A DNA stretch of 43,822 bases from Candidatus Wolfebacteria bacterium RIFOXYB1_FULL_54_12 (lineage in GTDB: Bacteria > Patescibacteriota > Minisyncoccia > UBA6257 > UBA9933). The notes under the pieces were generated by a model. That model worked only from the letters and a program-made list of their open reading frames with translations, had not been told where the DNA came from and made no database searches. How positions within the stretch are numbered: position 1 is the stretch's first letter; each line of letters starts with the position of its first letter. Shown here in pieces: positions 1 through 43,822 of this stretch. The position numbers and the translations under genes were made by a program. The stretch spans positions 88,707 to 132,528 of the forward strand of contig MGIT01000003.1 in the NCBI GenBank assembly GCA_001793895.1, given 5' to 3'.

Positions 1-152
1 CGGATCCCCCGATGCATCGGCTTGAATATGATCGCGAACATGATGGCCACGAAGAACATGCCGGCATATGGACTCAACAAAACAAGCCCGACTACCGTCA
101 TCACGCCCAGTAAGATAAAAAAGAAATTGTGTTGTATTTTTTCCTTGGTCAT
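1..152 (-). CDS. AI-2E family transporter, N-terminal fragment (cut by window edge)
   Basis: Reading the minus strand from an ATG at 152 gives 50 codons that run off the left edge. The peptide starts MTKEKIQHNFFFILLG and continues with two hydrophobic stretches, ending in an IIFKPMHRG motif. A short polar start, a first membrane hairpin and then a (V/I)-F-(R/K)-P-x-H-R sequence are typical of the N-terminus of AI-2E/PerM (DUF20) transporters. Only this N-terminus is visible, so substrate and function cannot be judged. A TATAAT box lies at 177-182 on the minus strand, but no good -35 was found. Confidence 0.6.
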   Translation of the reverse strand, partial: MTKEKIQHNFFFILLGVMTVVGLVLLSPYAGMFFVAIMFAIIFKPMHRGI

Positions 153-225
153 AGATGGATCCGAGTATTTTACTTATTATACATGGAATTGGGCAAATGC
201 GATATGCGCATGTGCGATTGGAATG

Positions 226-277
226 GATTCCCGTCCCCGATCAGGTCGAGGACAGGCTCTCACCCGCGGGAATGACA
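226..277. repeat. Dispersed palindromic repeat, family A, copy 1
   Basis: An imperfect palindrome starting GATTCCCG and ending CGGGAATGACA, with an inner CCCCGATC...GTCGAGGACAGG segment. Near-identical copies lie at 27011-27062 (inside the EndoQ gene) and 32518-32569. The ends can pair as a hairpin. Reading through it gives spurious open frames. Confidence 0.85.
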
Positions 278-302
278 GGGGGGGGAATGGCAACGTGTCA
301 TC

Positions 303-331
303 TTGATATTATTCCCTCCCTATAGTATACT
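303..331 (+). promoter_or_regulatory. Promoter of tRNA-Gly(GCC)
   Basis: TTGATA (303-308), a 17-bp spacer and TATACT (326-331) closely match the sigma-70 consensus. The expected start lies a few bases before the mature tRNA 5' end at 344. Confidence 0.75.
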
Positions 332-343
332 CAGTTCTACTAA

Positions 344-415
344 GCGGTAGTAGTTCAGTGGTAGAACGCCTCCTTGCCAAGGAGGAGGTCGCCGGTTCGA
401 GTCCGGTCTACCGCT
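344..415 (+). tRNA. tRNA-Gly (anticodon GCC)
   Basis: A complete cloverleaf: 7-bp acceptor stem GCGGTAG/CTACCGC, D arm with GTTCAGTGGTAGAAC, anticodon stem CCTCC/GGAGG around loop TTGCCAA (GCC, glycine), and a T arm with TTCGAGT. The discriminator is T415. CCA is not encoded, so it must be added after transcription. A near-consensus promoter precedes it and a terminator hairpin follows. Confidence 0.97.
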
Positions 416-423
416 CAGAGAAG

Positions 424-447
424 AAAAATCGCCTCCGGCGATTTTTT
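424..447 (+). terminator. Rho-independent terminator after tRNA-Gly(GCC)
   Basis: AAAAATCGCC pairs with GGCGATTTTT across a 3-nt loop, followed by further T, just after the tRNA. The tail partly recurs at 488-498. Confidence 0.75.
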
Positions 448-457
448 GATTTTTATA

Positions 458-562
458 GATTCCGGCCTCCGCCGGAATGACAACTTAGGCGATTTTTTAA
501 TATATAGATTCCGGCCTCCGCCCGCCGGCTGGCGGAGTGGACAGGCTTAGGCCGGAATGACA
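458..562. repeat. Two adjacent palindromic repeats (GATTCCGG...CCGGAATGACA)
   Basis: The simple copy (458-482) is a short hairpin with arms ATTCCGGC/GCCGGAAT. The longer copy (507-562) has the same outer arms plus an inserted GCCCGCCGGCTGGCGG segment. Related elements recur across the window, so this looks like one mosaic repeat family. Confidence 0.75.
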
Positions 563-647
563 CCCGTTCATAGATTTTTATAAGGATTTGTGGTATTATA
601 GGTTTCTGAATAGGGACTGAAACTAAACAGGTTTTTATTCGTTCTAT

Positions 648-1199
648 ATGTTAGATGGCGAAGAAAAATCCATAATCGACCGCGCCATTGGGGGTGATAC
701 CTTGGCTTTTGGCCTACTGTACGATAGATACCACGATCAAATCTATCGTTTTGTCTATCTTAAGGTCAGCCATCGTGAGGAAGCCGAGGATATCACCCAC
801 CATGTTTTTTTAAGCGCTTGGCAACACATGGCAGACTACAAGCATAGGGGATTCCCTTTTTCGAGCCTGCTCTACCAAATTGCCCGCAATAAGGTCATTG
901 ACCATTACCGGACCAAAAAATCCACCATCGATATTGAGGGTCTTCATGAAGCGGATATTCCCCACCATGAGTCTTCCCTTGAAGATGCCGTGCATTTCCA
1001 GTTCCAGGTCGCTACCGTAAAAGACGCCATAAAACAGCTCAAGCAGGATTACCAAGACATTATCATTATGCGGTACATCGAGGAGCTCAGTCCTTCCGAA
1101 GTGGCCCGCATCCTTAAGAAACCCGAAACGACGGTTCGTGTGCTCCAGCACCGAGCCATCAAGCAACTTAAAGCAATTTTGAATAAAGACGCACAGTGA
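648..1199 (+). CDS. ECF-type sigma-70 family RNA polymerase sigma factor
   Basis: 183 aa. Residues about 18-85 fit sigma region 2 (LLYDRYHDQIYRFVYLKV, then AEDITHHVFLSAW and a -10-binding helix around YQIARNKVIDHYR). Residues about 125-178 fit region 4 with the helix-turn-helix LSPSEVARILKKPETTVRV. There is no region 3, as expected for the ECF group. It probably directs RNA polymerase to a small regulon. Its stop overlaps the GTG of the next gene (GTGA), so the two are translationally coupled. An extended -10 (TGGTATTAT, about 591-599) lies about 50 bp upstream. The stimulus cannot be read from the sequence. Confidence 0.9.
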   Translation: MLDGEEKSIIDRAIGGDTLAFGLLYDRYHDQIYRFVYLKVSHREEAEDITHHVFLSAWQHMADYKHRGFPFSSLLYQIARNKVIDHYRTKKSTIDIEGLHEADIPHHESSLEDAVHFQFQVATVKDAIKQLKQDYQDIIIMRYIEELSPSEVARILKKPETTVRVLQHRAIKQLKAILNKDAQ

Positions 1200-1747
1200 T
1201 CATGGAAACCGATATTTTCAAAACCTTACGGGAACTAAAACGCATTCATCCCGATTCCGACTACGCAAAGCATTCCCGAATGCTCATTTTGGCTTCCCCT
1301 CAGCAATCACCGGCGCATGCCGATACATTGCACGTGAGTACGTTTTTCCGCCTTTCGACCATTATCGGCCTGGGACTTATCGGGATATTCATGATCCTTG
1401 GCGGCACTACCTATATCAACGAAACGTATTCTCCACTCGCGCTTGAAGGGCTCAACCATCGCAGCCTGATCGCCGAAGCGGACGAGATCAACGATTCCAT
1501 CGAGGTTACCCTTGCAACCATCGACTATCTCGACACTTCCAACCAGACAACGCTGACCAAGATCGCAGAGATCAGCAAATCGGAATCCCCGGCCGTTTCG
1601 GCTGCAACCATGATGTTGGCAGCGCCCGCAAGCGAGCCATCCGCAACAACGACCGCTGACATAGACGCATTCCTGATCAAGAGCGATCCGTCGGAGATAT
1701 CAACAGAACGACAGATCGATGACATACTCGACGAAGTATCCCGTTAA
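1196..1747 (+). CDS. Single-pass membrane protein coupled to the ECF sigma factor (possible anti-sigma factor)
   Basis: 183 aa from GTG at 1196, which overlaps the sigma stop by 4 nt; the in-frame ATG at 1202 is an alternative start. Residues about 1-45 are polar and cytoplasmic-like. Residues about 50-72 form one transmembrane helix (LSTIIGLGLIGIFMILGG), and about 110 Ser/Thr/Ala-rich residues follow. Position and topology fit an anti-sigma factor that holds the sigma factor at the membrane. I see no zinc-binding anti-sigma motif, so the role is inferred from context only. Confidence 0.6.
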   Translation: MIMETDIFKTLRELKRIHPDSDYAKHSRMLILASPQQSPAHADTLHVSTFFRLSTIIGLGLIGIFMILGGTTYINETYSPLALEGLNHRSLIAEADEINDSIEVTLATIDYLDTSNQTTLTKIAEISKSESPAVSAATMMLAAPASEPSATTTADIDAFLIKSDPSEISTERQIDDILDEVSR

Positions 1748-1751
1748 CACC

Positions 1752-2591
1752 ATGAAACATTCACGCATATCATTACTCATTTCTTCTTTTGCCATCGCGA
1801 TATTTGGCGGTCTTTTTATGGCTGCTCCGAGCGTACAGGCCACGGAAATCACCACATCGCTCATCAATACCGCAATAGCAAAGGAAGAATCCCCTGAGGT
1901 TCTTACCGCAGAGCAGCGCAAGGCCATTCTCAAGGAAGTCATTTCCGCGTCCCAACATGAGATCGCAACCCTTACCGAGACCCTGAATGACCTTAAGCTC
2001 GACGATGCGTGGTCTTTGGCGCGCGATCATTTTGTCGCCACACTTGCAACGTCCAGCGAGTATTATACCGGCCTGGAAACCCGACTCGCCGAGGAAGATA
2101 TTTCTTTGGATGAAATCAAATCCATCGCCGCAGATCTAAAAGAGTGGAGGGAAACAACCTATACGCCGGCACTGAAAGAGACCGGCAATTTGATCCTTAT
2201 CATCCAGACCGAAACCGTACATGGCGTTGTGCAACTCCGCGCCACTAAGATCGGCAACGACATTAAAAAACTCGACAAACAGAAGCTCGTAAACACCGAT
2301 GTGCTCAAGAAATATCTCGCACAGGCAGAACATTCGCTGAAAAATGCGCAGATACTGACCGACAAGGCAAAGGATATCTATTTTACCGCCAGCGTTGTAC
2401 CGTTCCAGCCGAAGAAAGAAGGCTCCGCAGATAAACTTAATTCCATTGCCCCACAGGAGCAATCCCCTGCCGAAGAACTTGCCGAAATAGATTCACAAGA
2501 TCAAGTAAGAGACCTTGCAAAGGAATCCCTGAAAGAGATCAAAGCCGCGTACGAATTGTTCTTCAAGATGAACGATCGAATCAGGAAGTAA
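1752..2591 (+). CDS. Secreted, mostly helical protein of unknown function in the sigma-factor operon
   Basis: 279 aa from ATG 1752; an earlier in-frame ATG at 1719 would overlap the upstream gene and put polar residues before the signal. The N-terminus is a classic signal peptide: MKHSR, a hydrophobic core ISLLISSFAIAIFGGLFMA, then SVQA as a likely cleavage site. The mature part is rich in charged helical sequence with a coiled-coil tendency (for example ATLTETLNDLKLDDAW and a long Lys/Glu-rich middle). I do not recognise a catalytic motif. It starts 4 nt after the previous stop and ends before a bidirectional terminator, so it is the last gene of a three-gene sigma/membrane/secreted operon. 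It could be the target or the sensor of that system. Confidence 0.7.
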   Translation: MKHSRISLLISSFAIAIFGGLFMAAPSVQATEITTSLINTAIAKEESPEVLTAEQRKAILKEVISASQHEIATLTETLNDLKLDDAWSLARDHFVATLATSSEYYTGLETRLAEEDISLDEIKSIAADLKEWRETTYTPALKETGNLILIIQTETVHGVVQLRATKIGNDIKKLDKQKLVNTDVLKKYLAQAEHSLKNAQILTDKAKDIYFTASVVPFQPKKEGSADKLNSIAPQEQSPAEELAEIDSQDQVRDLAKESLKEIKAAYELFFKMNDRIRK

Positions 2592-2635
2592 ATCGGTAGC
2601 AGGTATAGAGTATACGGTATAGGGTATAAAAAAAT

Positions 2636-2658
2636 GCCGCTCAATCGAGCGGCTTTTT
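2636..2658. terminator. Bidirectional terminator between convergent genes
   Basis: GCCGCTC and GAGCGGC pair across AATC. An A-run on the left and a T-run on the right make it work on both strands: for the sigma operon (+) and the Nudix gene (-). Confidence 0.85.
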
Positions 2659-3157
2659 ATACTGCCATGGGTTTGAATTCGATGCGCTCCGCATTTCCTT
2701 CGTTGTCCCTAAACACGATTTCTCCCCGCAACCGTTCGCCTGCAAGTATGCGCGGAAACCATATTCTATCCTCGGGCCACATCTCATGATAGGGAATGTC
2801 CGCAACGGCAAATTGCGCAGGCAGCATCTCTTCCGTTTCCTGCGGTTCGCCACCCCATTCCCGTATCAAAAACACGTGAGCACGTTGATTCCACTCGGGC
2901 TTCAGCTTAAAAAAGAATTCGATGACCGCGACCGGCTCCAAATGATCGGCATTTACTGTAATCCCCCGCCCGTTCTCGCCATTTGTCTCCTCAAGCAATT
3001 CGCGTATTGCCGCAACTCTTATTGCCTCGCCTGATTCGACCTTTCCGCCGTAGCCGTTCCATCTATCCTTTCCGAAGCCTCTTTTTTTCTTTGCCAAATA
3101 GATGTTTCCATCCCTTACCAGTAGGCACAGCGTAACTTCCTTGTTTATTGTCGCCAT
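2657..3157 (-). CDS. Nudix hydrolase, MTH1/8-oxo-dGTP diphosphatase-like
   Basis: 166 aa. The Nudix box is intact at about residues 37-59: GGKVESGE, seven residues, then RELLEETNG, giving the metal-binding REXXEE core. The preceding RDGNIYLAKKKRGFGKDRWNGYGGK matches MTH1-type enzymes, which remove oxidised purine nucleotides from the pool. Substrate choice is inferred from family resemblance. The start is supported by an AGGAGGG Shine-Dalgarno 7 nt before the ATG, one of the few clear ones here. Its stop codon overlaps the arm of the shared terminator. Confidence 0.9.
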   Translation of the reverse strand: MATINKEVTLCLLVRDGNIYLAKKKRGFGKDRWNGYGGKVESGEAIRVAAIRELLEETNGENGRGITVNADHLEPVAVIEFFFKLKPEWNQRAHVFLIREWGGEPQETEEMLPAQFAVADIPYHEMWPEDRIWFPRILAGERLRGEIVFRDNEGNAERIEFKPMAV

Positions 3158-3200
3158 AGATAGACCCTCCTATTATTTACTCTATTCAGTATGCCATAAA

Positions 3201-3230
3201 CAAAAATACCCACGCAAGGGGGTATTTTTG
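3201..3230 (-). terminator. Hairpin terminator downstream of the HU gene
   Basis: CAAAAATACCC pairs with GGGTATTTTTG. On the minus strand the 3' arm supplies a T-run. It lies downstream of HU and just upstream of the Nudix start. Confidence 0.65.
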
Positions 3231-3249
3231 TTTGTCCTTTATGCTACGA

Positions 3250-3318
3250 GATCCCGGATCACTTCGACAAGCTCAGTGCAAGGCAAATCCGGGATGACCC
3301 GCAGATGCGGGTCATTTG
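3250..3318. repeat. Mosaic palindromic repeat plus short hairpin after HU
   Basis: GATCCCGGAT...ATCCGGGATGACC encloses a CTTCGACAAGCTCAG core related to the TTCGACTTCGCTCAG elements at 4140, 4237 and 20860. It is followed by GACCCGCAGATGCGGGTC, a short hairpin that reaches the end of the HU gene. Confidence 0.65.
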
Positions 3319-3587
3319 ACTGCGTCCTTGAAGGCTTTTGCGGCCTTGAACTTCGGGGCAATAGATGCCGCGATCTGGATCTTTTCACCAGTCTTCGGGT
3401 TCACACCCATGCGAGCGGCGCGCTTGGTGGCTTTGAAGCTTCCGAAACCGGAAACCGCAACTTCCTCTCCGCGTGCCAATGCCTTGGTGATGGTATCGAA
3501 TACCGCTTCTACGGCCATGGTTGCCTGCTTCTTTACTTCGATGCCGGCTGCTGCCTGTACTGCGTCGATCAATTCTACTTTGTTCAT
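3312..3587 (-). CDS. hup: HU-family DNA-binding protein
   Basis: 91 aa, the usual HU/IHF length. It begins MNKVELIDAVQ, has the conserved GFGSF turn at about 48-52, and then a beta-arm region with the signature RAARMGVNPKTGEKIQI. This small basic dimeric protein bends and compacts DNA. It is a single-gene unit with a strong promoter about 115-140 bp upstream, hence a leader of roughly 105 nt with no obvious Shine-Dalgarno, and a terminator downstream. Assignment to HU rather than IHF is the default for a lone copy. Confidence 0.95.
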   Translation of the reverse strand: MNKVELIDAVQAAAGIEVKKQATMAVEAVFDTITKALARGEEVAVSGFGSFKATKRAARMGVNPKTGEKIQIAASIAPKFKAAKAFKDAVK

Positions 3588-3699
3588 TGAGCAATGCGCA
3601 TGTCCCCAACCGATAACGGATCAACGAAATTCGTATCCCCGTACCCGTCGGTTAATGCTTTTTCCTACCTCGACCTTTGACTTATTTACTTATAGTCAA

Positions 3700-3727
3700 A
3701 TTATATAGTATTTATGCGGTGTAAACA
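3700..3727 (-). promoter_or_regulatory. Promoter of the HU gene
   Basis: On the minus strand TTTACA (3727-3722), 16 bp, TATAAT (3705-3700). It predicts a roughly 105-nt untranslated leader before the HU ATG at 3587. Confidence 0.65.
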
Positions 3728-3790
3728 ATAGTTTTAAGGGATATTGACCATAGTGGTACTTTAGTGGTGTATTAGAGTCCAAAGCGCAGA

Positions 3791-3831
3791 ATAAAAAACG
3801 ACTCGTCGAATGGTGACGAGTCGTTTTTTAT
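3791..3831. terminator. Strong bidirectional hairpin in the HU-rny intergenic region
   Basis: A perfect 17-bp stem (arms beginning ATAAAAAACGACTCGTC) around a 7-nt loop, with A- and T-rich ends, so it can terminate on either strand. No gene lies directly upstream on the plus strand, so what it terminates is unclear; it may insulate the HU promoter. Confidence 0.6.
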
Positions 3832-3841
3832 TTCCGTTATG

Positions 3842-4039
3842 GATTCCTCCGCCAGTGGGCGGACGGGAATGACACACTAAACGCATTGTCATCCCGTACT
3901 CCGATACGGGATCCAGAGTTTTCTGCAGTAGTGACACTTGAATATATAGACTTTGGATTCCCGTTTTCCTGCTTTCGCATAAAGCTACAGCAAGGCAATG
4001 CACGGGAATGACAAAGCCGACTCAAGGGGTCGGCTTTGT
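3842..4039. repeat. Cluster of mosaic palindromic repeats and hairpins
   Basis: The cluster holds GATTCC...GGAATGACA (3842-3873), a TCATCCCGTA...TACGGGAT arm pair (about 3889-3912), a longer GATTCCCG...CGGGAATGACA (about 3957-4013) and a perfect 11-bp hairpin ACAAAGCCGAC/GTCGGCTTTGT (4011-4039). With the next two entries this accounts for the gene-free 3.6-4.27 kb stretch; I see no gene in it. Confidence 0.6.
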
Positions 4040-4040
4040 T

Positions 4041-4110
4041 TGTCATTCCGGCCTCCGAGCCGGAATCTCGTGTGCCGAACATGAGATCCTGAAATAAATT
4101 CAGGATGACA
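4041..4110. repeat. Double-hairpin repeat element, copy 1
   Basis: About 70 bp: a TGTCATTCCGG...CCGGAATCTC hairpin, a short variable linker, then GATCCTGAA...TTCAGGATGACA. The same two-hairpin layout occurs at 7299-7366, 14409-14487, 33405-33473 and 35043-35112. The ends are complementary (TGTCATT and its reverse complement). Confidence 0.75.
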
Positions 4111-4120
4111 GGTCTATCTC

Positions 4121-4299
4121 GCATATTCTACTGCGCGCCCCCTTCGACTTCGCTCAGGGTTTCCTTCGTCCACATTCGATTACACTCATGACTTCGCCGT
4201 CATATGCGCGCATTAGCGCGCATATTCTACTGCTCTCCCTTCGACTTCGCTCAGGGCGTGCAGTAGTGTCCGCCTTATCGGGCGTACTCTACTGCACGC
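4121..4299 (-). repeat. Triplicated 3' end of the ribonuclease Y gene, interleaved with repeat elements
   Basis: Codons for RAVEYAR plus a stop occur three times on the minus strand: at the true rny end (4275-4298, TAA), around 4212-4235 (TAA) and around 4115-4138 (TAG). Two copies of the CCCTTCGACTTCGCTCAGGG element (4140-4159 and 4237-4256) lie between them. The arms GCGTGCAGTAG (4256-4266) and CTACTGCACGC (4289-4299) are also inverted repeats spanning the functional stop codon. Repeated insertion with duplication of the gene tail would produce this pattern. Confidence 0.7.
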
Positions 4300-5798
4300 A
4301 TCTCGCGGATGACTACTACTTTTATTTCGCCGGGGTATTTCAGCTCGGCTTCGATCTTGTTGGCGACATCATGCGCCAGCTGGAATGCGGCGAAATCGTC
4401 CATCTTTTCAGGGGTTACGAAAATGCGCAGCTCCCTGCCGGCAGAAATGGCATAGGCTTGCTTCACGCCGCCAAACTCGCCTGCGATCTTTTCAAGCTCC
4501 TCGAGACGCTTGATGTAATTGTCTATATTCTCGCGTCGGGCACCCGGTCGGGCCGCCGACAAAGCGTCGGTCGCCGCAACGACATATGCCTCGGGCGAAG
4601 CGAATGGATAATCCTCATGATGCGATTCCATCGCCTGGATCACCTTTTCACTGATATTATATTTCTTCAATATCTTTTGTCCAAGCTCCACATGACTTCC
4701 CGCGACCTCATGGTCTATCGCCTTGCCGATGTCGTGCAACAATGCCGCCTTGCGGGAAACATCCGCATTTATGCCGAGTTCCGATGCGATCATGCCCGCC
4801 AAATGCGCCGCTTCGATGGAGTGCACCAATGCGTTCTGCCCATAGCTCGTACGGAAGTGCAAGCGCCCCAACAGCTGGATCAATTCCTTCGGGAGGTCAT
4901 AAATACCAACCTCATGTGCCGCCTGTTCTCCTATCTCAAATGCACGCTTGGTCAGTTCGTTCTTTGACTCTTCCACCTTTTCTTCGATGCGCGCCGGCTG
5001 AATGCGGCCGTCCTTCAATAACTTTTCAAGCGTCAGCCCCGCGACCTCGCGGCGCATCGGGTCGAACGATGAAATAACAATATAATCGGGAGCCTCGTCG
5101 ATAATAAACTCCACGCCCGTCAGACGCTCAAGCGCTTTAATGTTGCGCCCTTCCCGACCAATGATCTTTCCTTTCAGGTCTTCGTTCGGCAGGTGAAAAA
5201 TGCTCGTGGTCACTTCTGCCACATGACTGCGACTATATCGCTGGATCGCGGTCGTTAAAATATCGAGGCTCTTTTTTTCCAGCTCTTCCACGCGCTCGTG
5301 CTCCAACTTTTGTACCATCTGCACGAGATCCTTTTGATACGCTTCCTGCGTGCGCTTAATGATGATCTCACGGGCTTGATCCGTCGTCAGTCCGGCACTT
5401 TTTTCCACCATCTCTTCCGCTTTGCGCTTCAGGCCTTCGATCGCATCTTCCTTTGCCTTTAGCTGCACAGCTTCTTCGTTGAGCCTATTTTCCTTCGTGC
5501 GGACATTGTGCAGGTCCCGCTCGAATGATTCTTCTTTCTTTACGAGCCGCTCTTCCATGCGGTCTATCTGATTTTTTCGCTCGCGCTCCTCGCGCTTCGC
5601 CTCCTCCACGAGTGCCGCGGCCCGCTCTTGGCCTTCGAGCACTATTTCCTTTGCCTTTACCTTTGCTTCATCGATCTGTCGCTCGATGATCTGCTCTATA
5701 TTATTTTTTTTCTTCAGCCCGATCGCCTGCCGAGCGTAGTAGCCTCCGACGGCCCCCGCGACAACCAAAACGATCCACAACAATGGATTTTGATACAT
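4275..5798 (-). CDS. rny: Ribonuclease Y
   Basis: 507 aa, close to the usual RNase Y length. In order: an N-terminal transmembrane anchor (residues about 6-22), a long charged coiled coil (about 30-190), a KH RNA-binding domain (about 200-260, with the IIGREGRNIKALE loop), and an HD phosphodiesterase domain (about 320-420, with HSIEAAHLAG and AALLHDIGKAIDHE carrying the catalytic His-Asp pair). It is a membrane-tethered endonuclease that starts mRNA decay. The gene stands alone behind its own promoter. Its 3' end is unusual because the last codons are repeated downstream (see 4121-4299). Confidence 0.97.
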   Translation of the reverse strand: MYQNPLLWIVLVVAGAVGGYYARQAIGLKKKNNIEQIIERQIDEAKVKAKEIVLEGQERAAALVEEAKREERERKNQIDRMEERLVKKEESFERDLHNVRTKENRLNEEAVQLKAKEDAIEGLKRKAEEMVEKSAGLTTDQAREIIIKRTQEAYQKDLVQMVQKLEHERVEELEKKSLDILTTAIQRYSRSHVAEVTTSIFHLPNEDLKGKIIGREGRNIKALERLTGVEFIIDEAPDYIVISSFDPMRREVAGLTLEKLLKDGRIQPARIEEKVEESKNELTKRAFEIGEQAAHEVGIYDLPKELIQLLGRLHFRTSYGQNALVHSIEAAHLAGMIASELGINADVSRKAALLHDIGKAIDHEVAGSHVELGQKILKKYNISEKVIQAMESHHEDYPFASPEAYVVAATDALSAARPGARRENIDNYIKRLEELEKIAGEFGGVKQAYAISAGRELRIFVTPEKMDDFAAFQLAHDVANKIEAELKYPGEIKVVVIREMRAVEYAR

Positions 5799-5875
5799 AA
5801 TAGTCTATTGTTCCCCAACTTCTTCCTTGACACCTCCCACGAATTCATCGGGAACAGGTTAAATTGCATACCTTA

Positions 5876-5903
5876 AGTATACCCATTTTACGGTAAAAGT
5901 AAA
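5876..5903 (-). promoter_or_regulatory. Promoter of rny
   Basis: TTTACT (5903-5898), 16 bp, TATACT (5881-5876) on the minus strand, about 78 bp before the rny ATG. Confidence 0.55.
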
Positions 5904-5943
5904 AACGGCATTTCCCGTGGACCATACACTGTTTACCTATACA

Positions 5944-7278
5944 CTATTCTCCTCTGATCACGAGCATCAAGTCCGCCACATTAAAACTTTTGTTCTTTAC
6001 CTGCATTAAATTCCCGTTCTTTTTAAAGAAATTGAGGGACGCATGCGATGCCAATGCCTCGCCCGCCGATTGTCCCGCCCGCTTTGCCGCCTTCGCCGTG
6101 TATCCGTCGGCTATCGCCCCTGCAGCGTCGGAATTGTCGTGCCCATCGCTTGCATATGATATTGCCACGATATCGGCAAGCCTTTCCGGCGTTGCCTCGC
6201 ATGCCGCAAGCACCCCCAGCGCGACTTCCTGATTTCTGCCCCCTTTGCCCGGTTTTTTGCCCGCAGGAACATCACTTAGCGTTACCGTTGTTTCGCCGCC
6301 TAATAAAACCGCCTCTCCTTTTTTGATCGTGCGCACGATCGGCACGAGCGCATGCTTTGCCTCGCCTTCGAATGTACATGTCTTTACCTTCGGCTTCAGC
6401 CCGAGCTTTTTCGCCATGTCAGCCATCGCCCGCACTGCATCACTATTGGACACGAACAATACATTTTTTGCATTTTTAAAATAGCGGTCTTCTTTGGGCG
6501 TTTCCTTTAGCGTGATGCCTTTTTTTGATACGCCATATTTTTTCAAGATCGCCGCTGCATCCGCTTTGGTCGTCGTGTCGAGTATCGTCGGGCCTGATGC
6601 GATCATTTCCATATCGTTTCCGATCACATCGGACGCCATCAAGGTCAACAACATTGCCGGATGGATCGCCTTCGCCAAATTACCCCCCTTAATATCTGAT
6701 ACATGCTTGCGTACCGTATTGAGTTCTATAATGTTTGCGCCCGCCTTGGTTAGCTCTTTAAATACGGTCGTCGATGCCTGCAGCTCGTCATCCGACGCGA
6801 CGGCCAACGCCGAGCCGCCTCCGCACATAAACACGATCACCAAATCATCCGTATTTAAATCGCGGACCATGCGCATGATCTTTTGCGTTGCCGCTACATT
6901 TTTCGGAGACGGAAGCGGATGGGTACCTACTAAACAGTTGACGGTTGACGGTTGACGGTTGACGGGGGGCTTCTCGACGTCGAGTGCGATGCCTTTGGTC
7001 AGGTGCTTGCCCAATACGCGCGCCACGGCAACGGATGCCAAAGCAGAGCCCTTGCCGATACCCACCAAAAATACCCGCTTATAGTCATTTAGACCTATAC
7101 GCACTTCTTCCGCTTTTTTATCAAAGACGCGCACCGTTAATACGCCCTTGGCCACCGTGATGCGGCTTTTGATGGCCGTTTGTATTTCGATGGCAGCGTA
7201 GCCTGCCTCAACGATCTGCAATGCCTTTTTGCGCAACGGGGTTTTTGCGAGTTGTTTTGTATTTGTGATATGGGACAT
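5944..7278 (-). CDS. Glycerate 2-kinase (DUF4147/MOFRL type)
   Basis: 444 aa. The N-terminal DUF4147 domain shows the family motifs: a glycine-rich VGIGKGSAL, a FMCGGGSALA loop, VRKHVSDIKGGNLAK, and SDVIGNDMEMIASGPT. The C-terminal MOFRL part contains LLGGETTVTL, GRNQEVALG and SDGHDNSDAAGA. Family members phosphorylate D-glycerate to 2-phosphoglycerate, feeding lower glycolysis. No other sugar-acid gene is nearby. Oddity: four tandem GTTGACG heptamers encode an extra PPVNRQPSTVN segment near residues 105-114, just before the GTHPLPSP motif. Confidence 0.93.
   Translation of the reverse strand: MSHITNTKQLAKTPLRKKALQIVEAGYAAIEIQTAIKSRITVAKGVLTVRVFDKKAEEVRIGLNDYKRVFLVGIGKGSALASVAVARVLGKHLTKGIALDVEKPPVNRQPSTVNCLVGTHPLPSPKNVAATQKIMRMVRDLNTDDLVIVFMCGGGSALAVASDDELQASTTVFKELTKAGANIIELNTVRKHVSDIKGGNLAKAIHPAMLLTLMASDVIGNDMEMIASGPTILDTTTKADAAAILKKYGVSKKGITLKETPKEDRYFKNAKNVLFVSNSDAVRAMADMAKKLGLKPKVKTCTFEGEAKHALVPIVRTIKKGEAVLLGGETTVTLSDVPAGKKPGKGGRNQEVALGVLAACEATPERLADIVAISYASDGHDNSDAAGAIADGYTAKAAKRAGQSAGEALASHASLNFFKKNGNLMQVKNKSFNVADLMLVIRGE
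6937..6964. repeat. Four tandem 7-bp repeats inside the glycerate kinase gene
   Basis: GTTGACG is repeated exactly four times in the coding region. Because 7 is not a multiple of 3, gain or loss of one unit would shift the frame; three units (21 bp) would keep it. Confidence 0.9.
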
Positions 7279-7298
7279 GGTTTTAATTGCATTCTCTT

Positions 7299-7366
7299 GT
7301 CATTCCGGACTTGATCCGGAATCTCATTTTATCCACATAAGATCCTGAATCAAGTTCAGGATGACA
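7299..7366. repeat. Double-hairpin repeat element, copy 2
   Basis: TGTCATTCCGG...CCGGAATCTC followed by GATCCTGAA...TTCAGGATGACA, matching the copy at 4041-4110. It fills the gap between the AEC transporter end and the glycerate kinase start. Confidence 0.8.
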
Positions 7367-7379
7367 ATGCAAAACAGTG

Positions 7380-8300
7380 TTATTTAAATAGCAATAATAT
7401 GATCGGAGTCGTTACAAATGACATGAGTGTTGCGAATACGATCGCATTACCCACCAGCGCCGTGTTCAACTTGAACTTTTCCGCTATGACGAACGTGGTC
7501 ACCGCAACCGGCATGCCTGCCAGCAGAACAGGAATTTCAACACCGCTACCTGCATAGGCATATCGATATATTCCAAACACGATCAACGGAAACGCCACCA
7601 TTTTTACCGCCGTAATGCCCATAACCATCGAAACATCCTTCTTTAAAAATTTTCCATACAAAAATCCTCCCAAGGCAAACAACGCAACCGGCGAAGACGC
7701 ACTGCCGAGCATTTGCATGGTCCTTTTCAAGCTCGCCACGACCGCGTGCTCCACCGGCACAAAACTCAGCACTATGCCGAGCGCTACGGACAACACCAGC
7801 GGATTTTTCAAAAACGCCATCAGTTCATCCTTGATGCCATGGTCTTTGGTGTGCCAATAGCGCACGACCAATATAGAAAGTACCAACGGGATAATAAGGT
7901 ATATATTGCCAACCAAGGCCGCCGCCGGCACCTGACCTTTCCCGAAGCCCACTTCTACCAATGCAATGCCCATGTACAGCGTATTGCCGGTCGCCGCAGT
8001 CAGAAAGATCGCCGCCTTGGTGTCGCGCTTCATAGCAGTAAACAACGAAAGTACCGCAAATAACACAGCCAAAAATGCTGTCATACTCGCAAGACTCGCC
8101 AGCGTAAGCCGTATGATCTCGGGACTTCGAAAATTGATATCCCACAGGCTGACCACGATCAGAGCCGGCAAGGCCGCATAGTAGGCAAATGCATTTGCCT
8201 GATGGACCCAATCCCCCTCCATGACCTTTGCCTTTTGAAACAGCCACCCGGCAAAGATGATCAAAAATATCGGGAGTGAAACTAATATGGTGGATAGCAT
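7380..8300 (-). CDS. AEC (auxin efflux carrier) family transporter
   Basis: 306 aa with about ten hydrophobic segments in two five-helix halves, a layout typical of AEC/malate-permease proteins. The middle loop (about 155-165, YWHTKDHGIKDELMAFLKNPLV) and the Asn/Pro-rich membrane motifs fit this family. Members export organic acids or similar anions; the substrate here is unknown. The ATG at 8300 lies 7 nt after a TATACT box, suggesting a leaderless message. The gene starts 33 bp after the glycosyltransferase stop, on the same strand. Confidence 0.88.
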   Translation of the reverse strand: MLSTILVSLPIFLIIFAGWLFQKAKVMEGDWVHQANAFAYYAALPALIVVSLWDINFRSPEIIRLTLASLASMTAFLAVLFAVLSLFTAMKRDTKAAIFLTAATGNTLYMGIALVEVGFGKGQVPAAALVGNIYLIIPLVLSILVVRYWHTKDHGIKDELMAFLKNPLVLSVALGIVLSFVPVEHAVVASLKRTMQMLGSASSPVALFALGGFLYGKFLKKDVSMVMGITAVKMVAFPLIVFGIYRYAYAGSGVEIPVLLAGMPVAVTTFVIAEKFKLNTALVGNAIVFATLMSFVTTPIILLLFK

Positions 8301-8307
8301 ATTTGTT

Positions 8308-8336
8308 AGTATAGCATCAAATTGCGTTGTTGTTTA
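8308..8336 (-). promoter_or_regulatory. Leaderless-type promoter of the AEC transporter gene
   Basis: TAAACA (8336-8331), 17 bp, TATACT (8313-8308), then 7 nt to the ATG. The -35 matches only four of six consensus bases. The -35 overlaps the end of the glycosyltransferase gene. Confidence 0.5.
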
Positions 8337-9089
8337 TTTTACCCATTCCGTCTTTCTGAACTTCAATTTCTTTTTTTCGAACGGCAACGGTTTGGCGATC
8401 AACTCCCAATATTTGAACTGCTTATACCATCCTAATAGCCCCAGCTCATGAGAATGCCGCACGGTAAACTGTTCGTCCTTAACCGCTCGGTATCCTTTCT
8501 TTAGCCAGTGATTAACCCAATCGCCGTCCTCGCCGCCAGCAGCAAATTTTTCATTGAACGGATATTGCTCCCATAACTCCTTTGGGATAACGGCGTTCGT
8601 AAATCCCATTATTCCCATTCCGCTACGCTCAACTACCTCGGTCACAAATTTCTTTCCGCTTATTAAGCGACGCATTCCTCCTCGCGCCTCCAGAAAAAAC
8701 CAATCCCAAAATCCCGTTCCAGGGAGTGCGCGCACAAACCCGTATACCCCCATGAGTTTGTCGTATTTTTTGAAATTTTCCAATCCATCTGCGAGCCATG
8801 TATCGGATATCGGCAATGAATGCGCTGACAGCATCACAAGGTAGCGCGTTGCCCCAGTATTTCGTATGCCGACATTTAACGCGTATGGATAGGTGAATTC
8901 TTCCGGCTTTATTTGCACCACTTTTACCGGGTATTTCCGTGCGATCTCGAGTGTTTTATCTATCGACCCCGAGTCCACAATGACAATCTCAAAATCCCTG
9001 TATGTTTGTCGGAGTAATTTCTCCAATACAGCACCTATCCATTTCTCTTCATTCCTTGTACGAATGATTATTGCAGTTTCGAAAGTCAT
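8334..9089 (-). CDS. Family 2 glycosyltransferase
   Basis: 251 aa. A GT-A fold start, ETAIIIRTRNEEKWIGAVLEKLLRQTY, followed by FEIVIVDSGSIDKTLEIA, matches the nucleotide-sugar binding half of GT2 enzymes. The usual DXD position reads LSAHSLP (a variant). Later GGEDGDWVNHWLKKGYR carries the ED motif of the acceptor half. There is no transmembrane segment, so it is probably cytoplasmic or peripheral and adds a sugar to a surface glycan or lipid carrier. Donor and acceptor cannot be read from the sequence. A repeat element sits immediately upstream. Confidence 0.9.
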   Translation of the reverse strand: MTFETAIIIRTRNEEKWIGAVLEKLLRQTYRDFEIVIVDSGSIDKTLEIARKYPVKVVQIKPEEFTYPYALNVGIRNTGATRYLVMLSAHSLPISDTWLADGLENFKKYDKLMGVYGFVRALPGTGFWDWFFLEARGGMRRLISGKKFVTEVVERSGMGIMGFTNAVIPKELWEQYPFNEKFAAGGEDGDWVNHWLKKGYRAVKDEQFTVRHSHELGLLGWYKQFKYWELIAKPLPFEKKKLKFRKTEWVK

Positions 9090-9097
9090 ATACTATA

Positions 9098-9152
9098 GAT
9101 TCCCGCCGGAGTTTATCCCGTACCTGATACGGGACCCACACTGGGAATGACA
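9098..9152. repeat. Mosaic palindromic repeat between ileS and the glycosyltransferase
   Basis: GATTCCC...GGGAATGACA outer arms with an inner ATCCCGTACC/GATACGGGAC hairpin. It belongs to the same mosaic family as the other GATTCC...GGAATGACA elements. Confidence 0.7.
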
Positions 9153-9159
9153 ATACTTC

Positions 9160-12100
9160 CTATGCTTTTCTGATGCCAAACCAAATGCGATCACCTTCGA
9201 GTACCAGCTCGGAGTACGCATCAATATGTTCCGGATCCTGGGCAAATATGATTACCTTTGCCCCCACTTCCTTTTTCAATAATTCTTCATATTTTTTGAC
9301 CATATCGCCCAATGCGGCGCTGTCGACAAACAGGGTTATTTTGTCCTTCGGCTCGTAGCCCGCGTCCTGCCGAAGCCCTTGGATCATGCGCACACTTTCG
9401 CGAATGATTCCCTCTTCCAACAGTTCCGGTGTGATACGCGTATCGAATTCGACAATGCCCTCGACGGATTGCTTTATGATGATATTCTTTACATTCACTT
9501 CGTCGGCGAGGATCGCCAACAATTCCTTGTTTGTCTTCAATCCTGCGATGGTCGACTGGACCGTCAACGAAGACAACGGCTGGCGCACCTTGATACCCAG
9601 TTGCGCGCGCTTTGCGAGCGCCACGCTTGCCAAGGTCCGCACCTCGGCCATCATTACCCCTTCCTTTTTATGCGCCTTCAAAACTACCAACGATGTGACT
9701 TTCGGCCACGCATCCAAATGCACGGATGCGTTCTTTTTCGTATTCAACGACTTATACAATGCATCTGCAAAGAACGGCGTAAACGGCGCCATTACTTTGC
9801 TTGTTTCAAACAAAATATACGCGAGCGTTTTTGAAGCGAGCTCCCAGTCTTTTTTGTCGTCCGGCTTTTGGAACCGGCGGCGCGAACGGCGCACATACCA
9901 TGTCGACAGGTCATCGACAAACTGACCGATCGGGCGCACCGCGCGGTCAAGTTCATAGCTGTTCATGGCACCGGTCGTTTCTGCGATCAATTCATCAAGC
10001 CGACCCAGCATCCATGTATCCAACACATTTTTCGTTATTGGTTTTTGGTTTTTGGTTATCAGTTGTTTCCCGTACATGTCATAAAAACTATACACGTTCC
10101 ACAAGCGCGAGATAACCTTCTTGTACAATTCATCGACACCCTTTTCCGAAAAGTTAAGCACCTCTCCCCGTACGATCGGCGATGACACCAGATATAGTCG
10201 CAGCGCATCCGCGCCATATTTGTCCACGATCGTCATCGGATCCGGATAATTCTTCAGCTTTTTTGACATCTTTTGTCCGTCTTCGGCAAGAACCAATCCC
10301 GTTGTTATGACGTTCTTAAATGCAGGCTTTCCAAACAAGCCCGTCGAAAGGACCATGAGCGTATAGAACCAGCCGCGTGTTTGGTCGACCGCTTCGGCAA
10401 TGAATTCTGCCGGAAAATTCTTTTCAAATTTCTTTTTATTTTCAAACGGATAATGCGCCTGTCCGTACGGCATGGAGCCCGACTCAAACCAACAGTCGAA
10501 CACATCCGGTACGCGCTTCATGGCGTGCCCTTTTGCGCATTGCAATTCCACCCGGTCGATGTACGGGCGATGCAGATCCAGTTCATAATTTTTGTTATGC
10601 GGAATGACGCTGAAATCCAATTTCTTTATTTCGGCATTGACGATAAAATCCTTATTCGGCTTACGTATGGCGACCGCTTTTCTGCCGTCAAACCCTTGCA
10701 CGCCCGCAAAGAGCGCCCAAATGGGATACTCATGACTTACGATCAAAATGTTTTTCCCCGCCTGTTTCGCATCGAGTTCGTAGATGCATTCCGTCATGCG
10801 CTTTTTTACATCATTCAAGCTCTCCCCTTTCGGCGCGGTTTTGATGAACTTTTCTTCCAGCGATGCAAAATATGCATGGTAGTCCCCGATCGGTTTGTCA
10901 TCAAATATGCCGCAGTCGATCTCGCGCAACCGCTTATCAATGACGATTTTCGATCCGTACCCGAGTAGCTTTGCGGCGAGCTCCGCCGTTTCGTGCGCCC
11001 GTGCAAAATCAGACGATACGATCAGATCTATCTTCTTTCCTTTGAGCTGCTTTATGAATGCCTTAACCGATTTTTCTACCTGCGCCTTGCCTTTATTCGT
11101 CAGATGATATGTGTTCTTCGGATTTGAGCTTACCAAATTGAGCGCGTTATTCTGCGACTCGCCATGACGCAATGCAAAATAAACATTGCCCGATTTCGGC
11201 ACGTTCTTTTTGATATCCGCGATGGAGCCCATTACTTTTATTTCGCCGCACTCATCGCAGCGCCATACCGGAATGGGCGCACCCCAAAACCGCGAGCGGG
11301 AAACTGCCCAATCGCGCGCATCTGCCACCCAGTTGCCAAAACGCCCCGTTTTTATGTGCCCCGGGATCCAATTGACCTTTTTGTTATTTTCCACCAACCC
11401 GTTCTTCGTGTCGCGGATCTTGGTCACTTCCACGAACCATGATGATGTAGCGTAGTTCAGCAACGGCGTTTCACAGCGCCAGCAGTGCGGATACGAATGG
11501 ACCAGCTTTTGCTTCTTGAGCAAATTACCATTGTGCGCAAGCCACTTGATGACCTCTATATCGGTCGCCTTGTGGTCTTCCCGCGGCTTTACGGCCAATC
11601 CCGGGAAATCCTTCACCTCCGGCTTGAAATGCCCGTCCATGGCCACGTGCTGTACGAATGGCAGTTTTTCTTTGCGAGCTACCTCCATATCGTCGGCGCC
11701 AAATGCCGGCGCGATATGCACGATGCCCGAACCATCTTCCATGGTCACGAAATCTGCCGCATAGACCTTCCAGCCATTTTCGCGGTTCTCCAATTCTCCT
11801 TTTTGGTAATAATCAAACAACGGCACATATGCTTTGCCGACAAGATCTTTCCCCTTGACCGTTTCCACGACCGCATACTCTCCATCGATCACCGCAAGGC
11901 GGTCTTTTGCAAGAATATAGCGCTCCTTGCCCGCTTCGGTCTTTACTTCAATGGTCGCATATTCCGCCTTTGCATTGATCGCCAACGCGACATTGCCCGG
12001 CAATGTCCACGGAGTGGTCGTCCATGCGATGAAGTAGGTATTTTTTTCTCCCGCAACGGCAAACTTTACATAGGTCGATATATCATCGATGTCCTTATAG

Positions 12101-12687
12101 TTCAACGCAACCTCAAAATTGGACAACGATGTTTCGCAACGCGGACACACATGCATCGACTTGCGTCCTTCATATACCAACCCTTTATCATAAAGCGTCT
12201 TGAATACCCACATTACCGATTCGGTAAAGCTGGCATCCATTGTCTTGTAATCTTTCTCCATTTCCACCCAGCGGCCGATGCGCGGAATGATATTTTTCCA
12301 ATCGTGCGCATATGACATGACGCTCCCGCGCGCGGCTTCATTAAAAGTCTCTACGCCGAGATTTTCGATATCTTTTTTCGTTTCAAGACCCAGCTCCTTT
12401 TCGATTAAATTCTCTACCGGCAATCCGTGGCAATCCCAACCCCAGCGACGCTCCACGCGCTTGCCGTTCATGGTCTGATATCGCGGAACAACGTCCTTAA
12501 TGACGCTCTGCAAAATATGCCCATAGTGGGGCAACCCTGTCGCAAACGGAGGTCCATCGTAAAATACATACTCCCCTTTCGGAGCAGGTTTTTTAACCGA
12601 TCGTTCAAATGTTTTATCCTGTTTCCAAAACTCCAAAACTTCCGATTCCACCTCGCTCGGAGTAAACTTTTTTCTTCCCTGTAGCAT
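9160..12687 (-). CDS. ileS: Isoleucyl-tRNA synthetase with an inserted histidine-phosphatase domain
   Basis: 1175 aa from the ATG at 12687 (MLQGRKKFTPSEVE), preferred over an upstream start at 12723 because homology begins here. The class I catalytic core is intact: HYGH (54-57), the CP1 editing domain with TWTTTPWTLPGN, DLHRPYID (about 704) and KMSKK (806-810), then a helical anticodon-binding domain. It charges tRNA-Ile. Between GEIKVMGS and DLHRPYID, about residues 490-700, lies a complete histidine-phosphatase-like domain: RHGES (catalytic His at about 508), a DFARAHETAELAAKLLGYG helix, and a second His in IVSHEYP (652). A TTGGTTTTTGGTTTTT-type repeat near 10035-10066 encodes the low-complexity insert LITKNQKPITKN. 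The core resembles the IleS2 branch. Confidence 0.96.
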   Translation of the reverse strand: MLQGRKKFTPSEVESEVLEFWKQDKTFERSVKKPAPKGEYVFYDGPPFATGLPHYGHILQSVIKDVVPRYQTMNGKRVERRWGWDCHGLPVENLIEKELGLETKKDIENLGVETFNEAARGSVMSYAHDWKNIIPRIGRWVEMEKDYKTMDASFTESVMWVFKTLYDKGLVYEGRKSMHVCPRCETSLSNFEVALNYKDIDDISTYVKFAVAGEKNTYFIAWTTTPWTLPGNVALAINAKAEYATIEVKTEAGKERYILAKDRLAVIDGEYAVVETVKGKDLVGKAYVPLFDYYQKGELENRENGWKVYAADFVTMEDGSGIVHIAPAFGADDMEVARKEKLPFVQHVAMDGHFKPEVKDFPGLAVKPREDHKATDIEVIKWLAHNGNLLKKQKLVHSYPHCWRCETPLLNYATSSWFVEVTKIRDTKNGLVENNKKVNWIPGHIKTGRFGNWVADARDWAVSRSRFWGAPIPVWRCDECGEIKVMGSIADIKKNVPKSGNVYFALRHGESQNNALNLVSSNPKNTYHLTNKGKAQVEKSVKAFIKQLKGKKIDLIVSSDFARAHETAELAAKLLGYGSKIVIDKRLREIDCGIFDDKPIGDYHAYFASLEEKFIKTAPKGESLNDVKKRMTECIYELDAKQAGKNILIVSHEYPIWALFAGVQGFDGRKAVAIRKPNKDFIVNAEIKKLDFSVIPHNKNYELDLHRPYIDRVELQCAKGHAMKRVPDVFDCWFESGSMPYGQAHYPFENKKKFEKNFPAEFIAEAVDQTRGWFYTLMVLSTGLFGKPAFKNVITTGLVLAEDGQKMSKKLKNYPDPMTIVDKYGADALRLYLVSSPIVRGEVLNFSEKGVDELYKKVISRLWNVYSFYDMYGKQLITKNQKPITKNVLDTWMLGRLDELIAETTGAMNSYELDRAVRPIGQFVDDLSTWYVRRSRRRFQKPDDKKDWELASKTLAYILFETSKVMAPFTPFFADALYKSLNTKKNASVHLDAWPKVTSLVVLKAHKKEGVMMAEVRTLASVALAKRAQLGIKVRQPLSSLTVQSTIAGLKTNKELLAILADEVNVKNIIIKQSVEGIVEFDTRITPELLEEGIIRESVRMIQGLRQDAGYEPKDKITLFVDSAALGDMVKKYEELLKKEVGAKVIIFAQDPEHIDAYSELVLEGDRIWFGIRKA

Positions 12688-12701
12688 GCCTATACCATAC
12701 C

Positions 12702-12731
12702 AAAAAACCCCGCTCCTGAGCAAGGAACGGG
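12702..12731 (-). terminator. Terminator after the AAA/DUF4143 gene
   Basis: On the minus strand CCCGTTCC pairs with GGAGCGGG (one mismatch), followed by TTTTTT. It lies between the ATPase stop and the ileS start. A TATGGT box just after the T-run may belong to an ileS promoter. Confidence 0.75.
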
Positions 12732-12748
12732 TACTGATTAGGACTACG

Positions 12749-13882
12749 TTACTTTCCGATAAAATCCCAATAGTTATTACGATTTACCAACTGCCATGTA
12801 GCATCTTTATATGTTTCAATAAATAGCTTCGGTACGCGCGCTGTGGCATTCCCCCATTTAAATTCATACCCCTGTAGGCGGCCCCCATATTCCTCGATCA
12901 AATCAATTTCTTTTTGATCGTATGTTCTCCAGAAATATATATTGGCGAAATGCCCATGGTAACTGTTCCGCTTCATCCGCTCGACGATCATCAAATTCTC
13001 CCATAATGCGCCGACGTCATTGCGCATCGCCAGTGGGTTGTAATTTCTAATGACCGCATTGCGGATCCCAAGATCATAGAAATATACCTTCTCCGATTTT
13101 GCTATTTCTTTCCGCAAATTTCTACTCAATGCCCGTAGTCGAAATATAATAAATGATTTTTCCAGAATATCTATGTATTTCGAAACCGATTGCCTACTAA
13201 TTCCCAATACCGTCGCCAGTTCGCTAAGCGATACTTCATTCCCTACCTGCAGTGCCAAAAGTTGTGTCAACTTTACCAATATGCCCGATTTTTGTATCCC
13301 CTCAAATGCAAGAACATCTTTATATAAATATCCCGAAGCGAGTGCATCCAATTTTCGTATTGCATCCTCCTCTGGCTCAAAGCAGATCGCCGGGTATGAC
13401 CCGAACCGCATCATATGCTCAAGATGTGCTTCAACGCCAAACAATGTCTTATCTTGTTCGACTTCTTCGATACTGATCGGATAAAGCGTGAACCATGATG
13501 CCCTACCGACAAGCGGCTCTCCAACGCTATTCATAAGCTCAAAGCTCGAAGACCCCGTCGCGATGATCTGCATCTCCGGGTATGTATCTACCATTAACTT
13601 CAAAATCAACCCTATCTCCGGTATCTGCTGCGCTTCATCGAGTATGACAAGTTTTTTATTTCCGATAAATGCTTTTATTCTTTCTGCGCTCCGCACGGAT
13701 AATCCCTGCCTGACCTCATTTTGCTCGCAATTAATATACACCCCATCATCGTGATATTTTGCAAGAATTTCCTTCGCGAGTGTCGTTTTTCCCACCTGCC
13801 TTGCCCCATAAATTACAATAACCCTTCCTTTAAAAAGCTCCTTTTCTATATTTTTCTGGGCGATTCGCTTTATTAATTTCAT
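12749..13882 (-). CDS. AAA ATPase with C-terminal DUF4143 domain
   Basis: 377 aa. A Walker A motif GARQVGKTT at about 26-34, a Walker B LVILDEAQQ at about 77-85, and the sensor-like ATGSSSFEL are typical of the AAA_14 family. The C-terminal DUF4143 part contains a winged-helix region (SELATVLGISRQSVSKYIDILEKS) and the nuclease-like end YFWRTYDQKEIDLIEE...YEFKWG, with conserved D, E and K. Such proteins are common in small genomes; their role is unknown. The gene is more AT-rich than its neighbours and has its own promoter and terminator, so acquisition by transfer is possible. Confidence 0.92.
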   Translation of the reverse strand: MKLIKRIAQKNIEKELFKGRVIVIYGARQVGKTTLAKEILAKYHDDGVYINCEQNEVRQGLSVRSAERIKAFIGNKKLVILDEAQQIPEIGLILKLMVDTYPEMQIIATGSSSFELMNSVGEPLVGRASWFTLYPISIEEVEQDKTLFGVEAHLEHMMRFGSYPAICFEPEEDAIRKLDALASGYLYKDVLAFEGIQKSGILVKLTQLLALQVGNEVSLSELATVLGISRQSVSKYIDILEKSFIIFRLRALSRNLRKEIAKSEKVYFYDLGIRNAVIRNYNPLAMRNDVGALWENLMIVERMKRNSYHGHFANIYFWRTYDQKEIDLIEEYGGRLQGYEFKWGNATARVPKLFIETYKDATWQLVNRNNYWDFIGK

Positions 13883-13912
13883 AATTTATATAAAATATGT
13901 AATATTAGTTAC

Positions 13913-13941
13913 ATTATTTATTATAATTATGCAATTGTCAA
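13913..13941 (-). promoter_or_regulatory. Promoter of the AAA/DUF4143 gene
   Basis: Consensus TTGACA (13941-13936), 17 bp, AATAAT (13918-13913) on the minus strand. An imperfect palindrome GTAATATTAGTTAC (about 13898-13911) lies between the promoter and the start codon and could be an operator. Confidence 0.55.
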
Positions 13942-13951
13942 GGGTATGCAG

Positions 13952-13973
13952 AACCCCCAAAAACGGGGTTTTT
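13952..13973. terminator. Short GC hairpin with T-run, possible terminator
   Basis: AACCCC and GGGGTT pair across seven bases, followed by TTT on the plus strand. It sits just past the VKOR stop. The T-run favours plus-strand termination, where no gene is seen upstream, so the role is uncertain. Confidence 0.35.
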
Positions 13974-13977
13974 GTCA

Positions 13978-14397
13978 TTATTTCATTCGCAACAGCCGGA
14001 TCGCCAGCAGTGCATTTGCGATTCCGATCGCGTCTGCCACTATGCAATACAGGCACCATGCTTCGATGACAAATGCCTGCAGAGCAAGCAGGTAGAGCGA
14101 GAACAACCCGCCGAACAGCAGGCCATATACTATCCATTCCAGGGACTTGATTGTTCGCCTTTGCAGATAATATGTTATGACGATAATAATCGCCGCGTAG
14201 AACAACACGCCCAGCATCGAGATCGGGACTCCCAAGAAATCACTATATTTCGACTGAGCCACTATGTCACACCCCCCACTAAACGCGGAACAGGTAATGG
14301 GCGAACCGAAGAGTGTCTTGAGCGCCAAATAGACCGAATCGACGAAGCCAGTAATACTGAGTGCGAGCATTACCCAAATTGTTAGATTTTTTTTCAT
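13978..14397 (-). CDS. Vitamin K epoxide reductase (VKOR) family protein
   Basis: 139 aa with four or five membrane helices. It has the VKOR cysteine set: a loop pair (C37 and C43 in the SPITCSAFSGGCDIV region) and the active-site CXXC in EAWCLYCIV near residue 117. The LGVPISMLGV segment is also typical. VKOR proteins re-oxidise a DsbA-like partner and pass electrons to quinone, driving disulfide formation outside the membrane. The partner is probably the DsbA-like gene immediately upstream on the same strand. Confidence 0.93.
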   Translation of the reverse strand: MKKNLTIWVMLALSITGFVDSVYLALKTLFGSPITCSAFSGGCDIVAQSKYSDFLGVPISMLGVLFYAAIIIVITYYLQRRTIKSLEWIVYGLLFGGLFSLYLLALQAFVIEAWCLYCIVADAIGIANALLAIRLLRMK

Positions 14398-14408
14398 GGC
14401 ATTTAATG

Positions 14409-14487
14409 TGTCATTCCGAATTTATTTCGGAATCTTTTTGTTAGCGCGCGAGATCCTGAATCCGTCGGCTGACGGATCAGGATGACA
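14409..14487. repeat. Double-hairpin repeat element, copy 3
   Basis: TGTCATTCCGAA...TTCGGAATCT then GATCCTGAATCC...GGATCAGGATGACA. It fills most of the 155-bp gap between the DsbA-like and VKOR genes. The rest (to 14552) holds another GATTACG...GGAATGAC-like fragment. Confidence 0.75.
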
Positions 14488-14552
14488 ACGCCTCTTAGAT
14501 GCATTGCGTATTCCTCGATTACGCTCCGCTACACTCGGAATGACGCAGACTA

Positions 14553-15203
14553 CTATTTGCTTAACTCCACCTCAACCAGCTGTTTCAGTTCCTCGTACGA
14601 ACGGAATTGGATCAGCTTTCCGTTTAAAAAGAATGACGGAGTTCCCGTTATCTTTTGTGCGGTTCCCATGGCTACATTGCGATCTATCTTTTCATCTATA
14701 TCCGACGCTTGTACGTCTACCAAAAATTGATCCACATCAAGCCCGATCTCCATGGCATACCCAAGCAGGTTTTGTTGTATGCTCGTACTCTTCGACCACT
14801 CCTCCTGCTTTTCGAATAATATATCGTGCATTTCCCAAAACTTACCTTGTGCGCCTGCCGCCTCAGATGCCTGTGCGGTCACGCGTGCATACCGGTGCTG
14901 TGCCAGTGGAAAATGACGATACGCGATTCGTACCGCATCCCCTTTTTCCTCTTCAAGCTTTTTTATCATGCCGTAAAAATATCCGCATGCCGGGCATTCA
15001 AAGTCGCTGTATTCTACAAACACCGCCTTTGCGGCCTCGCTCCCTTTTGTTCTATCATCTGCCGTTATCGGAGCAATGAGATTGCTCACATCACCATTCA
15101 TTTCCCCCGGCTGTGCGACCGCTCCGTATATCCCAAACACGATAGCCCCGAGGCCGATCACTAATATCGCCCATATCAATATCTCTTTTCCTCTGTTGCT
15201 CAT
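14553..15203 (-). CDS. DsbA-family thiol:disulfide oxidoreductase, membrane-anchored
   Basis: 216 aa. An N-terminal signal anchor (residues about 9-31, LIWAILVIGLGAIVFGIYGAV) precedes a thioredoxin-fold domain with the active site CPAC in YSDFECPACGYFY (about residue 70) and a cis-proline loop TGTPSFFLNG near the end. It should oxidise cysteines in exported proteins and be recharged by the neighbouring VKOR. The pilin operon at the right edge has cysteine-bearing pilins that could be clients (inference). The ATG at 15203 is 6 nt from a TATACT box, suggesting a leaderless message. Confidence 0.94.
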   Translation of the reverse strand: MSNRGKEILIWAILVIGLGAIVFGIYGAVAQPGEMNGDVSNLIAPITADDRTKGSEAAKAVFVEYSDFECPACGYFYGMIKKLEEEKGDAVRIAYRHFPLAQHRYARVTAQASEAAGAQGKFWEMHDILFEKQEEWSKSTSIQQNLLGYAMEIGLDVDQFLVDVQASDIDEKIDRNVAMGTAQKITGTPSFFLNGKLIQFRSYEELKQLVEVELSK

Positions 15204-15209
15204 GATGGG

Positions 15210-15238
15210 AGTATACCAAGTATTCCGAAAAATGAAAA
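15210..15238 (-). promoter_or_regulatory. Leaderless-type promoter of the DsbA-like gene
   Basis: TTTTCA (15238-15233), 17 bp, TATACT (15215-15210), then 6 nt to the ATG. The predicted start site falls on or next to the initiation codon. Confidence 0.5.
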
Positions 15239-15258
15239 ACGAAATATGAAAAACTCAC

Positions 15259-15286
15259 CCAAAAGGCACGCGTAGCGTGCCTTTTT
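15259..15286. terminator. Hairpin terminator after the ribonucleotide reductase gene
   Basis: AAAAGGCACGC and GCGTGCCTTTT form an 11-bp stem with a 3-nt loop and T on both strands. It lies about 45 bp past the nrdJ stop. Confidence 0.7.
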
Positions 15287-15330
15287 GCTTGATCCATTTT
15301 TCGTGCTTCGTTTTTCTTCGTTTCGCGCCG

Positions 15331-17949
15331 TTAACTGCAGAGTCCCCAGCCGCAGTTTGGGCATTTGCGGCAACCCTCTTGCCGCACCAGCTTTGTTTTA
15401 CAGCTCGGACAATTGGTCAATTCCCTTAGCGAGCCCGCAAAATCTTCCGCATTGAGCGCCGAAGGTGCCGGCGACAGACCGAGCTCTACCGCGCTCGTGA
15501 CCGCGCCCGCCTTGTGGTAGATCGTCATTCCCTTTGCCTTCTCATCCTTGATGACGGTCATTTCACTTTCCTTTCTTTTGTCTTCTTTTTCCTTATCCCC
15601 TTTCTTGGTACCTGCATTCAATACCTGGCTGGTCAATGACTTGTCGCGATACACGGTAACGCCCTTGCATCCCAGTTCATGCGCCAACAGGTAAATCTCT
15701 TTGATATCATCAACGGTCGCCGTTGCCGGCAAGTTGTTCGTTTTGGAAATGGAGGAATCTGTCCAGCGCTGCAAAATGCCGAGCACCCGCACGTGATCCT
15801 TCGGCGCGATATCCATGGATGTCACAAACACCTTCTTCAATTTTGGCGGCATGTAACCGATACTTCGCACACTTCCCGCGGTCGACGAAACATCCTTCAA
15901 GAGCGCGTCATCCATCAGACCCTCCCGCTGCATGCGATCTTCAAACACCGGATCGACGTAGAAGAAACTGCCGATCGATATGCTTTTTTCAAACACGAGA
16001 CTGAATACCGGCTCAATGCCCGACGAACACCCTGCGATCATGGAAATGGATCCGGTCGGCGCGAGCACCGTAGTAAACCCGTTGCGGATGCCGTGTTTCT
16101 TGACCTTTTCCACCAGCCCCTTCCAATCTTGCTTCCACGATTTTTTGTCCTTAAAGGCAGAGAATGGCATCTTGCCATCCTTATATGATGACTTGTCAAA
16201 CATCGGCATGCGTCCGCGCTCCTTTGCAAGATCGACGGATGCGATCTTGGTCTGATAATTCAAGAATTCCATGAGTTCCTCCATGAATGCGAAACCTTCC
16301 TTGGAATCGTACGGAATCTCAAGTTCGTATAACAGGTCGCCGAGGCCCATCATGCCAAAGCCGATCTTGCGGGTCGCCAATGTCATGGCTTCGATCTCGG
16401 GCATCGGATATTTGTTCACGTCGATGACGTTATCGAGCAAGCGCATTGAAATCTGAACGTCTTCCGCAAGGCGATCCCAGTTGAATACCGCCTTCTTTCC
16501 CCCGTTCTTTTCCGCGTAGCTCCACACGTTGATCGAACCGAGGTTACAGCTTTCATGCGGATACAAAACCACTTCGCCGCACGGGTTCGTACTTTCGATC
16601 GGGCCCATGGATTTCAAAAATGGATTATGCTCGTTGATATTATCGAAGAACAACGCTCCCGGCTCTGCCGATTCCCATGCCTGGTAGGCAATAAGATCAA
16701 AGAGCTGTTCCGGATCCACTTCCTTTACCACCTTGCCGCTCCGCGGATTCAACAGCTGATACGGCTTCCCTTCTTCAAGCGCTTTCCAAAACTCCGGCAT
16801 CAACATGACCGAAATATTAAAGTTACGCAACGCCTTGTTACCCTCCTTTGCCTTGATGAACTTTTCTATATCGGGATGGTTGCTGTTCAAGATACCCATG
16901 TTCGCACCACGACGAATGCCGCCCTGCTTGATGACCTCGGTCATGTTGTCGAACATGGACATGAAGCTGATCGGCCCCGAAGCGGTGCCTCCCGTCGTCT
17001 TCACAAAATCGCCTTCCGGTCGCAAGTGTGAAAAGTTATAGCCAACGCCGCCGCCCGACTTAAAAATGACCGCGGCGGACTTGAGCGTATCCATGATCAA
17101 CTCGATGGAATCCGAAACGCCCAGCGTAAAACACGCACTTCCCATACCAAGATGGTTTCCAAAGTTCGCGATCGCCGGCGTGTTCGGCAAAAACTTCCGC
17201 CCGATCATCAGGTTATAATATCCTTCCAACTCTTCGGTGTATTTATCGAAATATCCCTTCTTGAACAGATCGAGTAACTCATTCCATGACACCTTTATCT
17301 GCCTATTTGCCGCATTGCGCGCAAACAGCCGATGCAATGCTTCAACATGAAATATATTCAGCCTGTACGATCCTATGGCGAGCTTGCCGGCGAGCTTTGC
17401 ATAATCCACTTCTTCAACGCGATGTTCGGTCCCTCCGGGCCTGCGCTGATATACCTTCGTATCATAAAACAGTGACGAAAGTACGATATGGGTCGCAACC
17501 CTGCCAAACAGCTGCTTTGGCGATTCCATAATATTCCCCTCTTCGTCTTTTATGAGATAGCGGCTCGCCAAAACACGCAACGCGTTCAAGTCGAACTTTT
17601 TGTCCACTTCGTCTATTTCCTCCTTATTCAATATCTGTTCCTTTTGATGACGGATGTCCGCGCGATGTGTGCGGTACAAAATATACGACTTCGCCATTTT
17701 GGCGTGTCCGGCACTGATCAACACATGCTCCACCATGTCCTGGATCTCTTCCACTCCGGGAGCCTCACCCTTCGTACCCTCGTTGACGCGCCTCACGACC
17801 TCGGCGGCAAGTTCTTCCGCCATATCCCAATTCTCTTCTCCTACGGCTACCGACGCCTTGTAAATGGCCTTGACGATCTTTTCGATATTAAATGGCACCA
17901 ACTGGCCATTCCGTTTGAGCACTGTTTTGAACATAGAGTAGGCGGCCAA
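15331..17949 (-). CDS. nrdJ: Class II (adenosylcobalamin-dependent) ribonucleoside-diphosphate reductase
   Basis: 872 aa with no intein. An N-terminal ATP-cone (KTVLKRNGQLVPFNIEKIVKAIYKA, about 7-95) precedes the ten-stranded barrel with SNPCGEV-type (ESTNPCGEVVLYPHESCNLGSINV), the finger-loop region and APTGSISMIAGCSSGIEP. The C-terminal tail ends in a Cys-rich CPSCKTKLV...CRKCPNCGWGLCS, a zinc-ribbon-like end that also carries the redox cysteines. It makes deoxynucleotides and needs B12; no cobalamin genes are visible, so the cofactor is probably scavenged. A TTG start at 17949 is preferred because GGGGAG lies 5 nt upstream; the ATG at 17934 is the alternative. Confidence 0.95.
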   Translation of the reverse strand: MAAYSMFKTVLKRNGQLVPFNIEKIVKAIYKASVAVGEENWDMAEELAAEVVRRVNEGTKGEAPGVEEIQDMVEHVLISAGHAKMAKSYILYRTHRADIRHQKEQILNKEEIDEVDKKFDLNALRVLASRYLIKDEEGNIMESPKQLFGRVATHIVLSSLFYDTKVYQRRPGGTEHRVEEVDYAKLAGKLAIGSYRLNIFHVEALHRLFARNAANRQIKVSWNELLDLFKKGYFDKYTEELEGYYNLMIGRKFLPNTPAIANFGNHLGMGSACFTLGVSDSIELIMDTLKSAAVIFKSGGGVGYNFSHLRPEGDFVKTTGGTASGPISFMSMFDNMTEVIKQGGIRRGANMGILNSNHPDIEKFIKAKEGNKALRNFNISVMLMPEFWKALEEGKPYQLLNPRSGKVVKEVDPEQLFDLIAYQAWESAEPGALFFDNINEHNPFLKSMGPIESTNPCGEVVLYPHESCNLGSINVWSYAEKNGGKKAVFNWDRLAEDVQISMRLLDNVIDVNKYPMPEIEAMTLATRKIGFGMMGLGDLLYELEIPYDSKEGFAFMEELMEFLNYQTKIASVDLAKERGRMPMFDKSSYKDGKMPFSAFKDKKSWKQDWKGLVEKVKKHGIRNGFTTVLAPTGSISMIAGCSSGIEPVFSLVFEKSISIGSFFYVDPVFEDRMQREGLMDDALLKDVSSTAGSVRSIGYMPPKLKKVFVTSMDIAPKDHVRVLGILQRWTDSSISKTNNLPATATVDDIKEIYLLAHELGCKGVTVYRDKSLTSQVLNAGTKKGDKEKEDKRKESEMTVIKDEKAKGMTIYHKAGAVTSAVELGLSPAPSALNAEDFAGSLRELTNCPSCKTKLVRQEGCRKCPNCGWGLCS

Positions 17950-18032
17950 TAGCTCCCCGCGTTGAATGCTCCGCCTAATGTCGGGGATTCAGGACAACTT
18001 GCTATCGCCAATTTTGTTAATTAGGAGTACTG

Positions 18033-18080
18033 GATTCCTCCGTCCGTCCGTTCGCCGGTTGGCGGACGGACGGGAATGAC
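18033..18080. repeat. Mosaic palindromic repeat after ftsZ
   Basis: GATTCCTCCGTCCGTCCG...CGGACGGACGGGAATGACA, a hairpin with long GC-rich arms. It is downstream of ftsZ, where it could also act in transcript termination or stability. Confidence 0.7.
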
Positions 18081-18088
18081 AAGCGTTA

Positions 18089-19414
18089 TTATTTCTTCTT
18101 TCTTCTCAGAAATGCCGGTATATCCCATTCCTTTTCCTTTGTTTCCACAACGTCTTCTTCGTCGTATTCATCCGCACTATCCTGTCTCCCTGCAGACGAC
18201 GTGCGCGGCTCTTCCCTATCTTCCTTGACGCCCTGTTCCATAGATCCTCCAAACGGCAACCCGCTACTGCTCCGCACCGGCAGGTCTTCGCTTCCCGAAA
18301 AGTAATGCGAGTATCTTCCTTCGCGCGCAAGCGTATCGGAAAATCCGGTCGCGATCAATGTGATCTTTAGCTGACCTTTATTCAGCTTCCTGTCGTAATA
18401 GGTTCCAAAGATGATCCGCGCGGACTGGTCTGCACTTTCCGCCACCGCGCTCGCTATCTCGTTTATTTCGTGCATCTTCAAGTCATTGCGCCCCGAAATG
18501 CAAAGCAATATGCCCCGCGCCCCCTCGACCGATGTTTCCAACAACGGCGAGTTTATGGCGGAGCTTGCCGCCTTTCCGGCGCGTCCACTGCCCGAAGCAA
18601 TACCCAAGCCGACCATGGCCGATCCTGAATCACGCATGACCGCCTTAACGTCTGCAAAGTCGATATTAATGATACCGGGGGTCAAAATAAGCTCCGTTAC
18701 GCCACGGACTGAATCGCGCAAGATCTTATCTACTTCCTCAAACGCCTTCATGAGCGACGTGTCCTTACTAATAATGGAAAAGATCCTATCGTTCGGCACG
18801 GTAATGAGCGTGTCCACACGATCGCGCATTCTAATGATCCCCTCTTCGGCGATCCGCGAGCGTTGGCCTCCTTCGAATGCAAACGGCTTCGTAACAATAC
18901 CGACAGTTAAAATGCCGAGGTCTTTTGCTATTTCAGCGACCACCGGCGCCGCTCCCGTGCCCGTACCACCCCCCATACCCGCGGTAACAAAGATCATATC
19001 GGCATCCTTGATGGCCTCGGTGATCTCGGCCCGATTTTCTTCGGCCGCTTGTTTACCCAACTCAGGGTTCATTCCCGTTCCCATTCCCTTGGTAAGGTTC
19101 TTGCCGATATAGATCCGCTTTTTCGCCTGCGTTTGGTTCAAGTCTTGCAGGTCGGTATTGATCGCGATCAGCTCCACCCCTCTCGGGAAGTCTTCGTACA
19201 TGCGCGAGATGGCATTTCCTCCGCCTCCGCCTACGCCCACAACCTTGATGCGCACCACGACGTGATCATCTTTGCCTTTTACCGGACCCGACGTTTTGCT
19301 CTTTGGCTGAACAGGCGCCTTCGCTTTTTCCTTTTTAACTGCTGTCGGTCGCTTTTGCGCTACGGTCGATCTTGCCGAGCTTGTATTTGTCTTTGTTGTT
19401 TTCTTTGCTTTCAT
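18089..19414 (-). CDS. ftsZ: Cell division GTPase FtsZ
   Basis: 441 aa from ATG 19414; an upstream in-frame GTG at 19447 is less likely. A Lys/Thr-rich N-terminal extension of about 50 residues (MKAKKTTKTNTSS...) precedes the tubulin-like core. The core has VVGVGGGGGNA (the first phosphate loop), the signature GGGTGTGAAP at about 146-155, NVDFADV-like INIDFADVK and the C-terminal domain. A variable linker ends in the conserved tail WDIPAFLRRKKK, which binds FtsA. It polymerises into the Z ring. It lies 44 nt after ftsA and is probably cotranscribed with it. The basic N-terminal extension is unusual and could contact nucleic acid or membrane. Confidence 0.97.
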   Translation of the reverse strand: MKAKKTTKTNTSSARSTVAQKRPTAVKKEKAKAPVQPKSKTSGPVKGKDDHVVVRIKVVGVGGGGGNAISRMYEDFPRGVELIAINTDLQDLNQTQAKKRIYIGKNLTKGMGTGMNPELGKQAAEENRAEITEAIKDADMIFVTAGMGGGTGTGAAPVVAEIAKDLGILTVGIVTKPFAFEGGQRSRIAEEGIIRMRDRVDTLITVPNDRIFSIISKDTSLMKAFEEVDKILRDSVRGVTELILTPGIINIDFADVKAVMRDSGSAMVGLGIASGSGRAGKAASSAINSPLLETSVEGARGILLCISGRNDLKMHEINEIASAVAESADQSARIIFGTYYDRKLNKGQLKITLIATGFSDTLAREGRYSHYFSGSEDLPVRSSSGLPFGGSMEQGVKEDREEPRTSSAGRQDSADEYDEEDVVETKEKEWDIPAFLRRKKK

Positions 19415-19458
19415 AACGGTATTTTTAAAACTTGTACACTTGCACACGCCCTACGGCA

Positions 19459-20688
19459 TCATGGCTTTATATGTTTTAATAGTTTTTTGATCGACCCAAT
19501 CATTCCTTTTCCGCGTACCGAACCTTGTCCTCCCAGCTGGCTATTCCCTTCCACCAACAATCCCGCCGCAACGATAAATTGCACATCGTCCAGTTTTTCA
19601 AGTATATCCTGGCTTGCCACATCAAATACATTTACCTCGCAATTCGCCATGTGCACCGGCAAGTTTAATTCCTGCCGCGCAAGATCGATGACGCCGGATG
19701 TCTTTGCGCCACCTCCGCACAAGATCACTCCCGCGGGCAAGTGCGTCTTTTTAATGGCACGCAATTCTGACCCGACCAACTCAAATATCTCCGCCAAGCG
19801 GGATTCTATCACTTCCGCAACTTCCCTGCGCGTGCACGTTCCTTTGAGCCGTGCATCGATGTCCGCAAGGTCTATTTTGTCTTTTGCCGCCACTTCTTTC
19901 GCCAACGCGTGCCCAAACGACACCTTTACCTTTTCCGCCGCCGCAATAGACGACTTCAATTTTACCGCGAGGTCGTTCGTAATGTGCGTCGCGCCGATTG
20001 GAAATACTTTGATGCCCGCCAATTTATTTTCTTCGAACACGACCATGCTCGTCGTACCCGCGCCGATGTCGATCAATACCACACCCAGATCCTTGTGTGC
20101 CTTGGTCAATGCCGCATGCGATGCAGCCAACGGACCATAGACGATATTTTCTTCTTCTACATGTCCTCCCGCATGTTCGATCGATTGGGTAAGGTTGTTC
20201 AATGCCTCGGTAAACGCGCTCACGATCATGCTGTACACCTCCAAGCGCGTTCCGCTCATGCCGAGCGGGTTCTGTATTTGATCCGATCCATCGACGATAT
20301 ATTCCTGTACCAGCGTGTGGATCTTGCGCAAGTTTCTATCGGTCTTAATAGCCTCCGCTCCTGCGATAGCGCGATCCATGTCTTCCTGCCCTATTTCATT
20401 CGTTCCGCGCGAAACGGCCGCGATACCACGCGAGCCGCTCACCGCCACTCGCCTGCCATTGATGTTCACAAACAGATTGTCCAACACCGCCTTATCGATA
20501 CCCGCTATTTCATCGAATGCCGCTTCAAGCGCAGCCGTTGCCGCTTCCACATCGGTCACCTCCCCTTTGTTCACTCCTCCAGACGGAACCTTTACCATTT
20601 CAATGATCGACAATTTACCGTCTTTGCCGACTTCCGCGACCGCCAATTTTATTTCCGCCGTTCCAAGATCAAGTGCAGTGATAAACAT
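19459..20688 (-). CDS. ftsA: Cell division protein FtsA
   Basis: 409 aa, actin-like ATPase. It starts MFITALDLGTAEIKLAVAE (phosphate-1 motif), has the SHS2/1C region, then VVLIDIGAGTTSMVVFEE (phosphate-2) and GVILCGGGAKTSGV (adenosine motif). It ends in an amphipathic helix, GMIGSIKKLLKHIKP, that would tether it to the membrane. It anchors FtsZ. It starts 25 nt after ybeY and directly precedes ftsZ, the usual order. The gap before it holds an ATTAGAAATTA-type short repeat. Confidence 0.97.
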   Translation of the reverse strand: MFITALDLGTAEIKLAVAEVGKDGKLSIIEMVKVPSGGVNKGEVTDVEAATAALEAAFDEIAGIDKAVLDNLFVNINGRRVAVSGSRGIAAVSRGTNEIGQEDMDRAIAGAEAIKTDRNLRKIHTLVQEYIVDGSDQIQNPLGMSGTRLEVYSMIVSAFTEALNNLTQSIEHAGGHVEEENIVYGPLAASHAALTKAHKDLGVVLIDIGAGTTSMVVFEENKLAGIKVFPIGATHITNDLAVKLKSSIAAAEKVKVSFGHALAKEVAAKDKIDLADIDARLKGTCTRREVAEVIESRLAEIFELVGSELRAIKKTHLPAGVILCGGGAKTSGVIDLARQELNLPVHMANCEVNVFDVASQDILEKLDDVQFIVAAGLLVEGNSQLGGQGSVRGKGMIGSIKKLLKHIKP

Positions 20689-20713
20689 GAGGGGTGATAA
20701 AAATTTCTAATTT

Positions 20714-21205
20714 CTAATTCTTAATTTCTAATAATTTCATGACCGCCGTTTCTTTTCGTTCCATTTTTACGGCATCGACGCCTGCAATGTGATCGAATCC
20801 AAACAAGTGCAACACGCCATGGACCAAAAGAAAATCGATCGATAGGAACTCTTCGGTTCTTCGACTTCGCTCAGAACGCCCTTCGGGCGATTTCTTTTTA
20901 TTCCGCTTCGTCCACCAATCGCTCGACATTTCCGGGTTCAGATAGATCTCCCCTTTTCTGCGTATTTCTTCCTTCGGATACACAAATTGCTTCGGCTCCT
21001 CAAAGCTCAATACGTTCGTCGAAGAATCTTTCCCCCGATACAGCCTGTTTAGCGTGCGCATCTGTCTGTTCCCCAGCAACAACACATCGATCGAAACATT
21101 TTCTTTTTTTAGGGCTTCAAGAATGGCCAGTACTTTTCGTTGTACCGGACGCCTGAGCGCCTCAAACTTCTTGTCGATGCTTTGCACCGTCACTTTGTTG
21201 GTCAT
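20714..21205 (-). CDS. ybeY: Endoribonuclease YbeY (rRNA maturation)
   Basis: 163 aa from the ATG at 21205 (MTNKVTVQ). The longer open frame back to 21307 is rejected because it would run through a terminator hairpin. The three-histidine zinc site HGVLHLFGFDH is at about 129-139, and LNRLYRGKDSSTNVLSFE is the other hallmark. It processes the 3' end of 16S rRNA and takes part in ribosome quality control. Residues about 104-118 (KKKSPEGRSERSRRT) come from a dispersed repeat inserted in frame, in a surface loop before the catalytic helix. Confidence 0.93.
   Translation of the reverse strand: MTNKVTVQSIDKKFEALRRPVQRKVLAILEALKKENVSIDVLLLGNRQMRTLNRLYRGKDSSTNVLSFEEPKQFVYPKEEIRRKGEIYLNPEMSSDWWTKRNKKKSPEGRSERSRRTEEFLSIDFLLVHGVLHLFGFDHIAGVDAVKMERKETAVMKLLEIKN
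20855..20887. repeat. Dispersed repeat inserted in frame in ybeY
   Basis: GGTTCTTCGACTTCGCTCAGAACGCC followed by CTTCGGG. It is a variant of the CCCTTCGACTTCGCTCAGGG elements at 4140 and 4237, with compensating changes in both arms (GTTCT/AGAAC instead of CCCT/AGGG). It adds codons without breaking the frame. Confidence 0.7.
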
Positions 21206-21244
21206 ACCGTAATGCGTTACCCTGATTTTATCAAAAGCCCTCCT

Positions 21245-21276
21245 AAAAAACAAATGCGCCTCACGAGGCACATTTG
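21245..21276 (-). terminator. Terminator after the site-2 protease gene
   Basis: On the minus strand AAATGTGCCTC pairs with GAGGCGCATTT over a 2-nt loop, then GTTTTTT. It separates the protease from ybeY and argues for the downstream ybeY start. Confidence 0.85.
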
Positions 21277-21296
21277 ACACATTTTTCTCTATTTGT

Positions 21297-21866
21297 CTAA
21301 AAGACAAACAAGAGCATAAGAATAAGAACCATCAACAATATCGGCCCGTTTTTCTCCAAAAAAAGCTCCACGCCATGCCATTTTTTAGGCAACAGCATGA
21401 ACAATACCTTTGAACCATCGAGTGGCGGCAATGGGACAAGGTTAATAATGCCAAGCCATACATTCACAAAGATGATAATGGATAAAAATGTCGGCAAGTT
21501 TGGTATGATCACGCCAAAAACCGACATTCCCGTCGTAATGGCATAAAAGACCGCCGCTACCGCAAAGTTACTTACCGGCCCTGCCAGCGCAATCAGTCCG
21601 CCATCGCGCTTCGGGTTTTTCAAGAACATCGGGTTGAACGGCACCGGCTTCGCCCAGCCGAACAGGATCGGACTCTGAAACAGGTAGAGCATTACTGGCA
21701 GCAATATGGACCCGACCGGATCGATGTGCCGTATCGGATTCAATGTCAAACGCCCCGCGTCCTTTGCGGTCGGATCACCCAGCTTATACGCCATTGCGCC
21801 ATGCGCGACCTCGTGGATGATTGCTGCAAACAAAAATACGAATAAGTAGAAAAATGGAATAACCAT
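21297..21866 (-). CDS. Site-2 protease family (M50) membrane metalloprotease
   Basis: 189 aa with four or five hydrophobic segments. The zinc motif HEVAHG is at about residues 18-23, followed by LTLNPIRHIDPVGS. The third metal-ligand motif NLVPLPPLDGSK is near residue 150. It is a short M50 family member without a PDZ domain, expected to cleave membrane-embedded substrates; the target is unknown. The start codon lies exactly where transcription should begin from the TATACT box upstream. Confidence 0.92.
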   Translation of the reverse strand: MVIPFFYLFVFLFAAIIHEVAHGAMAYKLGDPTAKDAGRLTLNPIRHIDPVGSILLPVMLYLFQSPILFGWAKPVPFNPMFLKNPKRDGGLIALAGPVSNFAVAAVFYAITTGMSVFGVIIPNLPTFLSIIIFVNVWLGIINLVPLPPLDGSKVLFMLLPKKWHGVELFLEKNGPILLMVLILMLLFVF

Positions 21867-21872
21867 ACCGAA

Positions 21873-21901
21873 AGTATAAAGGTAAATGAGACATGGGACA
21901 A
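21873..21901 (-). promoter_or_regulatory. Leaderless-type promoter of the site-2 protease gene
   Basis: TTGTCC (21901-21896), 17 bp, TATACT (21878-21873), then 6 nt to the ATG. The predicted +1 coincides with the start codon. Confidence 0.65.
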
Positions 21902-22344
21902 GGAAAATACTATATACCCCCCTATTTCAATCTTTATCCTCAAACCAAACAAGATTCTTCATTTCTCCTGCCAATCGTTTGGTATTTGCGTGAGACATAA
22001 CGCCGAGATACGACCTAAGCGAAGCCTCAAGTGCTGCCTCGGAGATAACTCCTGCATGATATGCCGCCACCTTTATTTTAAATTTTTTAAACATCCGTTG
22101 TCTCGTCTTCGCCCGTACTAACCGATAATTCGGAAACATGACATACCCAAGGAAGTCAACACCCTGGTGCAATTTTCTGATGAAAACTTTGTTTGGATGT
22201 AATGCAAGCGCAAGCCGATTGCTCAAAAATGTGGATATTGGCGCGATTAGCTGTTCCAAATACAGCCGATCAGACGAAACTATTGCAAAGTCATCGGTGT
22301 AGCGGGCATACTGTTTTATATGAAGCATATGTTTCACAAACTGA

Positions 22345-23010
<666 letters not shown>

Positions 23011-23027
23011 AATAACCAACTACAACC

Positions 23028-23381
23028 ATGAACGATCTCGACATCCCCATCTTCAAAAAAACCTATGAGCTATACAAAACCTTTTACGCCATCCGGCAGA
23101 CTGTTCCAAAACAAGACCGTTACGCCTTGTGGCAAAAATGCGAAAACATGCTTTTGGACATCATGGAACATATCATGATCGGCGGACAAGTCCCTAAACA
23201 GCAGAAGCTGCCTTTTCTTGAGAAGGCGAGCACGGAAATAAACATGTTCAGAATATTCGTCCGTCTTGCCAAAGATATCAAGGCGATCGATACCAAAAAA
23301 TATATCCTCCTTCAGGAACACATTGATGAGATAGGCAGAATGCTCGGCGGATGGATAAAATCCATAAAAGACGGCCGATAA
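23028..23381 (+). CDS. avd: Avd-like accessory protein of the diversity-generating retroelement
   Basis: 117 aa, all helical. It has the look of the four-helix-bundle Avd/S23-type family: DIPIFKKTYELYKTFYAIRQTVPKQDRYALWQKCENMLLDIMEHI, then FLEKASTEINMFRIFVRLAKDIKAID and a final helix ending GGWIKSIKDGR. Avd proteins form a barrel that binds the reverse transcriptase and template RNA and are needed for mutagenic cDNA synthesis. It lies on the opposite strand from the target, template and reverse transcriptase and starts 17 nt from the reverse transcriptase ATG. A strong hairpin terminator follows. Confidence 0.9.
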   Translation: MNDLDIPIFKKTYELYKTFYAIRQTVPKQDRYALWQKCENMLLDIMEHIMIGGQVPKQQKLPFLEKASTEINMFRIFVRLAKDIKAIDTKKYILLQEHIDEIGRMLGGWIKSIKDGR

Positions 23382-23393
23382 TCCATTTTTCAA

Positions 23394-23424
23394 CAATGCC
23401 CGCCGAACTGGCGGGCATTGTTTT
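23394..23424 (+). terminator. Terminator after avd, also the 3' boundary of the template RNA
   Basis: CAATGCCCGCC and GGCGGGCATTG form a perfect 11-bp stem with a 5-nt loop, followed by TTTT on the plus strand. On the minus strand it lies about 20 nt past the 3' end of the template repeat and could define or protect the RNA end. Confidence 0.8.
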
Positions 23425-23830
23425 AGAACTGGAGAGTGACTTCGGAAGAAAGCCGGACGCCGACCCATAGTTGTCGTTGTAGTTGTCGCAATCATTCGTG
23501 TTGAACTTGAGCCTGTCGTCGTTGAAGTTCAAGATCGGAGCCTTGTCGAACCGGCCATCGCCGTCAGGATATTGCCTTCGCCCATCAGCGTCACCGAATA
23601 TCGAGCGTTGCCTCCGGTGCTTTCGAAAAAGCTCCGGACTATATGCTTTGTATTCTGTATTTAATCGGCGGCATAGTCGTTTACAAGACATCCGCGCAAG
23701 GCAAAGGCAAGCAGTATCCCTCCAATGCAACGCACTCCCCTTAACCGTAGCCAAGAGAACTCCGGTTGGTTTATTGAAGAGCGGATCGGGCGCCGACAAT
23801 CCGTAGACTGCCGTCCATTAACCTAATCTG
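23421..23830 (-). ncRNA. DGR template RNA unit (predicted)
   Basis: Transcription from the promoter at 23837-23865 would start near 23830 and run through the template repeat (23572-23443) to the hairpin at 23420-23394, giving an RNA of about 410-440 nt. The upstream 250 nt hold no convincing gene; a 173-codon open frame through the region reads the repeat in the target frame but has no recognisable protein in front. Exact ends are inferred. Confidence 0.65.
23443..23572 (-). repeat. DGR template repeat (TR)
   Basis: 130 bp aligned without gaps to the variable repeat at 23969-24098 (offset 526). On the coding (minus) strand the TR has 33 adenines; 23 of them differ in the VR, and only one other base differs (23481). 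Many codons in the diversified part are AAC/AAT/GAC, typical TR codons that give broad amino-acid choice without stops. The last 25 nt (23467-23443) contain no adenine on that strand and are invariant, as expected for the initiation-of-mutagenic-homing end. Confidence 0.97.
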
Positions 23831-23836
23831 TTATTG

Positions 23837-23865
23837 AGTATATATAAAAAAGATTTCAAAATCAA
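23837..23865 (-). promoter_or_regulatory. Promoter of the DGR template RNA
   Basis: TTGATT (23865-23860), 17 bp, TATACT (23842-23837) on the minus strand, placed between the target-gene terminator and the template repeat. Confidence 0.65.
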
Positions 23866-23875
23866 AAATAAAAAA

Positions 23876-23900
23876 CCCATCCGTGCCTAACACGGATGGG
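23876..23900 (-). terminator. Terminator of the DGR target gene
   Basis: CCCATCCGTG and CACGGATGGG form a perfect 10-bp stem with a 5-nt loop; on the minus strand it is followed by TTTTTTATTTTTG. It lies about 65 bp past the target stop. Its position is further from the VR than the homing-assisting hairpins known from other DGRs. Confidence 0.85.
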
Positions 23901-23962
23901 CTGATTTTGCTCCAAACTCAAGAATTCAAAAAGATTAAGGAATTCAAGCGTACAAAGTACGA

Positions 23963-24862
23963 TTACTGCGGAAGAAAGCCGGACGCCGACCCACAGCCGC
24001 CGTAGGCGCTGCCGCAACCATCCGTGTAGAACCCGAGCCCGTCGTCGTCGAAGTACAAGAACGGAGCCCCGTCGAACCGGCCACCGCCGCCAGGAGAAAA
24101 CTCATCTCCGGGAAGATCCATGTCAAGCTCTTCGAATTGCACGAAGCGCTCGGGATGGGTCAGGGCGATGGAGCAACCCATCAGGGAGCCAAGGCCGTAC
24201 TCATTGGCCACAAAAACCTCACGGGCCCTGCGGGTGCTGCAACCACGATGGCGCATACCCAACTGGGCGGCGATGATCAGGATGTCGCCTTTCTGCTGCT
24301 CCTGAATGATTGCCAAGGCATGAGCGGTGCGGGCATGCATCCGCAAATACTGCTTGTCGATCTGCCCTTCGCGGTAGTTTTGGAACATTCGCGCTTTGCC
24401 GAGCTTCTCGTGTATAAGCATGACGGCGCGGCAGTACTTTTCAGCAGGATCGGTGACTTCCGGGAAAAACCGGGCGGCCAGGGCATCAACCGAAGGAATA
24501 GCGAACCATCCCTCGGCACCTTCGGGAAGTGTGAGTGTGGGAAGCACCTTCTCGACGAACTCGCTCGTATAGCCGAGCGAGCGGCCGAAGATCTTCGCCA
24601 ACATGCCGATCTGTTTCGAGATTGGCATGGGCCCTTTATACTCGCTCGGGTAGGTGTAGTTGGACTTCGTTTCTTCGCTGGCGTACTGGTTGGACATCGT
24701 CAGCTCGTTGATGAGCTTGATGATGCCGGCATGGAGCTCGCCACCTTTCTCGTTGAGCAGCTGCGCTCTTAAGCCGTCGAGCTTTGCCTTGTTGTAGGCG
24801 GCTTCGAACAGACTCGTTGCCTGCTGGCCTTTGGGATCCCTTGATGTGATCAATGCATTCAT
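23963..24862 (-). CDS. DGR target (variable) protein
   Basis: 299 aa from the ATG at 24862, chosen because AAGGAG lies 9 nt upstream; two earlier in-frame ATGs abut the Shine-Dalgarno. There is no signal peptide or membrane segment, so it is probably cytoplasmic. Residues about 1-240 are a helical domain I do not recognise, with stretches such as AIPSVDALAARFFPEVTDPAEKYCRA and REGQIDKQYLRMHARTAHALAIIQ. A Gly-rich hinge (SPGGGGRFDGAP) leads into the C-terminal variable region, rich in Gly, Asp, Tyr and Phe and ending SASGFLPQ. That end resembles the last strands of the C-type-lectin fold used by DGR proteins, but a full lectin domain is not obvious. What it binds is unknown. Confidence 0.92.
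   Translation of the reverse strand: MNALITSRDPKGQQATSLFEAAYNKAKLDGLRAQLLNEKGGELHAGIIKLINELTMSNQYASEETKSNYTYPSEYKGPMPISKQIGMLAKIFGRSLGYTSEFVEKVLPTLTLPEGAEGWFAIPSVDALAARFFPEVTDPAEKYCRAVMLIHEKLGKARMFQNYREGQIDKQYLRMHARTAHALAIIQEQQKGDILIIAAQLGMRHRGCSTRRAREVFVANEYGLGSLMGCSIALTHPERFVQFEELDMDLPGDEFSPGGGGRFDGAPFLYFDDDGLGFYTDGCGSAYGGCGSASGFLPQ
23969..24098 (-). repeat. DGR variable repeat (VR) at the 3' end of the target gene
   Basis: Codes for the last 43 or so residues of the target protein. Relative to the TR, asparagine codons have become Tyr, Asp, Gly, Ser, Ala or Cys codons. The substitutions are spread over the whole repeat except its adenine-free 3' end. Confidence 0.97.
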
Positions 24863-24896
24863 CGTCATCATCTCCTTTTCGGAAGAATTGATTTTG

Positions 24897-24973
24897 CCTG
24901 CCTAAGCAGGACCCGGCTCTCATGAGGCGAGTAGTCAAAAGGCTTTCTTGAGCCTCCTGACTACTCGCCTCAT
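24897..24973 (-). promoter_or_regulatory. Two hairpins in the leader of the DGR target gene
   Basis: A perfect 16-bp inverted repeat, ATGAGGCGAGTAGTCA (24922-24937) and its complement (24958-24973), encloses a smaller AGGCT/AGCCT stem. A second short hairpin CCTGC/GCAGG lies at 24897-24910, close to the ribosome site. On the plus strand the large hairpin is followed by CTTTTTA, so it may also block incoming antisense transcription. Confidence 0.65.
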
Positions 24974-25013
24974 CTTTTTATACAAGGTTTTAAATGTTCA
25001 ATATAACGCTATA

Positions 25014-25042
25014 TTTGTATCAAATTGTCAAATAAAAGTCAA
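25014..25042 (-). promoter_or_regulatory. Candidate promoter of the DGR target gene
   Basis: TTGACT (25042-25037), 17 bp, TACAAA (25019-25014). An overlapping consensus TTGACA (25031-25026) is present, but the box downstream at the right spacing is weaker. Either gives a leader of about 140 nt with the two hairpins. Confidence 0.45.
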
Positions 25043-25091
25043 GTCCGCATGACACCCTCTGCTACCGCATACCTATACCCCCTGTTCGCCA

Positions 25092-26501
25092 TCATAGCCG
25101 TACAACATGGTCGCAGTTATTAATCAGCTCTTCCCTGTTTTCCGCTATCAGCACCGTATTGTTCTTGTCGATGATCTTTTGCAACACCTTCGTCAATGTC
25201 GGCAGGTCGCTCAGATGCAAACCGCGCGACGGCACATCCAAAATATAAATGCATCGGTCGCCCAGTTTTTTTGACAGTATCTTTGCCAAGCGCACCCGCT
25301 GTGCCTCTCCTCCGCTGAGCGTATTCGATCGCTGACCCAGCTCCAAATATCCCAAACCGACTTCCTGCAAAAACCCAAGCTTCCGGACCACCAGCGGAAT
25401 GTCGGCAAATAATCCCGCGGCTTCATCGATGGTCATGTTCAGCACATCAAAAATGGACTTGCCCTTATAGAACGCGCGGCCTACCCTTTGTTCCGTTTCT
25501 TTGTTTATTTTTGCATTAAAACTGAAGTGCGTTTTATGCAATTTCATTTTTTTGCTCTCCGGAAGCTTTGCATATACATCCCGAATGCTGTCCCATATGC
25601 CCACATAGGTTGCCGGCGTGCTTGTGGCTATTTGGCTCAATAATGATTGGTCGACAAAATAGGAGCGCCTGACGTTCGTTTTGCCCTCTATCGACCTGAA
25701 ACCTTGTCGCATCTTCCATGCATTCTTTCCTTTAAACAAGGCGCCGTAGACAACGGAAAGCAATGTCGGCTTACCTGTCCCCATGCGCCCGGAAACGCAC
25801 ACCAAGCTGCCCAACGGAAAACTAATTCCGCCGTTCTTTATCGCATGCTTATCGATGCCCGTGATCGTCAGCCATTTCTTTTGCATGGCCTTTGCCCTAT
25901 CGCTCGGCTTTCTTTCATAATCAACGCTCCCCGCCTTATCCGAGAACGCATAGAGCGCGGTAGGCGTTTTTGCCTTTTTAAATTGCGCGATCGAACCTTG
26001 AAAGATCACCTCGCCTCCTTTTGCCCCCGAATGCGGCCCAAACTCGATGACATGATCAGCGCCGACGATCATATCCTTACTGTGCTCGACCATGATGACC
26101 GATACCCCTTTCCGCACAATGTCTTTCAGTATCTTCAAAATGGTTTCCCTGTCCTCTTTTGCCATTCCGGCGCAGGGTTCGTCGACGATCAGCAGATCGC
26201 CTTTCTTTGCCTCCGCCACCATTTCGCGCATCCGCTTGAAGTTGGTCTCTCCCAAGCTCATCTTCCCTGTCGGCTTTACCTTTTGTCCAACCGCAAATAT
26301 CTTTGGCAACGGTCCCACCTTCGCTTCCACGGAGTGCCCTTGTGATGCCCTGTACACCACATCATAAATAAGCGACGACTTGCCGCTTCCGCTTTTCCCT
26401 ACAACCGCCACCAATTTCCCCAGCGGAATGTCAATACTCACATTCTTGAGGTTATTTGCGACGGCGTTCTTTATTTTTATGGCATGAACTTTGTTCTTCA
26501 T
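25092..26501 (-). CDS. Short UvrA-like ABC ATPase with a degenerate second site
   Basis: 469 aa, about half of UvrA (about 940), lacking the UvrB-binding and zinc-finger insertions. Half 1 has a good Walker A (GKSGSGKSS, about 35-43), a signature-like MSLGETNFKRM and Walker B LLIVDEPCAG. Half 2 has Walker A GRMGTGKPT (Pro replaces Ser/Thr), an intact signature LSGGEAQRVRLAKIL, and ILDVPSRGLH where UvrA has ILDEPTTGLH, so the catalytic Glu is Val. UvrA proteins find bulky DNA damage; this shortened form may sense or be regulatory. It starts 1 nt after the EndoQ stop, so the two form an operon. Confidence 0.88.
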   Translation of the reverse strand: MKNKVHAIKIKNAVANNLKNVSIDIPLGKLVAVVGKSGSGKSSLIYDVVYRASQGHSVEAKVGPLPKIFAVGQKVKPTGKMSLGETNFKRMREMVAEAKKGDLLIVDEPCAGMAKEDRETILKILKDIVRKGVSVIMVEHSKDMIVGADHVIEFGPHSGAKGGEVIFQGSIAQFKKAKTPTALYAFSDKAGSVDYERKPSDRAKAMQKKWLTITGIDKHAIKNGGISFPLGSLVCVSGRMGTGKPTLLSVVYGALFKGKNAWKMRQGFRSIEGKTNVRRSYFVDQSLLSQIATSTPATYVGIWDSIRDVYAKLPESKKMKLHKTHFSFNAKINKETEQRVGRAFYKGKSIFDVLNMTIDEAAGLFADIPLVVRKLGFLQEVGLGYLELGQRSNTLSGGEAQRVRLAKILSKKLGDRCIYILDVPSRGLHLSDLPTLTKVLQKIIDKNNTVLIAENREELINNCDHVVRL

Positions 26502-26502
26502 A

Positions 26503-27822
26503 CTAATCAGTTACTTTTATCTTACCATATTCCCCGTCATAGCCGGGAACGATTGCTACTTTTCCTGCGCGCATGTTCATGATGCCATGCGCAATGCGTT
26601 CGTCCGCATGCGCAAGCAGTTCGTGCTCCGGCTTATTCATTAGTATATCGAGCTCGGTCCCGCACCCTTTGAGTAATTGTTCGTATGCCGTTTGAACCTT
26701 TTTTGTTTTTACTCCCACGTGCAATACTGCGGCAATAAGCTCGTCCAGCTGAATAACACTATAAAATGGAACCCTATCCTTTTGCGTATGCAGATTTCCT
26801 TTTTTTGTCGTGCCTCCTTTTTTATCCGCAAGCGCATCTACGCGATTTAGAACGCCAACCGTGACCGGCTTGCCACATACCGGGCACATGCCTTTGTTCT
26901 TTTTCGTTTCCTTTGGTGTCATCGACATACCGCAGGAACGATGGCCGTCGTGAAAATATTTGCCTTCTTCGGGGAAAAACTCGAGGGTTGCGGTGATGCG
27001 GTTAGTAGTGGATCCCCGTCCCCGATCGAGTCGAGGACAGGCCCTCACCCGCGGGGATGACAATGCAACGGGACTGCTATTTTTGATCGCTTCGCGGATT
27101 CCGTTGTACGACAATTCCGCATCGAACATGGTCGCTTCGCGGCCTATCTTTTGCGGGCTGTGCGAATCCGAATTAGAGATCATTGCGACACTGTCAAGAT
27201 TGGATAATCGCCAGTTCATTGCCGGATCGCTCGACAGGCCCGTTTCTACTGCAATGATACGATCTGCATATGCACCGTAACATTCCTCGAGTGAATCAAA
27301 CCCCGATGCCGATCCGAGCACGCCAAACCACGGCGTCCACAAATGTGCCGGTATGATCATCGCGGTCGGTTCGATGTCGAATATGATCTTGGCCAATTCT
27401 TCCGAATCAATACCCAGTATCGGTCGCCCGTCGGACACGATATTGCCCCGCTTACCCAGTACAACATTCAACCGCTTCGCACTTTCGAGCGATGGCAACA
27501 AAATGATGTTATGTACGCGACGCACTTTTCCTCCCCGCGAATAAATGCTCGATATTTCGCCGGAAATAATAAATCGTGTATCGGCGGGTGTGCCCCACAG
27601 TGTTGCGCGCTTGTATTTCTTTTTCAGCCGAAACAGACCCGACTCGGCCTGCTCCAGCTTCTCTGATAGTTCTTTGAACCATTTGGGGTGCGTGCAATCG
27701 CCCGTGCCAATAACGCTGATCCCCTTTTCGCCCGCCACCCGGTCAATTTCTTCCAGCACCATATTTTTACTGGTAGCCCGGCTGTATTTGGAATGCATGT
27801 GCAGATCGGCAATGAACTTCAT
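26503..27822 (-). CDS. Endonuclease Q-like PHP-domain DNA repair nuclease
   Basis: 439 aa from ATG 27822 (MKFIADLHMHSKYS). The PHP metal site is seen in FIADLHMHSKYS, GTGDCTHP, IISGEIS, HNIILLP, PAHLWTPWFG and NSDSHSPQKIG. A Cys pair (GMCPVCGKP) and a C-terminal helical part follow, the layout of EndoQ, which nicks DNA 5' to deaminated bases. Function is assigned by family resemblance. It is the first gene of an operon with the UvrA-like ATPase, suggesting a repair unit. Residues about 254-271 (SPRVRACPRLDRGRG) are encoded by a family A dispersed repeat inserted in frame. Confidence 0.9.
   Translation of the reverse strand: MKFIADLHMHSKYSRATSKNMVLEEIDRVAGEKGISVIGTGDCTHPKWFKELSEKLEQAESGLFRLKKKYKRATLWGTPADTRFIISGEISSIYSRGGKVRRVHNIILLPSLESAKRLNVVLGKRGNIVSDGRPILGIDSEELAKIIFDIEPTAMIIPAHLWTPWFGVLGSASGFDSLEECYGAYADRIIAVETGLSSDPAMNWRLSNLDSVAMISNSDSHSPQKIGREATMFDAELSYNGIREAIKNSSPVALSSPRVRACPRLDRGRGSTTNRITATLEFFPEEGKYFHDGHRSCGMSMTPKETKKNKGMCPVCGKPVTVGVLNRVDALADKKGGTTKKGNLHTQKDRVPFYSVIQLDELIAAVLHVGVKTKKVQTAYEQLLKGCGTELDILMNKPEHELLAHADERIAHGIMNMRAGKVAIVPGYDGEYGKIKVTD
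27011..27062. repeat. Dispersed palindromic repeat, family A, copy 2 (in frame in the EndoQ gene)
   Basis: Nearly identical to 226-277 and 32518-32569. It inserts about 17 codons without a stop, between the catalytic PHP domain and the Cys-pair region. Confidence 0.9.
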
Positions 27823-27828
27823 AGTGCA

Positions 27829-27857
27829 ATGATACCGCGAACGGCGATTTACGACAA
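27829..27857 (-). promoter_or_regulatory. Leaderless-type promoter of the EndoQ operon
   Basis: TTGTCG (27857-27852), 17 bp, TATCAT (27834-27829), then 6 nt to the ATG at 27822. Confidence 0.6.
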
Positions 27858-27897
27858 TAAAAGCTTGCATTCAATCTTGAGTTGTACCGCCCCCCAC

Positions 27898-27941
27898 CAT
27901 TTGCTGTCCAAATGTACGGTCGTACATTTGGACAGCAAATG
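27898..27941. repeat. 44-bp perfect palindrome
   Basis: Two 21-bp arms (CATTTGCTGTCCAAATGTACG and its exact complement) around GT. There is no T-run on either side, so it is not a typical terminator. A second imperfect hairpin (CCACGT...ACGTGG) follows at about 27972-28005. No gene is seen in this 27.82-28.37 kb gap. Confidence 0.9.
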
Positions 27942-28050
27942 TGCGCGCTTTGGTAGAACTGGGTACCAGCCCACGTAAAGAAAGTTGCTACTTTCCACGT
28001 GGCATGCTGCGCGGGGATGACAATACGAGAAAAATGGCAATGAGAGAAGG

Positions 28051-28348
28051 TTGTCATCCCGAGCGCAACGCAGCGAAGCGAAGTGAAACCGAGGGATCTG
28101 TTTTACTACAGATTCCTCGTCCGCCAGCTGGCGGATCGGAATGACAACGCAAAAATGCTGGATTCCCGCCGGATCCGTTGCCTGACTGAGGTGGAGCAGG
28201 AATCTGCAGATTCCTCGATTTCGCGTCCGCCAGCTGGCGGACGCTTCACTCGGAATGACAAGGCATAAAAATATCCGCCGGATGGCGGATGTTTTAAGGC
28301 TTATTCATTTGCCTTCCCACGAGATCCCGTGTCGAAGCACGGGATGAC
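28051..28348. repeat. Mosaic repeat cluster downstream of recA
   Basis: Several head-to-tail elements: GTCATCCCGAG...CGAGGGATCT, GATTCCTCG...CGGAATGACA (twice, each with an inner CCGCCAGCTGGCGG palindrome), GATTCCCGCCGGATCCG, and GATCCCGTG...CACGGGATGACA. These are the same modules as elsewhere, joined in different orders. Confidence 0.7.
28266..28292 (-). terminator. Probable terminator of the recA transcript
   Basis: ATCCGCC and GGCGGAT pair over a 4-nt loop; on the minus strand they are followed by ATTTTTAT. It lies about 85 bp after the recA stop. Confidence 0.6.
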
Positions 28349-28374
28349 AATGCAGGGATTTACAAACCGACAAA

Positions 28375-29424
28375 TCAGGATTTAGCTTCGTTTGATTCCC
28401 TGTCCTTTTCCTTCATTGCCTGGGCGATGGCGGCGTTGGTCGCTTTGCGGATCGCTTCGGTCATTTTCTTGTTTGCCTTCAGCGCTTCGCGGGCGGCTTC
28501 CACGCCTACGCCAAGCTTTTCACCCTCGAAGCTGTAGGTGTTACCGTTCTTCCCTATGGTGCCGAGTTTCAACCCCATGGTCAAAATGTCTCCTTCGTAC
28601 GAAATGCCTTCGCCGTACATGATGTCGAACTCGGTCGCCTTAAACGGAGGGGCAACCTTGTTCTTTACCACCTTTACCGTAACGCGGTTTCCTATTACAT
28701 CCTCGCCTTTCTTGATCTGCGCGTTGCGGCGAATATCAAGCCGGACCGACGAATAAAACTTCAATGCACGGCCACCCGGCGTGGTTTCCGGACTGCCAAA
28801 CATTACGCCGATCTTTTCGCGTATCTGGTTGATGAAAATGATAAGCACTTTTTTGCGGTCGGCCAATGCGACCAACTTGCGCAACGCCTGCCCCATCAGG
28901 CGGGCCTGCAGGCCCATGAACTGCGCGCCCATTTCGCCTTCTATTTCGGCGCGTGGCGTGAGCGCTGCAACGGAGTCAACCACAATAATGTCGAGGATGC
29001 CCGAGCTTACCAAACTTTCCAAAATGTTCAGCGCTTCTTCGCCGCTGTCCGGCTGGGATATCAGCAGGTCATTTACCTTTACGCCCAACTTCCCTGCGTA
29101 ATCCGGGTCAAGCGCGTGCTCGGCATCGATGAATGCGGCCCTGCCACCCTTTTTCTGCGCCTCGGCTATCGCGTGCAATGCCAAGGTCGTTTTTCCCGAG
29201 CTTTCCGGGCCATAGATCTCTACAATGCGTCCTTTCGGATACCCGCCTACTCCCAATGCGATGTCCAACGAAAACGAACCCGATGGGACCACATCAACAT
29301 GTACGCGCTTAATATCGTTCAGCTTCATAATGGCGCCATCGCCAAACTTGCTCTGCATTGATTCAAGCAACTGATCCATGTCCTTTACTTCGCCTTCAGG
29401 TTGTTTTGCTTTTTTTGTTGCCAT
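28375..29424 (-). CDS. recA: Recombinase RecA
   Basis: 349 aa from ATG 29424 (MATKKAKQ), the usual RecA length; the longer frame to 29487 adds an atypical start. Walker [10 protein letters not shown] lies at about 70-78, with VDSVAAL (Walker B), [20 protein letters not shown] (loop L1/L2 region) and [11 protein letters not shown]. The C-terminal end is charged. It carries out strand exchange and coprotease functions. No LexA gene is visible. It follows the RodZ-like gene by about 80 bp of short ATCTCATATCTC-type repeats. Confidence 0.98.
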
Positions 29425-29504
29425 ATGTCGTGAGACAAGAGATGCGAGATGAGAGATGAGGTTACTCCCCCCTATCTCATATCTCAAACCTCGTATCTCT
29501 ATTA

Positions 29505-30140
29505 TTATTGTTGTTGATATATTATTTGTCTGACAACTGCCTCCTCCTTCCCGAGCAAACGCTTTACTTTGAACTCCACGGTATTGATTCCCGGCTCAAG
29601 CGAGAAGTTCTTTTCAAAATAACCGTTTCGATCTATTGCGATATCTTCGTTGTTTATCGTAAGCCGCTCTCCCGGGTTTACCTTTCCCCGCAGGTCGATG
29701 GCCGGATCATACACCACCACGCTATCTTCCACCGGATTTTTGACATCGATCCCCTCCCTGCCCGCGATCGTCTTTATCCAAAATCCCGCCACCAGTACGA
29801 CCGCTATCGCCAGCACCACCAAGCCGATACCTTTTTTATTCATGCGCTTGAATGCAAAGCGGTTTACGGGAAGCGTATCGCTTTCTCCCGATGTTTTCGG
29901 TTCCTGCTGTTTCATATACACCCGCCAGATCTGTTGCCCATCAAGTCCGAGCGCCGTTGCCATGCGGATCAAATAGCCGCGCACATACGGAGCAGGGGGA
30001 AGTCCCTGCTGGCCTCCTTCCACCAAAAGCGTCACATACCGCTCGGGGATATCCGTCTGCTCCGCCAAGCGCGCGATGGACATTTTTTTCTCGCGCATTG
30101 CCTCCTCCAATATTTCATTTATCGTTGTTCGTTCTTCCAT
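29505..30140 (-). CDS. RodZ-like helix-turn-helix membrane protein
   Basis: 211 aa from ATG 30140, with AAGGAGA 7 nt upstream; the ATG at 30146 overlaps the ftsK stop and is too close to the Shine-Dalgarno. Residues about 5-75 form an HTH of the RodZ type ([18 protein letters not shown], then [15 protein letters not shown]). A basic stretch and one transmembrane helix (about 104-122) are followed by an extracellular beta domain ([27 protein letters not shown]). RodZ links MreB to the envelope; no MreB is seen here. It overlaps or abuts ftsK and is probably cotranscribed. Confidence 0.88.
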
Positions 30141-30142
30141 GA

Positions 30143-32314
30143 TCATTCTCCTTGTTTTACATATACTTCCCGAGGATTCGCACCCTTCGACGGACCGACG
30201 ATCCCCTTTTCTTCCATGATATCAAGTAGGCGCGCCGCACGGGCATACCCCACCTTCAATCTGCGCTGTAGCAACGATGCCGAAGCCTTTTCCGCTTGCA
30301 CGACCACTTCAATAGCCTGTTCGAGCAATTCATCTTCACTGTCATTCCCTGAAAATGCATCAAACATACCTTCTCCAGCTTGTCCATCCGCTGCCGGCTT
30401 TGCATCAAACGATATTTCTTCGCCCTCGATATCCTTGTTTTGATCGCGGATATATTGGGCCACCTTTTGAATTTCTTCTTCCGACACAAAGGCACCCTGA
30501 ATGCGCTTTGGCTTATCCCCCGCGGCTACGAGCATATCTCCACCGCCCAGCAATTTTTCCGCGCCGGACATGTCCAAAATGGTGCGCGAGTCTATTTGGC
30601 TCGCCACCTGCAACGCGATGCGTGCAGGGATGTTCGCCTTGATCAGGCCGGTAACAACTTCCACGGACGGACGTTGCGTAGACAAGATCAGATGGATTCC
30701 CGTCGCGCGTGCCATCTGCGCCAAACGCACAATGGAGCCTTCCACTTCCTTACCGTACGTACTCATAAGATCCGCAAGCTCATCCACGATGATCACGATG
30801 TACGGCAACACTTCGCCCGGGTTTTTCTTATTGTAGCTTGCGAGGTCACGCGATCCCGCTCTTTCAAATATCTCATAGCGCCGATCCATTTCGTTCAACG
30901 CCCAGCGAAACACACCCATCGATTTTTTCGACTGGGTCACCACCGGCGCGATCAAATGCGGAATGCCCGAATAGACCGAAAGCTCCACCCGTTTCGGATC
31001 GATCATGATCATGCGAAGCGTCTTGGGAGAGTTCTTATACAACAACGACAAAATGATCGAGTGAATCGTTACCGACTTTCCGGATCCGGTGCTTCCTGCC
31101 ACGAGCAAGTGCGGCATCTTTGCGATATTAGCAAACAGCGGCTCGCCCGTTACATCGCGGCCTACCGCAAAACTCAGCTGGCCACTTTCGGCAAATTCCG
31201 GATAATTAATAAGGCTACCCAAACGAACCACTGCGGCGGCTTTGTTTGGCACTTCAATGCCAACCAGCGATTTGCCCGGAATCGGCGCTTCGATGCGGAT
31301 CGGATGCGCGGCAAGCGCAAGCGCAAGATCTTGATTCAACGCGGTAATGCGCGACAGCTTGACCCCCTCGGCCGGCTTCAGCGTGAAGCGCGTTACCTTG
31401 GGGCCCACATTGATCTCCCCCATCTCCACCATAATGCCAAAACTCTCCAGCGTACGCTTGATGATATTTGCATTGGCACGCAAATCTCCTGCCTGTGGCT
31501 TTTCCACGGACGATCGCAACAGATCGATCGGCGGGAACACATAGTCCTTGTCATCCTGCGTGCTGAATGTCTCGCCTTTTTTCAACTTGCCGGTTACGGC
31601 GGCGGCTATCTTTTCCTTGATCGTCGGCTCGACCGCGACATCCTCCGCTTCTTCTTCGATTTCTTCCTCTTTCTTTCCCTCCGCCTTTTTTATGGAATCT
31701 TTCAGCGCGTCGGTCTCTTCTTCTATTCCTTCCTCTTCCTCGGCTTCTTCAAGCACCCATTCCTTGCCCTCGCGCTTGATCCGGATCGGCAGATTCAACG
31801 TGATCAAAAATGAAATTACCAGCAACAGCATGATGACCAAGATAGAAGCCGCGTACCCGAACAGCAACTCCAACGAGCCGACCATTTTGCCCACAAAGCC
31901 GCCATTGTTCGGCGACAGCACGTCGATCAATCCCAATCCCGACAATACGAACAACCCGGCGCCAAAAAATGTTATGCCATATATCTTCCTGCGCTCCGAT
32001 GTCAAAAATACGCCGCCGATCACTACGAGTACGAGTGGCAACAAATAGTAACCCCAGCCAAACAGGCTTTGGAACACGCCATAGAGCACATTGCCCGCCG
32101 GCCCTGCATTTTGAAAACTCGCCAACAACAAAATAGCCGCAACGCCAAACGAGACGATCGCCCAAATGCTCTTTTTTGTCTCCGGGTGCAATTGCAGATC
32201 GAGCAACGACCCGCCATCTTCTTCATGGGCCGAAACATCCTTCGGTTTTCTGCCCCTCCTTTTCGGTTCCCCTTTTTCTTCCACAATGCCCTTTTTCATC
32301 TTCTTTTTCACCAT
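30143..32314 (-). CDS. ftsK: DNA translocase FtsK/SpoIIIE
   Basis: 723 aa, starting at the ATG at 32314 (MVKKKMKKG) because the promoter -10 box ends 7 nt before it; ATG 32323 lies inside the -10. Four transmembrane helices (about 50-180) are followed by an acidic linker (EEAEEEEGIEEE), then the motor: Walker A LLVAGSTGSGKSVT (about 405-415), PKRVELSVYSGIPHL, and VIIVDELADLM. A C-terminal winged-helix gamma domain ends it (ASLLQRRLKVGYARAARLLDIMEEKG), which would read KOPS-like sites. It pumps chromosome ends across the septum. Confidence 0.97.
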   Translation of the reverse strand: MVKKKMKKGIVEEKGEPKRRGRKPKDVSAHEEDGGSLLDLQLHPETKKSIWAIVSFGVAAILLLASFQNAGPAGNVLYGVFQSLFGWGYYLLPLVLVVIGGVFLTSERRKIYGITFFGAGLFVLSGLGLIDVLSPNNGGFVGKMVGSLELLFGYAASILVIMLLLVISFLITLNLPIRIKREGKEWVLEEAEEEEGIEEETDALKDSIKKAEGKKEEEIEEEAEDVAVEPTIKEKIAAAVTGKLKKGETFSTQDDKDYVFPPIDLLRSSVEKPQAGDLRANANIIKRTLESFGIMVEMGEINVGPKVTRFTLKPAEGVKLSRITALNQDLALALAAHPIRIEAPIPGKSLVGIEVPNKAAAVVRLGSLINYPEFAESGQLSFAVGRDVTGEPLFANIAKMPHLLVAGSTGSGKSVTIHSIILSLLYKNSPKTLRMIMIDPKRVELSVYSGIPHLIAPVVTQSKKSMGVFRWALNEMDRRYEIFERAGSRDLASYNKKNPGEVLPYIVIIVDELADLMSTYGKEVEGSIVRLAQMARATGIHLILSTQRPSVEVVTGLIKANIPARIALQVASQIDSRTILDMSGAEKLLGGGDMLVAAGDKPKRIQGAFVSEEEIQKVAQYIRDQNKDIEGEEISFDAKPAADGQAGEGMFDAFSGNDSEDELLEQAIEVVVQAEKASASLLQRRLKVGYARAARLLDIMEEKGIVGPSKGANPREVYVKQGE

Positions 32315-32321
32315 TGGCTCC

Positions 32322-32350
32322 ATTGTAACACCAACACAGAGGGCTTTCAA
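32322..32350 (-). promoter_or_regulatory. Leaderless-type promoter of ftsK
   Basis: TTGAAA (32350-32345), 17 bp, TACAAT (32327-32322), then 7 nt to the ATG at 32314. Confidence 0.6.
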
Positions 32351-32484
32351 ATGACCTATTATTGTTCCTGACCGCCCCGTTGTCATACCGAAACTGCGGG
32401 CCCCGTGTCATGGCACGAGTCCGCCAGCCGGCGGATCCGGCCGGTATCCAGATTTTTAAGCATCGCTTGGATATTCATACTCTG

Positions 32485-32569
32485 GATTCCCGTTTTCACG
32501 GGAATGACAAAATGCTGGATTCTCGTCCCCGATCAGGTCGAGGACAGGCCCTCACCCGCGGGAATGACA
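32485..32569. repeat. Two palindromic repeats upstream of ftsK, including family A copy 3
   Basis: A short GATTCCCG/CGGGAATGACA hairpin (32485-32510) and a full family A element (32518-32569) almost identical to 226-277. A third mosaic fragment lies at about 32383-32450. Confidence 0.8.
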
Positions 32570-32696
32570 ATGCGGATGTTTATGAAATTTCTACCAAATG
32601 AAGGTGCTGGACCTCCGTACGCCATGGACGGATAAGCCAGCCCAAGGCGGGTGCATATACTTTTTTTATTTCTGTAAATTGCCTATGCTATTGGTA

Positions 32697-33401
32697 ATGA
32701 GCGGACGCAACCCAATTTCATATATCATCGGCATCGACGAGGTCGGGCGCGGACCGCTGGCCGGCCCGGTTGTCGTGTGCGCCGTTGCCGTTCCGCGGAG
32801 GCTGCGTCCTTCCTTAATCGAAGCACGCACCCCTTTGCGCGATTCGAAAAAACTTTCCGCTTCGCAACGCAACACATGGGTAACGGCGATCAAGGCGGAC
32901 GGCCGCATCCGCCATGCGGTCGCGGCCGTAACTCCCCGCGTGATCGATCGCATCAATGTGACCCAAGCCGCAAATCGCGCGGCGACCCGCGCGCTCGAAA
33001 AACTGCTGGCCGCACTCCCCGCCTCCGCGCGCATTGATGTATTTTTAGATGGGGGACTTTTCGTCAATCAAACCAATAACCTACAACCTATAACCAACAA
33101 CGGAAAGCGGCAGACGCGTATGCAAAAATTTTTTGCCTATACAGATCTGGGAACCAGTACGCAATTTAATTTAAAGATCAAAACTGTAGTCAAAGGCGAT
33201 GAAACCATCCCCGCCATCTCGCTTGCTTCGATTGTCGCAAAGGAACATCGCGATGCGCTCATGAAACGCGCGCATAAAAAATATCCTTTGTATGGATTTG
33301 ACCGGCACGCGGGATACGGAACAAAAAAGCATATTGCAGCGATTAAAAAAAATGGGCGGACACCGTTGCACCGAAATAGTTTTTTGAAGAAGATTGTTTA
33401 G
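32697..33401 (+). CDS. rnhB: Ribonuclease HII
   Basis: 234 aa from ATG 32697 (MSGRNPISYIIGIDEVG). ATG 32685 is possible, but a TATGCT box ends 7 nt before 32697, suggesting a leaderless start. The family motifs are GIDEVGRGPLAGPVV, RDSKKLSASQR, and KGDETIPAISLASIVAKEHRD, carrying the D-E-D catalytic residues. It removes RNA from RNA:DNA hybrids and misincorporated ribonucleotides. Residues about 125-136 (NQTNNLQPITNN) are a low-complexity insert from an AACCNATAACC-type repeat. It stands alone; its end meets a repeat element. Confidence 0.95.
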   Translation: MSGRNPISYIIGIDEVGRGPLAGPVVVCAVAVPRRLRPSLIEARTPLRDSKKLSASQRNTWVTAIKADGRIRHAVAAVTPRVIDRINVTQAANRAATRALEKLLAALPASARIDVFLDGGLFVNQTNNLQPITNNGKRQTRMQKFFAYTDLGTSTQFNLKIKTVVKGDETIPAISLASIVAKEHRDALMKRAHKKYPLYGFDRHAGYGTKKHIAAIKKNGRTPLHRNSFLKKIV

Positions 33402-33404
33402 CTT

Positions 33405-33473
33405 TGTCATTCCGAACTTGTTTCGGAATCTCGCTGTTCTCGCATAAGATCCTGAAACAAGTTCAGGATGACA
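33405..33473. repeat. Double-hairpin repeat element, copy 4
   Basis: TGTCATTCCGAAC...TTTCGGAATCTC, then GATCCTGAAACAAGTTCAGGATGACA, directly after the rnhB stop. Confidence 0.85.
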
Positions 33474-33479
33474 GGAATA

Positions 33480-33509
33480 AAAAGAAAACCCTCATCCGAA
33501 GATGGGGTT
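33480..33509 (-). terminator. Terminator at the 3' end of a candidate noncoding RNA
   Basis: On the minus strand AACCCCATC pairs with GATGAGGGTT (one bulge) around a stable TTCG loop, followed by TTCTTTTTATT. Confidence 0.6.
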
Positions 33510-33853
33510 ATCGTGAACCGAACGAATCGGTTTATAAAACGAAGGTGCTTGTCATCTGCCAGAGGCGGACGACCGATTGTGTGCGTCACATGGGCAAGTG
33601 TTCTCCATGGTCTGCACTATTCACATAAAACTGTCAGAGAGGACGGACGGGAAGGAAAAAGAGAAATTAGAGAAGTGAGACTAACGATTATGTTGTTGTA
33701 GGGCAAGTAGGTTGAAAGAGCTGATAACGTAGCGACACGGGTGATCAATCCATGTGAAACATTATATGAATAACGACTAACGATGCATTCAGAAGTCGCC
33801 GTTATACCTCCTGCAAGTAAACCTCTTCCCTTTTTCCTCTATGAAGTTTTATA
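33484..33853 (-). ncRNA. Candidate structured noncoding RNA, about 370 nt (unidentified)
   Basis: A strong promoter (33859-33887) and a terminator-like hairpin (33480-33509) bracket about 370 bp with no plausible protein on either strand. The predicted RNA starts with a GAAGT...ACTTC hairpin and contains two direct copies of ATCGTTAGTC (minus strand; plus positions 33679-33688 and 33775-33784). The size fits RNase P RNA or tmRNA, but I do not find the conserved GAGGAAAGTCC or tRNA-like ends of either, so identity is open. Confidence 0.4.
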
Positions 33854-33858
33854 CTTCT

Positions 33859-33887
33859 ATTATATAGTAGCGATATAGTTAGCGCAA
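33859..33887 (-). promoter_or_regulatory. Promoter of the candidate noncoding RNA
   Basis: TTGCGC (33887-33882), 17 bp, TATAAT (33864-33859) on the minus strand, with no start codon or ribosome site at a usable distance downstream. Confidence 0.55.
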
Positions 33888-33919
33888 ATGGAATTGTGGA
33901 TAAGTGACTTGCGGAGCAA

Positions 33920-34012
33920 GTCGTCCCGGACTTGATCCGGGATCTCGTGTAGGTAGACGAAGATTCCTTCCGTCCGCCGGTTGGCGGAGCGGACTAAAGG
34001 CGCAGAAATGAC
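33920..34012. repeat. Mosaic repeats overlapping the start of miaA
   Basis: GTCCCGGACTTGATCCGGGATCTCG followed by GATTCCTTCCGTCCGCCGG...GCAGAAATGACA. The ATG of the closing AATGACA is also the best placed start codon of miaA, so the repeat may supply it. Confidence 0.65.
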
Positions 34013-34943
34013 ACAACATACGCCAATGCAGAATCCTAAACCTAAATTGATCGTCGTACTCGGGCCGACCTCATCGGGCAAGTCAGACCTTGCCGTTGCG
34101 ATCGCACGCGCCATCAAACAACGCAGACTCGCACCGGGGGCCGAGGTTATTTCTGCCGATTCGCGACAGGTCTACACTGGTCTTGATATCGGCTCAGGCA
34201 AGATAACCAAAAAAGAAATGCGCGGCGTGCGCCACCACTTACTTGGCGTCGCATCGCCCAAGCGCACCTTTACCGTTACGCGATACCAGCGCCTCGCAAA
34301 GCGCGCCATTCGCGATATCATAAAACGCAACTCCATTCCGATCTTGTGCGGCGGCACAGGACTGTACATCGACGCGGTTGTCCACGACCACATTATTCCC
34401 GCCGTGCCGCCCCAGCCTACGCTCCGAAAAAAACTTGAGCGTGAATCCACGGAATCGCTTTTTGCGCAACTCACGCAACTCGATCCGCAGCGCAGTCAAA
34501 TCATCGACCGACACAATCGCCGACGGTTGATCCGCGCACTCGAGATCGTGCTCGCAACCGGCTCCCCCGTTCCGCCCCTTGCGACATCATCGCCATACGA
34601 TACGCTCGCGATCGGCATCGCACGCCCGAGCGAAACATTGAACCAACTCATTACGACGCGACTGCGCAAACGCATCAAGGCCGGCATGTTCAACGAAATA
34701 AAAACATTGCATGCCGCGGGCGTGAGCTGGAACCGTCTCGACGACCTTGGTCTTGAATATCGCTGGGTCAGCAGACACCTGCGCGGACTCATTGCAAAAG
34801 ATGTGATGATCGAAAAACTTGTCATCGAGAGCATCCGCTATGCCAAGCGACAAATGACATGGTTCAAACGCGACAAGCGCACCCACTGGGTTACCGATGA
34901 TGCCGAAGCAATGCAACTCGTTGAACAATTTCTTGATGCATAA
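34008..34943 (+). CDS. miaA: tRNA dimethylallyltransferase
   Basis: 311 aa from ATG 34008; ATG 34026 (MQNPKPKLIVV) is an equally good choice because 34008 lies in a repeat. The P-loop LGPTSSGKSDLA, ISADSRQVYTGLDIGSGK, the GGTGLYIDAVV motif and DRHNRRRLIRALEI are typical of MiaA. It attaches a dimethylallyl group to A37 of tRNAs reading UNN codons, with a prenyl diphosphate as donor. It ends in a terminator that begins in the stop codon. No neighbouring tRNA-modification gene is present. Confidence 0.96.
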   Translation: MTQHTPMQNPKPKLIVVLGPTSSGKSDLAVAIARAIKQRRLAPGAEVISADSRQVYTGLDIGSGKITKKEMRGVRHHLLGVASPKRTFTVTRYQRLAKRAIRDIIKRNSIPILCGGTGLYIDAVVHDHIIPAVPPQPTLRKKLERESTESLFAQLTQLDPQRSQIIDRHNRRRLIRALEIVLATGSPVPPLATSSPYDTLAIGIARPSETLNQLITTRLRKRIKAGMFNEIKTLHAAGVSWNRLDDLGLEYRWVSRHLRGLIAKDVMIEKLVIESIRYAKRQMTWFKRDKRTHWVTDDAEAMQLVEQFLDA

Positions 34944-34974
34944 AAAAGACGCCGAGTGATCGGCGTCTTTTTTA
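34943..34974 (+). terminator. Terminator of miaA
   Basis: AAAAAAGACGCCGA and TCGGCGTCTTTTTT form a perfect 14-bp stem with a GTGA loop. The stop codon overlaps the first base. Confidence 0.9.
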
Positions 34975-35042
34975 TGCATGCGTGAACTTTTCCTTTTCGC
35001 TCTTTGAATTATGCAACTCCATTTGCTGCTTTAAAATAGTGC

Positions 35043-35112
35043 CGTCATCCTGAATTTATTTCAGGATCTCTCGGTGATATCAATCAGATTCTGAAACAAG
35101 TTCAGAATGACA
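35043..35112. repeat. Double-hairpin repeat element, copy 5
   Basis: GTCATCCTGAATTTATTTCAGGAT then GATTCTGAAACAAGTTCAGAATGACA. The same two-hairpin layout as the other copies, but with both arms changed in a compensating way (CCTGAA in the first arm). It lies between miaA and the end of gatB. Confidence 0.75.
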
Positions 35113-35139
35113 AAGCGAGTTTCGTAATGCAAAGTTTCA

Positions 35140-36579
35140 TCACTCCAATATCTTTTTGAACAATTCGATCAGCTCCGCCGGGTTGGCTCGGCCTTTCAAC
35201 TTGCCCATGACCTTTCCGACTAAAAACTGCAGAACATTCACCTGCCCTTTTTTGTAGTCTTCCAGCGCTTTCGGATTTTCCGCGATGATCTCTTCGATCG
35301 CAGTTTGGATCGCTTCTGCCGACAGTGCTTCGTCGAGCCCTTTCGCCTTCATGATCTCTTCCGGGTCCGAACCGGTTTCGAACATTTCCTTCAGGATATC
35401 TTTTGCCAATCTGCTGTTCAACTTACCCTCCGTGACAAACGCGATGATCTTTGCAAAATGGAACGGATCCACTTTGATCGCATCCAGCCCTACACCCGCT
35501 TCTTTCATAAGCCCCCGTAGGTCGCTTATGAAATAGTTGTAGATCGCCTGCGTATTTATGGTTTCGTTCAACGCCTTCGCTTCGCTCACCGCATGCTCGA
35601 ACCAATCCGCACTTTCCATGCTGTCCGCGAGGATATTTACCTGCTCTTCGTTCAATCCATATTCGGACATAAACCGCTCGCGCTTCTGCTGTGGTAATTC
35701 GATGATTTCATCCCTGATGCCGTCCATGTCAAAATGCGCCAAATCGAGCGGCGGAAGATCCGGCTCCGGGAAATACCGATAATCATGCGCTTCTTCCTTT
35801 AACCGTTGTAATACCGTTTCTTTTTTCTTTTCATCCCAGCCACGCGTCGATTGCACGACCTTTTCCCCTTTTTCGAGCAATTCGATCTGCCGCTTGATCT
35901 CGAAATCGATCGAGTCGCTTACCGCGCGGAACGAATTCAGATTTTTTACCTCCACCTTTGTTCCCAATGTTTCGTCCTTGCTCACGGAAATGTTCGCTTC
36001 TACACGCATCTGGCCCTTTTCCATATCGGCCGACGATATGTCCAAATATCGCAGGATCAACTGCAGTTCCTTTGCAAACGCCACCGCCTGCTCCCCGCTG
36101 GTCACATCCGGCTTGGTGACCAACTCCATAAGCGGCATACTTGATCGGTTGTAGTCGATCAAACTTGCCGGCTTTTCGCCTTTCGGATAATCTGCGAGCT
36201 GGCTCGAGTGCGCAATGCGCGCAGTGTCTTCTTCCAAATGCACGCGCTCCAACCGTATGCCCTTGAGCACGCCTCCGTTTACCAATGGCTGATCGTATTG
36301 CGATATTTGATATGCCTTCGGCAGGTCAGGGTAAAAATAGTTCTTTCGATCAAACTTCGATACCGTGGGGATATCAGCCCCCAATGCCATGCCCAGCTTG
36401 ATCACCTTGCGGACCGCCTCCTTGTTGATGGTTGGCAAACAGCCCGGGTGGCCGGTGCATATGGGGCAAATGTTCACGTTCGGGTGGCGTTCTTCGGGGT
36501 CGTTCGCGCATCCGCAAAACATCTTGGTCTTTGTCTTCAGTTCGCAGTGGATCTCCAGTCCGATGGTCGGTTTGTACAT
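35140..36579 (-). CDS. gatB: Aspartyl/glutamyl-tRNA amidotransferase subunit B
   Basis: 479 aa from ATG 36579 (MYKPTIGLEIHCELKTKTKMF), the usual GatB start; the longer frame to 36639 passes through the promoter. It has the kinase-like core signature (YFYPDLPKAYQISQYDQP, HLEEDTARI, LIDYNRSSMPLMELVT) and the YRYFPEPDLPP motif. A C-terminal YqeY-like tail follows (LEDYKKGQVNVLQFLVGKVMGKLKG). With GatA and GatC, not seen here, it amidates mischarged Glu-tRNA-Gln or Asp-tRNA-Asn. It has its own promoter. Confidence 0.97.
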   Translation of the reverse strand: MYKPTIGLEIHCELKTKTKMFCGCANDPEERHPNVNICPICTGHPGCLPTINKEAVRKVIKLGMALGADIPTVSKFDRKNYFYPDLPKAYQISQYDQPLVNGGVLKGIRLERVHLEEDTARIAHSSQLADYPKGEKPASLIDYNRSSMPLMELVTKPDVTSGEQAVAFAKELQLILRYLDISSADMEKGQMRVEANISVSKDETLGTKVEVKNLNSFRAVSDSIDFEIKRQIELLEKGEKVVQSTRGWDEKKKETVLQRLKEEAHDYRYFPEPDLPPLDLAHFDMDGIRDEIIELPQQKRERFMSEYGLNEEQVNILADSMESADWFEHAVSEAKALNETINTQAIYNYFISDLRGLMKEAGVGLDAIKVDPFHFAKIIAFVTEGKLNSRLAKDILKEMFETGSDPEEIMKAKGLDEALSAEAIQTAIEEIIAENPKALEDYKKGQVNVLQFLVGKVMGKLKGRANPAELIELFKKILE

Positions 36580-36609
36580 GGGGGGGTTCGTGTGTCGTAT
36601 TTCGTATTT

Positions 36610-36639
36610 AGTATAGGGTAATTCCGTCCTATTTATCAA
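36610..36639 (-). promoter_or_regulatory. Promoter of gatB
   Basis: TTGATA (36639-36634), 18 bp, TATACT (36615-36610) on the minus strand, giving a leader of about 25 nt. It lies back to back with the promoter of the 36687 gene. Confidence 0.7.
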
Positions 36640-36651
36640 ATCGGTATTTTA

Positions 36652-36680
36652 TTGAACTGATTTATATAATATGGTATGAT
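36652..36680 (+). promoter_or_regulatory. Leaderless-type promoter of the 36687 gene
   Basis: TTGAAC (36652-36657), 17 bp, TATGAT (36675-36680), then 6 nt to the ATG. Confidence 0.65.
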
Positions 36681-36686
36681 GATACA

Positions 36687-37358
36687 ATGAAATCCGTTCC
36701 CCTAAAGAAACAGGTATTCGCGCTCAGAGACAAAGGCTACTCGTATAATCTCATTTCGCAGAAGCTTGGCGTAAGCAAAGGCACACTCAGTGCATGGTTT
36801 AAGGACGTCCCCTTTACCCCAAATAAGCTCGTCCTGCAGCGCATCAAGGCAGGCCCGTTGAAATCCGGGCAAGTGCGACATGCCGCAAAGCTCAACGCCA
36901 CGCTTACCATAAAGGAAGCTGCAAAGAAAGAAATTGGCACACTATCCAAGCGGGACCTCCAGATGGTCGGCCTTGGCCTCTATCTCGGCGAAGGCTCCAA
37001 ACTATACGAAACTATTCGTATTATCAATTCCGACCCGAAAACCGTAAAATTGGCCGTGTTATGGCTTAAAGAAATATGTGGTTTAGATAATGCCAATATC
37101 ACAGTTGCAGTACATCTCTACCCTGATAACGACATTAAAAAATGCCTTTCGTTTTGGAGTAAACAGCTCGCTATCCCCTTAAGCCAATTCAGAAAAACGC
37201 AAATCGATACCCGATCCAACAAATCAGCCATTAAAAAGCATAAATTGCCTTACGGCACCGCCCATATCTCGGTCATTAGTAAAGGAAACCCTGAGCATGG
37301 GGTCGCACTCCATCGCAAGATCATCGGGTGGCTCGAGGCCTGCATTGACCAAGTATAA
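36687..37358 (+). CDS. Helix-turn-helix protein with a LAGLIDADG-like domain
   Basis: 223 aa. Residues about 1-45 form an HTH (LRDKGYSYNLISQKLGVSKGTLSAWFK), similar to resolvase or homing-endonuclease DNA-binding heads. After a basic linker comes MVGLGLYLGEGSKLYETIRIINSDPKTVKLAVLWL, which looks like a LAGLIDADG-type helix with its acidic residue, followed by a beta-sheet-like second half. It could be a regulator derived from a homing endonuclease, or a nuclease. It sits right before a tRNA gene and is transcribed toward it, with the tRNA promoter overlapping its last codons. Start by the leaderless promoter. Confidence 0.75.
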   Translation: MKSVPLKKQVFALRDKGYSYNLISQKLGVSKGTLSAWFKDVPFTPNKLVLQRIKAGPLKSGQVRHAAKLNATLTIKEAAKKEIGTLSKRDLQMVGLGLYLGEGSKLYETIRIINSDPKTVKLAVLWLKEICGLDNANITVAVHLYPDNDIKKCLSFWSKQLAIPLSQFRKTQIDTRSNKSAIKKHKLPYGTAHISVISKGNPEHGVALHRKIIGWLEACIDQV

Positions 37359-37372
37359 AAGTGTGCTACTAT
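37345..37372 (+). promoter_or_regulatory. Promoter of tRNA-Gly(TCC)
   Basis: TTGACC (37345-37350), 16 bp, TACTAT (37367-37372), about 12 bp before the tRNA. The -35 lies inside the 3' end of the upstream gene. Confidence 0.65.
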
Positions 37373-37384
37373 TAAAAGCACAAA

Positions 37385-37459
37385 GCGGGTATCGTATAGT
37401 GGCTATTATAACAGGCTTCCAACCTGTGGACAGGGGTTCGATCCCCCTTACCCGCTCCA
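37385..37459 (+). tRNA. tRNA-Gly (anticodon TCC)
   Basis: Acceptor GCGGGTA/TACCCGC, anticodon loop CTTCCAA (TCC, glycine), T arm with TTCGATC, discriminator T37456 and an encoded CCA at 37457-37459. It is a second glycine isoacceptor, complementing the GCC copy at 344, which lacks an encoded CCA. Confidence 0.96.
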
Positions 37460-37462
37460 TAA

Positions 37463-37494
37463 AAAACAAAAGCGCCGAAAGGCGCTTTTGTTTT
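37463..37494 (+). terminator. Terminator of tRNA-Gly(TCC)
   Basis: AAAACAAAAGCGCC pairs with GGCGCTTTTGTTTT around a GAAA loop, directly after the tRNA. Confidence 0.85.
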
Positions 37495-37607
37495 AGGCCA
37501 AGGGGAATCGGACTGAAAGTAGCCGTTTTATTGCATTTTTTCCGTTTTTATGTTTATTTGGTCTTAGTAACTTTACTGCAATTCAACCCAAATGCGCGGA
37601 GGTGAAC

Positions 37608-38558
37608 ATGAAACAGCAGGACATGCCCGTTGCACCGCCCGGTGAAACCCCATGGGCAACGATCGAAGATGGAATGATCGTTGCAGAGGTCGGGACCACG
37701 ATAAGGATTCCTATAGGGCTCATCAGGCCTAATCCGAAGCAGCCAAGAAAGTTTTTCGATAAAGCCGAACTGGAGGCCACGGCCCTTTCGTACAAACATC
37801 GCAAAGACGTCGAACAACCCATACCCGTCACGCTCCGCGATAACAATCGCCATGCGCTGATCGTGGATGGCGGAAGTCGGTACTTGGCCGCCAAGATCGC
37901 AAAACTTGAGGGCCTGTCCTGTTACATCAAGCCGCCCATGACCGATGACGAGGTCTATCTTTCCAGCGCGGTGGCGAACATCCGCCGCAAAAGCTTTTCC
38001 GTTGTCGAGATCGCGCTTGCGCTCGACGAGCTCATGGAGCGCTTCGGACTCAACCAGACCGAAGCGGGAGAAAAGCTGGGCATGACGCCTTTTCAGGTGT
38101 CCTATCACCTGAAGTTTCTCAATCTTACCGAGGACATCCACTTGCGCCTGATGCGCGGAGAGATCGGAAACGGCATCGCACTCCAGCTTTCGGCATTCAA
38201 CCAGGACGACCAGAGGAAGATGCTCAACCTCATAAAGGAAGCAGTCAAAAAAAATGCCGGCAAGCCCATTCATCCGAACAAGGTGGCCCGCATCCTGCGC
38301 TTAGGCGGAAAAAATCTTGGCATAGCCCCTCGGCGAGCGACGCGAGGACGCGTACACACAACCCATGCCAAGCTGGTAGGCAACCATGTGATCAAGGAAA
38401 TCGAGCATGTCATCAAAGCATTTGCCGAGCTCAAAGAGCTTACACATGCCGACCTGCAAGCGCTTCGCGATCCAAGTGCCATTGATATTCAGATGGACCT
38501 GTTTGAGCTTCAAAGGAAGCTCGCGGTCGCACTGAGGCAATTCGACCACATCACCTGA
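37608..38558 (+). CDS. ParB/Spo0J-like partition or nucleoid protein
   Basis: 316 aa from ATG 37608, with GGAGG 5 nt upstream; a GTG at 37602 overlaps the Shine-Dalgarno. A ParB N-terminal domain is seen in IPIGLIRPNPKQPRKFFDKAELEA and LIVDGGSRYLAAKIAKLEG. A KorB/ParB-type HTH follows (about 135-170: LMERFGLNQTEAGEKLGMTPFQVSYHLKFLNL). The C-terminal 90 residues are helical. The usual phosphate-binding GERR box reads DGGSR, so CTP binding may differ. No parA gene is next to it, so it may act as a chromosomal or plasmid-derived ParB or as a regulator. A strong terminator follows. Confidence 0.85.
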   Translation: MKQQDMPVAPPGETPWATIEDGMIVAEVGTTIRIPIGLIRPNPKQPRKFFDKAELEATALSYKHRKDVEQPIPVTLRDNNRHALIVDGGSRYLAAKIAKLEGLSCYIKPPMTDDEVYLSSAVANIRRKSFSVVEIALALDELMERFGLNQTEAGEKLGMTPFQVSYHLKFLNLTEDIHLRLMRGEIGNGIALQLSAFNQDDQRKMLNLIKEAVKKNAGKPIHPNKVARILRLGGKNLGIAPRRATRGRVHTTHAKLVGNHVIKEIEHVIKAFAELKELTHADLQALRDPSAIDIQMDLFELQRKLAVALRQFDHIT

Positions 38559-38578
38559 TGTCTCGATCGTTTTAAAAC

Positions 38579-38620
38579 AAAAACCGTGAGTCCGCCAGCT
38601 GGCGGACGCACGGTTTTTTT
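38579..38620. terminator. Bidirectional terminator between the ParB-like gene and the pilus operon
   Basis: AAAAACCGTG and CACGGTTTTTT enclose GTCCGCC/GGCGGAC with an AGCT loop. It has T-runs on both strands and closes both convergent units. The inner CCGCCAGCTGGCGG also occurs in the dispersed repeats. Confidence 0.85.
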
Positions 38621-40127
38621 ATAATTTTTTTATCGAGAAGCTCATGCTAAACGCATATCTTCCCCCTTCTATTTGCGATACGCTTGCCAACTGGAATTGA
38701 ACATTTGATACATTCGGGTTCGTTTGCAATACCTTTTCAAATACTCCGATCGCCGGCTGTGTAGCCGCTTCGCCAAAGATCGTTACCGGTGAGGCGATGT
38801 CCTGTATTACGATCCTTCGGATCGCAATATCCCCGCCCGCCATCGCATCTATGCTTTTAAAAAATTCCGACCATGCAAGCCTTTCCTGTTTTGCGCGAGC
38901 GAGCGAATCAACCATGCCGTTAAATCTTTCCGCCTCCTGCCTCAATCCGCTTAGCTGAGCAAATACCGGATCGCTTGAGCCTCCCGCCAGCCGCTCGCGT
39001 ATATTCGTGGCACTACCCGCCAAAAACACGTCCAACCCAACCAGCAACATCAACACTCCTGCCAATACGGTCACGGAAATATTCCTCCATAGGCGGACAA
39101 AGTTCGTCAGCTGATGCGCCTCGTATTTTTCATCCGTTCCGGCGGTCGCCAAACTCAACATATTATCTTCATCGCGCGGAATAATGCCGCGATAGGCGGA
39201 GCCCAGCACGCTAAACCACCCGACCGAAAGATTCTTAAATTGCCGTAGCACAGGAACCTCGACCGTAAGGCCCGGAAAATCCCGAGTGATCGCATCACGG
39301 ATCTCATTTTCAAATGTTGGCGTGACCAAAAACAAATTCGTCAACGCCCCCTCCCAATGTGTTTCGTAAAAACTCAGCACCTTATGCACCTCGTCGATGA
39401 TCATTTTTTTCAATGACTCGAGTGTCGCCTTTCGCTCCGATCCATAGACCGCGCTCCATCCGACAAAATGCAAGAAATACAACTCCCCGTTCTTTACCAA
39501 GCCGAATGAAATACCGTCTCCGCCCAGCCGAAATACGAGATAATTTTTCCCTTTATCAAACTGATCGCTTAACGCCGTGATCGAACGGGCGAGCGCAAGG
39601 ATCGGAAACTCCACTGCGGCTATTTCAAACCCCGCCTTGTCCGCTATGCGTTCGAATTCTTCGATCAATTGCCGTGAAACGAATGCGCCCAATATTTCGC
39701 TTTGCAAGACCCCGTTCACTTCCCGCTCCCCCGCCAAATGCCAATCCGCATTGGCCGTATTGAAATCGATCGGAGATATCATTTGCAGATTCAAACGCGC
39801 CGCGCTCACCAAGTCGCTTCCGCTGATCTTTGGCAACATAAACATTTCCGTGTATACGTTTCCGTCTGAAATACTGGCGATCGCCCATATCTTTTTTTTC
39901 TTTCCCGCTATTTGATCGTGAAAATCCGTCAATACCTTGAGCAAACGGTCCCCGTCCTTTATTTTGCCGTCTTCAATGATGCCCGGCTCCAACTTTGCCG
40001 AAACAAAATCGGCCTTCTTTCCGTTGATGGATACAAATCGTATATACGAATCCGTTACCTCTAATCCTCCTATCTGCAAGGGAGGATTAATGGCATCTGT
40101 AATTTTTTTTATAATCGTGGTATCCAT
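38619..40127 (-). CDS. PilM-PilN fusion, type IV pilus assembly
   Basis: 502 aa. Residues about 1-330 look like the actin-fold PilM domain (PLQIGGLEVTDSYIRFVSI, LSDQFDKGKNYLVFRLGGDGISFGLVKNGEL, FLVTPTFENEIRDAI). A transmembrane helix at about 347-365 (ISVTVLAGVLMLLVGLDVFLA) is followed by a PilN/PilO-like periplasmic part with a coiled coil and a beta-rich end. Separate PilM and PilN proteins normally connect the motor to the inner-membrane platform; here one chain seems to do both. It is the last gene of the pilus operon. Confidence 0.85.
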   Translation of the reverse strand: MDTTIIKKITDAINPPLQIGGLEVTDSYIRFVSINGKKADFVSAKLEPGIIEDGKIKDGDRLLKVLTDFHDQIAGKKKKIWAIASISDGNVYTEMFMLPKISGSDLVSAARLNLQMISPIDFNTANADWHLAGEREVNGVLQSEILGAFVSRQLIEEFERIADKAGFEIAAVEFPILALARSITALSDQFDKGKNYLVFRLGGDGISFGLVKNGELYFLHFVGWSAVYGSERKATLESLKKMIIDEVHKVLSFYETHWEGALTNLFLVTPTFENEIRDAITRDFPGLTVEVPVLRQFKNLSVGWFSVLGSAYRGIIPRDEDNMLSLATAGTDEKYEAHQLTNFVRLWRNISVTVLAGVLMLLVGLDVFLAGSATNIRERLAGGSSDPVFAQLSGLRQEAERFNGMVDSLARAKQERLAWSEFFKSIDAMAGGDIAIRRIVIQDIASPVTIFGEAATQPAIGVFEKVLQTNPNVSNVQFQLASVSQIEGGRYAFSMSFSIKKL

Positions 40128-40136
40128 GGCAATACA

Positions 40137-40733
40137 TTACAATGACACCTCACCCGATGATTCAAGCCGTATCTCGCCCGTGTCTCCATCGACGGCGTAG
40201 ACCGCACGCACACATCTGTTTCTTCCCCGAACCGTCCCCGACGCGGTGACCTCAACCTTTCCCGCATCGCTTGGATTCGTGTACTCACACCCTCCCGATA
40301 CATCGCAAGCTGTTATTTTTCTCCCCTGATTGCATACCGTGACCCGGGCAACCCGCTGCGCACCCGGTGCCAACTCATACGATCCATCAAAATCCATATT
40401 CCTCGCCAATTGTATGGCCGCATCGCTCACGCCCGAACGGGCTACCGCCAACGCATCTGCCGCATTGCGCGTTCCCGCGCTGCCCTGTAGCACATAGAAT
40501 ACTATGAGCGTTGCGGCAATCGTCATCTCAAGAACGATGCCGCTGATGAGCAGCATTAATGGGAGTGCAACAATCCCCTCTTTAAAAAATATCTGCTTTG
40601 GGCGAGTTGCTTCGTTACAGGGCCCCACCGTTTCGGTCGGAGTACAATTGTACACCTCTCTCAACGGCTTCCCCGTGCCTCGCACCTCATCCAAAATCAG
40701 AATTTTTTTTCTCATGTTCTTATTGGGTTGCAT
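40137..40733 (-). CDS. PilX-like minor pilin with an unusually long N-terminus
   Basis: 198 aa from ATG 40733, or 192 aa from ATG 40715; AGGAG lies 3 nt before the first. About 50 polar residues with two Cys precede a pilin-type hydrophobic helix, KEGIVALPLMLLISGIVLEMTIA. The KEG|I junction resembles a prepilin cleavage site and the helix has the Glu of pilins late (LE). The C-terminal part has four Cys (VCNQGRKITACDVSGGCEY...NRC), perhaps disulfide-bonded. The first 50 residues have no pilin counterpart that I know of; an internal insertion or misplaced start is possible. It overlaps the previous gene by 14 nt. Confidence 0.7.
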   Translation of the reverse strand: MQPNKNMRKKILILDEVRGTGKPLREVYNCTPTETVGPCNEATRPKQIFFKEGIVALPLMLLISGIVLEMTIAATLIVFYVLQGSAGTRNAADALAVARSGVSDAAIQLARNMDFDGSYELAPGAQRVARVTVCNQGRKITACDVSGGCEYTNPSDAGKVEVTASGTVRGRNRCVRAVYAVDGDTGEIRLESSGEVSL

Positions 40734-41178
40734 TTTCTCCTATCCCCGTCTGCGGTTCAGCACCCATCATCGCCGGTTGTGCAGGAGCCATATTTGCCTG
40801 TGCAGGCGTTGCCGATTGCGGATTCTTGATCGCCCGAGCCACCTCGCTATCTTCCGTCAGTTCGGTCGTCCAAATGATGCTTTCTTCGCTGATGACCATT
40901 CTATCTTTCGGACCCCAAAATGCATTCTCGAACTTCGACAATGTAACTCCTTGCCCCTCGCCTTCTTTTTGCAGGAACCAGACATCGCGCAATGTGGTTC
41001 GCGGAAAACGCGACAGTTTTCCAAAATAAATATCACCCGTATTTAAATACACAGCCGAATATTTTGCTTCAAAGCCAACCTTCTGCCAATACAACACACC
41101 ACCCAACGCCACCGCCAATATGATAACCAGCCCTACCAACACTTTGTTTGTTTTTGACATATGCGTATTCGTTTTCAT
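40720..41178 (-). CDS. Small membrane-anchored protein in the pilus operon, unknown function
   Basis: 152 aa (ATG 41178; ATG 41160 is also plausible). One N-terminal helix (residues about 12-31) is followed by a small beta-rich domain with YSAVYLNTGDIYFGKLSRFPRTTLRDVWFL and a Pro/Ala/Gln-rich tail. I do not recognise the family. Position between pilins and PilM suggests a role in the pilus machine, perhaps at the PilO/PilP position. A TATACT box (41205-41210, extended TG) could give an internal promoter. Confidence 0.65.
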   Translation of the reverse strand: MKTNTHMSKTNKVLVGLVIILAVALGGVLYWQKVGFEAKYSAVYLNTGDIYFGKLSRFPRTTLRDVWFLQKEGEGQGVTLSKFENAFWGPKDRMVISEESIIWTTELTEDSEVARAIKNPQSATPAQANMAPAQPAMMGAEPQTGIGENATQ

Positions 41179-41218
41179 TAGAAATGATTATTTTTTTATA
41201 TCTTAGTATACCACATTA

Positions 41219-42691
41219 TCATAAACTATATGTAAGGATGACGTCCTGCACTTCGGGACTATCCGTACCGCCAGCGCTTGATTCGATGATCATCCTATAG
41301 CGAACATAGCGCACTCCCGAAAAGTCTCGCGGACTTACTGCCGTTGATGCATCAGGCGCCGATGCCGCATAGCTCGTTCCCGATGTGCCGTCCGGACCCT
41401 TGTAGTCCGCGTCTGTCCATGGACCGGCCGAATCATCCGAAGCCGCCATTTGAAACCGTACTGCCCCCCCGTTGGCAACACCCCTCCACATCACCGTGTT
41501 CACCGCAACGCTGTCGCCAAGATCAAATATCGGCGATATCAACCAGCCGCTATCGGGCGTCGAGGCCCAACCTGTCTTTACCTTATAGTCTACCGTTCCG
41601 CAAGTGCCGGCCTCAAAACAATTCATACTGATCCAGCCGATCACATCGTTCCATGCCCACCCCCTGAACTCGCTCGTAGCCGCATCGATCGTAACGCCGT
41701 ACGAAATTGGCGAACCTGCCGTAACGCTATCAAAACTGATCCAGCCGACCGAATCGCTATATGCCCATCCCTGCAATGTCCCGCTTACATTTGCGACTTT
41801 CCAGTCGCCCGCGCCGCCACTGCATATGTCGCCATTTGGCGTGGTCGCGCAATCAAATGCGATAAACCCGACCGATGACGATGCGTATCCAAACAGCTTG
41901 GCATCATTCACGCCGACATTTCCGGCGACGTAGCCAAAATCGATCCAGCCGATCACATCGTTCCATGCCCAATGATGCGTGGCGTCGATATTTGCCGTCG
42001 CCCCCCCGCCACCGCCAAGCAGCACCACTTCAGCCGCTCCCGGGGTCGCCGTTACATCCACGCTGGCTGCCGTATCATACCTATTATTGGGAACCGTCAA
42101 TACGCTGTTATCACCCCCGCCGCCACTCCAATCGGTCTGTCGCATTGCCGAGTTTCGCGCACGCGATACATATTGGTCTTGCGTTACGCTTCTTCCTCCC
42201 GCCCACTCGACGACCGCCACGATCTTTTGCGTCGAAGGATCTTCTGCGATATCCGCCGAACTTAGCGGAAAATTCGTGTTGCATGATGCCGTTGCCGCAT
42301 CCGCCGTTGGCGAGCCGACGCCACATTGCGTCCTTTGTACGTTTTCTACATAAAAATACCGGCTGAACGAGTAGCCGCTTACCGAGAGAGGTTCCCTACC
42401 TGCCGTAATCGCATTGGTTGATGAAGCAATATAATATGCATTCGCGCTCCCCTTCGCCAATGCATAAAATGCATTCCAATCCGCCTCCGCTTTCGATCTC
42501 GCTCCGTCGATCGCCTCCTGCGTCAAGGAGGATGCGGCCTGGGTCATTCTCGAATCCGCCGAACTCCGCATGTTCACTGAAATCAACGCCGTAACCCCTC
42601 CGATCAAAATACCCCCGATCCCCAGCGCAACAAGAATCTCGATCAGCGACTGGCCCCGCTCCCCCGATCTTTTTTTATCCATAATATCCAT
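41219..42691 (-). CDS. Large type IV pilin-like protein with tandem GWAWN-type repeats
   Basis: 490 aa. The prepilin leader MDIMDKKRSGERG is followed by the cleavage site and pilin helix QSLIEILVALGIGGILIGGVTALI, with Glu at position 5 of the mature chain. The body is Ser/Gly/Ala-rich. Between about residues 238 and 380 there are four copies of a repeat such as HWAWNDVIGWIDFGY, LFGYASSSVGFIAFDC, LQGWAYSDSVGWISFDS and FRGWAWNDVIGWISMNC. A C-terminal beta domain of about 110 residues ends it. It is probably a tip adhesin-like pilin; ligand unknown. It starts 3 nt after the previous stop. Confidence 0.85.
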   Translation of the reverse strand: MDIMDKKRSGERGQSLIEILVALGIGGILIGGVTALISVNMRSSADSRMTQAASSLTQEAIDGARSKAEADWNAFYALAKGSANAYYIASSTNAITAGREPLSVSGYSFSRYFYVENVQRTQCGVGSPTADAATASCNTNFPLSSADIAEDPSTQKIVAVVEWAGGRSVTQDQYVSRARNSAMRQTDWSGGGGDNSVLTVPNNRYDTAASVDVTATPGAAEVVLLGGGGGATANIDATHHWAWNDVIGWIDFGYVAGNVGVNDAKLFGYASSSVGFIAFDCATTPNGDICSGGAGDWKVANVSGTLQGWAYSDSVGWISFDSVTAGSPISYGVTIDAATSEFRGWAWNDVIGWISMNCFEAGTCGTVDYKVKTGWASTPDSGWLISPIFDLGDSVAVNTVMWRGVANGGAVRFQMAASDDSAGPWTDADYKGPDGTSGTSYAASAPDASTAVSPRDFSGVRYVRYRMIIESSAGGTDSPEVQDVILTYSL

Positions 42692-42694
42692 TTT

Positions 42695-43177
42695 TTAATA
42701 GTCTATCTGCCCGGCCCCGAGAACGCTTATTGTTTTTGTATTCGTCGGATCGCTTATCAATGAAATTATAAGTGAGCTCGTACCCGTTGGCAAACCGCTC
42801 AACTTGGAAAAAAGTACATCCGCCGAAGCTGCCTGCGGTGGCGATATGAATTGCACGGTCTCGTTCAGGTTAATCCGCTCGACCACCGTTCCCGATACGA
42901 ACGCATCGCCCTTGAACACCTGATAATAATCGGCTCCCGTTGCATCATTCACAAAATGCACACCCCATGCGCTTCCCGAATCCTGCGCCACCGCCCTATC
43001 GCGCGTGCCGCGCACCGTGAACGCGATCTTCGCCGCATCATCCTCGAGACTTCGCGCATAAAAATAATCGATCGGGAAAAAGCGGATCGAGGCGACCAGC
43101 ACGACAAAGATCCCCATGACGATGATCAACTCGACCAACGACATACCCTCCTTCATTTTTCGTTTTTCATTTTTCAT
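42695..43177 (-). CDS. Prepilin-type N-terminal protein (GspH/FimT-like minor pilin)
   Basis: 160 aa. Leader MKNEKRKMKEG, cleavage site, then MSLVELIIVMGIFVVLVASIRFF with the conserved Glu at position 5. The globular part has a beta-rich GspH-like look (AWGVHFVNDATGADYYQVFKGD). Start ATG 43177, 9 nt after the PilC stop; an ATG at 43156 would leave a shorter leader of four residues. It is the first pilin gene after the platform protein. Confidence 0.88.
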   Translation of the reverse strand: MKNEKRKMKEGMSLVELIIVMGIFVVLVASIRFFPIDYFYARSLEDDAAKIAFTVRGTRDRAVAQDSGSAWGVHFVNDATGADYYQVFKGDAFVSGTVVERINLNETVQFISPPQAASADVLFSKLSGLPTGTSSLIISLISDPTNTKTISVLGAGQIDY

Positions 43178-43186
43178 TTTTCGCGC

Positions 43187-43822
43187 TTAAAATTTGCCCA
43201 TCAATTGATAGACCGGGACGATAATGGCAAGTGCGATGACCCCCACCACGATACCGATTGCCAACAACAACATCGGCTCCAAAAATGAAACCAGTACCTT
43301 AACCGACGACTTGATCTCCGATTCATAAAACTCCGCGAGCGTAGCAAGGATATTCGACAGGTTTCCGCTTTTTTCCGATATCGCCACCAGATTTGTTACC
43401 ACACGGGGAAATGCCGACTCCCGCTTGAATGCATCGCCGATCGTCAACCCTTTTGCAATCCCCTCTTCCGAAATGCGCCGCAATGCTTCCTTTAGCTCCA
43501 CATCGCCCACCGCATCCGCCGTAATGGCGAGCGCCTCCAATATGGGCAGACCCGAGGAAAGCAACGACGAAAACGTCAACGCAAACCGCTGGATCGCTAT
43601 CTTTTTCAACAACGGCCCGACGAGAGGCGCGCGACGGATAAAATGCTGGAATATCCGTCGTGCCACCACGCTACTTCCCAACAGAATCCATACTCCGATG
43701 ACTCCACCGATCAACAATGACAATACGAGCCAGATATACTGGTTCAGAAATAGTCCAATCGCAAATACGACCTTCGAAAACAACGGTGGTTCCGATCCGC
43801 TATCGGCAAAAAGGTTCGCTAT
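43187..43822 (-). CDS. pilC: Type IV pilus inner-membrane platform protein PilC/GspF, C-terminal part (cut by window edge)
   Basis: The frame is open to the right edge (212 aa seen). A TTG at 43783 is internal, since upstream codons continue IANLFADSGSEPPLFSK, the region before the first membrane helix of the second T2SSF repeat. Three hydrophobic segments are seen (about 18-50, 170-200). Motifs include FALTFSSLLSSGLPILEAL, RESAFPRVVTNLVAISEKSGNL and a final FLEPMLLLAIGIVVGVIALAIIVPVYQLMGKF, all typical of PilC. It forms the membrane platform for the pilus motor. The promoter is outside the window. Confidence 0.93.
   Translation of the reverse strand: MANLFADSGSEPPLFSKVVFAIGLFLNQYIWLVLSLLIGGVIGVWILLGSSVVARRIFQHFIRRAPLVGPLLKKIAIQRFALTFSSLLSSGLPILEALAITADAVGDVELKEALRRISEEGIAKGLTIGDAFKRESAFPRVVTNLVAISEKSGNLSNILATLAEFYESEIKSSVKVLVSFLEPMLLLAIGIVVGVIALAIIVPVYQLMGKF

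Follow-up and report, generated by a model that had tools for sequence, protein, structure and literature searches.

The window, a stretch of 43,822 nucleotides from the genome of Candidatus Wolfebacteria bacterium RIFOXYB1_FULL_54_12, carries on its reverse strand an ileS gene whose product contains a histidine phosphatase domain (Table 1). The reading frame at positions 9160-12723 is open for 1187 codons with a TTG at 12723 as its upstream limit, and translation likely starts at the ATG at 12687. The product scores 867.9 bits against the equivalog model TIGR00392 (cut-off 621.4), and it has the HIGH and KMSKS motifs, the CP1 editing residues and the anticodon-binding domain that define an isoleucyl-tRNA synthetase (IleRS). 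In Pfam terms, a piece of tRNA-synt_1 is followed by His_Phos_1, a second piece of tRNA-synt_1 and then the anticodon-binding domain. An alignment of 58 relatives shows conservation of HIGH, KMSK and the CP1 editing residues, in agreement with an initial sequence-only reading of this DNA, which had described the synthetase as intact on both sides of the insertion. A full-length model of the protein is confident (pLDDT 91.1, pTM 0.85) and its structural matches are IleRS structures. The best of these are type 2 enzymes such as the eukaryote-like IleRS2 of Priestia megaterium (8c8v), which shares the synthetase, editing and anticodon domains and their motifs with the window protein.

Table 1. 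Features of the ileS gene in the window. Positions are those of the window; residues are numbered from the 1187-codon frame.
Feature	Position	Strand	Basis
ileS, isoleucyl-tRNA synthetase with inserted histidine phosphatase	9160..12687	-	1175 aa, TIGR00392
Class I HIGH-type motif PHYGH	12517..12531	-	Sequence and relatives' alignment
First Cys pair of zinc module, CDEC, before insert	11248..11259	-	Alignment with insert-free relatives
Whole inserted stretch, residues ~506-714	10582..11208	-	Alignment breaks against solved IleRS and insert-free relatives
His_Phos_1 domain, residues 518-683	10675..11172	-	PF00300, E 2.5e-29; fold model
RHGES (519-523), phosphate-binding Arg519 and nucleophile His520	11155..11169	-	Arg and His invariant
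Arg575, second phosphate-binding Arg, in SSDFARAHETA	10999..11001	-	Invariant
Glu601, proton donor, in LREID	10921..10923	-	Invariant in IleRS site-1 inserts
SHEYP (663-667) with second catalytic His664	10723..10737	-	His invariant
Second half of zinc module, CAKGH, after insert	10525..10539	-	Alignments
KMSKK motif of synthetase	10258..10272	-	Sequence and relatives' alignment

The insert lies between the two Cys pairs of the zinc module, where it adds approximately 205 residues in place of a loop of about eight. The alignment with the best solved IleRS stops at residue 505 and restarts at 715/716, and because the solved chain has only about eight residues in this interval, some 200 residues of the window protein are extra. 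The sequence-only reading had placed the domain at 10573-11222, which differs from the boundaries in Table 1 by a few codons, and had regarded it as foreign to standard IleRS enzymes. Indeed, solved IleRS enzymes lack the domain and hold only the short loop at this site. An extra enzymatic domain on IleRS is also represented by the family NF040702, in which it is a GNAT domain and hence another enzyme; the window protein reaches 313.7 bits against this model, whose cut-off is 1999.

The inserted domain matches the branch-1 histidine phosphatase profile PF00300 with 102.8 bits (cut-off 21.7). When modelled alone, it adopts the histidine phosphatase fold with high confidence (pLDDT 96.4, pTM 0.92), and the closest solved folds are the Hydrogenobacter phosphoserine phosphatase 4ij6 (TM 0.81), Rv2419c (up to 0.79) and PhoE (0.74). 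It has in common with known branch-1 enzymes (PhoE, CobC, PspA-type and Rv2419c) the fold, the RHG motif and the R-H-R-E-H catalytic set. However, it differs from them in its placement within a tRNA synthetase, in a conserved sequence, His-(G/E)-x-P-x-W, that surrounds the second catalytic His, and in scoring below the thresholds of all named NCBIfam subfamilies. The best such match is the phosphoglycerate mutase model dPGM_arch (NF038349; 91.6 bits, cut-off 225), and the scores against the alpha-ribazole phosphatase CobC (TIGR03162; 64 bits, cut-off 162.9) and the phosphoserine phosphatase PspA (NF045917; 53.4 bits, cut-off 350) are likewise too low for membership.

The five catalytic residues show no variation among 53 IleRS inserts from the order and beyond, or among the site-1 inserts of every source (148 of 148). 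The RHGES motif and the catalytic-type His in SHEYP, both picked out in the sequence-only reading, are therefore confirmed, and the RHG pocket, whose completeness that reading had left to be checked, has every catalytic residue in a confident fold model. Between the window and the nearest species, dN/dS is 0.106 for the phosphatase and 0.013-0.048 for the rest of IleRS, values that indicate purifying selection on the phosphatase part that is weaker than on the remainder of the protein. One IleRS insert, in a frame of 1087 aa, lacks about 33 phosphatase residues between the acid and the GE segment and keeps its catalytic residues.

The window genome (825 kb, 98% complete) has a single PF00300 match, which is the IleRS insert. 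Within the genus, a further three species have the same insert, and one of these is represented by a single-contig genome of 1.0 Mb. Comparison with related bacteria, as had been proposed, revealed that the insert is widespread, with an inserted IleRS in 71 of the 91 nearest genomes. In four of these 71, ValRS likewise contains a phosphatase, at the position homologous to that in IleRS. At least ~140 of the 238 genomes of the class have long frames with a strong match inside them, a rough figure counted by eye in which individual classification covers the fetched loci. Relatives with names are Patescibacteria, including Yonathbacteria, Taylorbacteria, Nomurabacteria, Zambryskibacteria and Kaiserbacteria among others, names which suggest that the class is Paceibacteria (Parcubacteria). 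In other classes the occurrence of the insert is scattered. Among the best 80 loci of one pattern scan there was no clear case outside Patescibacteria, and nothing was found in viral contigs. Thus, the phosphatase noticed in the window is real, but it is not a one-off: it is a trait of most of a bacterial class, with separate-gene forms and with further insertion sites in the phylum.

Insert-free IleRS proteins are spread over the IleRS tree and occur also in close relatives, a pattern that requires at least nine changes. Three of them retain the linker that is normally found after the insert, and look as though the insert had been lost. One genome has two IleRS genes, both of which contain the phosphatase. 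A free PF00300 protein is missing from 48 of the 71 genomes with an inserted IleRS, including the window genome, and the other 23 encode further free histidine phosphatases alongside the insert. A strict trade-off between the insert and any free histidine phosphatase is therefore only partial and holds only for the IleRS-type copy, which was found together with an inserted IleRS in no genome examined. Three genomes of the window's order (G076, G079 and G028) have neither the insert nor any other PF00300 protein, which suggests that the function is dispensable or replaceable.

The free IleRS-type copy is a protein of approximately 195 aa, found in many genomes with an insert-free IleRS, and it groups among the IleRS inserts in the phylogenetic tree. 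In eight genomes from four families, it is encoded directly upstream of ileS in the order argS-phosphatase-ileS-recO, and in several the phosphatase and ileS frames overlap by a few bases. Five genomes of one family have this order, or show it as far as the contig reaches, with a four-base overlap in several; the free phosphatase of one genome in this family has 184 aa. Two genomes have a small gene between ileS and recO, and a third has the same order as these with a larger gap. In genomes with the insert, argS and recO also commonly flank ileS. The separate copy lies away from ileS in three genomes (G032, G043 and G062). At one locus, the order is argS-phosphatase-recO and ileS is absent from its usual place between them. 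This separate form, with its coupling to ileS, is the strongest evidence that the phosphatase belongs with the synthetase. The free copies nest inside the inserted copies with moderate support (89-93), a placement that is not decisive as to direction, whether the insert was cut out or a neighbouring gene was inserted.

Histidine phosphatases are also carried by synthetases in other arrangements. Outside the class, members of family f105 have an IleRS with two phosphatases in tandem, another IleRS has two at separate sites, and a third, of 1572 aa, has one histidine phosphatase domain at each of three sites, with Asp for the catalytic Glu in the second domain. ValRS proteins outside the class contain one phosphatase, located at the zinc module in some and following the TLGWP stretch in others. 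In total, four insertion positions are used on the shared IleRS/ValRS scaffold, one of which is the junction of the catalytic and anticodon domains. All of the long carriers that were classified are either IleRS or ValRS. In two genomes of one family, a histidine phosphatase was observed at the C-terminus of a protein of 437-462 aa.

Topology tests reject a single clade of all synthetase-borne copies (AU p 1.6e-8), a single clade of ValRS-borne copies (AU p 0.002), and a clade of IleRS site-1 inserts that excludes the free copies (AU p 0.004). One clade that unites the IleRS site-1 inserts with the IleRS-type free copies is compatible with the data (AU p 0.64), and these sequences may form one family. 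The same result means that an independent origin of the site-1 inserts of f105 is not established. The tree tests indicate that other histidine phosphatases have been captured by IleRS at further sites, and by ValRS, several separate times.

The explanation that we favour, with modest confidence, is that the inserted domain is a branch-1 histidine phosphatase, competent in catalysis, that serves as a built-in partner of IleRS. It draws on features that can be read from the sequences, namely the invariant catalytic set, the confident fold, purifying selection, wide inheritance, the free gene upstream of ileS and the further captures by IleRS and ValRS. In the expected reaction, His520 would be phosphorylated and then hydrolysed, with Glu601 donating a proton. 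Because the loop between the Cys pairs tolerates a domain of 200 residues, the synthetase presumably remains able to aminoacylate and edit. In relatives that lack the insert, this phosphatase is often the product of a gene of its own, located elsewhere or beside ileS, and this suggests a partnership between the phosphatase and protein synthesis. Presumably, selection favours adjacency to IleRS because the target of the phosphatase is a ligand, a product or an inhibitor of the synthetase. A small phosphomonoester would be the likeliest class of substrate, given that the nearest solved folds are small-molecule phosphatases, although this is a weak argument; tRNA or the synthetase itself would be less likely. 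Several observations count against a partnership. Some insertion sites, such as the catalytic/anticodon junction, have no obvious proximity to the active site of the synthetase. Moreover, there are genomes without any PF00300 protein and others with the copy away from ileS, as noted above. Finally, the phosphatase changes faster than the core of the synthetase (dN/dS 0.106 against 0.013-0.033), which is what a domain under less constraint would be expected to do. As a tentative extension of the favoured explanation, the phosphatase reaction might be part of aminoacylation or quality control for branched-chain amino acids, which would make it a third activity of IleRS and ValRS in Patescibacteria. 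It could, for example, remove a phosphorylated inhibitor or a mis-recognised ligand, whether as an inserted domain or as the product of a coupled neighbouring gene.

The main rival to a partnership is a passenger role, in which an ordinary phosphatase of metabolism or scavenging simply has IleRS as a constantly expressed carrier, with the two activities independent of each other and the fusion serving to save a gene or to keep stoichiometry. The many relatives with a fused gene and no free PF00300 protein (48 of 71, the window genome included) are what would be expected if the insert meets a general need, and both the faster evolution of the phosphatase and its resemblance to small-molecule phosphatases fit as well. 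However, such a passenger would be expected in many hosts, whereas the long carriers that were classified are confined to IleRS and ValRS and stem from several separate captures, and coupling to ileS is frequent for the separate form. The obvious general roles that were tested are also already filled by other genes, those for cofactor-independent phosphoglycerate mutase (iPGM) and inorganic pyrophosphatase. We consider independent activities less likely than a partnership.

It is improbable that the fold is kept only to brace the zinc module or to contact tRNA, with catalysis irrelevant, an alternative that the sequence-only reading had raised in the form of a structural module. Although the insertion interrupts the catalytic domain at its zinc module and the full-length model is confident, the catalytic residues never vary in 148 copies, so that a role in structure alone is unlikely; a free gene for the same protein occurs as well, and close relatives have an insert-free IleRS. 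Still less credible is that the insert is the organism's glycolytic phosphoglycerate mutase (dPGM) housed in IleRS. The best NCBIfam match of the domain is a dPGM model and the genome has enolase, but the score is far under the family cut-off, and an iPGM (PF06415, 189 bits) is encoded on the same contig as enolase. The glycolytic mutase is thus ruled out for the window genome, as is a substitute for inorganic pyrophosphatase, for which PF00719 is present; with its own copies of both enzymes, the genome does not rely on the insert to replace either. A chimeric assembly, which the sequence-only reading had named as a possible artefact and which has nothing in its favour but the oddity of the architecture, is excluded by the insert's presence in three congeneric species, including one with a single-contig genome, and in at least ~140 genomes of the class.

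Few enzymes are as conserved as aminoacyl-tRNA synthetases, and only rarely does the catalytic domain of one contain a further enzyme. The sequences indicate that many very small Parcubacteria have an IleRS with a complete and apparently working phosphatase in the middle of the protein. Repeated capture of histidine phosphatases by the sister enzymes IleRS and ValRS, at several sites and together with a coupled free gene, points to a chemical task common to both that is apparently unnamed so far, and the free form beside ileS offers a small protein with which to seek the substrate. No published description of this architecture was found in the open-access papers that were searched. An NCBIfam search returned the model for IleRS with a GNAT domain and showed none for IleRS with a histidine phosphatase. 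We assume that sequences of this kind are surely already deposited in protein databases under automatic domain labels, and thus the novelty lies in recognising the pattern rather than in the sequences.

A partial parallel is provided by the yeast TFIIIC subunit tau55, which has a histidine phosphatase domain (mentioned in PMC10781861). This domain is likewise attached to tRNA-related machinery and is apparently dispensable for the main task of its host protein. In contrast to the IleRS insert, it is an N-terminal domain of a eukaryotic transcription factor and is confined to some yeasts.

Among the IleRS genes without a phosphatase, three from a single family of the window's order (f27) contain 12-22 in-frame TGA codons. 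Nearly all of these codons align with columns that are occupied by Trp in relatives (for most, 60 of 60). On the basis of this correspondence in the IleRS genes, the family appears to read TGA as Trp.
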